NCBI GenBank assembly: GCA_016185205.1 | Contig: JACPOA010000032.1 | Coordinates: 62,001-126,000, forward strand | DNA from: Hyphomicrobiales bacterium | GTDB taxonomy: Bacteria; Pseudomonadota; Alphaproteobacteria; Rhizobiales; Xanthobacteraceae | Direction: 5' to 3' | Length of the DNA: 64,000 bases | Shown: positions 1 through 64,000 of the stretch, piece after piece | How the letters are laid out: every line of letters starts with the position of its first letter | How positions within the stretch are numbered: the first letter of the stretch is position 1 | Notes under the pieces: model-generated | Database searches by the model: none | Told to the model about the DNA's origin: nothing | Seen by the model: only the letters and a program-made list of their open reading frames with translations | Made by a program: the position numbers and the translations under genes

Positions 1-173
1 TTCTCCACCTCGTTGCCGTAAAAGGCGGCGGTGTCGAGATGACGGTAGCCGAGCTGCAGCGCGGTCTTTACCGCCTGCACGCAGATGTCCCCCTTCAGGG
101 TCATGGTGCCAAGGCCGATTTGCGGAATACGGACGCCATGTGCTTGAACGAATTGGGCTTCGACGAATTGCAT
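1..173 (-). CDS. Aldo/keto reductase, N-terminal part (gene runs off the window)
   Basis: The minus strand from the ATG at 173 reads MQFVEAQFVQAHGVRIPQIG and continues with GLGTM and GYRHLDTAAFYGNE. These are the first beta strand and the catalytic-Asp/Tyr segment (D of HLDTA, Y of FYGNE) of the aldo/keto reductase fold. A Shine-Dalgarno-like AAGGAGA lies about 6 bases upstream. Members reduce aldehydes or ketones with NADPH, often acting like 2,5-diketo-D-gluconate reductase. Only about 57 residues are visible, so the catalytic Lys/His, the substrate class and intactness cannot be judged. Confidence 0.85.
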   Translation of the reverse strand, partial: MQFVEAQFVQAHGVRIPQIGLGTMTLKGDICVQAVKTALQLGYRHLDTAAFYGNEVE

Positions 174-393
174 TACAATCTCCTTGTGAGGGCTGCTGGA
201 ACGGGGGATCGGCAGGTGGCAATGCCAAGAATGCCCGGTCGCCGGCGCCCTGCCAACCGGGTTGGCGGCGGACGGCCTCGAGGCGCGGCAAACGGGTTGC
301 CACGGCGTTTGGCCTCAAGTTGCTGCAAATTTTTGCGCGAGCGTGAAAAGCAACAATACCTGACCGGCCAAGCTGTTGCTTCGTCTTCTTACA

Positions 394-408
394 TTGGAAT
401 AATTCAAG
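394..408. promoter_or_regulatory. Candidate iron-responsive operator upstream of the FTR1 operon
   Basis: TTGGAATAATTCAAG is an imperfect inverted repeat about 80 bases upstream of the cupredoxin-FTR1 pair. It resembles the alphaproteobacterial Irr (ICE) type, two TT-GAA/TTC-AA half sites around three bases, but matches only in part. Assignment rests on position and resemblance. The rest of the 174-487 gap shows no gene; its AT-rich 340-460 part is a plausible promoter zone. Confidence 0.3.
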
Positions 409-487
409 AGTAAAAATAAGCACTTGCATCAAGTTGGTTTAATGCTTTTGTGAAGGCCGACACCTATTATGGAAAGTGGAAACCGCG

Positions 488-817
488 ATGCGCAGCCTCT
501 TTGCCCTCGTTGGTCTTGCCGTCCTGTTCGCCGCCGCGCCGGACACCGTCCGCGCACAGGACTATACCGTCACCATCAAGGACCACCGCTTCACGCCGAC
601 GGAAATCAAAGTGCCGGCCAACAAGCGATTCGAGATCACGGTGATCAACGACGACGCTACTCCGGAGGAATTCGAAAGCAAGCCGATGAAGGTCGAGAAG
701 GTGATCCCCGGCAAGTCCAAGGCGGTGGTGCGGATCGCCCCGCTCAAGCCCGGCCGCTATCCGTTCGTCGGCGAGTTTCATGAATCCACAGCCAAAGGCG
801 TGGTGATCGCGGAATAA
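488..817 (+). CDS. Periplasmic cupredoxin-domain protein (iron-uptake partner)
   Basis: A protein of 109 residues starting at ATG 488, behind a GGAAAGTGG purine stretch. An in-frame ATG at 476 lacks such a site. Residues 1-23 form a signal peptide ending near VRAQD. The mature part (DYTVTIKDHRFTPTEIKVPA, then KPGRYPFVGEFH) has the single beta-sandwich pattern of Cupredoxin_1 proteins. The usual type-1 copper Cys is missing, so metal use may differ from classical cupredoxins. It ends two bases before the FTR1 permease start, so the two are surely co-transcribed. Such pairs occur in EfeUO/FTR1-type iron importers, where the periplasmic protein handles or oxidises iron for the permease. That role here is inferred. 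Confidence 0.8.
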   Translation: MRSLFALVGLAVLFAAAPDTVRAQDYTVTIKDHRFTPTEIKVPANKRFEITVINDDATPEEFESKPMKVEKVIPGKSKAVVRIAPLKPGRYPFVGEFHESTAKGVVIAE

Positions 818-819
818 GC

Positions 820-1647
820 ATGCTCGGCGCCCTCATCATCGTTTTTCGCGAAGTCATCGAAGCCGGGCTGATCGTCGGCATCGTGATGGCGGCGACGCGC
901 GGTGTCGCCGGGCGCGGGCGCTGGGTCAGTATCGGCATTGCCGGCGGTGTTGCCGGCGCCGGCGTCGTCGCCGTCTTCGCCGGTGGCATCTCGCAGGCCT
1001 TCGAAGGCGCCGGCCAGGAACTATTCAACGCCAGCATCCTCGCCGTCGCCGTAGTCATGCTGATGTGGCACAACGCCTGGATGGCGCGGCACGGCCGCGA
1101 GATCGCCAAGGAGATGCGCAACGTCGGCACGGCGGTGAGCCAAGGCGCGCGGCCGCTCACCGCGCTGGCGATCGTGGTCGGGCTGGCGGTGCTGCGCGAA
1201 GGTTCGGAAGTGGTGTTGTTCCTCTACGGCATATTGGCGTCCGGCACCTCGGGCGGCGCGCTGCTCACCGGTGGCTTGCTCGGCATCGCCGCCGGCGCCG
1301 CCTTCACGGCGCTGACCTATTTCGGCCTGCTGGCAATCCCCAGCCGCTATATTTTCTCGGTCACCAGTTGGCTGATCGCGCTGCTCGCCGCCGGCATGGC
1401 GTCGCAGTCCGTGCAATTCCTCAACAATGCCGGGCTGCTGGTCGCGCTCGACAGTACCGTCTGGGATACCTCATGGCTGCTGTCGGAAGGCAGCCTGTTC
1501 GGCAAGATGCTGCATGCGCTGATCGGCTATACCGAACGGCCGAGCGAAATGCAGCTCATGGTCTATATCGCGACCCTGTTGGCGATGTTCCTGCTGATGC
1601 GGTTCGCGCGCCCATCGCCGCGCCAGCACGTCGCCGCCGCGGAATAA
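820..1647 (+). CDS. FTR1-family iron permease
   Basis: A membrane protein of 275 residues with about seven hydrophobic segments. It carries the two REXXE iron-binding motifs of the FTR1/EfeU family, REVIE near residue 10 and REGSE near residue 127, which sit in transmembrane helices 1 and 4 and conduct ferric iron. The ATG follows the cupredoxin stop after two bases, indicating coupled translation. The stop at 1645-1647 directly abuts the stop of the convergent HTH gene. No DyP peroxidase (EfeB) gene is nearby, so this is a reduced two-gene form of the system. Confidence 0.9.
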   Translation: MLGALIIVFREVIEAGLIVGIVMAATRGVAGRGRWVSIGIAGGVAGAGVVAVFAGGISQAFEGAGQELFNASILAVAVVMLMWHNAWMARHGREIAKEMRNVGTAVSQGARPLTALAIVVGLAVLREGSEVVLFLYGILASGTSGGALLTGGLLGIAAGAAFTALTYFGLLAIPSRYIFSVTSWLIALLAAGMASQSVQFLNNAGLLVALDSTVWDTSWLLSEGSLFGKMLHALIGYTERPSEMQLMVYIATLLAMFLLMRFARPSPRQHVAAAE

Positions 1648-1935
1648 TCAGCGCCGTCTTCCAGCTAATGCCGCGAAGGCCGCATCGGGCGCGCTGTCGA
1701 TCAGTTTGAGCAGCGCGCGCGCCGGCCCCCGCGGCGAGCGCTTGCCCTGCTCCCAGTTGCGCACGGTCTCGATCGGCACCTCGATCTTTGCGGCGAAGGC
1801 CGCCTGGGTAAGCCCGCAGCGCGCGCGCACATGGCGCACGAAGGCCGCCGGATCGTCGTGATCGATGGTCCGTTCATGACCGTCGGGCATGATTTCGACG
1901 ATCCGCCCGTCGGCCTTCAGCCGCACCCGCATCAT
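1648..1935 (-). CDS. Small helix-turn-helix (XRE-type) protein
   Basis: About 95 residues from the ATG at 1935, which has GGGGA upstream; an in-frame start at 1995 would add 20 residues and has less support. The C-terminal half reads RCGLTQAAFAAKIEVP then ETVRNWEQGKRSP, a typical XRE/HigA/MqsA-like HTH. The N-terminal part (LKADGRIVEIMPDG) resembles the short beta region of proteins annotated as HTH antitoxins. It is a DNA-binding regulator or orphan antitoxin. The next gene downstream of its start is a PIN toxin that already has its own AbrB-type antitoxin, so a partnership is not evident. Confidence 0.8.
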   Translation of the reverse strand: MMRVRLKADGRIVEIMPDGHERTIDHDDPAAFVRHVRARCGLTQAAFAAKIEVPIETVRNWEQGKRSPRGPARALLKLIDSAPDAAFAALAGRRR

Positions 1936-2016
1936 GGCCGGTTCCCCATGCTCGATTGTTGTCGGCCAATGCACTAGCTGATTCGCGGGCAGCAAAAGTT
2001 AATGCGAGGCGGCGGC

Positions 2017-2400
2017 CTACCGGATAAGCCGAATATCAATGTCAAGCGCGAGCGATTTCCAAGAACGGTCGGCGGTCAACGCCGGCAAGCGTTCCCGTTC
2101 GGCCAGCGCCAGACAGGCGCGATCGGCCAGCGATAGACCCAGCCGTTTTGTGAGCGGCAGCAACGCCCCGGCGCGTCGCGCCAAATGCGCATCGTGGGCG
2201 ACGACCGAAAAGCCCATGGCCGAAAGCTTACGCAGGACGACAGCGAGAACTTCGCCGTGATCGAGACATTTGCCGATCACTTCCGTGTAGTTGACTGCGG
2301 ATAGTAGCGCGCCGGGCAAGGCCGCGCTCACTTCTCCGGCGCCGGGCTCGTCGAAATAGACGGCGAGCACCGCCGACGCATCGAGCACCGCGACGATCAC
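2017..2400 (-). CDS. PIN-domain toxin (VapC-like ribonuclease)
   Basis: The best start is GTG at 2400, which overlaps the antitoxin stop as GTGA and gives 127 residues; an ATG or GTG further up would overlap the antitoxin more. The PIN-fold acidic residues are present: D in LDASAV near the N terminus, E in NYTEV, D in LSLADRACLALA and D in LTADRSW. VapC proteins are Mg-dependent RNases that cut tRNA or rRNA when freed from VapB. Together with the AbrB-type partner this is a complete toxin-antitoxin pair. Confidence 0.85.
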   Translation of the reverse strand: MIVAVLDASAVLAVYFDEPGAGEVSAALPGALLSAVNYTEVIGKCLDHGEVLAVVLRKLSAMGFSVVAHDAHLARRAGALLPLTKRLGLSLADRACLALAERERLPALTADRSWKSLALDIDIRLIR

Positions 2401-2837
2401 CGCCGCTTCTTCTTGCGCTCGCGCAACCATCGTAGCGTTTCCTCCGCCTCCTTGGCGGCCTCCGCGCGCCGCTCGGCGATCAACTCGTCGGAAGCATAGA
2501 CGGTGCCTTTGGCCATCGAGGAGGCTTCGACTTGAATCTTACGCAAGCCATGCAGATGGCTGTGCAGGCGCACTTCGCCATCCTTCAGCCAGGCGGTGAT
2601 GACATCGCCCTGCTCAAGGCCCATGGCCGCGCGCATATCCGCAGGCAGCAGCACGCGTCCTTTCGGCCCCAAGACGAGGAAATACCGGGTCGTGCCGTCG
2701 GGCAAAGTTTCGGGTGCGGGCAATTTGCGCTTGCCCTGTGCTATTTCTTCCGCGTCGAGACCTCCCGAGCGCGGAGCGCCGTATGGCGTCTTCGGTTCGG
2801 CAAAGCCTTTCGGGGTATATTTGCGAGACATAGCCAT
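2397..2837 (-). CDS. AbrB/MazE-fold antitoxin (VapB-like)
   Basis: Start chosen at ATG 2837 (MAMSRKYTPKGF); an in-frame start at 2906 would lie inside the operator palindrome. The mid region RYFLVLGPKGRVLLPADMRA, then GLEQGDVITAWLKDGEV, is a clear SpoVT-AbrB swapped-hairpin domain. The N terminus (about 45 residues) is longer than in minimal VapB proteins. The C terminus is a charged helix rich in E, R and K, which probably wraps the toxin. Its stop overlaps the toxin start. The operon is probably autoregulated through the palindrome at 2879-2908. Confidence 0.8.
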   Translation of the reverse strand: MAMSRKYTPKGFAEPKTPYGAPRSGGLDAEEIAQGKRKLPAPETLPDGTTRYFLVLGPKGRVLLPADMRAAMGLEQGDVITAWLKDGEVRLHSHLHGLRKIQVEASSMAKGTVYASDELIAERRAEAAKEAEETLRWLRERKKKRR

Positions 2838-2878
2838 CGTCCGTTCGATCGGACGGAATTTATGACACAAAGCTGCAA

Positions 2879-2908
2879 AAGTGTCACTAATAATTATAAG
2901 TGACACTT
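2879..2908. promoter_or_regulatory. Operator-like perfect inverted repeat of the vapBC pair
   Basis: AAGTGTCACT, ten AT-rich bases, then AGTGACACTT: a perfect 10-bp inverted repeat about 40 bases upstream of the antitoxin start. A further TGACAC half site lies at 2863-2868. Type II antitoxins normally bind such repeats to repress their own operon, so this is the probable autoregulatory site. It also lies beside the 3' end of the next gene. Confidence 0.55.
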
Positions 2909-2918
2909 GATCATCAAC

Positions 2919-4091
2919 CTATCTTGTCTTCTCGAAAATCTCCCGCCCGATCAACATCCGCCTGATCTCGCTGGTGCCCGCCCCGATCTCGTACAGCTTG
3001 GCGTCGCGCAGCAGGCGGCCGGTGGGGAAATCGTTGATGTAGCCGTTGCCGCCCAGGCACTGGATCGCTTCGAGCGCCATCCAGGTCGCCTTCTCTGCCG
3101 CGAACAAGATGGCGCCGGCGGCGTCCTCGCGCGTGGTGCGGCCCTCGTCGCAGGCGCGCGCCACCGCGTATACATAGGCCTTGGCCGCGTTCATGGTCAC
3201 ATACATGTCGGCGAGCTTGGCCTGCACCAGCTGGAAACGGCCGATCGCCTGGCCGAACTGCTGGCGCTCGTGCACATAGGGGATCACCACATCCATGCAG
3301 GCCTGCATGATCCCTAAGGGCCCCGCCGCCAGCACCACACGCTCATAGTCGAGGCCGGACATCAGCACGTTGACGCCGTTGCCGACCGCGCCCAGCACGT
3401 TCTCTTCCGGCACCTCGCAATCGGTAAACACCAGCTCGCTGGTATCGGAGCCGCGCATGCCGAGCTTGTCGAGCTTCTGCGCCGGTTCAAAACCCTGCAT
3501 GCCCTTCTCGACAATGAAAGCGGTGATGCCGCGCGCGCCGGCGGTGCGGTCGGTCTTGGCATAGACCACCAGCGTGTCGGCGACCGGCCCGTTGGTGATC
3601 CACATCTTCGAGCCGTTGAGGATGTAGCGGTCGCCCTTCTTGTCGGCTCGCGTGCGCATCGACACCACGTCGGAACCGGCGCCCGGCTCCGACATGGCCA
3701 GCGCGCCGACATGCGTGCCGGCCATCAGCCTGGGCAGATACTTGCGCTTCTGCTCGGCACTGCCGTTACGGTTGATCTGGTTGACGCAGAGATTGGAATG
3801 GGCGCCGTAGGACAGGCCGACCGCGGCGCTGGCGCGCGAAATCTCCTCCATCGCCACGCAGTGGGCGAGATAGCCGAGACCCGAGCCGCCATACTCCTCC
3901 TCCACGGTGATGCCGTGCAGGCCGAGCGCGCCCATCTCCGGCCACAGATCGCGCGGGAAGGTATTGTCACGGTCGATCGCGGCGGCGCGCGGCGCGATGC
4001 GGTCCTGCGCGAAGTCGCCGACCGATTTGCGCAGCATCTCGACGTCGGGCCCGAGGCCGAAATCGAAGCCCGCCCAGCTATTGGGGATCAT
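2919..4091 (-). CDS. ivd: Isovaleryl-CoA dehydrogenase
   Basis: An acyl-CoA dehydrogenase of 390 residues, the usual family length. The FAD/substrate signature [10 protein letters not shown] lies at 132-141 and the second signature QCLGGNGY at 344-351. The catalytic Glu is at the isovaleryl-specific mid-chain position ([13 protein letters not shown]250) rather than the C-terminal site of most acyl-CoA dehydrogenases. It oxidises isovaleryl-CoA to 3-methylcrotonyl-CoA in leucine breakdown, passing electrons to ETF. GGAGG precedes the ATG. The methylcrotonyl-CoA carboxylase genes are not in view. Confidence 0.92.
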
Positions 4092-4140
4092 CGCGCCGCC
4101 TCCGTACCTTTTACTCGGCGACGATCCTATAGCTCAGGGG

Positions 4141-6048
4141 TCACGCTGTCAGCGCCTTGGGACTGCCAGAGTGCGTCTGCGCCAGCAGCCGGTCGATCGC
4201 CTTGGCCGGCGCCGGCCTGGCAAACAGGAAGCCCTGCATCTCGTCGCAACCAGCCAACCGGAGCAATACGCGTTGCTGCTCGGTTTCCACGCCCTCCACC
4301 AGCACCGACAGGCCGAGCGCGCGGCCGAGCGCCACGATCGCCTGGATGATCACCCCGCCATTGGCGGAGTTGCCGAGCGCGACCACGAAGCTGCGGTCGA
4401 TCTTGAGCTTGTCGAGCGGGAAGCGCTGCAGATAGCCCAAGTTGGAATAGCCCGAGCCGAAATCGTCGAGCGCAATGCGCACGCCGAGCGCATGCAGGTC
4501 TTCGATGCGCTTGACCATCTCGTCCGGATTGTCGATCAGCACGCCCTCGGTGATTTCCAGCATCAGCCGCGACGGCGCCACGCGGCTCTCGGCCAATGCC
4601 GAGCGTACCAGATCGACGATCGAAGCATCGCGCACCTGCAGCGGCGACAGGTTCACCGCCACATAGAGATCGGGCCAGCGATGGGCTTCGCTGAGCGCGC
4701 GCCGCAGCACGAAGGCGCCGAGCGTGTCCATCAGGCCCATCTGCTCGGCGACCGGAATGAAGACCGCAGGTCCGATCGGCCCGCGCGTCGCATGGGTCCA
4801 GCGCAGCAGCGCCTCCACGCCGACGATGCGCCCGCCATTGGCGGCGACGATCGGCTGATAATGCAGCTCCAGCTCATTCGCGGTCAGCGCGCGCGGCAGC
4901 TCGCGCTGGATGAATTTCTGATCGGCCGAGACGGTGTCGATCTCGGGCGTGAAGGCGACCACGGCGCCCGCCCCCTTCTTGGCGGCCGCGCGCAAGGCCA
5001 ATTCGGCCCGCCGCGTGAGCTCGCCGCGGGTCGAAGCGTGGCGCGGCGTCTGCGCGAAGCCGGCATGCGCGCTCACCCGCACCACGGTGTCGATCCAATG
5101 CGGGCGCGCGATGCTCTCGAGCGCGGCGCGAATGACCGCCTCGGCATCGACATCGGCGGGCCCGGTCAGCGTCAGCGCGAACTCGTCGCTGCCGATGCGG
5201 CCGCACAGCGCGTCGGCTGGCAGTGCCTCCTTCAGCCGCGCGGCGACCGCGACGATGAGCTCGTCGCTGCCGAGCACGCCGAGATGCGCATTGACGTCCG
5301 CCATGCCGTCGAGCTCGATCAGCGCGAAAGTGGTCACCTCGTCGCCGGCGCGTTCGGCCAGGTTGAGGTCGAGCAGTTCGAGCATCTTGGCGTGATTGGG
5401 CAGCCCGGTAAGCTTGTCCATATCGGCCGCGCGCGCTGCCAGTTCCTCGCTCGCCGCCAGGACATGGCGCGCGCGCCGCAGCTGCCACAGCGAAAATCCG
5501 GCAAAGCCCATCAGCAACAGCGCGATGCCGGTGATGAGCGGTATCAGCCGGCTCACCACCCCCACCATCGGATTGGTTTTCTGCCAGGTGAAGAAGCCGG
5601 CGATGCGGCCATGCGCATCCATCACCGGCTGCATTTCGCGATCGGTGATGGCGGGGTCCGTCTCGAATTTGAGGTCCTTGAGGCCGGCGGTCTGCTCGAC
5701 CATGCGCACGAAGCGCGGATCAATCTCGTTGGCCTGTCCGAACAGCGCGCGGAATTCGGTGACCGCGTTGCGCAGCGATGCGCGCTGCTCCGCCCACAGC
5801 CGCTCGTCGCTCTGGCGCGCCAGGCCGTAGCCGATGCCGGCACTGAGCACGGTCGCAGCCATGGCGAGGACCGCGAGCACCACGATCAGCCGCGAGGCGG
5901 CGAACATGCGGCGGGTGCGGGCGCGCGAGGCGTCGGCGGGGTCGCGCGCAGTGAGACGCCTGCGCCGTTTCACCCAAGCCGGCGCCCAAGCCAGCAGCGA
6001 GCGGCCAGAGCTTGCGCCCGCAGCTTCCGTAATGGCCTCGCCGCCCAA
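4141..6048 (-). CDS. Membrane-anchored GGDEF-EAL cyclic-di-GMP protein
   Basis: Start taken as TTG 6048, with GGGGAG seven bases upstream; the next in-frame ATG is at 5907. Two transmembrane helices (about 53-76 and 165-188) bracket a periplasmic sensor region. A GGDEF domain (about 205-370) follows, then an EAL domain (375-630). The GGDEF signature is altered to GSDEF (286-290), so cyclase activity is doubtful. The EAL domain keeps VEALLRW (411-417), the Glu of LEITEG and DDFGSGYS (528-535), as expected of an active c-di-GMP phosphodiesterase. The net effect is probably to lower c-di-GMP, an inference from motifs only. Confidence 0.88.
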   Translation of the reverse strand: MGGEAITEAAGASSGRSLLAWAPAWVKRRRRLTARDPADASRARTRRMFAASRLIVVLAVLAMAATVLSAGIGYGLARQSDERLWAEQRASLRNAVTEFRALFGQANEIDPRFVRMVEQTAGLKDLKFETDPAITDREMQPVMDAHGRIAGFFTWQKTNPMVGVVSRLIPLITGIALLLMGFAGFSLWQLRRARHVLAASEELAARAADMDKLTGLPNHAKMLELLDLNLAERAGDEVTTFALIELDGMADVNAHLGVLGSDELIVAVAARLKEALPADALCGRIGSDEFALTLTGPADVDAEAVIRAALESIARPHWIDTVVRVSAHAGFAQTPRHASTRGELTRRAELALRAAAKKGAGAVVAFTPEIDTVSADQKFIQRELPRALTANELELHYQPIVAANGGRIVGVEALLRWTHATRGPIGPAVFIPVAEQMGLMDTLGAFVLRRALSEAHRWPDLYVAVNLSPLQVRDASIVDLVRSALAESRVAPSRLMLEITEGVLIDNPDEMVKRIEDLHALGVRIALDDFGSGYSNLGYLQRFPLDKLKIDRSFVVALGNSANGGVIIQAIVALGRALGLSVLVEGVETEQQRVLLRLAGCDEMQGFLFARPAPAKAIDRLLAQTHSGSPKALTA

Positions 6049-6153
6049 AGGATGACTCCCCGCGCTACGCTGCGGTTTTCGTAGGTAGAACCTAGGGATT
6101 CACTATTAATGCCAGGTCAGCAAACAGGGTGAACAAAGCGTAATCGGCTGACG

Positions 6154-6159
6154 TATAAT
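6154..6159 (+). promoter_or_regulatory. Consensus -10 box with very short leader
   Basis: TATAAT lies only 11 bases before the ATG at 6171. The -35 region with a 17-base spacer is GAACAA, a weak match. If used, the mRNA of the first deacetylase would start about four to six bases before its start codon and be nearly leaderless. Confidence 0.3.
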
Positions 6160-6170
6160 CGTGCCGACCG

Positions 6171-6956
6171 ATGAGCCGTTTCATTGCATGTGTCACCGGA
6201 TTTGCGCTGGCCGCGACCATGATTCCTCTGGCCGCCATGGCGCAGCCGTGCCCGGGCAACCCGCAGGCGCTCGGTACCAAACGGGTGCTGGAGGTCGATG
6301 CCGGGAGCACGCCGCGGGTCGGCCGCAAGCATTTCCCCAGCACCTTGCCACTGGCGCGCAAGGAACTGGTGCTCACCTTCGACGACGGACCCTGGCCCGG
6401 CACCACGCCGAAAGTGCTCGACGCCCTCAAGCGCGAATGCGTGCGCGCCACGTTTTTCCTGCTCGGCAGGAATGCCAAGGCGCAGCCGGCGCTCGCCCGG
6501 CGCACGCTGGCCGAGGGTCACAGCATCGGTCATCACACGTTTTCGCACCCGCTGCTCGACCATATGGCGCTCGCCAAGGCGGAGGCCGAGATCGATCGCG
6601 GCATCGAGGCGGACGAAGTCGCGGTCTACGGCCAGCGCCGCAGCAATCCGACCACGCCGTTCTTCCGGTTTCCCGGTTTTGCCTCCAACAAGGCGCTGCT
6701 CGAGCGCATGAGCCGGCGCGGCCTCGTGGTGTTCGGCGCCGACGTCTGGGCCAGCGACTGGGACCCGATGAGCCCCGAGCAGGAATTACGCCTGATCCTC
6801 GCCCGCATCGAGCAGATCGGCCGCGGCATCGTGCTGTTTCACGACACCAAGGCGCAGACCGCCCAGATGCTGCCCGCCTTCCTGCGCGAGCTCAAACGGC
6901 GGGATTATCGCATCGTGCACGTGGTCCCAGCTGGAAACCGGGGTATTTCGAATTAA
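6171..6956 (+). CDS. Secreted polysaccharide deacetylase (NodB-like), copy 1
   Basis: A protein of 261 residues with a signal peptide (cut near MAAMAQP). The carbohydrate-esterase-4 motifs appear in order: TFDDGPWPG (catalytic Asp pair), HHTFSHP (metal His pair), FFRFPGF (Arg loop), the DVWASDWDP region and IVLFHD (last catalytic His). Enzymes of this family remove N- or O-acetyl groups from chitin-like glycans or peptidoglycan. It stands immediately before a paralogue in the same orientation, and the mature starts of both read CPGNP. No substrate can be inferred from context. Confidence 0.87.
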   Translation: MSRFIACVTGFALAATMIPLAAMAQPCPGNPQALGTKRVLEVDAGSTPRVGRKHFPSTLPLARKELVLTFDDGPWPGTTPKVLDALKRECVRATFFLLGRNAKAQPALARRTLAEGHSIGHHTFSHPLLDHMALAKAEAEIDRGIEADEVAVYGQRRSNPTTPFFRFPGFASNKALLERMSRRGLVVFGADVWASDWDPMSPEQELRLILARIEQIGRGIVLFHDTKAQTAQMLPAFLRELKRRDYRIVHVVPAGNRGISN

Positions 6957-7121
6957 AAACGTCCCTTTTTTGCCGCAGTCCCTCTGAAATCCGCCAAAAC
7001 CCAGCCTGCGGACGCGGACATAATCGTTAATTTTTCATTAATATATGGAACTTCGTAGGTTCGCAGAGCCATCCCATGTCGGGGGTGCGCCAGGCGGCAC
7101 CAATAGGGGCTGGGGGGCTCA

Positions 7122-8225
7122 ATGCGCGTTGCCGCAATCGTTCTTTGCTGCCTGGCCGGAGGGATTGCCCCCGCCATGGCGGGCTCCTGCCCGGGCAACC
7201 CGGATGCAATCGGGACCAGCCGCACCATCGCGGTGGATCCGGCCGAGCTGCCGCGCATCGGCAAAATGCAGTATCGCAATACCTTGCCGCTCAACGATCA
7301 TGAGGTGGCGATCACCTTCGATGACGGCCCGCTGCCGCCCTATACCGACCGCATCCTCGATACGCTGGCGTCCGAATGCGTGAAGGCCACCTATTTCCTG
7401 GTCGGCCACATGGCCAGCGCCTATCCCGACGCGGTGCGCCGCATCTACAACGCCGGCCACGTCATCGGCACCCATAGCCAGAACCACCCCCTCACCTTCG
7501 ACCAAATGGCGCTGCCGCGCATCGAGAGCGAGGTCGGCATAGGTATCGCCTCGGTGCAGGCCGCGGTCGGCGATCCGCGCGCGGTGGCGCCGTTCTTCCG
7601 CATCCCGGGGCTGCTGCGCAGCCATCAGGTGGAAAGCTATCTCGCTTCGCAATCCCTGGCGGTATGGAGCGCCGACGAAGTCGCCGACGACTGGTACAAG
7701 GGCGCGACCCCGGACCAGATTGTGCGCAAAGCGATGCGCCGGATCGAGGCCAAGGGCCACCGCGGCGTGCTGCTGCTGCACGACATCCATCCGGCCACCG
7801 CCATGGCGCTGCCAACGCTGCTCAAGGAGCTAAAAGAGCACGGATATCGCATCGTGCAGGCGGTGCCGACCGGCGTGCGGCCGAAATCGGTGCCCGAGCT
7901 CCCGGCGCCCGCGGTCGCCGACAGCACCGGCGGCTGGCCAAGGCTGGTCAAGACCGGCACGTCCGGCGCCGACAAGGCGGTCAAGACGGCGCAGCAGCGC
8001 CAGCACTCCAAGCAGCTCGCCCGTGGCGAGCGCGATCCGGAGAGCAAGCCGGCACACCGCGGCAAGCGCTTTGCGCATAACGAAGGGCGTGAGACCAAGA
8101 CGGCGCGCCACCGCAAACGGCTGGCGCGTCAGGAGCGCGAGGCGAACATCGCCACCCTCATGGCCAAGAAGAAGCGCAAGCCGCAGACCGCCGAGCAGAG
8201 CCAGGGTGGGTCGCGCTTGCGTTAG
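7122..8225 (+). CDS. Secreted polysaccharide deacetylase (NodB-like), copy 2, with basic C-terminal tail
   Basis: A protein of 367 residues with a run of six Gs as ribosome-binding site and a signal peptide ending near AMAGS. The esterase-4 motifs are TFDDGPLPP, THSQNHP, FFRIPGL, WSADEVADDW and LLLHD. It is a tandem paralogue of the gene at 6171, sharing the CPGNP start and the TLPL segment. Unlike copy 1 it has about 100 extra residues rich in Lys and Arg (for example MAKKKRKP near the end), predicted disordered and strongly basic. Such a tail could bind anionic cell-wall polymers or DNA; this is speculation. The stop is three bases from the 3' end of the tRNA-Leu gene on the other strand. 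Confidence 0.87.
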   Translation: MRVAAIVLCCLAGGIAPAMAGSCPGNPDAIGTSRTIAVDPAELPRIGKMQYRNTLPLNDHEVAITFDDGPLPPYTDRILDTLASECVKATYFLVGHMASAYPDAVRRIYNAGHVIGTHSQNHPLTFDQMALPRIESEVGIGIASVQAAVGDPRAVAPFFRIPGLLRSHQVESYLASQSLAVWSADEVADDWYKGATPDQIVRKAMRRIEAKGHRGVLLLHDIHPATAMALPTLLKELKEHGYRIVQAVPTGVRPKSVPELPAPAVADSTGGWPRLVKTGTSGADKAVKTAQQRQHSKQLARGERDPESKPAHRGKRFAHNEGRETKTARHRKRLARQEREANIATLMAKKKRKPQTAEQSQGGSRLR

Positions 8226-8228
8226 GGT

Positions 8229-8313
8229 TGGTGCGGCCAAGAGGACTCGAACCTCCACGGGTTGCCCCGCTAGCACCTCAAGCTAGTGCGTCTACCAATT
8301 CCGCCATGGCCGC
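8229..8313 (-). tRNA. tRNA-Leu (anticodon GAG)
   Basis: The minus strand folds as a class II tRNA. The acceptor stem pairs GCGGCCA with TGGCCGC. The D arm contains AATTGGTAGACGC. The anticodon stem-loop is CTAGC-TTGAGGT-GCTAG with anticodon GAG. A long variable arm (CGGGGCAACCCGT) follows, then the T arm GGAGGTTCGAGTCCTC, and CCA is encoded. The 85-base length suits tRNA-Leu. No phage integrase or attachment duplication is seen beside it. Confidence 0.95.
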
Positions 8314-8327
8314 ATTCAGTCTTTTCC

Positions 8328-8376
8328 AAGCATGATCTTGTCCGAAAACCGGTTCCCACTTTTCGGGATCATGCTT
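8328..8376. repeat. Dispersed 49-bp palindromic element, copy A
   Basis: The element begins AAGCATGATC and ends GATCATGCTT, a perfect 10-bp terminal inverted repeat. The interior contains a second fold, CCGAAAACCGG followed by TTCCCACTTTTCGGGA. A near-identical copy lies at 48695-48739. Such elements are frequent in intergenic DNA of Bradyrhizobium relatives. It sits just upstream of the tRNA-Leu gene. The 8377-8566 stretch beyond it shows no gene. Confidence 0.8.
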
Positions 8377-8566
8377 CGGAATCGGATGCAAAGTCTTGAA
8401 AAACCTTGCGTCCCAACGACGGCGGACCATGTAACAAATAGGGTCCTGAGGGACAAGGGCCGGCGGCTGTTTGGCGGCCAAGGTCGGCGCGGGATTTAGC
8501 TGCGCCATCAAGCCGTTACGCCGGGCGTCCCGGCGGCCTTACGCGCGCGCAAAAATATATCGCGAA

Positions 8567-8598
8567 TGAGCGAGTGAGCGAGTGAGCGAGTGAGCGAG
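8567..8598. repeat. Four tandem copies of an 8-bp unit
   Basis: The unit TGAGCGAG occurs four times head to tail without change. It ends five bases before the stop codon of the FliN-like gene (read on the minus strand), so it lies in that gene's immediate 3' untranslated region. Copy number could vary by replication slippage. Confidence 0.9.
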
Positions 8599-8603
8599 CC
8601 GGC

Positions 8604-8855
8604 TCAGCGCATATCGGGCGGGCGCGGCAGCAGTTCTTCGACATGGACCGCGATGCGGTTGCCATTGACCGCCACGGTGCCCTTGGCCACCGGCAGGTTG
8701 TTGGCGAGGATGTGGACCGCGTCCTCCTCCGAGGATTCCAACTCGATGATGGCGCCGCGGCCGAGCCGCAGCACCTGGTGGATCGGCATCGTGGTGGTGC
8801 CCAGCACCACGGTGATATCGACGGCAACCTTGTCGAATGTGCTCAAGGGTCCCAC
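8604..8855 (-). CDS. Short FliN/SpoA-domain protein (flagellar motor switch-like)
   Basis: 83 residues from GTG 8855, with AGGA just upstream; no ATG fits. The sequence VDITVVLGTTTMPIHQVLRL, then RGAIIEL and AVNGNRIAVHVEELLP, matches the SpoA (surface presentation of antigens) domain of the C-ring proteins FliN/FliY. It is about the size of the bare FliN C-terminal domain. No other flagellar gene is in the window, so it stands alone between tRNA-Leu and lipB. It may be a true FliN encoded away from the main flagellar cluster, or a second C-ring component. Confidence 0.85.
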   Translation of the reverse strand: MGPLSTFDKVAVDITVVLGTTTMPIHQVLRLGRGAIIELESSEEDAVHILANNLPVAKGTVAVNGNRIAVHVEELLPRPPDMR

Positions 8856-8927
8856 TTTCCTGGTCAGCGCCCGGCGTGATTGGGGGCGCCCGTCAGGTCA
8901 CCATGGTATGGTGAACGAGTGGTTAAC

Positions 8928-9695
8928 ATGCGCAATGAATTGACTGTCGGGCTCGCCGCGCCGGCCGGTTTGGCCCCGATCGAGTGGCGCGTGAGCGACG
9001 CGCGGGTCGGCTATGAAGACGCACTCGCGGTCATGGACGCGCGTGCCGCCGGTATTGCGGCCGGCCGCGAGCCCGAGTTGGTGTGGCTCATCGAACACCC
9101 GCCGCTCTACACCGCCGGCACCAGCGCCAACGTGCAGGACGTGCGCGACGTGCACTTTCCGGTATTCCAGGCCGGGCGCGGTGGGCAACTGACCTATCAC
9201 GGGCCGGGCCAGCGGGTGGCCTATGTGATGCTCGACCTCAAGCGGCGCGGACCGGACGTGCGCCGTTTCGTCGCCACGCTGGAGGAATGGATCATCCGTA
9301 CCCTGGCGTCATTCAACGTACGCGGCGAGCGGCGCGAAGACCGCATCGGCGTCTGGGTGCGCCGGGAGGACAAAGGGCAAGGCTTTGAGGACAAGATCGC
9401 CGCCATCGGCATTCGCGTGAAACAATGGGTGACGCTGCACGGCATGGCGCTCAACGTCGATCCGGAGCTGGCGCATTTCGCGGGCATCGTGCCGTGCGGC
9501 ATCAACGAGCAGCGCTACGGCATCACCAGCCTGACCGATCTAGGATTGCCGGTGTCGATGCCGGAGGTCGACAGGGTGCTGCGGCGGGAATTCGAGACGC
9601 TATTCGGCGCGACTGTCGATCAGGCCGTCGGCAGTTCCGAAAACGATCGCCCCGGCAGGCGCAGCTTGAGTTCGTCCGCCGTCCCTTCGCGCTGA
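8928..9695 (+). CDS. lipB: Octanoyl-[acyl-carrier-protein]:protein N-octanoyltransferase
   Basis: Start taken at ATG 8928 (MRNELTVG); an in-frame ATG at 8880 adds 16 residues of non-family character. The LipB signatures are [13 protein letters not shown], the lysine in KIAAIGIRV and the catalytic Cys in IVPCGI. The enzyme moves octanoate from acyl-carrier protein to lipoyl domains, the first step in making lipoate for 2-oxoacid dehydrogenases and the glycine cleavage system. The C terminus is about 20 residues longer than the core and overlaps the convergent acylphosphatase gene by 76 bp. Confidence 0.92.
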
Positions 9696-9922
9696 TCGAG
9701 CGCATCGACGCGCACCGAAAACGGACCGCGCCGGCAGACTTCGATCATCTCGGCGACAACGGCGAGCGGACCGGCGAACAGAGCTTCGACCGAACCGCCG
9801 CGGCGATTGCGCACCCAGCCCTCGAGCCTGCGCTTAAGCGCCTCGCGCTCGACAAAAGCGCGGAAGCCGACGCCCTGCACTCGGCCGCGCAGCACGATGT
9901 GGCGGATGACCTGTGTGCTCAT
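9620..9922 (-). CDS. acyP: Acylphosphatase
   Basis: About 100 residues from ATG 9922; upstream in-frame starts overlap pccA. The family signature is [16 protein letters not shown], with the catalytic Arg of GFR, followed by [17 protein letters not shown] with the catalytic Asn. It hydrolyses acyl phosphates such as acetyl or carbamoyl phosphate. It follows the pccA stop by 13 bases, so it is probably the last gene of that transcript. Its 3' end overlaps lipB head-on, so the last 25 codons share sequence with that gene's tail. Confidence 0.88.
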
Positions 9923-9935
9923 GTCCACACACCAC

Positions 9936-11939
<2,004 letters not shown>

Positions 11940-12070
11940 GCGGCCTTGGGAGTGGCGCCCCGTGCCGGAGCGGGCGGAGATGGCTGCGGATAACCGGCGT
12001 TTGTTACATTACTGTCTTGCCGCGGGCGTATCCAGCGGCCAAACCAAGGATAAATAACCGGGAGACCACC

Positions 12071-13927
12071 ATGTCGTTCAGGTCAAAAATCCTGCTTGCG
12101 GTAGCTGGTGCCGCACTTTGTGCCGCTCTTGGCCTGCAACTGGGGACCGCTCAAGCACAGGCTCCACGCAATCTCATTTTGTTCGTGCCCGATGGCCTGC
12201 GGGCGCTGATGGTGACGCCGCAGACCGCGCCGACCATGGCCGCGATCCGCGACCAGGGCGTCAATTTCGCCAATCCGCATTCGCTGTTCCCGACCTTCAC
12301 CACCGCCAATGCGTCCGCCATGGCGACCGGCCATTATCTCGGCGACACCGGCGACTTCAGCAACACGATCTATACCGGCTATCCGGTGGCGCCGGCCGGC
12401 GGCACCGTCACCCCGTTCCTGGAAAACGACGCGGTGCTGTTCGACGTCGACGAGCATTTCGGCGGCGACTACCTCAACGAGGAAACCATCCTGAAGGCCG
12501 CCCGCCGCGCCGGCTTGAGCACCGCCGCCATCGGCAAGCTCGGACCGACTTTGATCTTCGACCACACCGACCGCGCCGACCGTCCCGGCCGGCACACCAT
12601 CGTGATCGACGACTCGACCGGCCGCAAGGACGGCGCGCCGCTGTCGCCGGAGATGCAGGCGGCGCTGAGCAAGGCCGGACTTCCGGTCATCGCGCCGACG
12701 CGCGGCGACAACGGCAAGGCCGGCAAGTTCAATGAGCCGGGCACCAGCGTCGCCAATGTCGAGCAGCAGAAATATTTCGTCGAGGTCGCCACCCAGATCG
12801 TGCTGCCGATGTTCAAGGCACGCAACAAGCCGTTCGTGCTGGTGTTCTGGTCACGCGATCCCGACGGCTCGCAGCATAACCAGGGCGACAGCCTCAATGC
12901 GCTCACGCCCGGTATCAACGGGCCGACCTCGCTCGCCGCCATCAAGAATGCCGATGACAATCTGGCGCAATTGCGCAAGGCGCTCGACGAGCTCGGCCTG
13001 GCGGCGACGACCAATATCGTGATCGCCGCCGACCACGGCTTCTCCACCATTTCGAAGCAGAGCCAGACCAGCCCGGCCGCCAAGGCCGACTACACCGACG
13101 TGCCGAAAGGCTTACTGCCGCCCGGCTTCCTTGCCATCGACCTCGCCAAGGCGCTCGGCCTGCCGCTGTTCGATCCCAACGAAAAGAACGCGCCCGTGCC
13201 TGACAACGTCCACACCAAGTTCGGCAGCGGCGTGATCGGCAAGAACCCGGCCAAGCCGGATATCGTCGTCGCCGCCAATGGCGGTTCCGATCTAATCTAT
13301 CTGCCCGGCAAGAACCGCAGGCTGGCGGCACAAGTCGTCAAGGCGCTGCTCGAACAGGATTATGTCAGCGGCATTTTCGTCGACGCCTCGCTCGGGCGCT
13401 ATGCGGGCACGCTGCCGATGTCGGCGATCAACCTGAGCGGCTCGGCGCGTCCGCCTCATCCCTCGATCGTGGTCAACTTCACATCCTTCGCCGCCGGCTG
13501 CGCGCAGCCGGTGCTGTGCGCGGCCGTGGTGGCCGACACCGCCCTGCAACAGGGCCAGGGCATGCACGGCAGCTTCAGTCGCGCCGACACTATGAATTTC
13601 ATGGCAGCGGTGGGGCCCGACTTCAAAGCCGGCTTCGTCAACAAAGCGCCGGTCAGCAACGCCGATGTCGGCAAGACTATCGCCCATGTTCTAAGGCTCA
13701 GAATCAAGGCGAATGGCCGTCTCATCGGCCGCGTGCTGCGCGAAGCCCTGCCGGGCGGACGAATGCCGGCCGTGCGCAATCACACGCTGCGCTCGGCAAA
13801 GGCCGCCAATGGCTTGCAGACCATGCTGAAATTGCAATCGGTCGGCGCCACGCGCTATTTCGACGCCGCCGGGTTTCCCGGCCGCACCGTCGGCCTGGAC
13901 GAGGCACCCAAATCCGCCAGCCGCTGA
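12071..13927 (+). CDS. Secreted alkaline-phosphatase-superfamily (nucleotide pyrophosphatase/phosphodiesterase-like) protein
   Basis: 618 residues from ATG 12071, which has GGGAG upstream; an earlier in-frame start lacks the signal peptide at its N terminus. The signal peptide ends near TAQAQA. The metal-binding core follows: FVPDGLR (first Asp), the nucleophile region LFPTFTTANASAMATG, FWSRDPDGSQHNQGD, and AADHGFS (His/Asp pair). This is the type I phosphodiesterase / sulfatase-like fold. The substrate is unknown. The long C-terminal half (about 350-600) has few recognisable features. Confidence 0.85.
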   Translation: MSFRSKILLAVAGAALCAALGLQLGTAQAQAPRNLILFVPDGLRALMVTPQTAPTMAAIRDQGVNFANPHSLFPTFTTANASAMATGHYLGDTGDFSNTIYTGYPVAPAGGTVTPFLENDAVLFDVDEHFGGDYLNEETILKAARRAGLSTAAIGKLGPTLIFDHTDRADRPGRHTIVIDDSTGRKDGAPLSPEMQAALSKAGLPVIAPTRGDNGKAGKFNEPGTSVANVEQQKYFVEVATQIVLPMFKARNKPFVLVFWSRDPDGSQHNQGDSLNALTPGINGPTSLAAIKNADDNLAQLRKALDELGLAATTNIVIAADHGFSTISKQSQTSPAAKADYTDVPKGLLPPGFLAIDLAKALGLPLFDPNEKNAPVPDNVHTKFGSGVIGKNPAKPDIVVAANGGSDLIYLPGKNRRLAAQVVKALLEQDYVSGIFVDASLGRYAGTLPMSAINLSGSARPPHPSIVVNFTSFAAGCAQPVLCAAVVADTALQQGQGMHGSFSRADTMNFMAAVGPDFKAGFVNKAPVSNADVGKTIAHVLRLRIKANGRLIGRVLREALPGGRMPAVRNHTLRSAKAANGLQTMLKLQSVGATRYFDAAGFPGRTVGLDEAPKSASR

Positions 13928-14113
13928 GCGACAAGCACGAGCTGGCGGGAATAAATTTTCCGTCCGGCGCGTCGCGGCGCAGGGTTTGTTCTCCGCCTGA
14001 AGCCGACCATAACGCAGCGATCCTCTTAGCCGCGCGGGCCTGTTCCACCCCGGCGCTAACGCTTATATTAAGCGGTCGAACGTTGCGCGCTATTAGATTG
14101 AGGGAGGCCTGTC

Positions 14114-14773
14114 ATGACATTGGCGATTGGCGACACCGCCCCGGATTTTGAGGCGGACACCACCGAAGGCAAAATCCGTTTTCACGACTGGCTGGGGACA
14201 TCCTGGGGCGTGCTGTTCTCGCACCCGAAGGATTTCACGCCGGTGTGCACCACCGAGCTCGGCACCATGGCGCGGCTCAAGCCCGAATTCGACAAGCGCA
14301 ATGTCAAGATCGTCGGGCTGTCGGTCGATCCGGTCGCCAACCACACAAAGTGGGCGGGCGACATCAAGGACGTGGTCGGCTTCGCGCCCAACTATCCGAT
14401 GATCGGCGACACCGACCTGAAGATTTCCAAGGCCTATGGCATGTTGCCGGCGGCGACTTCCGGCACCTCGGAAGGCCGCACCCCCGCCGACAATCAGACC
14501 GTGCGCAACGTCTTCATCGTCGGGCCGGACAAGAAGATCAAGCTGATCCTGGTCTATCCGATGACCACCGGGCGCAACTTCGACGAGGTGCTGCGCGTGA
14601 TCGACTCGCTGCAGATGACCGCCAAGCATCGCGTCGCCACGCCGGCGAACTGGAAACAGGGCGAAGACGTGATCATTGCCGGCTCGGTCAGCGACGAGGA
14701 AGCCAAGAAGATCTGGCCGCAGGGCTTCAAGGCGCCGCGGCCTTACATCCGCATCGTGCCGCAGCCGAAGTGA
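14114..14773 (+). CDS. 1-Cys peroxiredoxin (Prx6 type)
   Basis: 219 residues with GGGAGG upstream. The N-terminal thioredoxin-fold motif is LGTSWGVLFSHPKDFTPVCT, with the peroxidatic Cys in PVCTTE. The C-terminal 60 residues (ATPANWKQGEDVII) are the extra domain of the Prx6 group, and no second conserved Cys is present. It reduces H2O2 and organic peroxides. Upstream at 14061-14073 is GCTTATATTAAGC, a small palindrome that overlaps the likely promoter. Confidence 0.93.
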   Translation: MTLAIGDTAPDFEADTTEGKIRFHDWLGTSWGVLFSHPKDFTPVCTTELGTMARLKPEFDKRNVKIVGLSVDPVANHTKWAGDIKDVVGFAPNYPMIGDTDLKISKAYGMLPAATSGTSEGRTPADNQTVRNVFIVGPDKKIKLILVYPMTTGRNFDEVLRVIDSLQMTAKHRVATPANWKQGEDVIIAGSVSDEEAKKIWPQGFKAPRPYIRIVPQPK

Positions 14774-14865
14774 CAGGCGCGCACTGGTCGCGTTATATCT
14801 TTACAACAAGGGCGCGGGTCGCGATCCGCGCCCTTTGCATATTTGAAGGGGCTGGAGCACTTGCA

Positions 14866-15273
14866 ATGAGCGAGTTTAACGAAGCGGCCAACACGCAGCC
14901 GGCTTTTGCCGATTTCCTCGGACTGAAGGTGACGCATATCTCGCGCGAGCGCGTCACCGCCGAGTTGGCCGTGCGCGAGGAGCTCAACAACCGGCACGGC
15001 ATCATGCATGGCGGCGCCATCATGTCGCTGGCCGACAATCTCGGCGGCACGGCCACCACCGCCAACCTCAAGCCGGGCCAGACCACCGCCACAATCGAGA
15101 GCAAGACCAATTTCTTCGCCGGCATTCCGGTCGGCGATGTGGCTTATGCGGAATGCACGCCCTTGCATCGCGGCCGCAGCACCATGGTCTGGCAGACGCG
15201 CGTCACCCGCGGCGACGGCAAGTTGTGCGCGCTGGTGACGCAGACGCAGGCCGTGCTCGAGCCCCGCAAATAG
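14866..15273 (+). CDS. PaaI-type hot-dog-fold thioesterase
   Basis: 135 residues from ATG 14866, with GGAG 8 bases upstream. The frame stays open far upstream, but only as an antisense-style reading of the peroxiredoxin region. The core NRHGIMHGGAIMSLADNLGG, then TIESKTNFF, is the signature of PaaI-like acyl-CoA thioesterases. The catalytic Asp/Glu region is in the HGGA helix. It probably hydrolyses an aromatic or medium-chain acyl-CoA; the substrate cannot be told from context. Confidence 0.9.
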   Translation: MSEFNEAANTQPAFADFLGLKVTHISRERVTAELAVREELNNRHGIMHGGAIMSLADNLGGTATTANLKPGQTTATIESKTNFFAGIPVGDVAYAECTPLHRGRSTMVWQTRVTRGDGKLCALVTQTQAVLEPRK

Positions 15274-15290
15274 TCGAACCTTGACGGGCT

Positions 15291-15524
15291 TTGCGGCGCG
15301 GCAGTTGGCCAGGAACACGCCCGCTGCTGGGCGGTACCGCATTATCTCCATATCTGACGGTCGACAATCTATATCTGTTCGGTCTGTTTTTCGGCGCGCT
15401 TGGAATGTTGGAGGCTACGCTCAAGCTGGTCTTCGGCCGAGAACCGGGCGCGATTGCGTTCATGACGATTATCGGTGTGATCGTCGGCACGGTTTTCAGG
15501 CTGAGGTTGCCGGGCCGGCGGTGA
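15291..15524 (+). CDS. Possible small membrane protein
   Basis: A 77-residue frame with two hydrophobic stretches (YLFGLFFGALGMLEATL and FMTIIGVIVGTVF) and a basic C terminus. The only start is TTG at 15291 without a clear ribosome-binding site, and it begins 17 bases after the thioesterase stop. The hydrophobic pattern looks like a real membrane protein. The weak start leaves open that it is a decayed gene or chance frame. Confidence 0.3.
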   Translation: MRRGSWPGTRPLLGGTALSPYLTVDNLYLFGLFFGALGMLEATLKLVFGREPGAIAFMTIIGVIVGTVFRLRLPGRR

Positions 15525-15568
15525 CGAAAAATCCCGGTTGGCACGATGAACGGCGCAGCGTCGCCTAA

Positions 15569-16450
15569 TTAGGCTGCCGCCGGTTTGGCGGCGCCGCGGT
15601 TGACCAGCACGACGCCGACCGCGCAGACCACCATGCCGAAGACCGACAGCGCGTCGAGTTTTTCGCCGAACAGAAAATAGGCGAACAGCGCTGTTACCGC
15701 CGGCACCAGATAGAACAGGCTGGCGAAACCGGTCGCCGCCGAGCGGCGGATCAGCCAATACATTAGCCCGACCGCGCCGATCGACAGCACGAGCACCAGC
15801 CAGGTCATGGCGAAGATGAGTTCGCCGTTCCAGTGGATCGCGCGCGTCTCGAAGCCGAAGGCGCCGAGCCAGAACAGCGTGCCGGCGCCGATATATTGCA
15901 CCAGATTGCCGGCGCGCCAGTCGATGTGTCCGCAATAGCGTTTCTGATAGAGCGTGCCGAGCGTGATGCCGAGCAGCGACCCGAAGCTCGCCAGCCAGCC
16001 GAGCAGCGAACCGGCCGCCACGATCTCGCGATTGTGCAGCACCAGCGCGACACCGGCCAAGCCCATCACGAGGCCGAGCCACTGTGTGCGCGTCACCGTC
16101 TCGCCCATGTAGCGATTTGCGATGGTGGAGGTGAGGATCGGCTGCAGGCCCGGGATCAGCGCCGATATGCCGGCCGGCACGCCCTGGCTGATCGCCGTGA
16201 ACACGCCACCGAGATAGAGCCCGTGCACCATCGCGCCGGCCAGCAGGCTGTGTCCGACCTCGCTGTTATTGGGCCAGCGCGTGCGCGAGAGCAGCGCGAT
16301 GACGCCTAGAATGGCCACCACGAACACCATGCGCACGGCCAAAAAGGTCAAGGGCTCGATATAGGGCAAGCCGTAGCGGGCGCCGATGAAGCCGGTGCTC
16401 CACAGCAGCACGAACAGCGCCGGCGCGGCCGCAATCGCCATTCGGCTCAT
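15569..16450 (-). CDS. EamA/DMT-family transporter
   Basis: 293 residues with ten hydrophobic segments in two five-helix repeats, each with EamA features (LLWSTGFIGARYGLPYIEP in the first, LFAYFLFGEKLDALSVFG in the second). These drug/metabolite exporters move amino acids or other small metabolites across the inner membrane. It is monocistronic, divergent from the small membrane gene at 16611. The substrate is unknown. Confidence 0.88.
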   Translation of the reverse strand: MSRMAIAAAPALFVLLWSTGFIGARYGLPYIEPLTFLAVRMVFVVAILGVIALLSRTRWPNNSEVGHSLLAGAMVHGLYLGGVFTAISQGVPAGISALIPGLQPILTSTIANRYMGETVTRTQWLGLVMGLAGVALVLHNREIVAAGSLLGWLASFGSLLGITLGTLYQKRYCGHIDWRAGNLVQYIGAGTLFWLGAFGFETRAIHWNGELIFAMTWLVLVLSIGAVGLMYWLIRRSAATGFASLFYLVPAVTALFAYFLFGEKLDALSVFGMVVCAVGVVLVNRGAAKPAAA

Positions 16451-16610
16451 GATGGTCTCGGCATAAGGTTGATGTCGGGTCTTGGGGGCGGATAAACAGG
16501 GCGGGTGGAACGGCTATAGCATTTTCAGGCTGGCCATGGCTTCCCCCCCTCGCCCGGCCGTGACATAAGGGTCCGTCCACGCCGGGCCATCATTTAGGGA
16601 AACGCCGGTC

Positions 16611-16799
16611 ATGAAATTGATCGCGGTTTATATCGTGTTCGTGCTGCTTGGCGACACAGGCTCCTATGTTATCGGCCGCACCATGGAACATTTTCTGAGT
16701 CAATCGCTCAGCCTGACCGTGTTCCTGGCCTGTTTTTTCGTGGTGTTCTGGTTGGCCTGGGTTTTAGCGGTCCGCGTGACGAAACCGCACGCCGCATAA
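16611..16799 (+). CDS. Small two-helix membrane protein
   Basis: 62 residues with an AGGGAAA site upstream. Two transmembrane segments (LIAVYIVFVLLGDTGSYVIG and LTVFLACFFVVFWLAWVLAV) are joined by a short amphipathic loop, with a basic end. Highly hydrophobic, with no recognised family. It is followed in the same direction by another small membrane protein. Confidence 0.65.
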   Translation: MKLIAVYIVFVLLGDTGSYVIGRTMEHFLSQSLSLTVFLACFFVVFWLAWVLAVRVTKPHAA

Positions 16800-16897
16800 C
16801 TGCACTGCATATCCAGATTTTTTTCGGAACCGCGGGCCTGGTCCGCGGGTTTCCTCCATTCGAGACGATAACAGCGCCCCGAACGAGGAGGATTGTC

Positions 16898-17188
16898 ATG
16901 ACAGACCCACGCTATACCGATCCGCGCTTGAACGACCCCGTGCTGCGCGATGACGAAAAAATCGGCGGTACCTGGGCCTGGATTGCCGGCCTTTCCATTC
17001 TGGCGCTGATCGCGTTCGTCGTGGTTGCCGGCTGGAACAGCGACCGCCAAACCGCGAACAGCGGTTCGTCGGCGCCGATGAGCACCAGCAGCGCGCCGCC
17101 GCGCAACGCGATGCCGCCGAGTACCACCGGCTCCGGCGCGACCTCGCCGCAACCGGCCACACCGGCACCGGCCAATCGCGCGCAGTAG
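16898..17188 (+). CDS. Single-pass membrane protein with Ser/Pro/Thr-rich tail
   Basis: 96 residues with a strong GAGGAGG site. A charged N terminus precedes one transmembrane helix (TWAWIAGLSILALIAFVVVA). A low-complexity periplasmic tail rich in S, P, T and A follows. No known domain. Comparable short proteins of unknown role are common in Bradyrhizobium relatives. Confidence 0.75.
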   Translation: MTDPRYTDPRLNDPVLRDDEKIGGTWAWIAGLSILALIAFVVVAGWNSDRQTANSGSSAPMSTSSAPPRNAMPPSTTGSGATSPQPATPAPANRAQ

Positions 17189-17204
17189 CGCGGGTTACTG
17201 ACCG

Positions 17205-17597
17205 CTAGGTCTGGAACGCCGGATCGATCGGCACTCGGTAGCCGTTGGCGAGCCGGTTGGTCTCGTTGGCCATGCCGGTGACCGCCATCAGCTCGCCGAA
17301 CATGGCCTCGCTCATGCCGGCCTTGCGCGCCGCCGCGCTGTGGCTGGCGATGCAATAGGCGCAGCCATTGGTGACCGACACCGCCAGATAGACCATCTCC
17401 TTGGTGAGCGGATCGAGCGCGCCCGGCGCCATGATCTCCTTGATGCTCTCCCAGGTGCGCTTGAGGGTCACCGGATCGCGCGCCAGATATTTCCAGAAAT
17501 TATTCACGTCCGGCACGTTGCGGGTCTTCTTGATGTCGTCATAGACCGCGCGCACGGCGGGCGAGGCGTCGGCATATTCGATGGCTTGCGCACTCAT
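17205..17597 (-). CDS. AhpD-like carboxymuconolactone decarboxylase-family protein
   Basis: 130 residues from ATG 17597, which has GGAGG directly upstream; an in-frame start four codons earlier includes that site. The catalytic motif is CAYCIASH, the CxxC plus His of AhpD-type peroxidase partners. These all-helical proteins reduce peroxides or alkylhydroperoxidase. The gene follows the EamA transporter with 21 bases between, suggesting one transcript. Confidence 0.9.
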   Translation of the reverse strand: MSAQAIEYADASPAVRAVYDDIKKTRNVPDVNNFWKYLARDPVTLKRTWESIKEIMAPGALDPLTKEMVYLAVSVTNGCAYCIASHSAAARKAGMSEAMFGELMAVTGMANETNRLANGYRVPIDPAFQT

Positions 17598-17618
17598 GGC
17601 ATCCTCCACTCGCTCGAA

Positions 17619-18509
17619 TTATTGGGTATCTTTCGCAGCCGCGCCCGTCGTCGCGATCCAGATGCCGGCCGCCACAGCCGCCAGGCCGGCGATCAGATTG
17701 AGTCCGATGCCCTCGCCGATCACCAGCGCGCCGACGATCGAGGCGAACACCGGATTGACGGTGATGGTCACCGCGGTCTTGGTCGGGCTGGTGTTGCTCA
17801 GCGCGAATACCCAGAGCATGAACGCGCCGGCGCTGCCGACCACGCCGAGATAGGAAATCGCCAGCCATTGCGGCGCGTTGAAATTCGCCACCGCGTCGAA
17901 GCCGTTAATCAGCAGCGCCCACACCAGCAGGCAGGCCGCCGCCGCGCCCATGCCGGCGGTCAGGAAGGCGAGCGGATCGGAGCGCGCGATGAACGGCCGC
18001 GACCACACGTTATAGAGCGACATGCAGAAGGTGGCCGCCAGCATCACCAGTTCGCCGCGCCAGGCGCCGGGCGGCGCGCCCGACAGCCCCAGCATCAGCG
18101 CCAGAAATACGCCGGCCATGGCGATCAGCACACCCACGGTCTTGCGCGCGTCGATCCGCTCGACGCCGAAGGCCGCGCCCACCAGCATGGTGGTGAGCGG
18201 CATGGTGGAGAGCGTGAGCGCGCCGCGCGCCGCCGTGGTGGTGCTGTAGGCGAGATTGAACAGCACCGAGAAGGCGAAGAAAAACAGGATGCCGAGCAGC
18301 GCCACCGCGATCCAGTCGCGGCTCTGGGGCCAGCGGCATTTCATCAGCAGCGAGATCGGCAGCAGGATGAGAAAGCCGGTGCCGAAGCGGAACACGCCGA
18401 GCGTGACCGGGTCGGTGGCATGAATCACATAGCGCGTGGCGCCGCCGGCGACACCGCCGATCGCGCTCGAGACCACCGCCGCCAGTACGCCGATGTGATC
18501 GCGGGTCAT
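17619..18509 (-). CDS. EamA/DMT-family transporter
   Basis: About 296 residues from ATG 18509 (MTRDHIGVLAAV); a start at 18551 would overlap the upstream gene. It has ten transmembrane helices and the EamA repeat motifs (TLGVFRFGTGFLILLPI, GALVIGEGIGLNLIAG). It is third in a row of overlapping or abutting minus-strand genes. The substrate is unknown. It is only distantly similar to the EamA protein at 15569. Confidence 0.88.
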   Translation of the reverse strand: MTRDHIGVLAAVVSSAIGGVAGGATRYVIHATDPVTLGVFRFGTGFLILLPISLLMKCRWPQSRDWIAVALLGILFFFAFSVLFNLAYSTTTAARGALTLSTMPLTTMLVGAAFGVERIDARKTVGVLIAMAGVFLALMLGLSGAPPGAWRGELVMLAATFCMSLYNVWSRPFIARSDPLAFLTAGMGAAAACLLVWALLINGFDAVANFNAPQWLAISYLGVVGSAGAFMLWVFALSNTSPTKTAVTITVNPVFASIVGALVIGEGIGLNLIAGLAAVAAGIWIATTGAAAKDTQ

Positions 18510-18522
18510 GGCGCGTATTGCA

Positions 18523-18801
18523 TCAGGCGAAGGCGGCGACCGCAACGGCAAACAGCAGCACGAAACCGGTGGGAAAGCCGAGCGACAGCGCGAGCGCGAG
18601 GCGCGGCGCGCGGTTACGCCAGGCCAGCGCCAGCGCGGGCACGCCGGTCAGCAGGAACACGACGGTGACGGCAAGGCCGGCGAAATTATCGAGGCCCTTG
18701 GTGGCCGGATCGGACTGCGAGAAGAACGTGCCGGCGTAAATCAGCAGCCAGCCCGCGGCATCGAGCCCGCCGATGATAAAAGCCGCCATGCGCGCGCTCA
18801 C
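18523..18801 (-). CDS. Small three-helix membrane protein
   Basis: 92 residues from GTG 18801, whose GTGA overlaps the stop of the 41-codon frame upstream; an ATG at 18789 is the alternative start. Three hydrophobic segments (AAFIIGGLDAAGWLLIYAG, AGLAVTVVFLLTGVPALAL, LALALSLGFPTGFVLLFAVA). No known family. It lies 13 bases upstream of the EamA transporter gene. Confidence 0.6.
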   Translation of the reverse strand: MSARMAAFIIGGLDAAGWLLIYAGTFFSQSDPATKGLDNFAGLAVTVVFLLTGVPALALAWRNRAPRLALALSLGFPTGFVLLFAVAVAAFA

Positions 18802-18923
18802 GGCTTCTGCATCTGCTTGCGGATATGCTCGCGCAGCTTGGCCGGATCGTTGACCAGCTTCTGCACGTCGATATCGTCGTCGTCATCCTTCTCGGCATCG
18901 GCGGCCGGCACCGCCGTACTCAT
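18798..18923 (-). CDS. Very short acidic/charged protein (41 residues)
   Basis: ATG at 18923 to TGA at 18798: MSTAVPAADAEKDDDDDIDV, then QKLVNDPAKLREHIRKQMQK. It has an acidic Asp run and a basic helical C terminus. Both ends overlap neighbours by four bases (ATGA with the 25-codon frame before it, GTGA with the 92-residue gene after it), strong evidence for coupled translation. No function known. Confidence 0.5.
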   Translation of the reverse strand: MSTAVPAADAEKDDDDDIDVQKLVNDPAKLREHIRKQMQKP

Positions 18924-18997
18924 GCAGATGCCTCCGGCGGCGCCAGACACGCCAGCGCAATGCCGGCCGCGGCCGCGAGTACGAAACGAGATGTCAT
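18920..18997 (-). CDS. Very short signal-peptide-like frame (25 residues)
   Basis: ATG at 18997, with GGGGGTGA eight bases upstream, to a TGA that overlaps the next start. The product begins MTSRFVLAAAAGIALACLAP and is little more than a signal peptide or lipoprotein leader. It may be a translated leader that couples expression of the genes after it. Only the site and overlaps support it. Confidence 0.35.
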   Translation of the reverse strand: MTSRFVLAAAAGIALACLAPPEASA

Positions 18998-19079
18998 TGA
19001 ATCACCCCCAAGCGTGAACCATGTCGCTTTTATGGGTCGCGCAGAAAAGAAACAAGGTTCAAGGCCGGCGCGTGCCGCG

Positions 19080-19487
19080 TTACTTGACCGGCTGCACCAA
19101 CGGCTGGCCCTTCTCCACCACATAGACCGCGATCAGCTTGGCGGGCTTGGAGCCGAGCGCGCCTTCATTGTGGATCGCCTTCAGCGGCACTTCGAGCGAC
19201 TGGCCGGCGGTGTAGGTCTTCTCCGGCTGGCCGTCGATCGCGATCCAGAATTCGCCGTCGACCACCTGCGCCTGCACGATGCCGGGATGGAAATGGCGGC
19301 CGGCCTTGAAGCCTGGCGCGATTTCCACCGTGGCGGAGATGACTTCGTAGGTGCCGCCCGGCACTTCGGTCTTGCCGATCGGCGTGCGCTTGATCGGCGA
19401 CGGCGACACCGGCGGATTTTGCGCGAGCGCCGCGCTGCCGAGCACGAGTGCGGCGAGCGTGGCGATGACGATTGATTTTTTGAGCAT
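19080..19487 (-). CDS. Secreted cupin-domain protein
   Basis: 135 residues from ATG 19487, with GGGAGA upstream. The signal peptide ends near AALAQN. The body is a single beta-barrel cupin: GFKAGRHFHPGIVQAQVVDG carries the HxH metal motif and GEFWIAIDG the second strand pair. The family binds a metal ion in varied enzymes or sensors. It is divergent from the metallo-beta-lactamase-fold gene. Confidence 0.82.
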   Translation of the reverse strand: MLKKSIVIATLAALVLGSAALAQNPPVSPSPIKRTPIGKTEVPGGTYEVISATVEIAPGFKAGRHFHPGIVQAQVVDGEFWIAIDGQPEKTYTAGQSLEVPLKAIHNEGALGSKPAKLIAVYVVEKGQPLVQPVK

Positions 19488-19661
19488 GGCGTTCTCCCTG
19501 TGGAACTGCGAAGTGTAGCGACGCCACGCCGGCAATGAAATAGCGCCGCGACCCGCCGCCCGGTTGATATTATATTGTCGCCAAGGCGGGAATATCCGCC
19601 ACGCCGTGGCGTTATTTTGGCAGCAACGGCCGCGGCCAAGCGGCCCCAGGGAGGATTTGCA

Positions 19662-20585
19662 ATGCACAAAATCACGGGCGCCGCCTTGGCGGCCGCCGCC
19701 GTCTGTTTTGCCGGCCCGGCCTTGGCGCAGCAGCAGGCCGCGCCGCCGCTCGGTCCGGATTTTTCGAAGGTCACGATCAAGACCTTCGATCTCGGCAACC
19801 GCACCTATATGCTGGAAGGCGCAGGCGGCAACAGCACCATCGCCGTCGGCGACGACGGCGTCATCATGGTGGACGGCCAGTTCGCGCCGCTGCACGACAA
19901 GCTCAAGGCCGCGATCGCGGCGGTGACGCCGCAGCCGGTCAAATTCCTCGTCAACTCGCATTATCACCGTGACCATGTCGGCGGCAACGTGCCGTTCAGC
20001 AAAGACGGTGCCACCGTCGTCGCGCACGAAAATGTGCGCACCCGCCTCGCCTCGGGTGCGACCATGATCGTGCCGGACGTCAAGATCCCGCCGGCGCCGC
20101 CGGAAGCGCTTCCGGCCCAGATTTATACCGACGCGCTGAAGCTCGAGGTTAAGGGCCGCGCCGCGCAGCTCGCGCATCCGCTCAACGCCCACACCGACGG
20201 CGACACTTACGTGTATTTCGCCGACGCCAATGTGTTGTCGACCGGCGACACCGTGGCCATGGGCCGCTATCCCAATATCGACTTCGGCAACGGCGGCAAC
20301 ATCAAGGGCATGATTGCGGCGGCGGACGCCTATCTGGCGCTCGCCAATGACGCGACCAAGATCGTGCCGGGGCACGGCCCGCTCGCCAGCAAGGCGCAGC
20401 TCGTGGAGTACCGCGCGATGCTGGTGACCGCGCGCGACCGCATGGCCAAGCTGATCGCCGAGGGCAAGAGCCTGGACGACGTTTACGCGGCCAAGCCGTT
20501 CGCCGACTTCGACGTCAAATTTAACCTGCCCGAGCAGGCCAGCAAAAACTGGATGCGCGTGGTGTATGCGTCGCTGAAGTCGTGA
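19662..20585 (+). CDS. Secreted metallo-beta-lactamase-fold hydrolase
   Basis: 307 residues from ATG 19662, which has GGGAGG upstream; in-frame starts before it lack a signal peptide. The signal peptide ends near LAQQQ. The metal motif is NSHYHRDHVGG (HxHxDH), with later His in LNAHTDGD and VPGHGPL. It is a periplasmic hydrolase of the MBL superfamily. It resembles family members annotated as cyclase- or quinoprotein-related, and whether it acts on beta-lactams is not indicated. Confidence 0.85.
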   Translation: MHKITGAALAAAAVCFAGPALAQQQAAPPLGPDFSKVTIKTFDLGNRTYMLEGAGGNSTIAVGDDGVIMVDGQFAPLHDKLKAAIAAVTPQPVKFLVNSHYHRDHVGGNVPFSKDGATVVAHENVRTRLASGATMIVPDVKIPPAPPEALPAQIYTDALKLEVKGRAAQLAHPLNAHTDGDTYVYFADANVLSTGDTVAMGRYPNIDFGNGGNIKGMIAAADAYLALANDATKIVPGHGPLASKAQLVEYRAMLVTARDRMAKLIAEGKSLDDVYAAKPFADFDVKFNLPEQASKNWMRVVYASLKS

Positions 20586-20587
20586 AC

Positions 20588-20614
20588 TCTTCCCCCTTGT
20601 AGGAGAGGGGGAAG
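20588..20614. repeat. Short palindromic element (CTCTCCCC type)
   Basis: CTTCCCCCTTGTAGGAGAGG, then GGGAAG, is an imperfect hairpin directly after a gene end. Related elements at 27105-27126 and 41690-41712 share the CTCTCCCC / GGGGAGAG arms. They could act as transcript ends or as mobile palindromes. Confidence 0.5.
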
Positions 20615-20680
20615 CGCGCTCAAGAAGCGCCAGTACGTCTTCGCCTTGAATCGGCCAAGCGCGCACCGACCTCGACGCGC

Positions 20681-21634
20681 CTACCAGCCCATCAGCTTTT
20701 TGGTCGAGGCCTCGTTGTCTTTCAGGAATTTCACGTAATCGGCGCCCATGATCACGCGCGGCTCAAGGCTGAGTTGTTCGGCTTTGGCCTGATGCTCTTT
20801 CGACTGCAGCGTCTTCTCCAGCGCGGCGGTCAATTTCGCCTGCACGTCCTTGGGCAGACCGGCGGGCGCGGCGATGCCGCGCGACACCGACCAGACCTGG
20901 TTGAAGCCCTGCTCCTTGAAGGTCGGCGCATTCGGCAGGAAGCGCGAGCGCTCCGGCGCCATCACGCCGAGGATACGCAGGGTTCCGGCCCTTGCTTCCT
21001 CCGCCACTTCGCTGATATTGGCGCCAAGTATCTGGATATGGCCGCCGAGCGCCGCGGTCTTGGCCTCGGCCGTGCTTTTGTGATGCACGGTGATCAACTT
21101 GATGCCGCTCGCCGCCTCATTTGAGAGGATGGCGAGATGGTCGTCGGAGCCGGCGCCGAACGCCGAGATGGTGATGGTGTCGGGCGTCTTTTTCGCCGCC
21201 TCGATCACGTCCTTGACGCTCTTGAAGGGGGAATCCGCTTTCACCGCCCAGACATTGTAGTCGATCACGTGGTTGATCAGCGGCGTGAAGCTTTCCAGCG
21301 TCTCGCTGCGCTTGTATTGGCGATCGAGATAGCCGGCATACATGCTCGGCACGTTGAGATAGCCGATGGTGTAGCCGTCGGGCTTGGCGAGCGCGAGCGC
21401 GCCCCAGCCGACCCAGCCGCCGCCGCCGGCGCGGTTCTCCACCGTCACCGGTTTGCCGAGCGCGGCCTCGAGATCGCGCGCCAGCATGCGCGCGGTGACG
21501 TCGGTGCCGCCGCCGGCGCCGTAGGGCACGATCAACGTAATATTGCGCTCGGGATATTGCGCCTGCGCGGACGCCGCGACGGCGGCCAGCGAGAATGCAG
21601 CAAGCAAGGCAAGGCAGGCGGATTTTTTCAGCAT
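20681..21634 (-). CDS. Bug-family tripartite tricarboxylate transporter substrate-binding protein
   Basis: 317 residues, signal peptide ending near ASAQAQ. The first strand reads YPERNITLIVPYGAGGGTDV, the typical start of Bug (TctC-like) periplasmic binding proteins, followed by VENRAGGGGWVG and LNVPSMYAG. They bind carboxylates for TctAB permeases, but no TctA/TctB genes are adjacent, so it may serve a distant permease or act as a sensor. Single gene. Confidence 0.9.
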   Translation of the reverse strand: MLKKSACLALLAAFSLAAVAASAQAQYPERNITLIVPYGAGGGTDVTARMLARDLEAALGKPVTVENRAGGGGWVGWGALALAKPDGYTIGYLNVPSMYAGYLDRQYKRSETLESFTPLINHVIDYNVWAVKADSPFKSVKDVIEAAKKTPDTITISAFGAGSDDHLAILSNEAASGIKLITVHHKSTAEAKTAALGGHIQILGANISEVAEEARAGTLRILGVMAPERSRFLPNAPTFKEQGFNQVWSVSRGIAAPAGLPKDVQAKLTAALEKTLQSKEHQAKAEQLSLEPRVIMGADYVKFLKDNEASTKKLMGW

Positions 21635-21828
21635 GTGTCTCCCCCGGGAAATAAGAAGACAAGCTTATACGACGGCTCCGGCAAAGGGGCAAAAGGGGCA
21701 TTCGGCGGCATGCGCTATTGCGTCACACCGGCAAATTGTCGTGTTTCCAGCCCGGCCTATCGACCACGATGTGTGGGTTCGTTCGGTGAAACTATCGCCG
21801 ACGCCCGACATAGGCCCCTCCATTGGCG

Positions 21829-22419
21829 CTATTGAATGCGTTCCTGGGCGCACGACAGAAGCGCGGGAATTGCGCTGGTCTTGAATTTGTAGATGGCAAC
21901 GATGTCCACGTTGTTCCGATCGGCAACGGATTGCACCACGACAAATTCCATCCTGGCGCGCGCCACCATCTCGAAGAACGCCTTCGCGTCGCCCTTGGCG
22001 ACAACGACAAAGTCACCCTGACTGGGTGTCGGGATGTAATAGTCGAACGGTCCGTCGTACGCCCGCAGCACGGTGAACTCGTTGGTGACGTATTCGCCCT
22101 TGGCGATTTGCTTGCCCGCGAACACGCGCAGCGGCGGCGTCGGTGTCGTTTCGCGCGAGTCGCCGGTTTCAAGGCGGATGAACGCGCCCTCAGCGGTCAT
22201 GCCGATGTCGAGGGAATGGCTGCCGCCTTCTTCGCGGTAGTAGCAGGCGATCTTGCCGGCCTTGGTCTTGCCGACAATGATCTGTTGCGCGCGGTCAAAA
22301 GTTGCGACCCGCGCGAGCGGGCCGATCGGATCGCCGCGCGCTTGAGAGAATGCGAGGCCCGGCGCCAAGGCGGCGGACAGCAGCATGGCAAGAAAGCAGC
22401 AATGCCTGTAGAGAGCCAT
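21829..22419 (-). CDS. Secreted protein of unknown function
   Basis: 196 residues from ATG 22419, with GGGGA upstream; an in-frame start at 22470 lacks a signal peptide in the right place. The signal peptide ends near LAFSQA. The mature part has a pattern of beta strands (IIVGKTKAGKIACYYREEGG, then EFTVLRAYDGPFDYYIPTP) and two Cys. No family recognised. It stands alone, convergent with nothing near. Confidence 0.65.
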   Translation of the reverse strand: MALYRHCCFLAMLLSAALAPGLAFSQARGDPIGPLARVATFDRAQQIIVGKTKAGKIACYYREEGGSHSLDIGMTAEGAFIRLETGDSRETTPTPPLRVFAGKQIAKGEYVTNEFTVLRAYDGPFDYYIPTPSQGDFVVVAKGDAKAFFEMVARARMEFVVVQSVADRNNVDIVAIYKFKTSAIPALLSCAQERIQ

Positions 22420-22587
22420 CACGCGATCCCCGGCTTTGACCGTCAAACGACCGGCGCAGGCTGCACGCAAGCGCGCAAACGGCCATGATATAGGTCAATG
22501 GATTGACGCAGCGGCGTCAGTTGGCCGCATCTCGATAGGCTTGTGGCGCGGCAGCGTCAAAGCGCGCGATGCGGGTGATTGCGCTCA

Positions 22588-22634
22588 TTCCCGCGCAAGC
22601 GGGAATCCAGCCTGGGTCCCCGCTTGCGCGGGGA
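22588..22634. repeat. Pair of GC-rich hairpins of a dispersed palindrome family
   Basis: Two perfect 7-bp stems with 4-base loops stand side by side: TTCCCGC-GCAA-GCGGGAA at 22588-22605 and TCCCCGC-TTGC-GCGGGGA at 22617-22634. The loops are complementary to each other, so the whole can also form one long hairpin. Typical of interspersed palindromes in these genomes. Confidence 0.7.
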
Positions 22635-22829
22635 CGAGCGGAAATGGTAACGCGCGCCATCGTCCACCGATTCAAATTTCAGACAGCCCGCCTTTGCTGC
22701 GCTTCGGCGCGGCAAGCCAACGCCGCGCGCGCCGGGCTTGCCCGGTTCGCGCCAAGGCATGACTCATCGCCCGTATTCTTGGCGGCGCCGGGTACGCCGT
22801 ATTCCAAACGACGCCCCCGTGAGGGGAGC

Positions 22830-22950
22830 GGAGCGCCGAGAGATGCAGGGGCTTGGCGCAGCCCCTTGAGCGACCGGCGCGGCCGCCCGACACGCTTGCG
22901 AGGCGTGTCCTTCCTCCTTGCGATCGGAGGAAGGCGCCTCTCGGCGCTCC
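22830..22950. other. Multi-branched inverted-repeat element, candidate structured RNA
   Basis: A perfect 13-bp outer stem (GGAGCGCCGAGAG at 22830-22842 with CTCTCGGCGCTCC at 22938-22950) encloses three further perfect stems in order. These are AGGGGCT/AGCCCCT (22847-22866), ACACGC/GCGTGT (22890-22908) and TTCCTCC/GGAGGAA (22911-22932). The surrounding 22420-23398 region holds no convincing gene and more palindromic DNA (for example near 23130-23180). The element could be an RNA, a processed transcript or a mobile palindromic element. I do not recognise it as tmRNA, RNase P RNA or 6S RNA. Confidence 0.6.
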
Positions 22951-23409
22951 ACTGGCGGCGATTTCTGTCCCCGGGTCCGCGTTTCCTGGTTTCCGTTCCG
23001 GTTTCTTCTCTAGGCTTCAGCGCCAGTTCGCCTCATCGGCTTGTCGCGCTTTGGCCCGTCCGAAACAGATAGAACGGTCCCAGTCCAGCGAGCTCCTCGC
23101 AGAGCGGCCGTAGTACCGCCCGATCGGGTCCCGAGGCCTCCCGGGAGTGGGGTCACGAACCCCGCCCGCAGGCGCCGCATCCCGCTCCGCCATCGAAACG
23201 TCTCGCGACGACGCCCTCGGATGAGTAGGACAGCGCTAGGATTGCATGCCTTGGGAATTTAGTCAAGAGGAGCAAGAATAATTTCCGCTGGGGTCCCGGG
23301 GCGAACGCCCTTGCCTTTGCCATGGCCGGGTATGACGGGGTTGGGTCGCGCTCACCGCGCAGATCTTCAGGCGGGAGGGCTGTGATAGATTGCCGTCAAG
23401 GAGGCCGCC

Positions 23410-23664
23410 ATGCCTGAGATGACCGTCATCGTTGAACCCGGGCTTCACGCCCGCCTGACCCAATGGGCGCAAGAGCAAGGCCGCCCCCTGCCCGCGCTCG
23501 CCCAGGACATTCTCGCCGCCGCCGAACGCGTGCGCGAGAATTACGATCCGACGATGATGGGATCGACGAAAGACATTCGCAGATGCCGCGACGGCGGTTG
23601 CGGACTCTGCGATGAGATCGAACCGTTATTTGCGCAGGGAAAGTCGACGGCGGCAATGAGATGA
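23410..23664 (+). CDS. Small protein with Cys-rich end
   Basis: 84 residues, with GGAGG six bases before the ATG. The N terminus (MTVIVEPGLHARLTQWAQEQ) looks like a ribbon-helix-helix or antitoxin-like strand and helix. The C-terminal part contains RRCRDGGCGLCDEIEP, three Cys that could bind a metal. No known family. It lies at the left edge of the AT-richer accessory stretch. Confidence 0.6.
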   Translation: MPEMTVIVEPGLHARLTQWAQEQGRPLPALAQDILAAAERVRENYDPTMMGSTKDIRRCRDGGCGLCDEIEPLFAQGKSTAAMR

Positions 23665-23686
23665 AAGCGCCAGCACTATACGCATG

Positions 23687-24490
23687 CTATTCTGATTTAT
23701 GAACCGCCACCTTGTTCAACGCGTTCTGAACGGCATTCTTTACAACTTCGTCGGGGCGAGACTCTGAATATCCAATCTCCGCAGCAAAATAAGATTGCAC
23801 CTTGCCCAAATGAGATATCGTCTTTACTAGCTCTTCTTCTGTCCAATAGCCAATTCGAACACCTGGTGTAAACAATATCGTGCGACCGAAAACGAAAAGA
23901 GATTGGTCTTTCAATTCGGTTAGAGAATCCACTATTTCATCTGGCAGAAAGCCGCTATCAAAATGAAAAACATCTCGATAAAGCTGCTCCTGCTGATTAG
24001 CAAGTTGCGATATCCACTCTCTAACAGGACGCGCTGGAAAAACATCCGCCTGAGTTGTTCCGGTAAAGTCACATATAAAGAAGGCTCCATAAGGAATAGG
24101 CTGATCCAACGACTCTGCACTTAGGGATGTCGTCGCGTTTTGCTTTTTGGCCCTCTCCTCGACCATTTTTCGCGTCGGAAGCGAAGTTGCCTTTGACGAA
24201 ATAACTCCGTCTGAAATGAATGCACCAATTATCTGCACAAAGTTTTGGTAAAATTTTTGAGTGGCGCGTGCAGCTGCCCGGCGCCTCGCTCGATTTCGCT
24301 GTTCACGATCTTTCTTATTTGCATACTCGATAAAAACAACAACGAATACAGCGAAAACAATATCACTAATTATATTTGGAATCAGATCGTCAACGCTCTT
24401 GTGAGTAACAAAAAAATGCCAAATCAGCAAAGCTACCAACGTAACCGCGGCGAATACCATCAAAATTATTTTTGGCGAAAAGTTCCGCAT
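23687..24490 (-). CDS. Membrane-anchored protein of unknown function, AT-rich gene
   Basis: 267 residues. Two N-terminal transmembrane helices (ILMVFAAVTLVALLIWHFFV and DIVFAVFVVVFIEYA) precede a basic stretch (RNRARRRAAARA) and a soluble cytoplasmic part of about 190 residues. Codon use is clearly AT-richer than in flanking genes, which suggests transfer. Its order, a membrane anchor followed by a cytoplasmic domain, and its place beside an Abi-alpha-like gene suggest a defence or accessory role, but no family was recognised. Confidence 0.65.
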   Translation of the reverse strand: MRNFSPKIILMVFAAVTLVALLIWHFFVTHKSVDDLIPNIISDIVFAVFVVVFIEYANKKDREQRNRARRRAAARATQKFYQNFVQIIGAFISDGVISSKATSLPTRKMVEERAKKQNATTSLSAESLDQPIPYGAFFICDFTGTTQADVFPARPVREWISQLANQQEQLYRDVFHFDSGFLPDEIVDSLTELKDQSLFVFGRTILFTPGVRIGYWTEEELVKTISHLGKVQSYFAAEIGYSESRPDEVVKNAVQNALNKVAVHKSE

Positions 24491-24538
24491 TCAAACTAAT
24501 CCTGTGCAATTGCGTCGCGTAGGGCGCCTTTGCCCACC

Positions 24539-25462
24539 CTATGTTTGCTGGGAATTAAACGCTGATGAAACAACGCGCTTCACAAATGCATATCCAAGCT
24601 CGGTGAATTCAAACCAGATCACCTGAAACGCCTCGGCTTTATGATCGGAGAGAATGCCAACTTCACCTCTTTTAATGAGGCCTTGACGCACCAGAATTTC
24701 AAATCCAGAAGCATTTGATCTATGAAAATGATCAAAAACAATGAGTTCAGGAATAATAATACCATCAAGCACTTTACATCGCGCCACCTGTGTCATGAGG
24801 CAACATCGATACGGAAAAAACTCCGTTAAACGGCTGAACATAGATAAATCAGAATGTTCAATACCTTCTCTGATTAATGGCACTATCGCAACACGCTGTG
24901 CGATGGCAAGCGCACCTGCACTGCTGTTTGTTCGCGTGATTTCAAGATCCAAGAGGTCTTTTCTAGACCCAAACATTCTTTCAATTATCGAGCCCTCGCG
25001 CGGGCCTATTTCTGAAAGAATCGAAGAAAATGTTATTACTTCGCTGTCGTAGTTAACGGAAGCGGACGCTATCAAGTTCGCCCAAGCTTCAATCAGTTTA
25101 GAATCCGGCGACTCCAGCGAAGCCTTCTCCAGCAAGGGCACTAAGGCTTTAGTGGGGATGGGTCTTGGTAGAACGCCAATCTTCTTCAAACGCTCCCGGA
25201 CTTGTTCGCCCACCCTTAACAGTGAATCCTCCTGCTGTAATCGAAGGAGTTCCCTCTTACCACGTAGCTGATCGCCCCTAAGTCCAGCCCATTCGGTCAG
25301 TGGTGATATCAAATCTAGCCATCTTTCGGCCTTGGCACGGCTAACGTCCGGCGGGATTACTTCAGTGACGGTCTTCTTATGTTGATAGGAAGCCTTTGCA
25401 ACCAGCTCCGCTTTGGCGCTACCCGTCGCAACAATTTTGATTTTTGGCTTTTTTCGCGTCAT
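24539..25462 (-). CDS. Abi-alpha-like protein (DUF4393)
   Basis: 307 residues, AT-richer than its surroundings. The central region resembles the Abi-alpha / DUF4393 family: KALVPLLEKASLESPDSKLI, then EAWANLIASAS and FSSILSEIGPREGSIIERM. The C-terminal part (FEILVRQGLIKRGEVGIL) looks like a winged-helix-type end. Members are named for abortive-infection association, but mechanism is not established. It is separated by 48 bases from the membrane protein gene downstream on the same strand. It lies directly next to pccB, which it does not resemble in composition. Confidence 0.7.
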   Translation of the reverse strand: MTRKKPKIKIVATGSAKAELVAKASYQHKKTVTEVIPPDVSRAKAERWLDLISPLTEWAGLRGDQLRGKRELLRLQQEDSLLRVGEQVRERLKKIGVLPRPIPTKALVPLLEKASLESPDSKLIEAWANLIASASVNYDSEVITFSSILSEIGPREGSIIERMFGSRKDLLDLEITRTNSSAGALAIAQRVAIVPLIREGIEHSDLSMFSRLTEFFPYRCCLMTQVARCKVLDGIIIPELIVFDHFHRSNASGFEILVRQGLIKRGEVGILSDHKAEAFQVIWFEFTELGYAFVKRVVSSAFNSQQT

Positions 25463-25464
25463 CT

Positions 25465-26997
<1,533 letters not shown>

Positions 26998-27104
26998 CGA
27001 TCGCCCTGCCCTAACGGTCCCTGCCCGCGATTGTCTGGAATTTGGCTGTAAAAGCCATAGCATGGCATTTCGATTGGCGTCCCGCACGAGCCGCACACAG
27101 TTTT

Positions 27105-27126
27105 CCTCTCCCCATTGAGGGAGAGG
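27105..27126. repeat. Short palindromic element (CTCTCCCC type)
   Basis: CCTCTCCCCATTGAGGGAGA is a near-perfect stem with a small loop between pccB and the Gln-rich gene. It is related to elements at 20588-20614 and 41690-41712. Confidence 0.55.
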
Positions 27127-27179
27127 ATGCCCGAGCGGAGACGAAGCCAATTGAGGCTCGCGGTTATTCGGAGATCAGA

Positions 27180-27659
27180 CTACCGTCGCGGCAAGGGTTG
27201 CATTCGCCATTGCTGGAGCGTTTGTTGTCGACTCTGATACTGCTGTTGCCACTGTTGCGCCCTCTGCTGTTGTTGCTGGTAAGGAACAGGGGCCACGAAC
27301 ATTGGTGTCGAGTTAGCATGCGGCTGAACAAACGAGCGCTGCTGCTGTTGTTGTAAGTACCGTAGCTGGTTCTGCTGCTGAAGCCATTGTTGCTTACGCT
27401 GTTGATCTAGAAGCCAAAGCTGTCGTTGTTGTTCTTGCCATTGACGAATTTCTTGCTGCTGCTGAGAATAGTAATAGCCCTGTTCGATTGCTCTTCCGCC
27501 AATAGCGCCCCTAGATTGCCCAATAACCGGCGGCTGAGGGACCGGGTAAGCAGGGACGGTCCGATAATACTGTGCTTCGGCTCCAGTACTTAAAAATGTA
27601 GTGACGACGATGCTCGCTACTCGGAAGAAAATTCTAAGCCATTCTCGGTTTTGCCGCAT
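27180..27659 (-). CDS. Secreted glutamine-rich protein
   Basis: 159 residues with a purine-rich GGGGGGGTAAG before the ATG. The signal peptide ends near GAEAQ. The mature part is low-complexity, with many QQ, QQQ and QQQQQ runs mixed with Trp, Arg and Tyr (QEIRQWQEQQRQLWLLDQQ), and should form coiled-coil or aggregation-prone helices. No known family. Its role could be structural or surface-related, which is only a guess. Confidence 0.65.
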   Translation of the reverse strand: MRQNREWLRIFFRVASIVVTTFLSTGAEAQYYRTVPAYPVPQPPVIGQSRGAIGGRAIEQGYYYSQQQQEIRQWQEQQRQLWLLDQQRKQQWLQQQNQLRYLQQQQQRSFVQPHANSTPMFVAPVPYQQQQQRAQQWQQQYQSRQQTLQQWRMQPLPRR

Positions 27660-27898
27660 CTTACCCCCCCCGTTACTCGTATTGCGTTTATTTAATAAAT
27701 AGCATGATTTAAAGTTGTCGTCTATTGGGTGGGGCGCGTCTCGAAATCCGGTCGCGATTTCAGTTCGTCCATGACAGCCGCGAAGCTCATTAGCCTTTCA
27801 GACGAAATAGAAATACAGCAGCTGCTCTTATGTCTCGCTTCGCGGGGCGAAGAAAAGCCGCTTGGCATCCGCGCCAAAGGCTGCTTAGACACGGCCCC

Positions 27899-28783
27899 AT
27901 GACCGCACCCCCGACCGCCGCCCAGCTCATCGAGCAGGGCCTCTTCCACCACCGCCAGGGCGATTTTTCGCAGGCCATGGACCGCTATACGCAGGTCCTG
28001 CGCAACGACCCGCAGAACCCCGACGCGCTCTATTACGTCGCGGTGGTCGCCTGCCACGAAGGCCAGTTCCAGCAAGGCATCGACCTCGCCCGCCGCTCGT
28101 TGGCATTCCGCGGCGGCCAGGCGCGCGCGCATAATCTGATCGGCCAGGCGCTGCACCGCATGGGCCAGGTCAAGGACGCTTTGGCGAGTTTCGACAACGC
28201 GCTCGTTTGCGATCCGAAATTCGCCGACGCCTACGGCAACCGCGCCAATATGCTGAGCGAGCTCGGCCTCCCGGCCGAGGCGCTGTCGAGCTTCGACCGC
28301 GCCATCGAGATCAACCCGAACGTGGCCGCCGACTGGCTCAACCGCGGCGCCACGCTGCATGGCATGGGACGATTCGACGAGGCAATCGCAAGCTACGACC
28401 GCGCCATCGCGCTCGATCCGGATTTTTCGGTGACGCATCTCAATCGCGCCGGCATCCTTAACGATCTCGGCCGCTGGCAGGATGCGCTGGCGGATTTCGA
28501 TCGCGCCATCGCGCTGGCGCCCAAAATCGCCGAAGCGCATTTCGGTCGCGCCTTGGCATTGCAGGGGCTCGCCCGGCTGGATGAGGCGCTGGCCAGCGCC
28601 GACCGTGCGCTCGAACTCAAGCCGGAGTCGGTGCCTGCGCACAAATGCCGCGCCGGCATCCTGCAGGCTTTGGGCCGCGCCGAGGAGGCGAAAGCCAACC
28701 TCGCGAAAGCCGCCGAGATCGAGGCGAACACGTCGTCCGCGCTTCCGCGCGACCCGTCTTCGCCTGCGGCTTCGACGGGTTAG
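27899..28783 (+). CDS. TPR-repeat protein
   Basis: 294 residues from ATG 27899; an in-frame start at 27830 adds 23 basic residues. About seven consecutive 34-residue tetratricopeptide repeats follow, each with the W/L-G-Y-A-P pattern (for example AEALSSFDRAIEINPNVAAD and DALADFDRAIALAPKIAEA). They form a curved scaffold for protein binding. There is no enzymatic domain attached, so it is probably an adaptor. Its partner is unknown. Confidence 0.85.
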   Translation: MTAPPTAAQLIEQGLFHHRQGDFSQAMDRYTQVLRNDPQNPDALYYVAVVACHEGQFQQGIDLARRSLAFRGGQARAHNLIGQALHRMGQVKDALASFDNALVCDPKFADAYGNRANMLSELGLPAEALSSFDRAIEINPNVAADWLNRGATLHGMGRFDEAIASYDRAIALDPDFSVTHLNRAGILNDLGRWQDALADFDRAIALAPKIAEAHFGRALALQGLARLDEALASADRALELKPESVPAHKCRAGILQALGRAEEAKANLAKAAEIEANTSSALPRDPSSPAASTG

Positions 28784-28800
28784 CCTGATCCCGCTTGCAC

Positions 28801-28917
28801 TCAGATGCGGGACAAAATTCGTCCGACGAGCCACGCGGCGATCGCCCAGCCGGCACCCGTGAAGAAGCCCACGCAGAACCAGACGCCGATCTGATAGACA
28901 TCGATTTTCGAGGGCAT
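28801..28917 (-). CDS. Short single-pass membrane protein (38 residues)
   Basis: ATG at 28917, with AAGGAG about ten bases upstream, to TGA at 28801. The product is MPSKIDVYQIGVWFCVGFFT, then GAGWAIAAWLVGRILSRI, a membrane helix with a basic end. It is convergent with the TPR gene, whose stop is 18 bases away. No known family. Confidence 0.55.
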   Translation of the reverse strand: MPSKIDVYQIGVWFCVGFFTGAGWAIAAWLVGRILSRI

Positions 28918-29116
28918 GCCAGATTCTCCTTGCGGTGACGAGGATCAGCAGGACGCCAGAATTATACTGCATCCAGGGGTCAGCAGACATCAGGATTTGA
29001 GGATTTCACCTCAATTTCCAAGCATTTCGAACAACCGCAGGGAACCGCCACGACCTCCGCGCGTTTCCCTCAGTCGCTTCCATGATTTTCACAAAAGTAT
29101 AAAGAGGGGTCAGCGC

Positions 29117-29326
29117 ATGCGCCTACTACTCGGAATTATTTTTGGCGTCTTTCTGACGGTTGGATTCGCTTACCTGTATGACGCGTCGACATCCAGTGCC
29201 TCCGAACCGACGGCTAAGGTCACCGTCGAGAAGCGGCCGATGGTGAACTGGGACGTTGTCAGCGGGAACTGGCAGGGGTGGTCCCTCAGCGTGCGTAACA
29301 CCTGGCATAAGCTGGCGGCACGCTAG
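29117..29326 (+). CDS. Small membrane-anchored protein
   Basis: 69 residues from ATG 29117, which has AGAGGGG upstream. An N-terminal transmembrane anchor (LLLGIIFGVFLTVGFAYLYD) precedes a short periplasmic tail containing WDVVSGNWQGWSLSVRNTW. No known family. Codons and site support it as real. Confidence 0.65.
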   Translation: MRLLLGIIFGVFLTVGFAYLYDASTSSASEPTAKVTVEKRPMVNWDVVSGNWQGWSLSVRNTWHKLAAR

Positions 29327-29353
29327 AAATTCAAAATTCAGAGGGCCGCCAAG

Positions 29354-29545
29354 ATGCACATATCCCTCGACATGGAGCTGATTTTTCCGATCAGGGACGA
29401 GCCATCGGCTCAGCTCATGAGCCTGAAGGCCGAATGCCTGCTTAGTGCGGGGCTGATCAGCAAGAGCGAAGAGCGAGCGGTTCTGGGGAAAGCGGCCAAG
29501 GCTCTGACGGCATCAAATTGCACGACCTCAAGGCAGGTGCCGTAG
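29354..29545 (+). CDS. Possible small protein of unknown function
   Basis: 63 residues (begins MHISLDMELIFPIRDEPSAQ) with a GAGGG stretch about 12 bases upstream. Its last 18 bases overlap the 3' end of the convergent ATP12 gene. It has no recognised domain. The start and composition are acceptable but not strong. Confidence 0.35.
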   Translation: MHISLDMELIFPIRDEPSAQLMSLKAECLLSAGLISKSEERAVLGKAAKALTASNCTTSRQVP

Positions 29546-30301
29546 CACGGCGACGGCCGCTTCGAATTCGGCAAAGCGAAACGCGCGGCGCGCCAGCGCA
29601 ACGTCATCGCGGCCCCACTGCGACATCTGCCAGTCCTCGTCGACATGGGCGGCGGCCCAGGCTGCATCCTTATCGATCGCGTCCTGCGCCAGCGCCAGCG
29701 CCAGCAGCGCCGAACCGGTCAGCGTGGTGATCGCCGACACCGCGCCCAACCGCCACGCGTCCATCGGGATAGCGGCGCGCGCCGCATCGATCGCCTCGCG
29801 CGGCTGGGCCGCGAACACCACGCCCTCGATCTGCACAAAGCGCGCACCAAGCGCGTCACGCGCCCAGGTGAGCCACGGGTCCCAGGCCAGCGTCTGCTTC
29901 TCCACCAGGCCTGCCGGCGCGTCGGCGCGATAGCACAACAAATCGGAGCCAAGATATTGCGCGATCTCGTCGGCCACCGCCGGCGCCTGCTCGGCCACCG
30001 CGTCGATCACCGCATTGGCCAGCCGCGTGAGCGGCATGCGGCCGGGATCGATCAGCTCGGGCTGCGCATTCCACTCCTGCGCGATTTGCTCGGCCAGTGC
30101 CCGTGTCGGGGCGGCGAGCGAACGCCGCGCCGGCGTGCGCACGGGCTTGCCGTCGAGCAGGACCGGGAACCCGCCGCCGCCTTCGCCGATGTGCGCTTGG
30201 CTAAAGAAGCGCTTGCGCAGCGTCGGCCGCCCGCCTTTGCGCGCCGACTCCATCGGGTCGAGCGGCTGGTTTTCGAAAATCTCGGTAAAAATGTCGCGCA
30301 T
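29528..30301 (-). CDS. ATP12-family F1-ATPase assembly chaperone
   Basis: 257 residues, the typical family length. The segment KRFFSQAHIGEGGGGFPVLL, then GKPVRTPARRSLAAPTRALA, is the ATP12 N-domain. YLGSDLLCYRADAPAGLVEK and DPWLTWARDALGARF lie in the central helical domain. The mitochondrial homologue binds the free F1 alpha subunit before assembly. Alphaproteobacteria carry the bacterial form, which fits the lineage. The atp genes themselves are not in the window. Confidence 0.88.
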   Translation of the reverse strand: MRDIFTEIFENQPLDPMESARKGGRPTLRKRFFSQAHIGEGGGGFPVLLDGKPVRTPARRSLAAPTRALAEQIAQEWNAQPELIDPGRMPLTRLANAVIDAVAEQAPAVADEIAQYLGSDLLCYRADAPAGLVEKQTLAWDPWLTWARDALGARFVQIEGVVFAAQPREAIDAARAAIPMDAWRLGAVSAITTLTGSALLALALAQDAIDKDAAWAAAHVDEDWQMSQWGRDDVALARRAFRFAEFEAAVAVLRHLP

Positions 30302-30663
30302 CAGATCCGCGTCATTGTGCGCCGCAACAAGGCGGAACCGCGGCCACCCGCCTCGCCCCGGCCGGCAATGAAAATAGCCCTTCCATGCCCATATTTGTTA
30401 ATCTGCGGCGGCGATATTGACGCGCTGGTGCCATGCTGCCGCCGCTTTCAGAGAGCGAAAAGGTCAACGCACACTTATAGTTGATAGGGTGCCAGCCTGA
30501 CGGAAGGATAAGTAGCCTTGCGGGGTTCTACCCCATATTATCCGCCTCCGGAATCAGGCCGGATAAGAAAACAAGGCCGATCCGTGGGGAAAAACCGGCT
30601 GCGGAAAGCTGTGACGCGACCTCGCTGTTGGTGCTGCGCTATGGGGCGCGTTTTGAGGAGTCA
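30302..30663. other. Non-coding gap before the oxidoreductase operon
   Basis: 362 bases with no convincing gene. They must contain the divergent promoter of ATP12 and the promoter of the operon starting at 30664. A small hairpin GGGGTTCTACCCC is at 30523-30535. I compared the leader by eye with riboswitch cores I know (cobalamin, TPP, SAM-II, glycine) and saw no convincing match. Confidence 0.4.
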
Positions 30664-32466
30664 ATGAAGAATACCGACATTTCTGCGCCGGACTATTTCC
30701 ACAAGGTGGTCGATTGCCAATGGGCCTGTCCGGCTCACACCCCCGTTCCTGAATATATCCGGTTGATCGCGGCGGGCCGTTATTCCGACGCCTACATGAT
30801 CAATTGGAAGTCGAACGTGTTTCCGGGAATTCTCGGGCGCACCTGCGACCGGCCGTGCGAGCCGGCCTGCCGGCGCGTGCGCGTCGAGGACGAGCCGGTG
30901 GCAATCTGCCGCTTGAAGCGCGTCGCTGCCGACTACAAGGACGACATCACCGCCCGGCTGCCCAAGCCTGCGGCCAGGAAAAACGGCAAGCGCGTGGCGC
31001 TGGTCGGCGCCGGGCCGGCCTCGCTCACCGTGGCGCGCGACCTCGCCCCGCTCGGCTATCATTGCGTGGTGTTCGACGGCGACAAAAAAGCCGGCGGCAT
31101 GATCCGCACGCAAATTCCGAAATTCCGCCTACCCGACAGCGTCATCGACGAGGAAACCGGCTACATCCTCGGCCTCGGCGTCGAATTCCGCGGCGGCAAG
31201 CGCATCGAGAGCATGAAGGCGCTGCTGGCGGAAGGCTGGGACGCGGTGTTCGTCGGCTCCGGCGCGCCGCGCGGCCGCGATCTCGACATTCCCGGCCGCA
31301 AGGAAGCGGCCAAGAACATCCATATCGGCATCGACTGGCTGTCCTCGGTCTCGTTCGGCCACGTCAGCAAGATCGGCAAGCGCGTCATCGTGCTCGGCGG
31401 CGGCAACACCGCCATGGACTGCTGCCGCTCGGCGCGCCGGCTCGGCGGCGAGGACGTGAACGTCGTAGTGCGCTCCGGCTTCGAGGAGATGAAGGCGAGC
31501 CCTTGGGAAAAGGAAGACGCCCAGCACGAAGGCATCCCGATCCATAATTTCCTGGTGCCGAAGGCATTCATTCATGACAACGGCAAGCTCACCGGCATCA
31601 CCTTCGAGAAGGTGAAGGCCGAGTACGACGACAAGGGCCGCCGCAAGCTGGTGTCCGCCGGCCTGCCCGAGCAGCATTTCCCCTGCGACGACGTGCTGGT
31701 GGCAGTCGGCCAGGAGAACGCCTTCCCCTGGATCGAGCGCGATTGCGGCATCGAGTTCAATGAATGGAACATGCCGAAGGTCGACACGCGGACCATGGCC
31801 TCGAGCAACCCGAAAGTGTTTTTCGGCGGCGACGCCGCGTTCGGCCCCAAGAACATCATCTGGGCGGTGGCGCACGGCCACGAGGCTGCCGTCTCCATCG
31901 ACAAGCTGCTCAACGGCGAGGACATCACCGACCGCCCGCTTCCTGCGGTCGAGCTGATGAGCCAGAAGATGGGCATCCACGAATGGTCCTACGACAACGA
32001 GATCGCGCTCGACCAGCGCTACAAGGTCCCGCTGCGCGATAAGGTGGTGGCGCTGAAGGACATCAAGGCTGAGGTCGAGCTCGGTTTCGATGCCAAACTG
32101 GCGCTGGCCGAAGCCGGCCGCTGCCTCAATTGCGACGTGCAGACCGTATTCACCGCGCAGCTCTGCATCGAATGCGATGCCTGCGTCGACATCTGCCCGA
32201 TGGACTGCATCACCTTCACGGTGAACAGCGAGGAAGCCGAGCTGCGCAAACGGCTCAACGCGCCGTCGCATAACCTCAGCCAGGACCTCTATGTCCAGGA
32301 CGGTCTCAAAACCGGCCGCATCATGGCCAAGGATGAGGACGTCTGCCTCCACTGCGGTCTGTGCGCCGAACGCTGTCCGACCGGCGCCTGGGATATGCAG
32401 AAATTCTTACTCGATATGACCTACGCAGGAAATTCATGCCGACCGCAACGCCGATCAGCCGCGTAA
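30664..32466 (+). CDS. FAD/NAD(P)-binding iron-sulphur oxidoreductase (GltD/NfnB-like with ferredoxin domain)
   Basis: 600 residues from ATG 30664, with GAGGAG upstream. The N terminus has a Cys-rich 4Fe-4S domain (DCQWACPAHTPVPEY, then CDRPCEPACRR). It is followed by an FAD-binding fold (VALVGAGPASLTVARDLA) and an NAD(P)-binding fold (VIVLGGGNTAMDCCRSARRL) as in glutamate synthase small subunit and NfnB. The C-terminal 80 residues add a bacterial ferredoxin domain with CIECDACVDICPMDC and CLHCGLCAERCPTG. It precedes and overlaps the 2-oxoacid oxidoreductase alpha gene by 31 bp, and probably links that enzyme to NAD(P)(H) or a ferredoxin pool. Confidence 0.88.
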   Translation: MKNTDISAPDYFHKVVDCQWACPAHTPVPEYIRLIAAGRYSDAYMINWKSNVFPGILGRTCDRPCEPACRRVRVEDEPVAICRLKRVAADYKDDITARLPKPAARKNGKRVALVGAGPASLTVARDLAPLGYHCVVFDGDKKAGGMIRTQIPKFRLPDSVIDEETGYILGLGVEFRGGKRIESMKALLAEGWDAVFVGSGAPRGRDLDIPGRKEAAKNIHIGIDWLSSVSFGHVSKIGKRVIVLGGGNTAMDCCRSARRLGGEDVNVVVRSGFEEMKASPWEKEDAQHEGIPIHNFLVPKAFIHDNGKLTGITFEKVKAEYDDKGRRKLVSAGLPEQHFPCDDVLVAVGQENAFPWIERDCGIEFNEWNMPKVDTRTMASSNPKVFFGGDAAFGPKNIIWAVAHGHEAAVSIDKLLNGEDITDRPLPAVELMSQKMGIHEWSYDNEIALDQRYKVPLRDKVVALKDIKAEVELGFDAKLALAEAGRCLNCDVQTVFTAQLCIECDACVDICPMDCITFTVNSEEAELRKRLNAPSHNLSQDLYVQDGLKTGRIMAKDEDVCLHCGLCAERCPTGAWDMQKFLLDMTYAGNSCRPQRRSAA

Positions 32467-34280
32467 ACGACTTCGTCGTCCGCTTCGCCAACGTCAACGG
32501 CTCGGGCTCGGCGAGCGCCAACGAGCTGTTCGCGCGCGCGGTGATGCGCATGGGCGTGCCGGTGGCGCCGCGCAATATCTTCCCGTCCAACATTCAGGGC
32601 CTGCCGACTTGGTACGAGGTGCGCATCTCGGAAGCCGGCCATATGGGCGCGCGCGGCGGCACCGACCTGATGGTGGCGATGAATCCGCAGACCTTCGAGC
32701 GCGACATCGGATCAATCGAGCCGGGCGGCTATCTGTTCTACGATTCCACCAAGACGCTGCCGGCCTCGAAATTCCGCCAGGACATCACCGTCGTCGGCGT
32801 GCCGCTGACCGCGATCTGCAATCGTGAATATTCCGATGCGCGCCAGCGCCAACTGTTCAAGAACATCATCTATATCGGCGTACTCACCGCGCTCATCGAC
32901 ATGGACGTGAAAGTGGTCGAGCAGCTGATCGGCGAGCAATACAAGGGCAAGGACAAGCTCATTGCCCCTAATATTAAAGCTCTGCATATCGGCCGCGACT
33001 ACGCCACGCTCAACCTCGACTGCCCGATTGGCCTGCGCCTGAAGAAGAGCGACAAGGTCGGCGACCGCATCTTCATCGAGGGCAATTCGGCCGCCGCGCT
33101 CGGCGCCGTCTATGGCGGCGCCACCGTCTGCGCCTGGTATCCGATCACGCCGTCGTCCTCGGTGGCCGATGCCTTCACCCGCCACTGCGCCAAGATGCGC
33201 GTCGATGCCAAGACCGGCCAGGCCAAATACGCCATCATCCAGGCCGAGGACGAGCTCGCCTCCATCGGCATGGTGATCGGCGCCGGCTGGAACGGCGCGC
33301 GCGCCTTCACCGCCACCTCCGGCCCCGGCATCTCGCTGATGCAGGAATTCATCGGACTCGCTTATTTCGCGGAAATTCCGGCGGTGCTGTTCGACGTGCA
33401 GCGCGCCGGCCCCTCGACCGGCATGCCGACGCGCACGCAGCAATGCGACATCATCTCCTGCGCCTATGCCTCGCATGGCGACACCAAGCACGTGCTGCTG
33501 TTCCCGGAGGATCCGGCGGAAGCCTTCGAATTCGGCGCTCAAGCCTTCGATCTCGCCGACCGGCTGCAGACGCCGATTTTCGTCATGCTCGATCTCGACA
33601 TCGGCATGAACCACCATCTGTCCAAACCGCTGGTCTGGGATGATGCCCGGCAATACGACCGCGGCAAGGTGATGACCGCCGAGGAACTCGAGGCCGGCAA
33701 GGACTTCGGCCGCTATCTCGACGTCGACGGCGACGGCATCCCCTACCGCACCTATCCCGGCACGCACCCGACCAAGGGCTCGTTCTTCACCCGCGGCACC
33801 TCGCGCGACCGTTACGCGCGCTACACCGAGGAAGGCGCGCCTTACGTCGACAACATGCAGCGGCTGATCCGCAAATTCGACACCGCCAAGGACCTGGTGC
33901 CGCGCCCGCTGCAGGCCAATTCCGCCAAGCCTACCAAATACGGCGTAATCTATTACGGTTCGACCGCGCCGGCGATGGACGAGGCGATCCATATGATCGA
34001 AGCGGGCGGCCATGCGCTCGATCGCATGCGCATCCGCGCCTTCCCGTTCCATTCATCCGTCAACAGCTTCGTCGCCGGCCATGATTTCGTGTTCGTGGTC
34101 GAGCAGAACCGCGACGCCCAGATGCGCTCGCTGATCGTCAACGAATGCGGCATCGACCCGGTGCGGTTGGTGCCGATCCTGCACTACGACGGCACGCCCA
34201 TCACCGCGCGCTTCATCGCCAAATCGATCGGCGATCGTCTCGACGCGCTGACGGTGAAATCCATGAAGGTGGTTTCATGA
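32436..34280 (+). CDS. 2-oxoacid:acceptor oxidoreductase, alpha subunit (gamma-alpha fusion)
   Basis: 614 residues from ATG 32436, with AGGA upstream, overlapping the previous gene. The N-terminal part (residues 10-190, with SEAGHMGARGGTDLMVAMNP) is the gamma domain. The C-terminal part starts near GNSAAALGAVYGGATVCAWY, with PITPSSS and FTATSGPGISLMQEFIGLA. This is the fused gamma-alpha layout of KorA-like proteins. It makes the catalytic complex with the beta subunit (ATGA overlap). It decarboxylates a 2-oxoacid, possibly 2-oxoglutarate, to the acyl-CoA; the substrate is not fixed by sequence. Confidence 0.88.
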   Translation: MPTATPISRVNDFVVRFANVNGSGSASANELFARAVMRMGVPVAPRNIFPSNIQGLPTWYEVRISEAGHMGARGGTDLMVAMNPQTFERDIGSIEPGGYLFYDSTKTLPASKFRQDITVVGVPLTAICNREYSDARQRQLFKNIIYIGVLTALIDMDVKVVEQLIGEQYKGKDKLIAPNIKALHIGRDYATLNLDCPIGLRLKKSDKVGDRIFIEGNSAAALGAVYGGATVCAWYPITPSSSVADAFTRHCAKMRVDAKTGQAKYAIIQAEDELASIGMVIGAGWNGARAFTATSGPGISLMQEFIGLAYFAEIPAVLFDVQRAGPSTGMPTRTQQCDIISCAYASHGDTKHVLLFPEDPAEAFEFGAQAFDLADRLQTPIFVMLDLDIGMNHHLSKPLVWDDARQYDRGKVMTAEELEAGKDFGRYLDVDGDGIPYRTYPGTHPTKGSFFTRGTSRDRYARYTEEGAPYVDNMQRLIRKFDTAKDLVPRPLQANSAKPTKYGVIYYGSTAPAMDEAIHMIEAGGHALDRMRIRAFPFHSSVNSFVAGHDFVFVVEQNRDAQMRSLIVNECGIDPVRLVPILHYDGTPITARFIAKSIGDRLDALTVKSMKVVS

Positions 34281-35332
34281 CCTATCTCACCAAGCCGAAA
34301 TTCCACCACCCCGACCTGCCGAAGAACGAACTCGGCTACACCCATCGCGACTATGAAGGCACGGTCTCGACTTTGTGCGCCGGCTGCGGCCACGATTCGA
34401 TCACCGGCGCCATCATCGCGGCCTGCTTCGAGCTGTCGATCGAGCCGCACCGGGTGGCCAAGATTTCCGGCATCGGCTGCTCGTCGAAGACGCCGACTTA
34501 CTTCCTTGGCAATTCGCACGGCTTCAACTCGGTGCATGGCCGCATGCCGTCGGTCTTGACCGGCGCCAATCTCGCCAACCGCGACCTGATCTATCTCGGC
34601 GTATCCGGCGACGGCGACTCGGCCTCGATCGGCTTTGGCCAGTTCGCCCACGCCCTGCGGCGCGCCGTCAACATGGTCTATATCGTGGAGAACAACGGCG
34701 TCTACGGCCTGACCAAAGGCCAGTTCTCCGCCACCGCCGACCGCGGCTCGAAGTCGAAGCGCGGTTTCGTCAATACCGACAATTCCATCGACCTGGTGGC
34801 GATCGCCTTGCAGCTTGGCGCCAGCTTCGTCGCCCGCTCGTTCTCCGGCGACAAGCAGCAGCTGGTGCCGATCATCAAGGCGGCGATCGCGCACAAGGGT
34901 GCGGCCTTCATCGACATCATCAGCCCGTGCGTGGCGTTCAACAATCACGCCGGCTCGACCAAGAGCTTCGATTTCGTGCGCGAGCACAACGAGGCGGTGA
35001 ACCGGCTCGATTACATGTCGAGCCGCATGCCGATCGAAGTGACATACGAGCCCGGCACCGTCGAGGTGGTCGAGCAGCATGACGGCTCCAAGCTGACGCT
35101 GCGCAAGCTCGCCGCCGATTACGAGATCACCGACCGCACCGCCGCCCTGGGATTTTTGCAGCAGCACGCCGCCAAGGGCCAGATCGTCACCGGGCTCTTG
35201 TACGTCGAGAAGGGGCCGCAAGACCTGCACGCGCATCTGCGCACGGTCGAGGCGCCGCTCAACACGCTCAACGAGGCGGAGCTCTGCCCGGGACAGGCCA
35301 CGCTCGAGGCGTTCAACGCCAGTTTAAGGTAG
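34277..35332 (+). CDS. 2-oxoacid:acceptor oxidoreductase, beta subunit (TPP-binding)
   Basis: 351 residues starting at ATG 34277, overlapping the alpha stop as ATGA. The thiamine-diphosphate motif is GVSGDGDSASIGFGQFAH, then YIVENNGVYGLTKGQ (GDG...NN). Cys residues at CAGCGHDS and GIGCSS could hold a 4Fe-4S cluster. Together with the two genes before it the operon encodes a complete enzyme with its own electron-transfer module. Confidence 0.9.
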   Translation: MTYLTKPKFHHPDLPKNELGYTHRDYEGTVSTLCAGCGHDSITGAIIAACFELSIEPHRVAKISGIGCSSKTPTYFLGNSHGFNSVHGRMPSVLTGANLANRDLIYLGVSGDGDSASIGFGQFAHALRRAVNMVYIVENNGVYGLTKGQFSATADRGSKSKRGFVNTDNSIDLVAIALQLGASFVARSFSGDKQQLVPIIKAAIAHKGAAFIDIISPCVAFNNHAGSTKSFDFVREHNEAVNRLDYMSSRMPIEVTYEPGTVEVVEQHDGSKLTLRKLAADYEITDRTAALGFLQQHAAKGQIVTGLLYVEKGPQDLHAHLRTVEAPLNTLNEAELCPGQATLEAFNASLR

Positions 35333-35399
35333 GCCCTTATCAGCCTCCTCACCATGAGGCGGCGAAGGCCCCCGCATGGAAAAGCGTGACGGCGAGCGA

Positions 35400-35732
35400 T
35401 TACTGATTGATGCAGGAACCGATATAGCTGTTGCGGTCGCCGGCGGCCTGGCCGTAGACGCCGACCTGATGCGCGCAGCGCGCCGCGCGGTCCTGAGTGG
35501 TTTCCCGGCCGCCCGGACCGGATGGCGCAACTGCCGGCAGGTTCGGCAGCATCTGCCCGGTCTGCGGCACATAGAGCGGTGGCGGCATTTGCGCGCGCGG
35601 TTGCGGGGTCTGTGTCCCCTTCTCCGGCCGCATGATGCTGTAGCGCTCGTCGTCGGATTGGGCACGCGCCGGCATAACCGACACCACCAGCGTCAGCGCC
35701 AGCAAAGCCATGAGCCGATCGCGCAAGGTCAT
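35400..35732 (-). CDS. Small secreted protein of unknown function
   Basis: 110 residues from ATG 35732; GTG at 35738 is an alternative start. The signal peptide ends near MPARAQS. A low-complexity Pro-rich middle (PQPRAQMPPPLYVPQTGQ) precedes a C-terminal end with two Cys (ARCAHQVG, GSCINQ) that could form a disulphide. No family known. It is downstream of, but not overlapping, the pseudouridine synthase gene. Confidence 0.65.
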   Translation of the reverse strand: MTLRDRLMALLALTLVVSVMPARAQSDDERYSIMRPEKGTQTPQPRAQMPPPLYVPQTGQMLPNLPAVAPSGPGGRETTQDRAARCAHQVGVYGQAAGDRNSYIGSCINQ

Positions 35733-35764
35733 ATCCACCAGCTAGGCACCGCGCCGGCCGGCCG

Positions 35765-37090
35765 CTACTCCTCCTCCGGCGCCTCTTCGATCGGGTCGTA
35801 GCGCTTGGCGTCGAAGCCGAGCAGATTCCACGACTGCTGCATATGCGGCGGCAGCGGCGCGCTGACGTCGATCACCCCGCCGCGCGGATGCGGCACCGCG
35901 ATGCGGCGAGCCAGCAAATGCAGCTTGTTCTGGATGCCGCCCGGCAGTTCCCAGTTCTCGATGTTGAAATATTTCGGATCGCCGATGATCGGATTGCCGA
36001 CATGCGCCATGTGCGCACGCAATTGATGGGTGCGGCCGGTCACCGGCTTGAGCGAAATCCAGGACAGCTTCTGCGCCGCCGTTTCCACCACCGCGTAATA
36101 GGTCACGGCGTGCACGGCATCCTTCTCGCCGTGCTTGGCGATGCGCATGTAGGAATCCTCTTCCTCCTCCTGCTTGGCCAGATAAGTCGAGACGCGGCCC
36201 TGCTTCGGCTTCGGCACGCCGACCACCAGCGCCCAGTAGATCTTGCGCGCCGAGCGGGTGCGGAAGGTCTTGGCCAGCGCCGCCGCGGCAAAGCGGGTCT
36301 TGGCCACCAGCAGGCAGCCGGCGGTGTCCTTGTCGAGCCGGTGCACCAGGCGCGGGCGCTGCGCGTCGACACCCGGCCCGCGTAGCGCGCCGAGCATGCC
36401 GTCGATGTGGCGCACGGTGCCGGAGCCGCCCTGCACCGAAAGCCCCATCGGCTTGTTGAGCACCAGCACGTCGGCGTCCTCAAACAGCGTGATCGATTTG
36501 ATGAAGGCGCGGTCCTTCTGCGCCTGCGGGGCGTCGTCGCGCAGCTTGGGCGCGTCGAGCTTGAGCGGCGGAATGCGCACCGCTTGGCCTGCTTCCAGCC
36601 GGTTCTTCGGCTCGGTGCGCTTGCCGTTCACCCGCACCTCGCCCTTACGGATGATGCGCTGGATATGGCTGAACGACAGGCCCGGAAAGCGCGCCTCGAA
36701 GAAGCGGTCGACGCGCATGCCGTTTTCGTCCGGTGTGACGGTGACGGTCTGCACGGCGGCGGAAAATTGCGCGGGCTTGGGTGCGGCCACCGGCGGCGCT
36801 GGCGGCGCCACGAATACCTGCTCACGCGGCGGCCGAGCGGGAACGGCGCGGCCTCTGCCGCCGTCCCGCTTCGGTGAATGTTTCACGCGCAGATCGGATT
36901 GGCGCGGATTGGCGCGCTCGCGGGCGCGTTCCTTGTTTCGCTCGTCGCGATCGCGGCCATGTCCGCGCCCGCGCGGACCCTCAGCAAGACCGCGACCTTG
37001 TCCGCGCCCGCGCGGACCCTCGGCATGACCACGGCCGCGCGGGCCCGCGCTCTGCTTGCCGCCGCCATAGCCGCCCTTGCGCATTCTCAT
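35765..37090 (-). CDS. RluC/RluD-family 23S rRNA pseudouridine synthase with basic RGR-rich N terminus
   Basis: 441 residues. An S4 domain (about 118-185: RVDRFFEARFPGLSFSHIQ) is followed by a pseudouridine synthase domain (200-420), with the catalytic motif LVHRLDKDTAGCLLVAKT (Asp) and VTGRTHQLRAHMAHVGNPII. The first 85 residues are unusual: three copies of GPRGRG (near 17, 34 and 39-45), with GRGHAEGPRGRGQGRG, predicted disordered and strongly basic. Such tails bind RNA. The gene is read from the minus strand; the DNA of the tail has tandem repeats and could be prone to length change. Confidence 0.9.
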   Translation of the reverse strand: MRMRKGGYGGGKQSAGPRGRGHAEGPRGRGQGRGLAEGPRGRGHGRDRDERNKERARERANPRQSDLRVKHSPKRDGGRGRAVPARPPREQVFVAPPAPPVAAPKPAQFSAAVQTVTVTPDENGMRVDRFFEARFPGLSFSHIQRIIRKGEVRVNGKRTEPKNRLEAGQAVRIPPLKLDAPKLRDDAPQAQKDRAFIKSITLFEDADVLVLNKPMGLSVQGGSGTVRHIDGMLGALRGPGVDAQRPRLVHRLDKDTAGCLLVAKTRFAAAALAKTFRTRSARKIYWALVVGVPKPKQGRVSTYLAKQEEEEDSYMRIAKHGEKDAVHAVTYYAVVETAAQKLSWISLKPVTGRTHQLRAHMAHVGNPIIGDPKYFNIENWELPGGIQNKLHLLARRIAVPHPRGGVIDVSAPLPPHMQQSWNLLGFDAKRYDPIEEAPEEE

Positions 37091-37145
37091 GTCAAATCAT
37101 CCAATTCAGGCCGACACGGCCATCCAAAAACAGATCGAGCTTTTC

Positions 37146-37421
37146 TCATTCGCGGCGGTCTCGTGCAGTGTGAAAAACCGCAACAATCTTAACCGAATCG
37201 TCGCCAACACGATGGACAACGAGATACGGCAAATCCGGCACTGCCAGCAGCCTGATTCCGCGAGGGCCGGTCCGACCGGAAAGAGGCAATGTCGCCAAAC
37301 GACCGATGGATCGTTCAATGCGTGCGACCACCCTCCTGGCGGCATCCGGATCGTCTTGGGCAATGTAGGCGCGGATGGCCTCCAAATCCCTCAGTGCGCC
37401 TCTGAGGTAGACGACCTTCAT
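37146..37421 (-). CDS. ParE/RelE-superfamily toxin
   Basis: 91 residues: KVVYLRGALRDLEAIRAYIA, then ARRVVARIERSIGRLATLPL, and KIVAVFHTARDRRE at the C terminus. This is the compact beta-sheet fold of RelE/ParE toxins, with basic residues near the end. ParE toxins poison gyrase; RelE toxins cut mRNA. The four-base ATGA overlap with the upstream antitoxin gene marks a toxin-antitoxin pair. Confidence 0.85.
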   Translation of the reverse strand: MKVVYLRGALRDLEAIRAYIAQDDPDAARRVVARIERSIGRLATLPLSGRTGPRGIRLLAVPDLPYLVVHRVGDDSVKIVAVFHTARDRRE

Positions 37422-37636
37422 GCCTTCAGCCGACCGAAGACCACCCTCACCTCGTCGTCGGTCGCGATATCGTCTTCATCCAGTCGCCGTTCGATTTCCG
37501 CAATCTGCTCGGGGGTTAGCCAAGTTCCCGCTTCCCGCGCTTCGATATACTCAAACAGGATTTCAGCGGCCTCTTGCTGCTGATCGTCTGAAAGAGCTTT
37601 GACCTTGGTCAGGGCTTCATCGAGGCGTTTGTTCAT
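37418..37636 (-). CDS. Antitoxin of the ParE/RelE pair
   Basis: 72 residues from ATG 37636, with AAGGA upstream; an in-frame start at 37684 has no such site. It has a helical N terminus (LDEALTKVKALSDDQQQEAA) and an acidic C terminus (ERRLDEDDIATDDEV). This fits an addiction antitoxin whose C terminus covers the toxin active site. No DNA-binding domain is obvious. Confidence 0.75.
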   Translation of the reverse strand: MNKRLDEALTKVKALSDDQQQEAAEILFEYIEAREAGTWLTPEQIAEIERRLDEDDIATDDEVRVVFGRLKA

Positions 37637-37718
37637 ATCGGCAATCCTTCGCAGGCATCGATGATAGCAAAAGCGGCTCGCCAAATCGACCGCGCAAATT
37701 GGGCTTGTTGCCTTTCAT

Positions 37719-37991
37719 TCACGGACACCGCCGCAAGTCGCCGCGACAGAGCGCCTCGATGTGGACGGTGTCCCCGGTCCGGTAGGTTCGCCCGATCCGG
37801 CAGGCATCGCCGAACCAGCGCAGGGCATAGTTGGTGACGACCAGAGGCGACCGCGCCTGGGTGTCGCCGGCGCCTGCGCAGAACGATGGTTCGGCCGCCC
37901 AGCGCCCGATGGTGGGATCCTCCGCACCAACCGCCGCCGTACCCAACGCCGATACGGCGACGAGTAAAGCCGCGCACCTTAAAACATTCAT
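37719..37991 (-). CDS. Small secreted protein, originally coupled to rarA
   Basis: 90 residues from ATG 37991, with GCGGGGA directly upstream. The signal peptide ends near AAVGAED. The mature part contains four Cys, possibly two disulphides (FCAGAGD, DACRIG, LCRGDLRRCP). No known family. Its ATG overlaps the stop codon of the duplicated rarA end as ATGA, which indicates that it was once translated together with rarA before the HNH gene came between them. Confidence 0.65.
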   Translation of the reverse strand: MNVLRCAALLVAVSALGTAAVGAEDPTIGRWAAEPSFCAGAGDTQARSPLVVTNYALRWFGDACRIGRTYRTGDTVHIEALCRGDLRRCP

Positions 37992-38088
37992 TCCCCGCCC
38001 CGCTCTTTGCGCAGCTTCGCCCAATAGTCCAGCCGCTTCCTGATCTCGCGTTCGAAGCCGCGCTCGGGCGGATCGTAGAACCGCTGGC
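37988..38088 (-). pseudogene. rarA: Displaced original 3' end of rarA
   Basis: The 101 bases match rarA's last 101 bases (38872-38972) at 93 positions without gaps. Six of the eight differences are synonymous, and only Q/R and H/D change (the first copy is QQFYH, this one is QRFYD). It is not attached to the rest of the gene. It ends with the same TGA and keeps an ATGA overlap with the next gene. It is therefore best read as the old chromosomal end, left behind when a new end was inserted. It is not a gene of its own. Confidence 0.8.
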
Positions 38089-38130
38089 ACGGACCACTTC
38101 GCTTCATCCAAAACTCCGTATCAACTGTGC

Positions 38131-38823
38131 CTAAAGCACGTTGCTTTTTCCGAGATTGCAAGCCTCGCACAGTGTCTGAAGATTTTCGTCTATAGTTTCT
38201 CCCCCATTGCTCCACGCGATAACATGATCAACGTGGAGATGAAGGCCGGGCTTGGCAGGAGGATTTGCCCCGCAGGCACGACAGGTGAAATTATCACGCT
38301 TCAACACTCGGAAGCGCAGACGCAGAGACGGATCACGCGATGTTCGGCGACCGATCGATGCTTCGCTTCTCGGTGGCGCCTGTAGCTCTTCTACGTTTGC
38401 TTGGGCAATGAATTGCTCAAGAGTATCTATCCAAGATCGAAAACGTCGCCGATACGCACCCTGCGATATTACTGAGGGTGGCAATGCCAGTTCCGCGCGC
38501 CTTGGTTGCCGCCCATAATGCTCCCATAACCGCATAATATTTTCAAACAATCGTGCATCGGAATAGTTGATCTCATTTGCGAATTCTAAACCGGCAGCGG
38601 CCACGGCCTTGTTCCATGACCCAAACCGTCGGGATAGAGTTGTGGCAGCATATTTTCCCAATTCCGAATAAAGCTTCTGCGAAATGACATTAGTCCCGCC
38701 CACTTCAGAAACGCGTCGGAGATCGGATAGCAAGTCATCCGTTGAGACTGGTGCTCCCTGTACGCGGTCGAGGGTGAATGTCTTTTTTATCGTTTCCGAA
38801 TAACTGAACAGATTGATCTGCAA
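38131..38823 (-). CDS. HNH homing-type endonuclease
   Basis: 230 residues from TTG 38823, the first possible start; no ATG or site is near. Residues 28-79 form a helical DNA-binding repeat (SRRFGSWNKAVAAAGLE) of the HNH-associated type, with a weaker second one at about 87-136. The C-terminal HNH domain has CRACG (181-185), HVDHVIAWSNGG, and LCEACN (218-223), matching two Cys pairs and catalytic His/Asn. The frame is the same as rarA's: it is open from rarA's TGA and 16 codons run before the TTG. The gene is AT-richer than rarA. Expression could use read-through, reinitiation after rarA, or the weak TTG. Confidence 0.85.
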   Translation of the reverse strand: MQINLFSYSETIKKTFTLDRVQGAPVSTDDLLSDLRRVSEVGGTNVISQKLYSELGKYAATTLSRRFGSWNKAVAAAGLEFANEINYSDARLFENIMRLWEHYGRQPRRAELALPPSVISQGAYRRRFRSWIDTLEQFIAQANVEELQAPPRSEASIGRRTSRDPSLRLRFRVLKRDNFTCRACGANPPAKPGLHLHVDHVIAWSNGGETIDENLQTLCEACNLGKSNVL

Positions 38824-38871
38824 AGCAAGGTTAGCAATTTCGAAGCGACCCGAGCTATTGCACGAACAATC

Positions 38872-38972
38872 TCATTCCCCGCCCCGTTCCTTGCGTAGCT
38901 TCGCCCAATAGTCGAGGCGCTTCCTGATCTCGCGCTCGAAGCCGCGCTCGGGCGGATGGTAGAACTGCTGGC
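38872..38972 (-). repeat. Direct repeat: attached rarA 3' end
   Basis: The last 33 codons and stop of rarA. It is duplicated at 37988-38088 (93/101 identical, same direction). Together the two copies bracket the HNH gene. Confidence 0.95.
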
Positions 38973-40206
38973 GGGGCAGCGCGTCTGGAAAATAATTCTG
39001 TCCGGAGAACGCCTCGTCCTGATCGTGGTCGTAAGAATAGCCGCGGCCGTAGCCTTCCGCCTGCATCAGCTTGGTCGGCGCATTGAGAATGTGCTTGGGC
39101 GGCAGCAGCGAGCCCGCCTCTTTTGCCGTGCGCATGGCGGCGCCGAAGGCCGCGTAAGCGGCGTTCGATTTGGGCGCGGTCGCCACATAGATCAGCGCCT
39201 GCGCGATGGCGAGTTCGCCTTCCGGCGAGCCTAGGAAATCGTAGGCCTCCTTGGCGGCATTGGCGATCACCAGCGCCTGCGGATCGGCGAGCCCGATATC
39301 CTCGATCGCCATGCGCACGACGCGGCGCGCGATATAGAGCGGCGGCTCGCCGGCATCCAGCATGCGGCAGAGATAATACAGCGCGGCGTCGGGATCGGAG
39401 CCGCGCACCGACTTGTGCAGCGCGCTGATCAGATTGTAGTGGCCGTCCTGCGCCTTGTCGTAGATCGGCGCCCGCCGCTGCACGATCTCCTGCAATTTCG
39501 CGGAATCGAACAACTCGTCCTTGCGGGCGGCGCGCCAGACTTCCTCGGCCAGCGTGAGCGAGGCGCGGCCGTCGCCGTCAGCCATGCGCGTCAGCGCCGT
39601 ACGGGCCTCGGTGTCGAGCGGAAGCCGCTTGCCCTCGATTTCTTCTGCTCTTGCCAGCAGCTTCTCGATCGCTTCCGCGTCCAGGGACTTGAACACCAGC
39701 ACGCGCGCGCGCGACAGCAGCGGTGCGTTCAGTTCGAACGACGGATTCTCGGTGGTGGCGCCGACCAGCACGATAGTGCCGTCCTCCATCACCGGCAGGA
39801 AGCTGTCCTGCTGGGCGCGGTTGAAGCGATGGATCTCGTCGACGAACAGCAGCGTGCCCTGGCCCAATTCGCGGCGGCGGCGCGCTTCCTCGAACACTTT
39901 CTTGAGGTCGGCGACGCCGGTGAAAATGGCGGAGATCTGCTCGAAATGCAGGTCGGTTTCCTGCGCCAGCAGGCGCGCCACCGTGGTCTTGCCGGTGCCG
40001 GGCGGGCCCCAGAACACCAGGCAGCCGAGCGAACGCGTCGCCAGCATGCGGGTGAGCGCGCCGTCGGGGCCGAGCAGATGATCCTGCCCCACCACCTCAT
40101 CGAGCCTGGTCGGCCGCAGTCTGTCGGCGAGCGGACGTGGCGCGTCCTTGTCGAGACCGGCGGCCGCGAACAAAGTTGCACCGGCGGCTTTGGCGCGCGG
40201 GGTCAT
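38872..40206 (-). CDS. rarA: Replication-associated recombination protein A (AAA+ ATPase, MgsA)
   Basis: 444 residues. The AAA+ features are FWGPPGTGKTTVARLL (Walker A, 67-75), LFVDEIHRFNRAQQ (Walker B, 122-126), sensor 1 VGATTENPSF and the arginine finger region. The C-terminal oligomerisation domain includes the duplicated end. RarA acts at stalled replication forks. It starts at ATG 40206, overlapping the stop of the DegQ-type protease gene as ATGA. The last 33 codons probably came with the HNH element; the encoded residues are still normal. Confidence 0.93.
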   Translation of the reverse strand: MTPRAKAAGATLFAAAGLDKDAPRPLADRLRPTRLDEVVGQDHLLGPDGALTRMLATRSLGCLVFWGPPGTGKTTVARLLAQETDLHFEQISAIFTGVADLKKVFEEARRRRELGQGTLLFVDEIHRFNRAQQDSFLPVMEDGTIVLVGATTENPSFELNAPLLSRARVLVFKSLDAEAIEKLLARAEEIEGKRLPLDTEARTALTRMADGDGRASLTLAEEVWRAARKDELFDSAKLQEIVQRRAPIYDKAQDGHYNLISALHKSVRGSDPDAALYYLCRMLDAGEPPLYIARRVVRMAIEDIGLADPQALVIANAAKEAYDFLGSPEGELAIAQALIYVATAPKSNAAYAAFGAAMRTAKEAGSLLPPKHILNAPTKLMQAEGYGRGYSYDHDQDEAFSGQNYFPDALPRQQFYHPPERGFEREIRKRLDYWAKLRKERGGE

Positions 40207-41603
40207 CCGCCAAACACCGCGGAAATCTTCTGCCCGCCGCGCAGGATGACGATGCGCCAGGAGCGGTTCGGCACGCTGGTCGCCTTTTCAAGCTCGCGTG
40301 TCTTGCCGATACGCTCGCCGTTGACTTCCTGGATCACGTCGCCGCGCTGGAAGCCGAGATTGCTGGCATAGGAGCCGGCATCGACGTCGAGCACGACGAC
40401 GCCCTCGTCGACAGTCTGCAACTGCAATTCGTCGGCCAGCGCCGGCGACAGGTTGGCCACCTTGGCGCCGGAAAACGGCGAGCGCGAGCGGATGGTGATT
40501 TCCTCGCGCGGCGTATCGGGCGCGGTCTGCAAGGCCACCGCCGTCTTGAACTCGCGGCCGGCACGCAGCAGGCCGAACTGCGCGTTGCCGCCGAGTGGCT
40601 TGGTGGCGAAGCGGTAATCGAAAGCATTGGGATCGTCGACCGCCTGCTCGTCGACCGACACGATGAGGTCGCCGGGCTTGAGGCCGGCCCGCGCCGCCGG
40701 GCTATTCGGCACCACGCTGGTCACCAGCGCGCCGGCCGGACGCTTGAGCCCCATGCTGTCGGCGATCTCGGACGTCACCGCCTGCAGCTTGGCGCCGAGC
40801 CAGGGCCGCTTCACCGCGCCGCCGCCGCCTTTGGCCGAGGCCACCACCACGCGCACCATGTTGGCGGGGATCGCGAAGCCGATACCTTGCGAGCCGCCCG
40901 AGCGCGAGAAGATCGCGGTATTGATGCCGACCAATTGCCCGGTGAGATCGACCAGCGCGCCGCCGGAATTGCCCGGATTGATGGCGGCATCGGTCTGGAT
41001 GAAGAACTGATAGTCGGTAATGCCGACCTGCGTGCGCGCCAGCGCCGACACGATGCCGTGCGTCACCGTCTGCCCGACGCCGAACGGATTGCCGATGGCG
41101 AGCACCACGTCGCCCACTTGCAGCGCGTCGGAATTGGCGAAGTCGAGAGACGGAAATTTTTCGCGGCCGTCCTTGATGCGCAGCACCGCCAGATCGGTGC
41201 GCTGGTCCTTGAGCACCAGCGTGGCCTCGAATTCGCGCTTGTCGGCGAGCGAGACCTTCACCTCGTCGGCGCCTTCGATCACGTGGTAGTTGGTGACGAT
41301 CAGGCCGGAGCCGTCCACCAGCACGCCGGAGCCGAGCGAGCGCTGCACCTGCGGACCGCCGCCGCCCGGCACGCCGAAGAAGCGCCGGAAGATCGGGTCG
41401 TCGAACAGCGGATTGCGGGTCTGCACGGTCTTGGCGGCATAGACATTGACCACCGCCGGCGCCACGCGCTGCACGATCGGCGCATAGGACAGCCGCAACT
41501 CGGCGGCATTCGGCAGGCGCCGCTCTTGGGCGGGCGCTGTGGCCATGCCCGCCAAGGCGATGGCGGCTGCAAAAACGGCGGTCAGATGGGGCTTGCGGCG
41601 CAT
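40203..41603 (-). CDS. DegP/DegQ-family periplasmic serine protease
   Basis: 466 residues from ATG 41603; an earlier in-frame start runs through a palindromic repeat. The signal peptide ends near TAPAQE. The trypsin-like triad is His in IVTNYHVIEGA, Asp in DQRTDLAVL and Ser in INPGNSGGALV. Two PDZ domains follow (about 275-360 and 375-460). It degrades or refolds misfolded envelope proteins. Translation is coupled to rarA by ATGA overlap. Confidence 0.92.
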   Translation of the reverse strand: MRRKPHLTAVFAAAIALAGMATAPAQERRLPNAAELRLSYAPIVQRVAPAVVNVYAAKTVQTRNPLFDDPIFRRFFGVPGGGGPQVQRSLGSGVLVDGSGLIVTNYHVIEGADEVKVSLADKREFEATLVLKDQRTDLAVLRIKDGREKFPSLDFANSDALQVGDVVLAIGNPFGVGQTVTHGIVSALARTQVGITDYQFFIQTDAAINPGNSGGALVDLTGQLVGINTAIFSRSGGSQGIGFAIPANMVRVVVASAKGGGGAVKRPWLGAKLQAVTSEIADSMGLKRPAGALVTSVVPNSPAARAGLKPGDLIVSVDEQAVDDPNAFDYRFATKPLGGNAQFGLLRAGREFKTAVALQTAPDTPREEITIRSRSPFSGAKVANLSPALADELQLQTVDEGVVVLDVDAGSYASNLGFQRGDVIQEVNGERIGKTRELEKATSVPNRSWRIVILRGGQKISAVFGG

Positions 41604-41689
41604 GGTGTCGAATCCCGGCGGGTTGCCGAGATATAGGCCCCCGGACGGGCTAAATGAAGGCCGGGTTGGCGTCACAAGCATGGCCCGCT

Positions 41690-41712
41690 CCCTCTCCCCG
41701 TTGGGGAGAGGG
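41690..41712. repeat. Short palindromic element (CTCTCCCC type)
   Basis: CCCTCTCCCCGTTGGGGAGA, then GGG, is a perfect inverted repeat of 10 bp with a short loop, between the protease and cytochrome genes. It is related to 20588-20614 and 27105-27126. Confidence 0.65.
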
Positions 41713-41812
41713 TTGGGGGGTCTAGGACTCTCGATAAGCCATAACCCCTTGCATGTTGGCAACGCCGACTCAGCGCAAGCTCACCCGGCGCGCGCGGAGA
41801 GGTTAAAGCCGC

Positions 41813-42658
41813 CTACTCCTTCGCCGGCACCGTGCGCAGATAGGCCACAACCGCGTCGAGGTCGTCGCCCGTCATCTTGGCGTAGGAATGAAACGCCATT
41901 GGCGGCTTGAGCTTGCTGCCGTCCTTGCTGACGCCGGCGGTGATGGCGCGCTTGATCTCGGCGTCGCTCCACCCTCCGATGCCTTTGGTCTTGCTCGAAG
42001 TGATGTTGCGCGACACCGACTTGCCCCACGGCCCGGGGAACTCGAAGCCGCCAGCGCCGAGCTTGGTCGCGAACTCGCGGCCGCGCGGACCCATCGGCGT
42101 GTGGCATTCCATGCAATGTGCGATGGTGGCGAGATAGAAGCCCTTCTTCAGTCTGTCGCTCATCATGGCTTCGGTGTACGGCTTCTCCCCGCCGGCGAAG
42201 GGATGATGCATCTGCTGCATCTTGTAGATCGGGTCCGGCACCTTGTTCTTGATCGGCTTGAGTGTACGCAGATAGGCGACGACGGCATTGAGGTCGCGCT
42301 CGGTCATGATCTCATAGAAATCGCTCGGCATGATCATCGCGAGCGGCGTGCCGTTCGGCCGCACACCCTTGCGCAACGCGGTCTTTATCTGGGTGTCGGT
42401 CCAGCTACCGATGCCGGTTTCCTTGTCCGGCGTGATGTTCGGTGCGGTGACCTTGAACGGCGGCTCATCCCACGACAGCCCGCCCGAGAACGCCTTCTCC
42501 ATGATGTCTCCGGTCGGACCTTTCGGCGTATGGCAGTTGCCGCAGGTGAGAAGGCCGTTGACCAGATAATCGCCGCGCTTGACCAAATCCGATTGCGCGC
42601 TGGCTGTGCCGATCAGCGTCGCGCCGAAAACAAGCGCCAGCAACCCCGTACGGATCAT
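41813..42658 (-). CDS. Di-haem c-type cytochrome
   Basis: 281 residues. The signal peptide ends near GTASAQS. Two CxxCH haem c sites are seen: CGNCHTPKG near residue 37 and CMECHTPMG near residue 183. Each sits in a cytochrome c fold of about 110 residues, with Met ligands near KRAITAGV and similar stretches. This resembles the cytochrome subunits of alcohol/aldehyde dehydrogenases. No dehydrogenase gene is adjacent, so its partner is elsewhere. Confidence 0.9.
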   Translation of the reverse strand: MIRTGLLALVFGATLIGTASAQSDLVKRGDYLVNGLLTCGNCHTPKGPTGDIMEKAFSGGLSWDEPPFKVTAPNITPDKETGIGSWTDTQIKTALRKGVRPNGTPLAMIMPSDFYEIMTERDLNAVVAYLRTLKPIKNKVPDPIYKMQQMHHPFAGGEKPYTEAMMSDRLKKGFYLATIAHCMECHTPMGPRGREFATKLGAGGFEFPGPWGKSVSRNITSSKTKGIGGWSDAEIKRAITAGVSKDGSKLKPPMAFHSYAKMTGDDLDAVVAYLRTVPAKE

Positions 42659-42736
42659 GATGAGTCTCCCTGATGGTATGGACGGTCATTGATTGCCGTC
42701 TTATCGCGCAATCATAGCGTAGGAATCGCACCAACG

Positions 42737-42765
42737 AAAAGGGCGACGCCAGGCGCCGCCCTTTT
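42737..42765 (-). terminator. Terminator after rplQ
   Basis: AAAAGGGCG and CGCCCTTTT form a perfect 9-bp stem, with a further GGCG/CGCC possible inside. It lies 24 bases beyond the rplQ stop. On the transcribed strand the stem ends in TTTT. It marks the end of the alpha operon. Confidence 0.75.
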
Positions 42766-42788
42766 GTAAACAATTGTCTGCGTAAGGA

Positions 42789-43220
42789 TCAGGCCGCGAC
42801 GGTCGCCTCTTCGTCGACCTTCTTGGCCTGCACCGGCCCGGAATCCTTGCCCTTGGCCTCGACGTCGCGGTCGACGAATTCGATCACGGCATTGGCCGCG
42901 TTGTCGCCATGGCGGAAGCCGGCCTTGAGCACGCGGGTATAGCCGCCCTTGCGGTCCTTGTAGCGCGGCCCGATCACCTCGAACAGTTTCTTGACCATCG
43001 GGACGTCGCGCATCTCCGAGATCGCCTGGCGGCGGGCGGAGAGTCCGCCCTTCTTGGCGAGCGTGACCAACTTCTCGACGATCGGGCGCAGTTCCTTGGC
43101 CTTCGGCAGCGTGGTGACGATCTGCTCGTGCTTGATCAGCGACGCACACATATTGGCGAACATGGCGGTGCGATGCGCCGAGTGCCTGCCCAGCTTGCGG
43201 TGAACTTTTCCGTGACGCAT
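42789..43220 (-). CDS. rplQ: 50S ribosomal protein L17
   Basis: 143 residues, family-typical start [20 protein letters not shown] and core [20 protein letters not shown]. It is the last gene of the alpha operon, after rpoA. It sits at the exit region of the large subunit. The C terminus ([15 protein letters not shown]) is about 20 residues longer than in E. coli. A hairpin-rich gap of 114 bases separates it from rpoA. Confidence 0.96.
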
Positions 43221-43245
43221 CGCCTAACCCCTTGTTTCTCTCTCT

Positions 43246-43326
43246 GTCATGCCCGGCCTTGTGCCTGGCATCCACGTCTTTCTTCCTTGCCAAGGCGTGG
43301 ATGGCCGGGACAAGCCCGGCCATGAC
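43246..43326. repeat. Composite palindrome between rpoA and rplQ
   Basis: The left arm GTCATGCCCGGCCTTG (43246 on, through GGCATCCACG) is nearly complementary to the right arm CGTGGATGGCCGGGACAAGC, then CCGGCCATGAC (ending 43326). Together they make one long hairpin with a pyrimidine-rich loop. The right arm is also palindromic in itself (ATGGCCGGG-ACAAG-CCCGGCCAT). It is related to 61658-61689. Confidence 0.8.
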
Positions 43327-43334
43327 GCATTGGC

Positions 43335-44351
43335 CTAGTAATGATCCTCGAAGCGCTTGGCGAGCTCTTCGATATTTTCCGGCGGCCAGCCCGGCACTTC
43401 CATGCCGAGATGCAGGCCCATCTGCGCCAGCACTTCCTTGATCTCGTTGAGCGACTTGCGGCCGAAGTTCGGCGTGCGCAGCATCTCGGCTTCGGTCTTC
43501 TGCACGAGATCGCCGATATAGACGATGTTGTCGTTCTTCAGACAGTTGGCCGAACGCACCGACAGTTCGAGCTCGTCGACCTTCTTGAGGAAGGCTGGGT
43601 TGAAGGCGAGGTCGGGAATGGTCTCGGCCGCCTCCGCCTTGCGCGGCTCTTCGAAGTTCACGAACACGTTGAGCTGGTCTTGCAGAATTCTTGCAGCATA
43701 GGCGAGCGAGTCGTCCGGGCTGACCGCGCCGTTGGTCTCGATCGTCATGGTGAGCTTGTCGTAGTCGAGGATCTGGCCCTCGCGGGTATTCTCGACCTTG
43801 TAGGAGACCTTGCGCACCGGCGAATACAGGCTGTCGACCGGGATCAGGCCTATTGGCGCATCTTCTGGACGATTGCGCTCGGCCGGCACATAGCCCTTGC
43901 CGGTATTGACGGTGAATTCCATGCGGATCTCGGCGCCCTCGTCGAGCGTGCACAGCACGAGGTCCGGGTTGAGCACCACCACGTCGCCGACGGTCTGGAT
44001 GTCGCCGGCGGTGACCGTGCCCGGTCCCTGCTTCTTCACCACCATGCGCTTGGGGCCTTCGCCCTGCATCTTGATGGCGATGTCCTTGATGTTGAGCACC
44101 ATGTCGGTGACGTCCTCGCGCACGCCGGCGATCGAGGAGAACTCATGCAGCACGCCGTCGATGTGCACCGACTGCACCGCCGCGCCTTGCAGCGAGGACA
44201 GCAGAATGCGGCGCAGGGCGTTGCCGAGCGTGACGCCGAAGCCGCGCTCGAGCGGCTCGGCCACCACCGTGGCGATGCGCGCGGGGTCGGACCCGGCGGT
44301 CACCTGGAGCTTGTTCGGCCTGATCAATTCCTGCCAATTCTTTTGGATCAC
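43335..44351 (-). CDS. rpoA: RNA polymerase alpha subunit
   Basis: 338 residues from GTG 44351 ([17 protein letters not shown]), with AGGTGAAG upstream; an ATG at 44459 is in frame but adds a non-family stretch. The N-terminal domain has [19 protein letters not shown]. The C-terminal domain ([36 protein letters not shown]) binds UP elements and activators. Gene order rpsM-rpsK-rpoA-rplQ is the standard alpha operon (without rpsD here). Confidence 0.96.
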
Positions 44352-44455
44352 GTCTTCACCTATTGAGCGGCGCGGACCTTGCCGCGCGACCCCACCCGCC
44401 GTTGTGGGGGAAAGTTCAGCGGTAGCGGACGCCAAGGGTCCGCTCGATGGAAAAT

Positions 44456-44845
44456 TCATACGCGACGACGCTTACGCGGCCGGCAACCATTATGCGGGAT
44501 CGTGGTCACGTCGCGGATCGAAGTAATGGTGAAGCCGGTCGCCTGCAGTGCGCGCAGCGCCGATTCGCGGCCGGAGCCTGGACCCGACACCTCGACCTCG
44601 AGCGTGCGCATGCCATGCTCCTGCGCCTTCTTGGCGGCGTCTTCGGCGGCGACCTGCGCGGCGTAGGGCGTCGATTTGCGCGAGCCCTTGAAACCCATGG
44701 TGCCCGACGACGACCAGGCGATGGTGTTGCCCTGTGCATCGGTGATGGTGATCATGGTGTTGTTGAACGACGCGTTCACATGCGCCACGCCGGAGGCGAT
44801 GTTCTTGCGTTCGCGCCGACGGACGCGGGTGGCTTCCTTACCCAT
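44456..44845 (-). CDS. rpsK: 30S ribosomal protein S11
   Basis: 129 residues. Family motifs are [34 protein letters not shown] and the C terminus [14 protein letters not shown]. It forms part of the platform of the small subunit together with S18 and S21. It lies between rpsM and rpoA. Confidence 0.97.
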
Positions 44846-44899
44846 TCTCGATCCTTTCGAAGCCCACGAGCCTTGCGAGGCGCGGGCAATTCCCGAGCG

Positions 44900-45277
<378 letters not shown>

Positions 45278-45432
45278 GAATGGTCTCTCCTGTTAATAGC
45301 CGGCCGCGTTGAACGCGCCGAATCGTTGTGTCCCTGGAAGGGGATAGCGCAAAGCGTAACACGACACCTGTCCCCGCCTCTCCGGGGCCCGGCATCGCGT
45401 CAAACTCCTGAATAGACAGCTTATTAAGGGAT

Positions 45433-46227
45433 TCATCCCGCCTTCGTCAACCTCCGCCGTGTGGTGGATTTGCGCCATCCCGATTTCTTTTTGGCAGGCT
45501 TTTTGACGGATTTGGCAGTCTTGCGGCCGGCCTTGGAACCCCGGCGGGCGGTGGCCTTGGTTTTGGCCTTGGCCGGCTTTGCCTTGGTGGACTTGGCCTG
45601 GGCAGGTTTAGGCTTCTTGGCCGCAGCCTTGGCCTTGCCGACCCCGGCGGGGCTCAAAAGCCGGTCGATGGCGGCCGTCACCGTATCGATCGGCGCCATG
45701 CCGTCCACGGTCTTGAGCATGCCCTTGCGGGCGTAATAATCGGCGAGCGGCGCGGTCTGCGCCCGGTAGGCGACCAGCCGCCCCCGCAGCACGTCCGGAT
45801 TATCGTCGGCGCGAAGCTTCTCGCCGCGGGCGGTCATTTCCGCCACGCGGGTCTCGATGCGCTTGATCAGGATACCTTCGTCCACCTTGAGCTCGATCGC
45901 GCCGTCGAGCTTGAGGCCACGCTCGGCCAGCAGGCGGTCGAGCGCCTGCGCCTGCGGCACCGTGCGCGGAAACCCGTCGAGCACAAAACCACGCTTGGCG
46001 TCCGGCTGGTCGATGCGGTCGGCGATGATCGCCACCACCACCTCGTCCGGCACCAGCTCGCCGCGATCCATGATGCTCTTGGCGCGCAGGCCGACCGGCG
46101 TGGCGGCAGCCACGGCCGCGCGCAGCATGTCGCCGGTGGAGAGCTGAACAATCCGGTGCTTGGCGACCAGGCGCTGCGCCTGGGTGCCCTTCCCCGCCCC
46201 CGGAGGCCCGAGCAGAATCAATCTCAT
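45433..46227 (-). CDS. adk: Adenylate kinase with long Lys/Ala-rich tail
   Basis: 264 residues. The catalytic part (about 1-195) has [36 protein letters not shown] and the short-LID form. A further 70 residues follow, dominated by K, A, P and R (for example [20 protein letters not shown]), ending [17 protein letters not shown]. Such histone-like tails are not part of the normal enzyme (about 190-215 residues). It balances ATP, ADP and AMP. The start overlaps the secY stop by four bases, as in many alphaproteobacterial spc operons. Confidence 0.94.
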
Positions 46228-47555
46228 CGTTGCCGCCCCCGCAGCTTCGACCGTTTGATCAGTCCTTCATACTGATGCGCTAGCAGATAGCCCTGGATCT
46301 GCGCGACCGTGTCCATGGTGACGCTGACCACGATCAGGAGCGACGTGCCGCCGAAATAGAACGGCACCGCCGCGTAGGCGATCAGCATTTCCGGAATCAG
46401 GCAGACGATGGCGAGATAAAGCGCGCCCACCACGGTGATGCGCGAGAGCACATAGTCGATGTACTCCGCCGTCCGCTCGCCCGGCCGGATGCCTGGAATG
46501 AAGCCGCCGTGTTTCTTCAGGTTGTCCGCGGTCTCGGTCGGGTTGAACACGACGGCTGTGTAGAAGAAGGCGAAGAACACGATCAGCCCGATATAGAGGA
46601 TCAGGAACAGAGGCCGCCCGTGTCCGAGCAGCGTGGTCATGGTGGTGAACCATTCCGGGCCCTGGCCGGCGTTGAAATTGGCGACCGTGGTCGGCAGCAG
46701 CAGCAGCGAGGACGCGAAGATCGGCGGGATCACGCCCGAGGTGTTGAGCTTGAGTGGCAGATGCGAGGACTGGCCCTCGAACATGCGGTTGCCGACCTGG
46801 CGTTTCGGATACTGGATCAGCAGCCGGCGCTGCGCGCGCTCTATGAACACAATGAAGGCGATCACCGCCACCGCCATCACGATCACCAGCAGAATGAGCC
46901 CGGTGGACAGCGCGCCCTGGCGGCCGAGTTCGAGGGTGCCGGCGATCGCCGACGGCAATTCGGCGACGATGCCAGCCAGGATGATGAGTGAAATGCCGTT
47001 GCCGATGCCGCGCGCGGTGATCTGCTCGCCCAGCCACATCAGGAACAAGGTGCCGCCGGTGAGCGTGATCGTGGTCGAGATTAGGAAGAAGTAACCGGGT
47101 TCGCTGACGACGCTGCCGGTGCCTTGCAGGCCGATGGCAATGCCGTAGGACTGAAACGCGGCCAGCACCACGGTGAGATACCGGGTGTACTGATTCATGA
47201 TCTTGCGGCCCGACTCGCCTTCCTTCTTGAGCGCTTCGAGCTTGGGCGAGACCGTCGTCATCAGTTGAATGATGATCGAGGCCGAGATGTACGGCATGAT
47301 GTTGAGCGCGAAGATCGCCATCCGGTTGATGCCGCCACCGGAGAACATGTTGAACATGCCGAGGATGCCGCCGGCCTGGGAGTTGAATATCTGCTGCCAG
47401 GCGGACGGATCGATGCCGGGCAGCGGAATATAGGTGCCCAGCCGATAGACTAGCAGCGCGCCGACCGTGAACCAGATGCGTTTTTTGAGTTCTTCGGCCT
47501 TGGCCAAGGCGCCGAAGTTGAGATTGGCCGCCAGTTGTTCCGCTGCCGAAACCAT
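46224..47555 (-). CDS. secY: Protein translocase subunit SecY
   Basis: 443 residues with ten transmembrane helices. The N terminus is [27 protein letters not shown] and the plug region follow, then [22 protein letters not shown] and the C terminus [13 protein letters not shown]. It is the channel of the Sec translocase together with SecE and SecG. The stop overlaps adk. It is the last spc-operon gene before adk. Confidence 0.96.
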
Positions 47556-47592
47556 CAGTTGCTCCTGCCGCCGCGCCCTAGCTTTTGGTCTG

Positions 47593-47724
47593 TCATGCCC
47601 CGCAAAGGCGGGCCATCCAGTATTCGCAGTCTTCTAGATATGCTCGCACAGCAATTCTTCTAGACAGGGCTTACTGGATCGCCCGCTGGGGCCTGCCCCC
47701 CGCTCCGGCGGGGGCGGACGGTGA
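47593..47724. repeat. Composite palindrome between secY and rplO
   Basis: GTCATGCCCCGCAAAGGCGG, then GCCATCCAGTA, stands opposite TACTGGATCGCCCGC and GGACGGTGAC, so the outer arms pair (GTCATG-like with GGTGAC, CCAGTA with TACTGG). CCCCCCGCTCCGGCGGGGGC near 47697-47716 forms a smaller stem. This resembles the extragenic palindromes at 43246 and 48388. It lies inside an operon, so it would be transcribed. Confidence 0.6.
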
Positions 47725-47732
47725 CGTTGCCG

Positions 47733-48362
47733 CTATTCGGCGCCTTTGCTCTCCGCCTTGCTCTCGCCTTCGGCGACTTGCGCCTTGGGCTTGCCGCCCC
47801 TGTCGCCTTTGGGCTTGCCGCCGCTCTTATCGTCACCCTTGGCCGCTTCCAGCGCCATGCGCTTGTTCTTGCCTCTGGGCTCGGCGTCCACTTCCTTCTT
47901 CGGCGCCAGGATCTTCACGGTGCCACCGGCCTTCTCGACCGCCTCGACCGCCGATTTCGATGCGCCATGGACCGCGAAATCCACCTTGCTCTTGAGTTCG
48001 CCGCCGCCGAGCAGCTTCACGCCACCCTTGGCGCGGCGCATCAGCCCGCCCTTGACCATGGCCGCGACGTCGATGGTGGTCTTGGCATCGATCAAGCCGG
48101 CGTCGATCGCCGCCTGCACCTTGCCGAGATTGGTCTCGTTGAGCTTGACCGCGAACGAGGTGTTGCGGAAGCCGCGCTTGGGCAGGCGCCGGTGCAGCGG
48201 CATCTGGCCGCCTTCGAAGCCCTTGATGCGCACGCCCGAGCGCGCAGTCTGGCCCTTGCCGCCGCGGCCGCCGGTCTTGCCCATGCCGGAGCCGATGCCG
48301 CGGCCGATGCGCATGCGATTCTTGCGCGCGCCCGGATTGTCGGCGATCTGGTTCAGTTTCAT
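47733..48362 (-). CDS. rplO: 50S ribosomal protein L15 with extended C terminus
   Basis: 209 residues. The family start [20 protein letters not shown] and the core [18 protein letters not shown] are present. E. coli L15 has 144 residues; here about 45 extra residues follow ([20 protein letters not shown] and on), rich in K, G, D and E. L15 is an assembly protein of the large subunit that binds 5S and 23S rRNA. Confidence 0.95.
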
Positions 48363-48387
48363 CGTAGTCCTCGTCCTCTACAACTCT

Positions 48388-48470
48388 CATGCCCGATCGA
48401 TCGGGATGGCCGGGTCATTTGGCACCAAGACGGCGCTCCGCGCCTGTTGCCCGGCCATAACTAAGAAGTC
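48388..48470. repeat. Composite palindrome between rplO and rpmD
   Basis: CTCATGCCCGATCGATCGGG, then ATGGCCGGGTCATTTGGC, contains CCCGATCGATCGGG, a perfect palindrome, and CCCGGCCATAAC ends the region in the complementary sense. It is related in sequence to the repeats at 43246 and 47593. Confidence 0.55.
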
Positions 48471-48666
48471 ACTTCGCGTCGCCGACCACGCGCACCAGAT
48501 GTTGAATCTTGCGGAGCATGCCGCGCGTCGACGGCGTGTCCGGCAGGTCCTTAATGCGGCCGATCTTGTTGAGCCCAAGCCCGACCAGCGTCTCACGTTG
48601 GCTGTGGTGGCGCCGCGAGGGGCTGCCCACCTGCTCGATTTTGATCGTCTTTTGTGCCGGAGCCAT
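48469..48666 (-). CDS. rpmD: 50S ribosomal protein L30
   Basis: 65 residues: [20 protein letters not shown], then [20 protein letters not shown], the family core. Size and position between rpsE and rplO fit. A copy of the 45-bp dispersed palindrome lies before its start. Confidence 0.95.
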
Positions 48667-48694
48667 CGCTTATGTCCTTAGACGTTTTGCTTGC

Positions 48695-48739
48695 GCATGA
48701 TCTTATCCGAAAACCGGTTCCCACTTTTCGGGATCAGGC
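48695..48739. repeat. Dispersed palindromic element, copy B
   Basis: GCATGATC and GGATCAGGC ends with the interior ATCCGAAAACCGGTTCCCAC as in copy A at 8328-8376. One end is altered (AGGC instead of ATGC). It stands between rpmD and rpsE in a transcribed operon. Confidence 0.85.
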
Positions 48740-48740
48740 A

Positions 48741-49319
48741 CTAATCCGCCGCGACTTCGTCGGCGCCTTCGCGGCGGCGTGACTGCAGCGTGGAGACCTT
48801 GAGGTTGCGGCGGGCCGCGACCGAGCGCGGCGAATCCTGATGCTTGAGCGCGTCGAAGGTGGCGCGCACCACGTTGTACGGATTGGACGAGCCGAGCGAC
48901 TTCGCCACCACGTCCTGGATGCCGAGGGTCTCAAACACCGCGCGCATCGGGCCGCCAGCAATGATGCCGGTGCCGGGAGGCGCCGCGCGCAGGAATACCT
49001 TGCCGGCGCCATGACGGCCGAGCACGTCGTGATGCAGCGTACGGCCTTCGCGCAGCGGCACGCGCGTCAAGCTGCGCTTGGCGGCGTCGGTTGCCTTGCG
49101 GATCGCCTCCGGCACCTCGCGCGCCTTGCCGTGGCCGAAGCCGGCGCGGCCTTTCTGATCGCCGACGATCACCAGCGCGGCGAAGGCGAAACGCCGGCCG
49201 CCCTTCACCACCTTGGCCACGCGATTGATGTGGACCAGCTTGTCGGTGAACTCGCTGTCGCGCTCTTCACGGCCTCCGCCACGATCTCGTCGCGGCTCTC
49301 GTCGGGGTTCATGTGCCAT
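48741..49319 (-). CDS. rpsE: 30S ribosomal protein S5
   Basis: 192 residues. The N-terminal S5 dsRNA-binding domain reads [20 protein letters not shown], followed by [20 protein letters not shown]. The C-terminal domain has [21 protein letters not shown]. coli S5 has 167 residues; here both ends are extended by charged residues (N-terminal [19 protein letters not shown]). It takes part in decoding accuracy. Confidence 0.96.
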
Positions 49320-49340
49320 ATTCAGACCAATCCGTTAGAA

Positions 49341-49703
49341 TTAGAAGTTAAGCCCGCCTTCACGCGCGGCATCGGCCAGCGCCTTGATGCGTCCGTGATA
49401 GAGATAGCCGCCGCGGTCGAACACGACGTCCTTGATGCCCTTCTCCTTGGCGCGTTCGGCAATCAGCTTGCCGACCGCTTTGGCGGCCGCGATATTGGCG
49501 CCGGTCTTGGCGCCCTCGCGCAGGGTCTTCTCGAGCGAAGAGGCGGCGGCCAACGTCACGCCCTTATCGTCGTCGATGAGCTGGGCGTGGATATGCTTGG
49601 ACGAGCGAAACACGGACAGCCGCGCGCGTCCCCGCGCCGCAAGCTTGATCTTGCGTCGCACTGTCGCCGTCCGCCGTGCGGTCCGGTCACTTAATCTCGA
49701 CAT
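49341..49703 (-). CDS. rplR: 50S ribosomal protein L18
   Basis: 120 residues from ATG 49703. [20 protein letters not shown], then [20 protein letters not shown] and the end REGGLNF match the family. It binds 5S rRNA. The frame is open further upstream, but only as shadow of rplF. Confidence 0.96.
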
Positions 49704-49717
49704 GGCTCTCAAGCCCT

Positions 49718-50251
49718 CTACTTCTTCTTGCCTTCCTTGCGGAAGATGTATTCGCCTGCGTATTTCACGCCCTTGCCCTTGTAGGGCTCGGGCGGACGAT
49801 AACCGCGGATCTCGGCGGCGACCTGGCCGACTTTCTGCTTGTCGATGCCGGTGATCACGATCTCGGTCGGCTTCGGCGTCGCAATGGCGATGCCTTCCGG
49901 GATCGCAAAGTTCACGTCGTGGCTGAAGCCGAGCTGCAGCTGCAAGGTCTTGCCCTGCACCGCCGCGCGGTAGCCGACGCCGGTGATCTCCAGCTTCTCC
50001 TCGAAGCCCTTGGTCACGCCCGCGATCAGATTGGCCACCTGCGTACGCGAAGTGCCCCACAGCGAGCGCGCACGCTTGGTCTCGGCACGCGGCGTAACCG
50101 TGACCGCGCCCTTGTCCATCTTGACCACGACGTCGTCGTGCAGCACGGCCTGCAGAGCGCCTTTCGGGCCCTTCATCTTGACCGTCTGCCCGTCCACATT
50201 GGCCGTGACCCCGGTTGGGATGGCGACCGCTTTGTTGCCGATGCGCGACAT
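49718..50251 (-). CDS. rplF: 50S ribosomal protein L6
   Basis: 177 residues: [40 protein letters not shown] and the C terminus [19 protein letters not shown]. The start shares one base with the rpsH stop (TAATG). It supports the GTPase region of the large subunit. Confidence 0.97.
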
Positions 50252-50649
50252 TAGAACACCGTACAGATGATTTCGCCGCCGACATTGGCTTCGCGAGCGT
50301 CATGGTCGGCCATCACGCCTTTCGGCGTCGACAGGATCGCGACACCGAGACCGTTATTGATGCGCGGCAGCGCCTTGACCGAGGCGTAGACGCGCCGGCC
50401 GGGCTTGGAGATGCGCTCGATTTCGCGGATCACCGGCTCGCCGTCGGAATATTTCAGCTCGATCTCGAGCTCGCTGCGCCCGTTGGCATGCGCCACGGCG
50501 GCATAGCCGCGGATATAACCTTCGGTCTTGAGCACCTCGCAGACGCGTTCGCGCTGCTTGGAGCCGGGCATCGAGACCTTGGACTTCGCACGCATCTGCG
50601 CGTTGCGGATGCGGGTAATCATGTCGCCGATCGGATCGTTCACTGCCAT
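50251..50649 (-). CDS. rpsH: 30S ribosomal protein S8
   Basis: 132 residues: [29 protein letters not shown] and the C-terminal [20 protein letters not shown]. It binds 16S rRNA helix 21, and in E. coli it also represses the spc operon. The stop overlaps the rplF start. Confidence 0.97.
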
Positions 50650-50659
50650 CGCGGCCCCC

Positions 50660-50965
50660 TCACCAGCTCGACTTTACGAGGCCGGGAATCAGGCCCTTGG
50701 AGCCGAGCTCGCGCAAGGCGATACGGCTGAGACGATGCTTGCGATAGAACGCGCGCGGCCGGCCCGTGAGCTCGCAACGATTGCGGATGCGGGTGGCCGA
50801 GGAATTGCGCGGCAATTTGGCAAGCTTGAGGGTGGCGGCGAAACGGTCCTCCACCGGCAGCGTCTTGTCATGCACGATCGCCTTGAGCTTGGCGCGACGA
50901 CTGGAATATTTCTTCGTCAGCCTGCGCCGCCGCCCATTCTTCTCGATCGAACTCTTCTTAGCCAT
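50660..50965 (-). CDS. rpsN: 30S ribosomal protein S14
   Basis: 101 residues: [20 protein letters not shown], then [20 protein letters not shown] and the LREL end. It is the long zinc-less type, with only one Cys in the RNRCELTGR motif. It lies between rplE and rpsH. Confidence 0.97.
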
Positions 50966-51012
50966 ACCTATCGCTCCTTACGTTTCCGCGTCTGAGGAAG
51001 CAGGAATGCCCC

Positions 51013-51666
51013 TCACTGCCGGAACGGGAAGTTGAATGCCGCCAGTAGCGCGCGCGCCTCTTCGTCGTTGCGCGCGTTCGTGCAAACGGTGATGTCCATG
51101 CCCCAGGTATCGACGACCTTGTCGAAGTCGATTTCCGGGAACACGGTGTATTCTTTGATGCCGATGCTGAAATTGCCGCGGCCGTCGAAGCTTTTCGGAT
51201 TGAGCCCGCGGAAGTCGCGGATGCGCGGCAGCGCGATGTTCACCAGCCGGTCGATGAAGTCGTACATGCGGGTCTTGCGCAGTGTGACCTTGCAACCGAT
51301 GGCCTGGCCGTCGCGCAGCTTATAGGTGGCGATCGACTTGCGCGACATGGTGATCACGGCCTTCTGGCCCGCGATCAGCGCCAGGTCGCCGGCGGCCTGA
51401 TCCACCTTCTTGCGGTCGGCGACGCCCTCGCCGATGCCCATGTTGAGCACCACCTTGGTGATCATGGGCACCTGCATGCGGTTCTTGTAGCCGAACTGCT
51501 TGGTGAGCTCGGGCCGGATGACGTCTTCGAAATGGGCGCGCAGGCGCGCCTTATAGTCGGACGCCACGCGCGGCTTCTTCACCTTGGGCGCCGCATCGCC
51601 GGCTTCTTTGGCGACTTGCGGCTTCTTCGGCTTCTTGGGTTCGGTATTTTGCTGGGTGTCAGCCAT
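51013..51666 (-). CDS. rplE: 50S ribosomal protein L5 with extended N terminus
   Basis: 217 residues from ATG 51666, which lies inside the rplX end (8-bp overlap). The family core starts near residue 38 ([20 protein letters not shown]) and includes [20 protein letters not shown] and [19 protein letters not shown]. The first 37 residues are Lys/Pro-rich ([20 protein letters not shown]) and not found in E. coli L5 (179 residues). It links 5S rRNA with the small-subunit head. Confidence 0.95.
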
Positions 51667-51985
51667 CGATCTCGACTCCGGAACGCTTGGCCACGCGCAC
51701 TTTCTTGCGCGCATCGCCTTCGCCGACAAACTTGAAGCCGACGCGGGTCGGCTTGCCGTCCTTGGGATCCGCGAGCGCCAGGTTGGACAGATGGATCGTG
51801 CTCTCCTTGGAGATGATCCCGCCTTCCTGCTGCGCGGTCTGACGCTGGTGGCGCTTGACCATGTTGACGCCGCGCACGAGCGCGCGGGCGTCGGCCGGAC
51901 GCACCTCGATCACCTCGCCGGTGCGGCCCTTGTCGCGGCCGGTGAGCACCACGACCTTGTCGCCCTTCTTGATCTTGGCGGCCAT
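51659..51985 (-). CDS. rplX: 50S ribosomal protein L24
   Basis: 108 residues from ATG 51985 ([20 protein letters not shown]), whose first base is shared with the rplN stop (TGATG); GTG at 51988 is less likely. [20 protein letters not shown]-like KOW region and [17 protein letters not shown] follow. It is an assembly-initiator protein at the exit tunnel. Confidence 0.95.
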
Positions 51986-52353
51986 CACAGCACCTCCGGA
52001 GCGAGCGAGATGATCTTCATGTGATTCTTGGCGCGCAGTTCGCGCGGCACCGGCCCGAAGATGCGGGTTCCCACCGGCTCCATCTGCGGGGTGATCAGCA
52101 CCGCCGCGTTGCGGTCGAAGCGGATGACGGAACCGTCGGCGCGCTTGATGTCCTTGCGGATGCGCACCACCACGGCCTTCATCACCTCGCCTTTTTTGAC
52201 GCGCCCGCGCGGTATAGCTTCCTTCACCGAGACGACGATGACGTCGCCAATGGTGGCGTATTTACGCTTGGAGCCGCCCAGCACCTTGATGCACATGACG
52301 CGGCGCGCGCCGGAATTGTCCGCCACGTCGAGGTTGGTTTGCATCTGGATCAT
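51985..52353 (-). CDS. rplN: 50S ribosomal protein L14
   Basis: 122 residues: [40 protein letters not shown] and [11 protein letters not shown] at the end. It lies at the subunit interface. It shares bases with the rplX start. Confidence 0.97.
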
Positions 52354-52386
52354 GATGCGGCTCTCTTTGTCATTACGCGCATAGCG

Positions 52387-52638
52387 CTATTGAACTTTCT
52401 GCTTCTTCTCGCCGCGCACCACTTCCCAGCACTTGAGCTTGGAAATCGGACGGCGCTCCTCGATCCACACCGTGTCGCCGACCGAGTAGGCGTTGGTCTC
52501 GTCGTGGGCGTGGTACTTCTTCGAGCGGCGCACGACCTTCTTCATGGTTGCGTGGGAAAAACGCCGGTCCACACGCACGACCACGGTTTTGGCCTGCTTG
52601 TCGCTGACGACGACGCCCTGGAGCGTACGTTTCGGCAT
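52387..52638 (-). CDS. rpsQ: 30S ribosomal protein S17
   Basis: 83 residues: [20 protein letters not shown], then [20 protein letters not shown], and [11 protein letters not shown]-fold protein that binds the 5' domain of 16S rRNA. Follows rpmC with a 10-base gap. Confidence 0.97.
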
Positions 52639-52648
52639 CTATGACCCC

Positions 52649-52963
52649 TTACTTCTTCTTCGACTTTTTCGATTTGGTGGCCTTGGCGCGCGGTTTCGCG
52701 GCGGCCTTTGGCTTGGCGGATTTCGTCTTCTTGGCAGGCTTCGGCGCGGCGTCGGCCTTCACGACCGGCTCGACGCCGGCGCGCTTCTGCGCGGCGATCG
52801 TCTTCATGCGCGCGATGTCGCGGCGGATGACGCGCACGCGCGAGGTGTTCTCGAGCTGACCCGTGGCGCGCTGGAAGCGCAGGTTGAACTGCTCCTTCTT
52901 GAGCTTGAGCACTTCGTCATCGAGTTGATCGAGCGACATCGCTCTTACGTCGGCGGCTTTCAT
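52649..52963 (-). CDS. rpmC: 50S ribosomal protein L29 with Lys/Ala-rich tail
   Basis: 104 residues from ATG 52963 ([20 protein letters not shown]); GTG 52972 overlaps the rplP stop and is possible. The normal protein ends near [16 protein letters not shown] (residue 64). About 40 more residues follow, almost only K, A, P and T/S ([20 protein letters not shown] and on). L29 lies near the tunnel exit where chaperones and the signal recognition particle dock, so the tail would protrude there. Confidence 0.94.
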
Positions 52964-52968
52964 GGTGC

Positions 52969-53382
52969 TCACTCGGCAATACGTTCGATGAAGCGGGTCT
53001 TGACCGGCAGCTTGGCGGCGGCGAGCGCCAGCGCTTCCTTGGCGACCGCAATCGAGACGCCGTCAACCTCGAACAGGATGCGACCGGGCTTGACGCGGGT
53101 AACCCAGAGTTCGGGCGTACCCTTGCCTTTGCCCATGCGGATTTCGATCGGCTTCTTGGACACCGGCACGTCCGGGAACACGCGGATCCACACCCGGCCC
53201 GACCGCTTCATGAAGCGGGTGAGCGCGCGGCGCGCGGCCTCGATCTGGCGCGCGGTGACGCGCTCGGGCTCCAGCGCCTTGAGGCCGTATTGGCCGAAGG
53301 CGAGCGTGGCGCCGCTGGTGGCGACGCCGTGGATGCGGCCCTTGAACGCCTTGCGGAACTTGGTGCGGATGGGTTGCAACAT
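52969..53382 (-). CDS. rplP: 50S ribosomal protein L16
   Basis: 137 residues: [20 protein letters not shown], the central [19 protein letters not shown]-like stretch and [11 protein letters not shown] at the end. It helps position the CCA end of A-site tRNA. Its stop overlaps a possible rpmC start. Confidence 0.96.
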
Positions 53383-53403
53383 GACTTAGCTCTTATTGTC
53401 CTC

Positions 53404-54105
53404 TCAGGCCGTCGCATCGCGGCGCGGGCGGCCGGCGTCGCCTTCGGCGAACTTCTTGTCCTGCGCCATCGGATCGTGTTCGAGGATTTCGCCCTTGAAG
53501 ATCCAGACCTTGACGCCGCAGGTGCCGTAGGTGGTGAAAGCGGTGGAAACGCCGTAGTCGACGTCGGCGCGCAGCGTATGCAGCGGCACGCGGCCTTCGC
53601 GGTACCACTCCATGCGCGCGATTTCGGCGCCGCCGAGACGGCCGGAGCAGTTGATGCGGATGCCTTCGGCGCCCAGACGCATGGCCGACTGCACCGCGCG
53701 CTTCATGGCGCGGCGGAACGCCACGCGGCGCTCGAGCTGCTGGCTGATCGACTCGGCCACCAGCTGGGCGTCGAGCTCCGGCTTGCGGATTTCAACGATG
53801 TTGATGACGACGTCGCTCTCGGTCAGCTTGGCCACGGACTTGCGCAGCTTCTCGATGTCGGCGCCCTTCTTGCCGATCACCACGCCCGGACGCGCCGAGT
53901 GGATGGTGACGCGGCACTTCTTGTGCGGGCGCTCGATGATGATCTTGGACACCGCCGCTTGCTTGAGCTGCTTCATCAGCTCTGCGCGGATCTTGATGTC
54001 CTCATGCAGCAGCGTGCCGTACTCGGCCTTGCCCGCGAACCAGCGCGAGTCCCAGGTGCGGTTGATACCGAGCCGCAGGCCGATCGGATTGACTTTTTGA
54101 CCCAA
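53404..54105 (-). CDS. rpsC: 30S ribosomal protein S3
   Basis: 233 residues: [20 protein letters not shown], the KH domain with [20 protein letters not shown] and the C-domain with [20 protein letters not shown]. It forms the mRNA entry channel. It lies between rplV and rplP. Confidence 0.97.
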
Positions 54106-54117
54106 CTTAAATCCTCC

Positions 54118-54510
54118 TCAGGCTTTCGCTTCGGCTTGCGCTTCGACCTGACGCACCACGATGGTCAGGTGGGAGAACGGCTTCAGAATCTGCCCGACCC
54201 GGCCACGGCCGCGCGGGCTAAAGCGCTTAATGACAAGCGCCTTTCCGACATGGGCCTCGGCGACGACGAGATCGTCGACGTCGAGGTCGTGATTGTTCTC
54301 GGCGTTGGCGATCGCCGATTCCAGGCATTTGCGCACTTCGGTAGAGATGCGCTTGCGCGAAAACTCCAGGTCGGCGAGCGCGGTCGCCACCTTCTTGCCG
54401 CGGATCATCTGCGCCACAAGATTGAGCTTCTGCGGAGATATCCGCAGCATCTTGCTGATGGCCTTGGCCTCGGTGTCGGCGAGGGTCCGCTCGCGTGCGC
54501 TCTTGCCCAT
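54118..54510 (-). CDS. rplV: 50S ribosomal protein L22
   Basis: 130 residues: [60 protein letters not shown]. It lines the exit tunnel. The C-terminal [11 protein letters not shown] is slightly longer than usual. Confidence 0.96.
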
Positions 54511-54527
54511 GACGTCTCTCTAAGTCC

Positions 54528-54869
54528 TTAGCTTGCCGCTGCCGGCGCGGCTGCGGCCGGTGCCGGGGCCGGGGCCGCGACGCCCGGAGCGGCGGTACGC
54601 TTGGCTTTGCGGTCGGAGGTGTGGCCGTAGAACATCCGGGTCGGCGAGAACTCGCCGAACTTGTGACCGACCATTTCCTCGGTCACCATCACCGGAATGT
54701 GCTTCTGCCCGTTATAGACGCCGAAATTCAGGCCGACGAATTGCGGCAGAATGGTCGAGCGCCGGCTCCAGATCTTGATCATCTCGTGACGGCCCGACGA
54801 GCGCGCGGCCTCCGCCTTGCGCAGCAGATAACCGTCGACGAACGGGCCCTTCCATGCAGAACGCGTCAT
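54528..54869 (-). CDS. rpsS: 30S ribosomal protein S19 with Pro/Ala tail
   Basis: 113 residues from ATG 54869 ([20 protein letters not shown]); an in-frame start at 55022 lies inside rplB. The normal core ends near [15 protein letters not shown]. About 20 extra residues follow, of A and P only ([17 protein letters not shown]). S19 is in the head and contacts A-site tRNA and bridge elements. Confidence 0.95.
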
Positions 54870-54879
54870 ATCATCTGTC

Positions 54880-55716
54880 CTACTGCTGCTGCTTCTTCTT
54901 GCGGTCGTGTCGGCTGACCAGGATGAATTTGGTGGTGCGTTTGTTCTTGCGGGTCTTGGCGCCCTTGGTCGGCTTGCCCCATGGCGTGACCCAATGCTTG
55001 CCGCCCTTGGTGCGTCCGCCATGCGGGTGATCGACCGGGTTCATGGTGATGCCGCGGTTGTGCGGCATGCGGCCGCGCCAGCGCTGGCGGCCGGCCTTGC
55101 CGATCGTCGTGTTCATGTTGTCGGGGTTCGATACCGCCCCGACCGTCGCCATGCAGCGGCCGTGCACCAGGCGCTGCTCGGTCGTCGACAGCCGCAGGAT
55201 GACGTAATCCTGGTCGCGGCCGACGATCTGCACGTAAGAGCCGGCCGAGCGCGCGAGCTGGCCGCCCTTGCCGATCTTGATCTCGACGTTGTGCACGATG
55301 GTGCCGACCGGAATGCTGCCGATCGGCAGCGCGTTGCCCGGCTTGATGTCGGCCTTCTCGGACGCGATCACGCTGTCGCCCGGCGCCAGGCGCTGCGGCG
55401 CCAGGATATAGGCGAGCTCGCCGTCCTGGTACTTGATCAGCGCGATGAAGGCGGTGCGGTTCGGATCGTATTCCAGACGCTCGACGGTCGCCGGCACGTC
55501 GAACTTGGTGCGGCGGAAATCGATCTTGCGATAGGCCTGCTTGTGGCCGCCACCGCGGAAGCGCGACGTGATGCGGCCATTGTTGTTGCGGCCGCCGGTC
55601 GAATGCTGGCCTTCGGTCAACGCTTTCACCGGCGGACCTTTATACAGCGACGAACGATCGACGATCACCAGCTGGCGCTGGCTCGGCGTGGTCGGATTGT
55701 AGGTTTTCAACGCCAT
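54880..55716 (-). CDS. rplB: 50S ribosomal protein L2
   Basis: 278 residues: [20 protein letters not shown], then [20 protein letters not shown] and the C-terminal [11 protein letters not shown]-type site, here [18 protein letters not shown], with the His needed for peptidyl transferase. Standard position after rplW. Confidence 0.98.
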
Positions 55717-55728
55717 CGCAACGCTCCC

Positions 55729-56028
55729 TTACAATCCCGTGGTCACGTCGATCTTGTGACCTTCTTCCAGGGTCACGATCGCACGCTTCACGTCGGACAG
55801 CTGCCCTGCCCTGTTCTTGAACATCTTGGTCTTGCCGCCGCGGATCAGCGTGTTGACGTTCTTCACCTTGACGTCGAACAGCTTCTCCACCGCTTCCTTG
55901 ATCTGCGGCTTGGTGGCGTTGCGCGCCACCTTGAACACGACCTTGTTGTGCTCGGACGCCATGGTCGCCTTCTCGGTGATCACCGGCGACAGGATGATGT
56001 CGTAATGGCGCGGATCGCTGGTGCTCAT
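55729..56028 (-). CDS. rplW: 50S ribosomal protein L23
   Basis: 99 residues: [20 protein letters not shown], then [20 protein letters not shown] and [20 protein letters not shown]. It lies at the exit tunnel, where trigger factor and SRP bind. Its start overlaps the rplD stop (ATGA). Confidence 0.97.
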
Positions 56029-56645
56029 TTGAATCGCGCCTCCAGCGCATCGAGCGCGGCCTTGGTGAGCACCAGGGTCTTGCGCCGCATGATGTCGTAG
56101 ACGTTGATGCCCTGAATCGGCAGCACGTCGATATTCGGAATGTTGCGCGCGGCGGTGCAGAAGTTAGCGTCGCACTCGGCGCCGTCGATGATCAGCGCGT
56201 TGAGCAGGCCGAGCTTGCCGAACTGCGCGGCCAGCGCCTTGGTCTTGGCGTCCTTCAGCGTCGCCTTGTCGAGCACGATGATGCCGCCGTCCTTGGCCTT
56301 GGCCGAGAGCGCGTGCTTGAGCGCCAGCGCGCGTACCTTCTTCGGCAGACCGATGGCGTGGCTGCGCACCACCGGACCGAAGGCGCGACCGCCGCCGCGG
56401 AACTGCGGCACGCGCGCCGAGCCATGGCGAGCGCCGCCAGTGCCCTTCTGCGCGTACATCTTCTTGCCGGTGCGCCAGATCTCGCTGCGATCCTTGGCCT
56501 TGTGCGTGCCGCGCTGGCGCTTGGCGAGCTGCCAGTTGACGCAACGCTGCACGATGTCGGAGCGCGGCTCGAGGCCGAAGATCGCATCCGACAGGCTGAC
56601 CGAGCCGGCTTCCTTGCCTTCAAGCGTGGTGATTTTCATATCCAT
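56025..56645 (-). CDS. rplD: 50S ribosomal protein L4
   Basis: 206 residues from ATG 56645 (an ATG two codons on at 56639 is also possible). It contains [20 protein letters not shown] and [20 protein letters not shown], the tunnel-lining loop. It is known in E. coli to regulate its own S10 operon. Follows rplC by one base. Confidence 0.96.
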
Positions 56646-56646
56646 G

Positions 56647-57402
56647 TTACGCGCCCTCCTTCGCGGCGGGGGCGGCGGCGGGCGCCTCGGCGGGCTTAGC
56701 CTCGGGCTTGGCCTCGGCGACGGTCTCGCTGACGCGGAACTTGCCGGGTTTCGGCGCTTCCTTCGGCAGTTTTTTCTTCACTGCGTCGCGTACCGTAATC
56801 CAGCCGCCCTTGGCGCCCGGCACCGCGCCTTCGACCAGCAGCAGGCCGCGTTCGACGTCGGTGCTCACGATCTTCAGATTGAGCGTGGTGATGCGATCGA
56901 CGCCCATGTGGCCGGGCATCTTCTTGTTCTTGAAGGTCTTGCCGGGGTCCTGACGGCCGCCGGTCGAACCGATCGAGCGATGCGAGATCGACACGCCGTG
57001 CGAGGCGCGCAGACCGGCGAAGTTCCAGCGCTTCATGCCGCCAGCAAAGCCCTTGCCGATCGAGATGCCGCAGACATCGACGAACTGGCCGGCCACAAAA
57101 TGGTCGGCGGTGATCTCGGCACCGACCGGGATCAGCGCATCCTCGCTGACGCGGAATTCGGCGAGCTTGCGGCGCGGCTCGACCTTGGCCTTGCCGAAAT
57201 AGCCGCGGTCCGCCTTGTTCATATTGTTGGGGCGGCGCGGGCCGGCCCCGAGCTGGAGCGCGACATAGCCGTTCTTGTCTTTGGTACGGTGCGCGACGAC
57301 CTGGCACTGCGCAAGCTGCAGCACCGTCACCGGCACGTGCTCTCCGCTCTCGGAGAACACCCGGGTCATTCCGACCTTTTGCGCGATCACTCCCGAACGC
57401 AT
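56647..57402 (-). CDS. rplC: 50S ribosomal protein L3 with Ala/Pro-rich tail
   Basis: 251 residues: [40 protein letters not shown] and [20 protein letters not shown]. The E. coli protein has 209 residues. The extra 35 residues here are [20 protein letters not shown] and KEGA. L3 lies near the peptidyl-transferase centre. Confidence 0.96.
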
Positions 57403-57422
57403 CTTTAAGTCCCCACCCGGCT

Positions 57423-57731
57423 CTAGAGCTTGATCTCGACGTCGACGCCGGCGGCGAGGTCGAGCTTCATCAGCGCGTCCACGGTCTGCGGCGTCGGGTC
57501 GACGATGTCCAAAAGGCGCTTATGCGTGCGCATCTCGAACTGTTCGCGGCTCTTCTTGTCGACATGCGGCGAACGGTTCACCGTGAACTTCTCGATACGC
57601 GTCGGCAGCGGGATCGGCCCACGGACCTGCGCGCCGGTGCGCTTGGCCGTGTTCACGATCTCACGCGTCGACGCATCGAGGATGCGGTGATCGAACGCCT
57701 TGAGCCGGATCCGGATATTCTGGCCGTTCAT
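57423..57731 (-). CDS. rpsJ: 30S ribosomal protein S10
   Basis: 102 residues: [20 protein letters not shown], then [20 protein letters not shown] and [20 protein letters not shown]. First gene of the S10 operon. Also known as NusE in antitermination. A repeat-rich 83-base gap divides it from tuf. Confidence 0.98.
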
Positions 57732-57750
57732 TTGTCGTATCTTCTAGTTG

Positions 57751-57814
57751 GCGAGTAGCGAATAGCGAGTAGCGAATAGAGAACTATTCGCCATTCGCTA
57801 CTCCCTATTCGCTG

Positions 57815-57820
<6 letters not shown>
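57751..57820. repeat. Two 14-bp tandem copies and facing inverted copies between tuf and rpsJ
   Basis: GCGAGTAGCGAATA occurs twice without change at 57751-57764 and 57765-57778. The facing stretch 57785-57820 (TATTCGCCATTCGCTACTCC, then CTATTCGCTGCTACTC) is nearly its inverse. The transcript from tuf would fold into a long hairpin whose arm contains the tuf stop codon (57815-57817). It may limit read-through into the S10 operon. Confidence 0.85.
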
Positions 57821-59005
<1,185 letters not shown>

Positions 59006-59048
59006 GGGGCTCTCCGTTCAGATCCTTCAGGTTACGGTCGTCACGCAA

Positions 59049-61124
59049 TCAAGCGAATTTCTTCTGCACTTCGGCGGACACGTTGGCGGGTAGTTCGGCG
59101 TAGTGATCGAATTGCATGGTGAATGTGGCGCGGCCCTGAGACATGGACCGCAGTTGGTTGACGTAGCCGAACATGTTCATCAGCGGCACCATCGCGTTGA
59201 TCACGTTGGCATTGCCGCGCATGTCCTGGCCCTGGATTTGCCCACGTCGCGAATTGAGATCGCCGATGACGGAGCCGGTGTAATCCTCCGGCGTCACGCA
59301 TTCGACTTTCATGATCGGCTCGAGCAGGACGGGCCGCGCCCTCAGCATGGCTTCCTTCAAGGCCGCGCGCGCGGCGATTTCGAAGGCGAGCGCCGAGGAG
59401 TCGACGTCGTGATAGCGGCCGTCGATCAGCGTCACCTTGAGATCGACCACCGGGAAGCCGGCGAGCACGCCGGAGCCGAGCACCGATTCGAGGCCCTTCT
59501 CGACGCCGGGGATGTATTCCTTCGGCACCGCGCCGCCGACCACGTCATTGACGAATTCGAACGGCGTGCCGGGCGGCGTCGGCTCGATGACGATCTTGAC
59601 CTGCGCGAACTGGCCGGAACCGCCGGTCTGCTTCTTGTGGGTGTAATCGTGCTCGACGCGCTGGGTGATGCGCTCGCGGAAGGCCACCTGCGGCGCGCCG
59701 ATATTGGCGTCGACCTTGTAGGTGCGCTTGAGAATGTCGACCTTGATGTCGAGATGCAGTTCGCCCATGCCCTTGAGGATGGTCTGGCCGCTCTCGATGT
59801 CGGTCGACACGCGGAATGAGGGATCCTCGGCCGCGAGCTTGGCGAGCGCGACACCGAGCTTTTCCTGGTCGGCTTTCGACTTCGGCTCGATCGCGATCTC
59901 GATCACCGGATCGGGGAATTCCATCTTTTCCAGGATCACCGGCTGCTTGGCGTCGCACAGCGTATCGCCGGTGCGCACTTCCTTGAGGCCGGCCAGCGCG
60001 ACGATGTCGCCGGCATAGGCTTCCTTGATGTCCTCGCGGTTGTTCGCATGCATCAGCAGCATGCGGCCGATACGCTCTTTGCGTTCCTTGGTCGAATTGA
60101 TCACGCCGGTGCCACTGGTGAGCGTGCCGGAATAGATGCGGCAGAAGGTGATGGTGCCGACGAAGGGGTCGTCCATGATCTTGAAGGCGAGCAGCGCCAT
60201 CGGCGCGTTGTCCTTCGGCTCGCGGATAACGTCTTCGCCGTTGTCGGGATTGATGCCGTGAATCGGCGGCACGTCGAGCGGGCTCGGCAGATAGTCGACC
60301 ACCGCGTCGAGCAGCGGCTGCACGCCCTTGTTCTTGAACGCCGACCCGCACAGCACCGGAAAGAAGGCGCCGGAAATCACGGCCTTGCGGAGCAGCTTCT
60401 TGACGGTCGCCTCGTCGGGCATCTTGCCTTCGAGGTAGGCGGTCGCGGCGTCATCGTCGAGTTCGCAGACCGCTTCGATCATCTTGTCGCGGTATTCCTG
60501 GGCCTGATCGAGCATGTCGGCCGGAATGTCGATGTCCTGGTATTTGGCGCCGAGCGACTCGTCGTCCCAGATCACGCCCTTCATGCGCACCAGGTCGATC
60601 AAGCCCTTGTATTGCTGCTCGGAGCCGATCGGGAGCTGGATGGCGATCGGCTTGGCGCCGAGCCGGGTCTTGATGTCTTCCAGACACTTGAAGAAGTCGG
60701 CGCCGATCTTGTCCATCTTGTTGGCGAACACGATGCGCGGAACTTTGTATTTGTCGCCCTGGCGCCAAACCGTCTCGGTCTGCGGCTCGACGCCCTGGTT
60801 GGAATCGAGCACGACGACGGCACCGTCGAGCACGCGCAGCGAACGCTCCACCTCGATGGTGAAGTCGACGTGGCCGGGGGTGTCGATGATGTTGAGGCGC
60901 TTTTCTTTCCAGAACGCGGTGGTCGCGGCCGAGGTGATGGTGATGCCGCGTTCCTGCTCCTGCTCCATCCAATCCATTGTCGCGGCGCCTTCGTGCACCT
61001 CGCCAATCTTATGGCTCTTGCCGGTGTAATAGAGGATCCGCTCCGTGGTCGTGGTTTTCCCGGCATCGATGTGGGCCATGATGCCGAAATTGCGGTAGTC
61101 CTCGATTGCGTGGACGCGGGGCAT
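59049..61124 (-). CDS. fusA: Elongation factor G
   Basis: 691 residues: [20 protein letters not shown] (G1), [30 protein letters not shown] (G3), [10 protein letters not shown] (G4). Domains 3 to 5 follow, with [20 protein letters not shown]. It drives translocation. Standard order rpsL-rpsG-fusA-tuf. Confidence 0.98.
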
Positions 61125-61154
61125 AGCAGCTCTATTCCTTGAGGTTATTCGCCG

Positions 61155-61721
<567 letters not shown>

Positions 61722-61785
61722 TCAGTTTGCCTCTCGGGTTCCCCGGGTCTCGCTTCGCTCGCCCGGGGATCTCCGCATAGCGACC

Positions 61786-62157
61786 CTATTTGGGTCGCTT
61801 TGCTCCGTACTTCGAACGGCGCTGCTTGCGGTTCTTGACGCCCTGCGTGTCGAGCACGCCGCGCAGGATGTGATAGCGCACGCCCGGCAGATCCTTGACG
61901 CGGCCGCCACGGATCATCACCACCGAGTGCTCCTGCAGATTGTGCCCCTCGCCCGGGATGTAGCCGATCACCTCGAAGCCGTTGGTCAGGCGCACCTTGG
62001 CGACCTTGCGCAGCGCCGAGTTCGGCTTCTTCGGGGTGGTCGTATAGACGCGGGTACAGACGCCGCGCTTCTGCGGCGAGGACTGCAGCGCCGGCGCCGT
62101 GTTGCGGGCCTGCAGTGGCTTGCGCGGTTTGGCAATCAACTGGTTAATCGTCGGCAT
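61786..62157 (-). CDS. rpsL: 30S ribosomal protein S12
   Basis: 123 residues: [60 protein letters not shown]. It decodes at the A site. K43 in TTPKKPNS and K88-equivalent in [10 protein letters not shown] are the known streptomycin-resistance sites; here both are the wild-type Lys. First gene of the str operon. Confidence 0.98.
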
Positions 62158-62609
62158 CGTTCGCCTTCGCTACCTTCGTTTTGGGCGTGAGCGCCCGGCA
62201 TCTTTGCGCGGAAAGCGTCCGCGCTCGTTGTCTTGCGCGTCGTTTCCGCGCGCAAAACGAAATCGCGCCATCCGCTCGACGCGGGGGCGCTTTTCCGTTC
62301 GGACGACCGTGACGCGGTTCGCGCATCGCGGCCATGCACTCGATCGTCTGACAGTGGCTGTCAGTGGCAGCGTTTGAGCTTCATCCGTCGAGGCGATGCG
62401 CCAGCCAAGCTCTGAGAAATACTTAACACTCTCAAAGGGTTAGCCGTGCGGCCGTTCCGAACAAGCGAAGCTCACCGCCTGCCGTGAAGTGGGGCGTATG
62501 TATCGGCCACGTCCTCTCAAGTCAAGGCGAAAAGGGCCGAAATATCGAGGTTTCGCGGCCTTTAGCCGCGTTCACACCGCGGCGGCAATCTTGGGTCAAT
62601 CGCAGAGTA
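62158..62609. other. Non-coding gap between rpoC and the str operon
   Basis: About 450 bases without a convincing gene. The str-operon promoter must lie here, on the minus strand. CTGACA-GTGGC-TGTCAG at 62348-62364 is a perfect short palindrome that could be a regulatory site or hairpin. No consensus promoter could be picked out by eye. Confidence 0.5.
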
Positions 62610-62635
62610 AAAGGGCCGCCCGAAGGCGGCCCTTT
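62610..62635 (-). terminator. Terminator after rpoC
   Basis: AAAGGGCCGCC, loop CGAA, GGCGGCCCTTT: a perfect 11-bp stem 22 bases after the rpoC stop, followed on the transcript by TTTACTC. It closes the rpoBC transcript ahead of the str operon. Confidence 0.85.
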
Positions 62636-62657
62636 CGATGTCGTGATGGCGAAGCGC

Positions 62658-64000
62658 CTATTCGGCCGCCGGCAGGGCTGGAGCCGCCGCCGCTTCGGCC
62701 GCGGAAGCGGCCTTGGCCGCATCCTTCTCGCGCTCCTCGAGGATGAGGGCGTCGCGTTTGACCGCGACCTCGCGCAACTGGTTCATCATCGCGCCGGTGC
62801 CGGCCGGGATCAGGCGGCCGACGATGACGTTTTCCTTGAGGCCGTCGAGGGTGTCCGCCTTGCCGTTGACCGCGGCCTCGGTGAGCACACGCGTGGTCTC
62901 CTGGAACGAGGCCGCCGAGATGAAGGAGCGGGTCTGCAAGCTGGCCTTGGTGATGCCGAGCAATACGGGGTGTCCGCTCGCCGGCTTCTTGCCCTCGGCT
63001 TCCATGCGGACGTTGATTTCGTCCATCTCGCTCCGATCGATCTGCTCGCTCTGCAACAACTCGGTATCGCCGGCGTCGTCGATCTCGACCTTCTGCAACA
63101 TCTGGCGAACGATCACCTCGATGTGCTTGTCGTTGATATTGACGCCCTGCAGCCGGTAGACCTCCTGGATTTCGTTCACCAGATAGGCGGCCAGCTCCTC
63201 GACACCCTTGATGGCGAGAATGTCGTGCGGGGCTGGATTGCCCTCGACGATATAGTCGCCCTTCTCGATGACGTCGCCATCCTGCAGATGGATGTGCTTG
63301 CCTTTCGGGATCAGATACTCCTTCGGCTCGTCGCCCTTGCCGGTCGGCTCGATGGTGATGCGGCGCTTGTTCTTGTAATCCTTGCCGAACCGCACCGTGC
63401 CGCCGATCTCGGCGATGATCGCCGCGTCCTTCGGCTTGCGCGCCTCGAACAGCTCCGCCACCCGCGGCAGACCGCCGGTGATGTCACGGGTCTTGGCGCT
63501 TTCGGTCGGAATACGCGCGATCACGTCGCCCGCCTTCACCTTGCCGCCCGGATCGACCGAGATAACCGCGTCGACCGCGAGCTGGTAACGGGCTTCGCCG
63601 CCGCGCGCGAGCTTGAGAATCTTGCCGTCCTTGCCCTTGATGATCATCGCCGGACGCAGGTCAGCCTGGTTACGGGACGAGCCGGTGCGCCAGTCGATCA
63701 CTACGCGCTTGGCGATACCGGTCGACTCGTCGACCGCTTCCGACATCGACAGACCGTCGACCAGGTCTTCGAAGGCGATCGATCCCTCGACCTCGGTGAG
63801 GATCGGCCGAGTATACGGATCCCACTCGGCGATACGCTGGCCGCGCTTGATCTTGTCGCCGTCATCGACGCGCATGCGTGCGCCATACGGAATGCGGTGA
63901 TGCGCGCGCTCGGTGCCGTCGGGGTCGATCACCGCCACCACCATGTTTCGCACCATCGCCACCACGTCGCCGTCCGAGTTCTTGGCGATGTTTTTGCCCT
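62658..64000 (-). CDS. rpoC: RNA polymerase beta' subunit, C-terminal part (gene runs off the window)
   Basis: About 447 residues of the C-terminal part are visible and the frame is open to the window edge. [22 protein letters not shown] is the conserved [15 protein letters not shown] region. [20 protein letters not shown] and [20 protein letters not shown] follow, near the omega-binding end. The tail ([20 protein letters not shown]) is Ala/Glu-rich. It makes the catalytic clamp with RpoB, which is not in view. Confidence 0.97.

Follow-up and report, generated by a model that had tools for sequence, protein, structure and literature searches.

Replacement of a gene's end by a free-standing nuclease has been documented, in the accounts drawn on here, in fungal mitochondria (PMC3630166) and in yeast nuclei (PMC7282813). 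In the yeasts Torulaspora and Lachancea, WHO elements are described as encoding a nuclease that cuts the element-free allele of a gene, whereupon repair brings in the donor's resistant 3' end together with the nuclease gene; what had been the recipient's own end is left as a fragment beyond the insertion, and the functional unit consists of the nuclease gene plus the 3' end that precedes it (PMC7282813). For WHO10, the sections of that paper considered here leave the first entry into a new gene, in which a second homology is lacking, unexplained by its authors (PMC7282813). Literature searches, in which subscription journals were thinly covered, returned no report of gene-end replacement in a bacterial chromosome. 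Here we describe a bacterial rarA locus that we judge, with moderate confidence, to be a gene-end-replacing homing element of putative activity and mobility.

The window is the 64-kb stretch of DNA that was examined, and all coordinates are positions within it. The locus is laid out as follows, with the basis for each feature in brackets:

38872..40206, minus strand: rarA, an intact gene of 444 aa for an AAA+ ATPase with an MgsA_C domain, ending in the inner copy (ORF and Pfam)
38872..38972, minus strand: inner copy, which completes the rarA reading frame; candidate replacement end (matches the outer copy at 93/101 sites)
38089..38871, minus strand: 783 bp of DNA separating the copies, 50.6% G+C (composition; HNH gene behind rarA in 0/29 congeneric loci)
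38131..38823, minus strand: HNH endonuclease gene, 230 aa from a TTG, in a frame open for 246 aa (ORF and Pfam)
38584..38745, minus strand: first HNH_repeat domain, PF18780 (Pfam)
38413..38565, minus strand: second HNH_repeat domain, PF18780 (Pfam)
38140..38283, minus strand: HNH nuclease domain, PF01844, residues 181-228 (Pfam)
37988..38088, minus strand: outer copy, detached from rarA and running through the stop codon; candidate original end (downstream junction as in HNH-free relatives)
37719..37991, minus strand: small gene, native neighbour of rarA, with an ATGA overlap with the outer copy (homologue straight after rarA in 20/29 relatives)

A sequence-only reading of this DNA had claimed a 101-bp ungapped direct repeat between 37988-38088 and 38872-38972, and its positions, orientation, lack of gaps and 93 identities were all reproduced, as was the count of six synonymous changes among the eight differences, the remaining two being Q/R and H/D. 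The pair is the sole direct repeat of at least 60 nt that blastn (word 11, dust on; E<=1e-8) detects in the window, and it scores 147 bits, whereas 100 triplet-block shuffles of the surrounding 4.5 kb reach no more than 34.6. At 50.6% G+C, the 783 bp that separate the copies lie well below the 63.4% of the window, with 14/633 same-size windows as low or lower, and a search of the genome itself for a second copy of the whole locus found none. The identity of rarA comes from its MgsA_C and AAA domains (Pfam), the NCBIfam RarA model having matched below its cut-off; the label 'secreted' for the small gene at 37719-37991 was given by eye, and an NCBIfam search returned no match for it. Just past the small gene, 37146-37684 encodes a ParE-type toxin (PF05016) and a partner with weak antitoxin resemblance; in the nearest genome (L033) a pseudouridine synthase gene occupies that place.

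The claim that an HNH gene lies between the copies holds, since the encoded protein matches both HNH_repeat (PF18780, E 3.3e-21, 75.8 bits against a cut-off of 26) and HNH (PF01844, E 3.6e-11, 43.5 bits against a cut-off of 21.4), and, with 13 family members aligned (the protein among them), it retains every invariant residue. Solved structures match the profile of the family chiefly in the C-terminal nuclease part, IscB, McrA and Cas9 proteins among them. Two more specific identities were rejected: IscB, for which NF040563 (NCBIfam) scored 40.1 bits against a cut-off of 175, and the WHO/HO protein family, as the Pfam matches comprise HNH_repeat and HNH and include no intein or LAGLIDADG family. 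Elsewhere in the same genome, one other site resembles the protein, over 68 residues of its nuclease part, and in 6/42 other genomes of the genus there is a match, confined to ~65 residues of its nuclease domain. Relatives differ in how many HNH_repeat units they have, the window having two, G534 (L086) three and G518 (L087) four; such variation would suit modular recognition of DNA.

Which of the two rarA ends is native can be judged from related genomes. A rarA search gave a match in 59/60 genomes, the own genome included, and returned 30 rarA loci, 29 of them from other genomes of the genus, behind each of which 1.1-1.5 kb of DNA was inspected. Within that distance an HNH gene follows rarA in none of the 29, and a match to the small gene starts no more than ~100 nt past the rarA stop in 20 of them, further on in two, with none seen in seven. 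The closest genome, G424 (rarA 96% identical at the amino-acid level), is HNH-free, and in it a single rarA end meets the small gene at an ATGA junction. In the window it is the outer copy that reads ...GGGGAATGAATG, so that its stop codon, TGA, shares bases with the start codon, ATG, of the gene at 37719-37991. The absence of the HNH gene from all 29 loci, the direct junction in 20 of them and the arrangement in G424 together identify the outer copy as the original gene end, as had been suggested from the ATGA overlap, and support a reading in which the outer copy and its neighbour are original, and the HNH gene and the inner copy are the newcomer. Presence or absence of the gene at an otherwise kept site, as looked for in a homing gene, is thus seen here between species only. 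The accompanying expectation, that HNH-free relatives would carry one rarA end joined to the small gene and matching the outer copy, was borne out for the junction, while the match clearly favours neither copy: the single end of G424 agrees with the inner copy at 95/101 sites and with the outer copy at 93/101.

Cutting, cut site, resistance, mobility and a foreign source for the inner end are the inferred parts of the mechanism that we propose. The mobile unit would be the 3' end of the target gene with the HNH gene directly behind it. In the encoded protein, the two HNH_repeat modules presumably read DNA and the HNH nuclease would cut, its predicted target being the HNH-free rarA allele near the start of the outer copy, ~101 bp upstream of the stop codon. 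With an element-bearing allele as template, repair would then copy in the donor's rarA end, now the inner copy, along with the HNH gene; the inner copy would keep rarA whole and probably resist the enzyme, and the recipient's old end would be pushed outward and left as the fragment that is the outer copy.

For a foreign donor of the inner end the support is indirect. In a tree built from the rarA end separately, as the sequence-only reading had proposed and as run on 98 bp, the two copies fall apart with weak support and the inner copy lies near G424, but forcing the two together as sisters is not rejected (AU p=0.175, a test with little power on a 98-bp end), and of ten placements of the inner end tried by AU tests eight were accepted. 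Both rejected placements are with distant species (L050, L060), which points to a close relative as the probable donor, if one existed. One locus (L259) was left out of the trees because its rarA is incomplete. On the scaled tree of the rarA body the inner end fits slightly better than the outer (lnL -1654.5 vs -1657.0), and an identity scan of the body in 150-bp windows, with the sister L033 best in most and other relatives in some, gave no clear switch of best relative close to the 3' end.

These results lend some weight to a plain duplication, in which the HNH gene entered, the last 101 bp of rarA were duplicated in tandem by slippage or micro-homology repair, and the copies diverged in place with nothing foreign involved. 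We regard this as unlikely, albeit as an explanation to be taken seriously: sisterhood of the inner and outer copies is not rejected by the AU test, the sister species is about equally distant from both, and the inner end, at 94% identity to the sister, is no more distant from it than the rarA body at 91.5%. Against it stands the character of the differences, as a detached copy should gather amino-acid changes, whereas 6/8 differences at rarA are synonymous vs 21-26% expected without selection (P 0.0016-0.005). It had been claimed that a simple duplication would not give such a bias unless it were old with selection on both copies; this stands against a neutral expectation, but weakens to P 0.025-0.05 for the rarA excess alone when the null is a plain duplication with the inner copy under selection. 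The mostly synonymous differences favour separate histories for the two copies. They also lend indirect support to a foreign inner end.

HNH relatives were collected from one genome per species across ~85,000 species (one scan, 14 loci), and further from whole-genome searches with the protein, the family or the alignment as query, and from viral contigs, plasmids and phages. A related layout recurs at other genes. In G212, which belongs to a different family of the same order, uvrB (UvrB and UVR domains; locus L068) is followed immediately by an HNH gene and then by a detached second uvrB 3' end of 923 bp, 89.6% identical, whose homology ends at about the stop codon. In G1035, from the same class (locus L217), the end of an amidohydrolase gene is separated from its detached copy, 82 bp long and 95% identical, by an HNH gene and a TumE/HVO_A0114 toxin-antitoxin pair; the last 25 bp are missing from the outer copy. 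On a contig from a viral collection (L120), an HNH gene lies between the end of a transposase gene and a 94-bp copy at 90% identity. The transposase (Pfam matches HTH_38 and rve) we take to be IS30. Because both copies stop at an apparent IS end, this locus was weighed least, and it can be read as two IS copies. At all four loci, the window included, no more than ~80 bp separate the HNH gene from the stop codon of the intact gene, which is what a WHO-type unit requires; the HNH gene has the same orientation as the target gene in two and the opposite orientation in two. Native synteny at the detached end was sought at L217 and at the uvrB locus and could not be shown, and the uvrB ends of four genus-mates of G212 are 61-66% identical to both copies alike. 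At the four differing sites of L217, three HNH-free genus-mates agree with the outer copy at two (3/3) and at a third (2/3), and with the inner copy at the fourth (3/3); in a fourth genus-mate (L231), outside the scoring, the protein has the inner copy's two amino acids. The differences at L217 (170-251) and L120 (27-120) cluster by the 5' edge of the outer copy, in the first 29/82 nt and about the first 43/94 nt respectively, which is the side where cleavage is expected; no such clustering is seen between the rarA or the uvrB copies.

How often such a layout arises was gauged by counting a locus as flanked when its HNH ORF was bracketed by direct repeats of at least 60 nt within 1.5 kb, and as full-length at a profile E<1e-50, a cut picked after the list had been seen; three doubly fetched loci were counted once. 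The window, which is outside the set of 87 loci, was added to the 25 distinct loci at E<1e-50 to make 26. Four of these 26 (window included) are flanked, vs 1/447 control ORFs (p=3.5e-5), the controls coming from the same loci, many on viral contigs, and the sole flanked control being spanned by a duplicated HNH fragment. With the window removed and L120 scored as unflanked, the stricter count is 2/25 (p=0.008). No such repeat flanks the remaining 22/26, and 8 of the 25 fetched loci have <1 kb on one side. Among the 87 loci at E<1e-20, the five flanked rows are L068, L120, L217 and the pair L130/L131, which have identical coordinates (61 bp). Phages yielded 24 matching records, none across >80% of the query, and plasmids five, three of them across >80%, with three of the five inspected. 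A family-wide viral scan took in 80 of 470 confirmed relatives, themselves from more candidates, and further viral scans gave, apart from L120 again, partial matches only. Searches in the family of G480 (3/74 genomes) and in the orders of G1035 (1/7) and G1051 (2/4) gave no HNH locus beyond those known.

Several other loci were considered and set aside. Repeats at L004 (30 nt) and L069 (45 nt) adjoin the HNH gene and do not bracket it, those at L219 and L223 are intergenic-looking or short, and those at L129 and L149, at 71-72%, fall below the threshold; none of these was counted. At L224, on a Leptospira plasmid, a 72% repeat, likewise below the threshold, brackets the HNH gene, but relatives of this repeat are found on both sides of MazEF as well, which disqualifies it as a gene end. 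L006 has a duplicated end of a PALP-family (cysteine-synthase-type) gene, ~380 bp at 83%, and was left uncounted because its HNH gene lies outside both copies.

Some of these loci are of interest in their own right. At L006 (3411-5165) the HNH gene lies 15 bp from the detached PALP-family 3' end, with a GNAT-like remnant (by eye) between this copy and the intact gene; a newer element may here have displaced an older one outward, in the manner of WHO clusters. On the viral contigs L129 (4746-5411) and L149 (177-757), the HNH gene lies between diverged copies of the 5' end of a terminase-small-subunit-like gene (by eye), possibly a gene-start version of the gene-end layout. L004 (1843-1890) and L069 (6250-6310) share a similar stretch of ~50 nt close to their HNH genes, which are distantly related; it occurs also in five alphaproteobacterial plasmid records, with no annotated gene there or no annotation (the gene table being incomplete). 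In an uncontrolled tally, toxin-antitoxin genes adjoin HNH homologues at L217 (TumE), L085 (YoeB/YefM), L224 (MazEF) and perhaps L223 (Gp49-like).

The other target genes bear in turn on the alternatives. Synonymous differences make up 47/89 at uvrB (P<2e-6) and 8/9 at L120 (P 1e-4 to 2e-4), both vs a neutral expectation, and 2/4 at L217, where there is no excess. With all four loci combined, L217 included, and the inner copy under selection, the duplication null gives P 0.0025 (omega 0.05) to 8e-5 (omega 0.3), and the outer uvrB copy is still an open frame across 301 codons despite ~89 changes between the copies, all of which argues against plain duplication. Improbable, too, is that the outer copy is what erosion has left of a complete tandem second rarA, acquired from a relative, for example by recombination of incoming DNA, with the HNH gene as an unrelated passenger; this would account for diverged coding copies without a nuclease, but it leaves unaccounted for the HNH homologues in equivalent positions at uvrB and at the amidohydrolase gene, each within ~80 bp of the stop. 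Site-specific integration is typically at gene 3' ends with the frame restored, and the position and restored frame at rarA are typical of such events, but integration by a recombinase with the repeats as att-like sites restoring the gene is highly improbable, as Pfam supports no gene in the 783-bp stretch other than the HNH gene, and hence no recombinase, and copies of 82-923 bp at 90-95% identity are unlike short, near-identical att sites.

Gene-end replacement, first proposed for this locus from the sequence-only reading, has a native outer end, a synonymous bias and recurrence at other genes in its favour; the donor of the inner end, if there was one, was probably a close relative. A wider generalisation is attractive, if a little short of an even bet: that bacteria harbour a class of HNH homing elements with a variable number of HNH_repeat units, which retargets the ends of housekeeping genes, carries a replacement end and sometimes toxin-antitoxin cargo, and is a convergent counterpart of WHO elements, leaving mosaic 3' ends behind. 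If gene-end replacement itself holds true, bacterial homing endonucleases could invade needed protein-coding genes without introns or inteins, the 3' ends of some genes would be mosaic and phylogenies thereby misled, and the enzyme would be expected to cut one rarA allele and spare the other.

Among known systems, the free-standing homing endonuclease genes of phages, some of them HNH, resemble the present locus in adjoining essential genes (PMC10448857). They differ in belonging to phages, not to bacterial chromosomes, and the part of that account used here describes no carried replacement gene end (PMC10448857). Closer in layout are the mobile ORFs of fungal mitochondria (Glomus, Allomyces), in which, according to the sections consulted, an inserted C-terminus is fused to the gene, followed by an endonuclease ORF and the detached native C-terminus (PMC3630166). 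Their enzymes are of the LAGLIDADG or GIY-YIG kinds, whereas the enzyme here is HNH, and in them it is the sister species that the native copy clearly resembles most, whereas here the sister matches the inner copy at 95/101 and the outer at 93/101 (PMC3630166). WHO elements are the nearest parallel, sharing a free-standing endonuclease gene behind an intact host gene, the old 3' end beyond it, and fragments at further genes (PMC7282813); this arrangement is found at rarA in the window, at L068 and at L217, and at rarA the detached copy is also the recipient's former end. In the passages of the WHO account relied upon, the protein is intein-like, of LAGLIDADG type and with a zinc finger; it acts in the yeast nucleus and has been shown to cleave FBA1 in an allele-specific manner (PMC7282813). 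The rarA-type elements, by contrast, have an HNH_repeat/HNH protein, are bacterial, carry copies of 82-923 bp, and are known here from sequence alone. What the present analysis adds is recurrence at uvrB and the amidohydrolase gene, and less cleanly at a transposase gene, and the best reading of the comparison is that the rarA element would work like a WHO element yet stand outside the WHO protein family.
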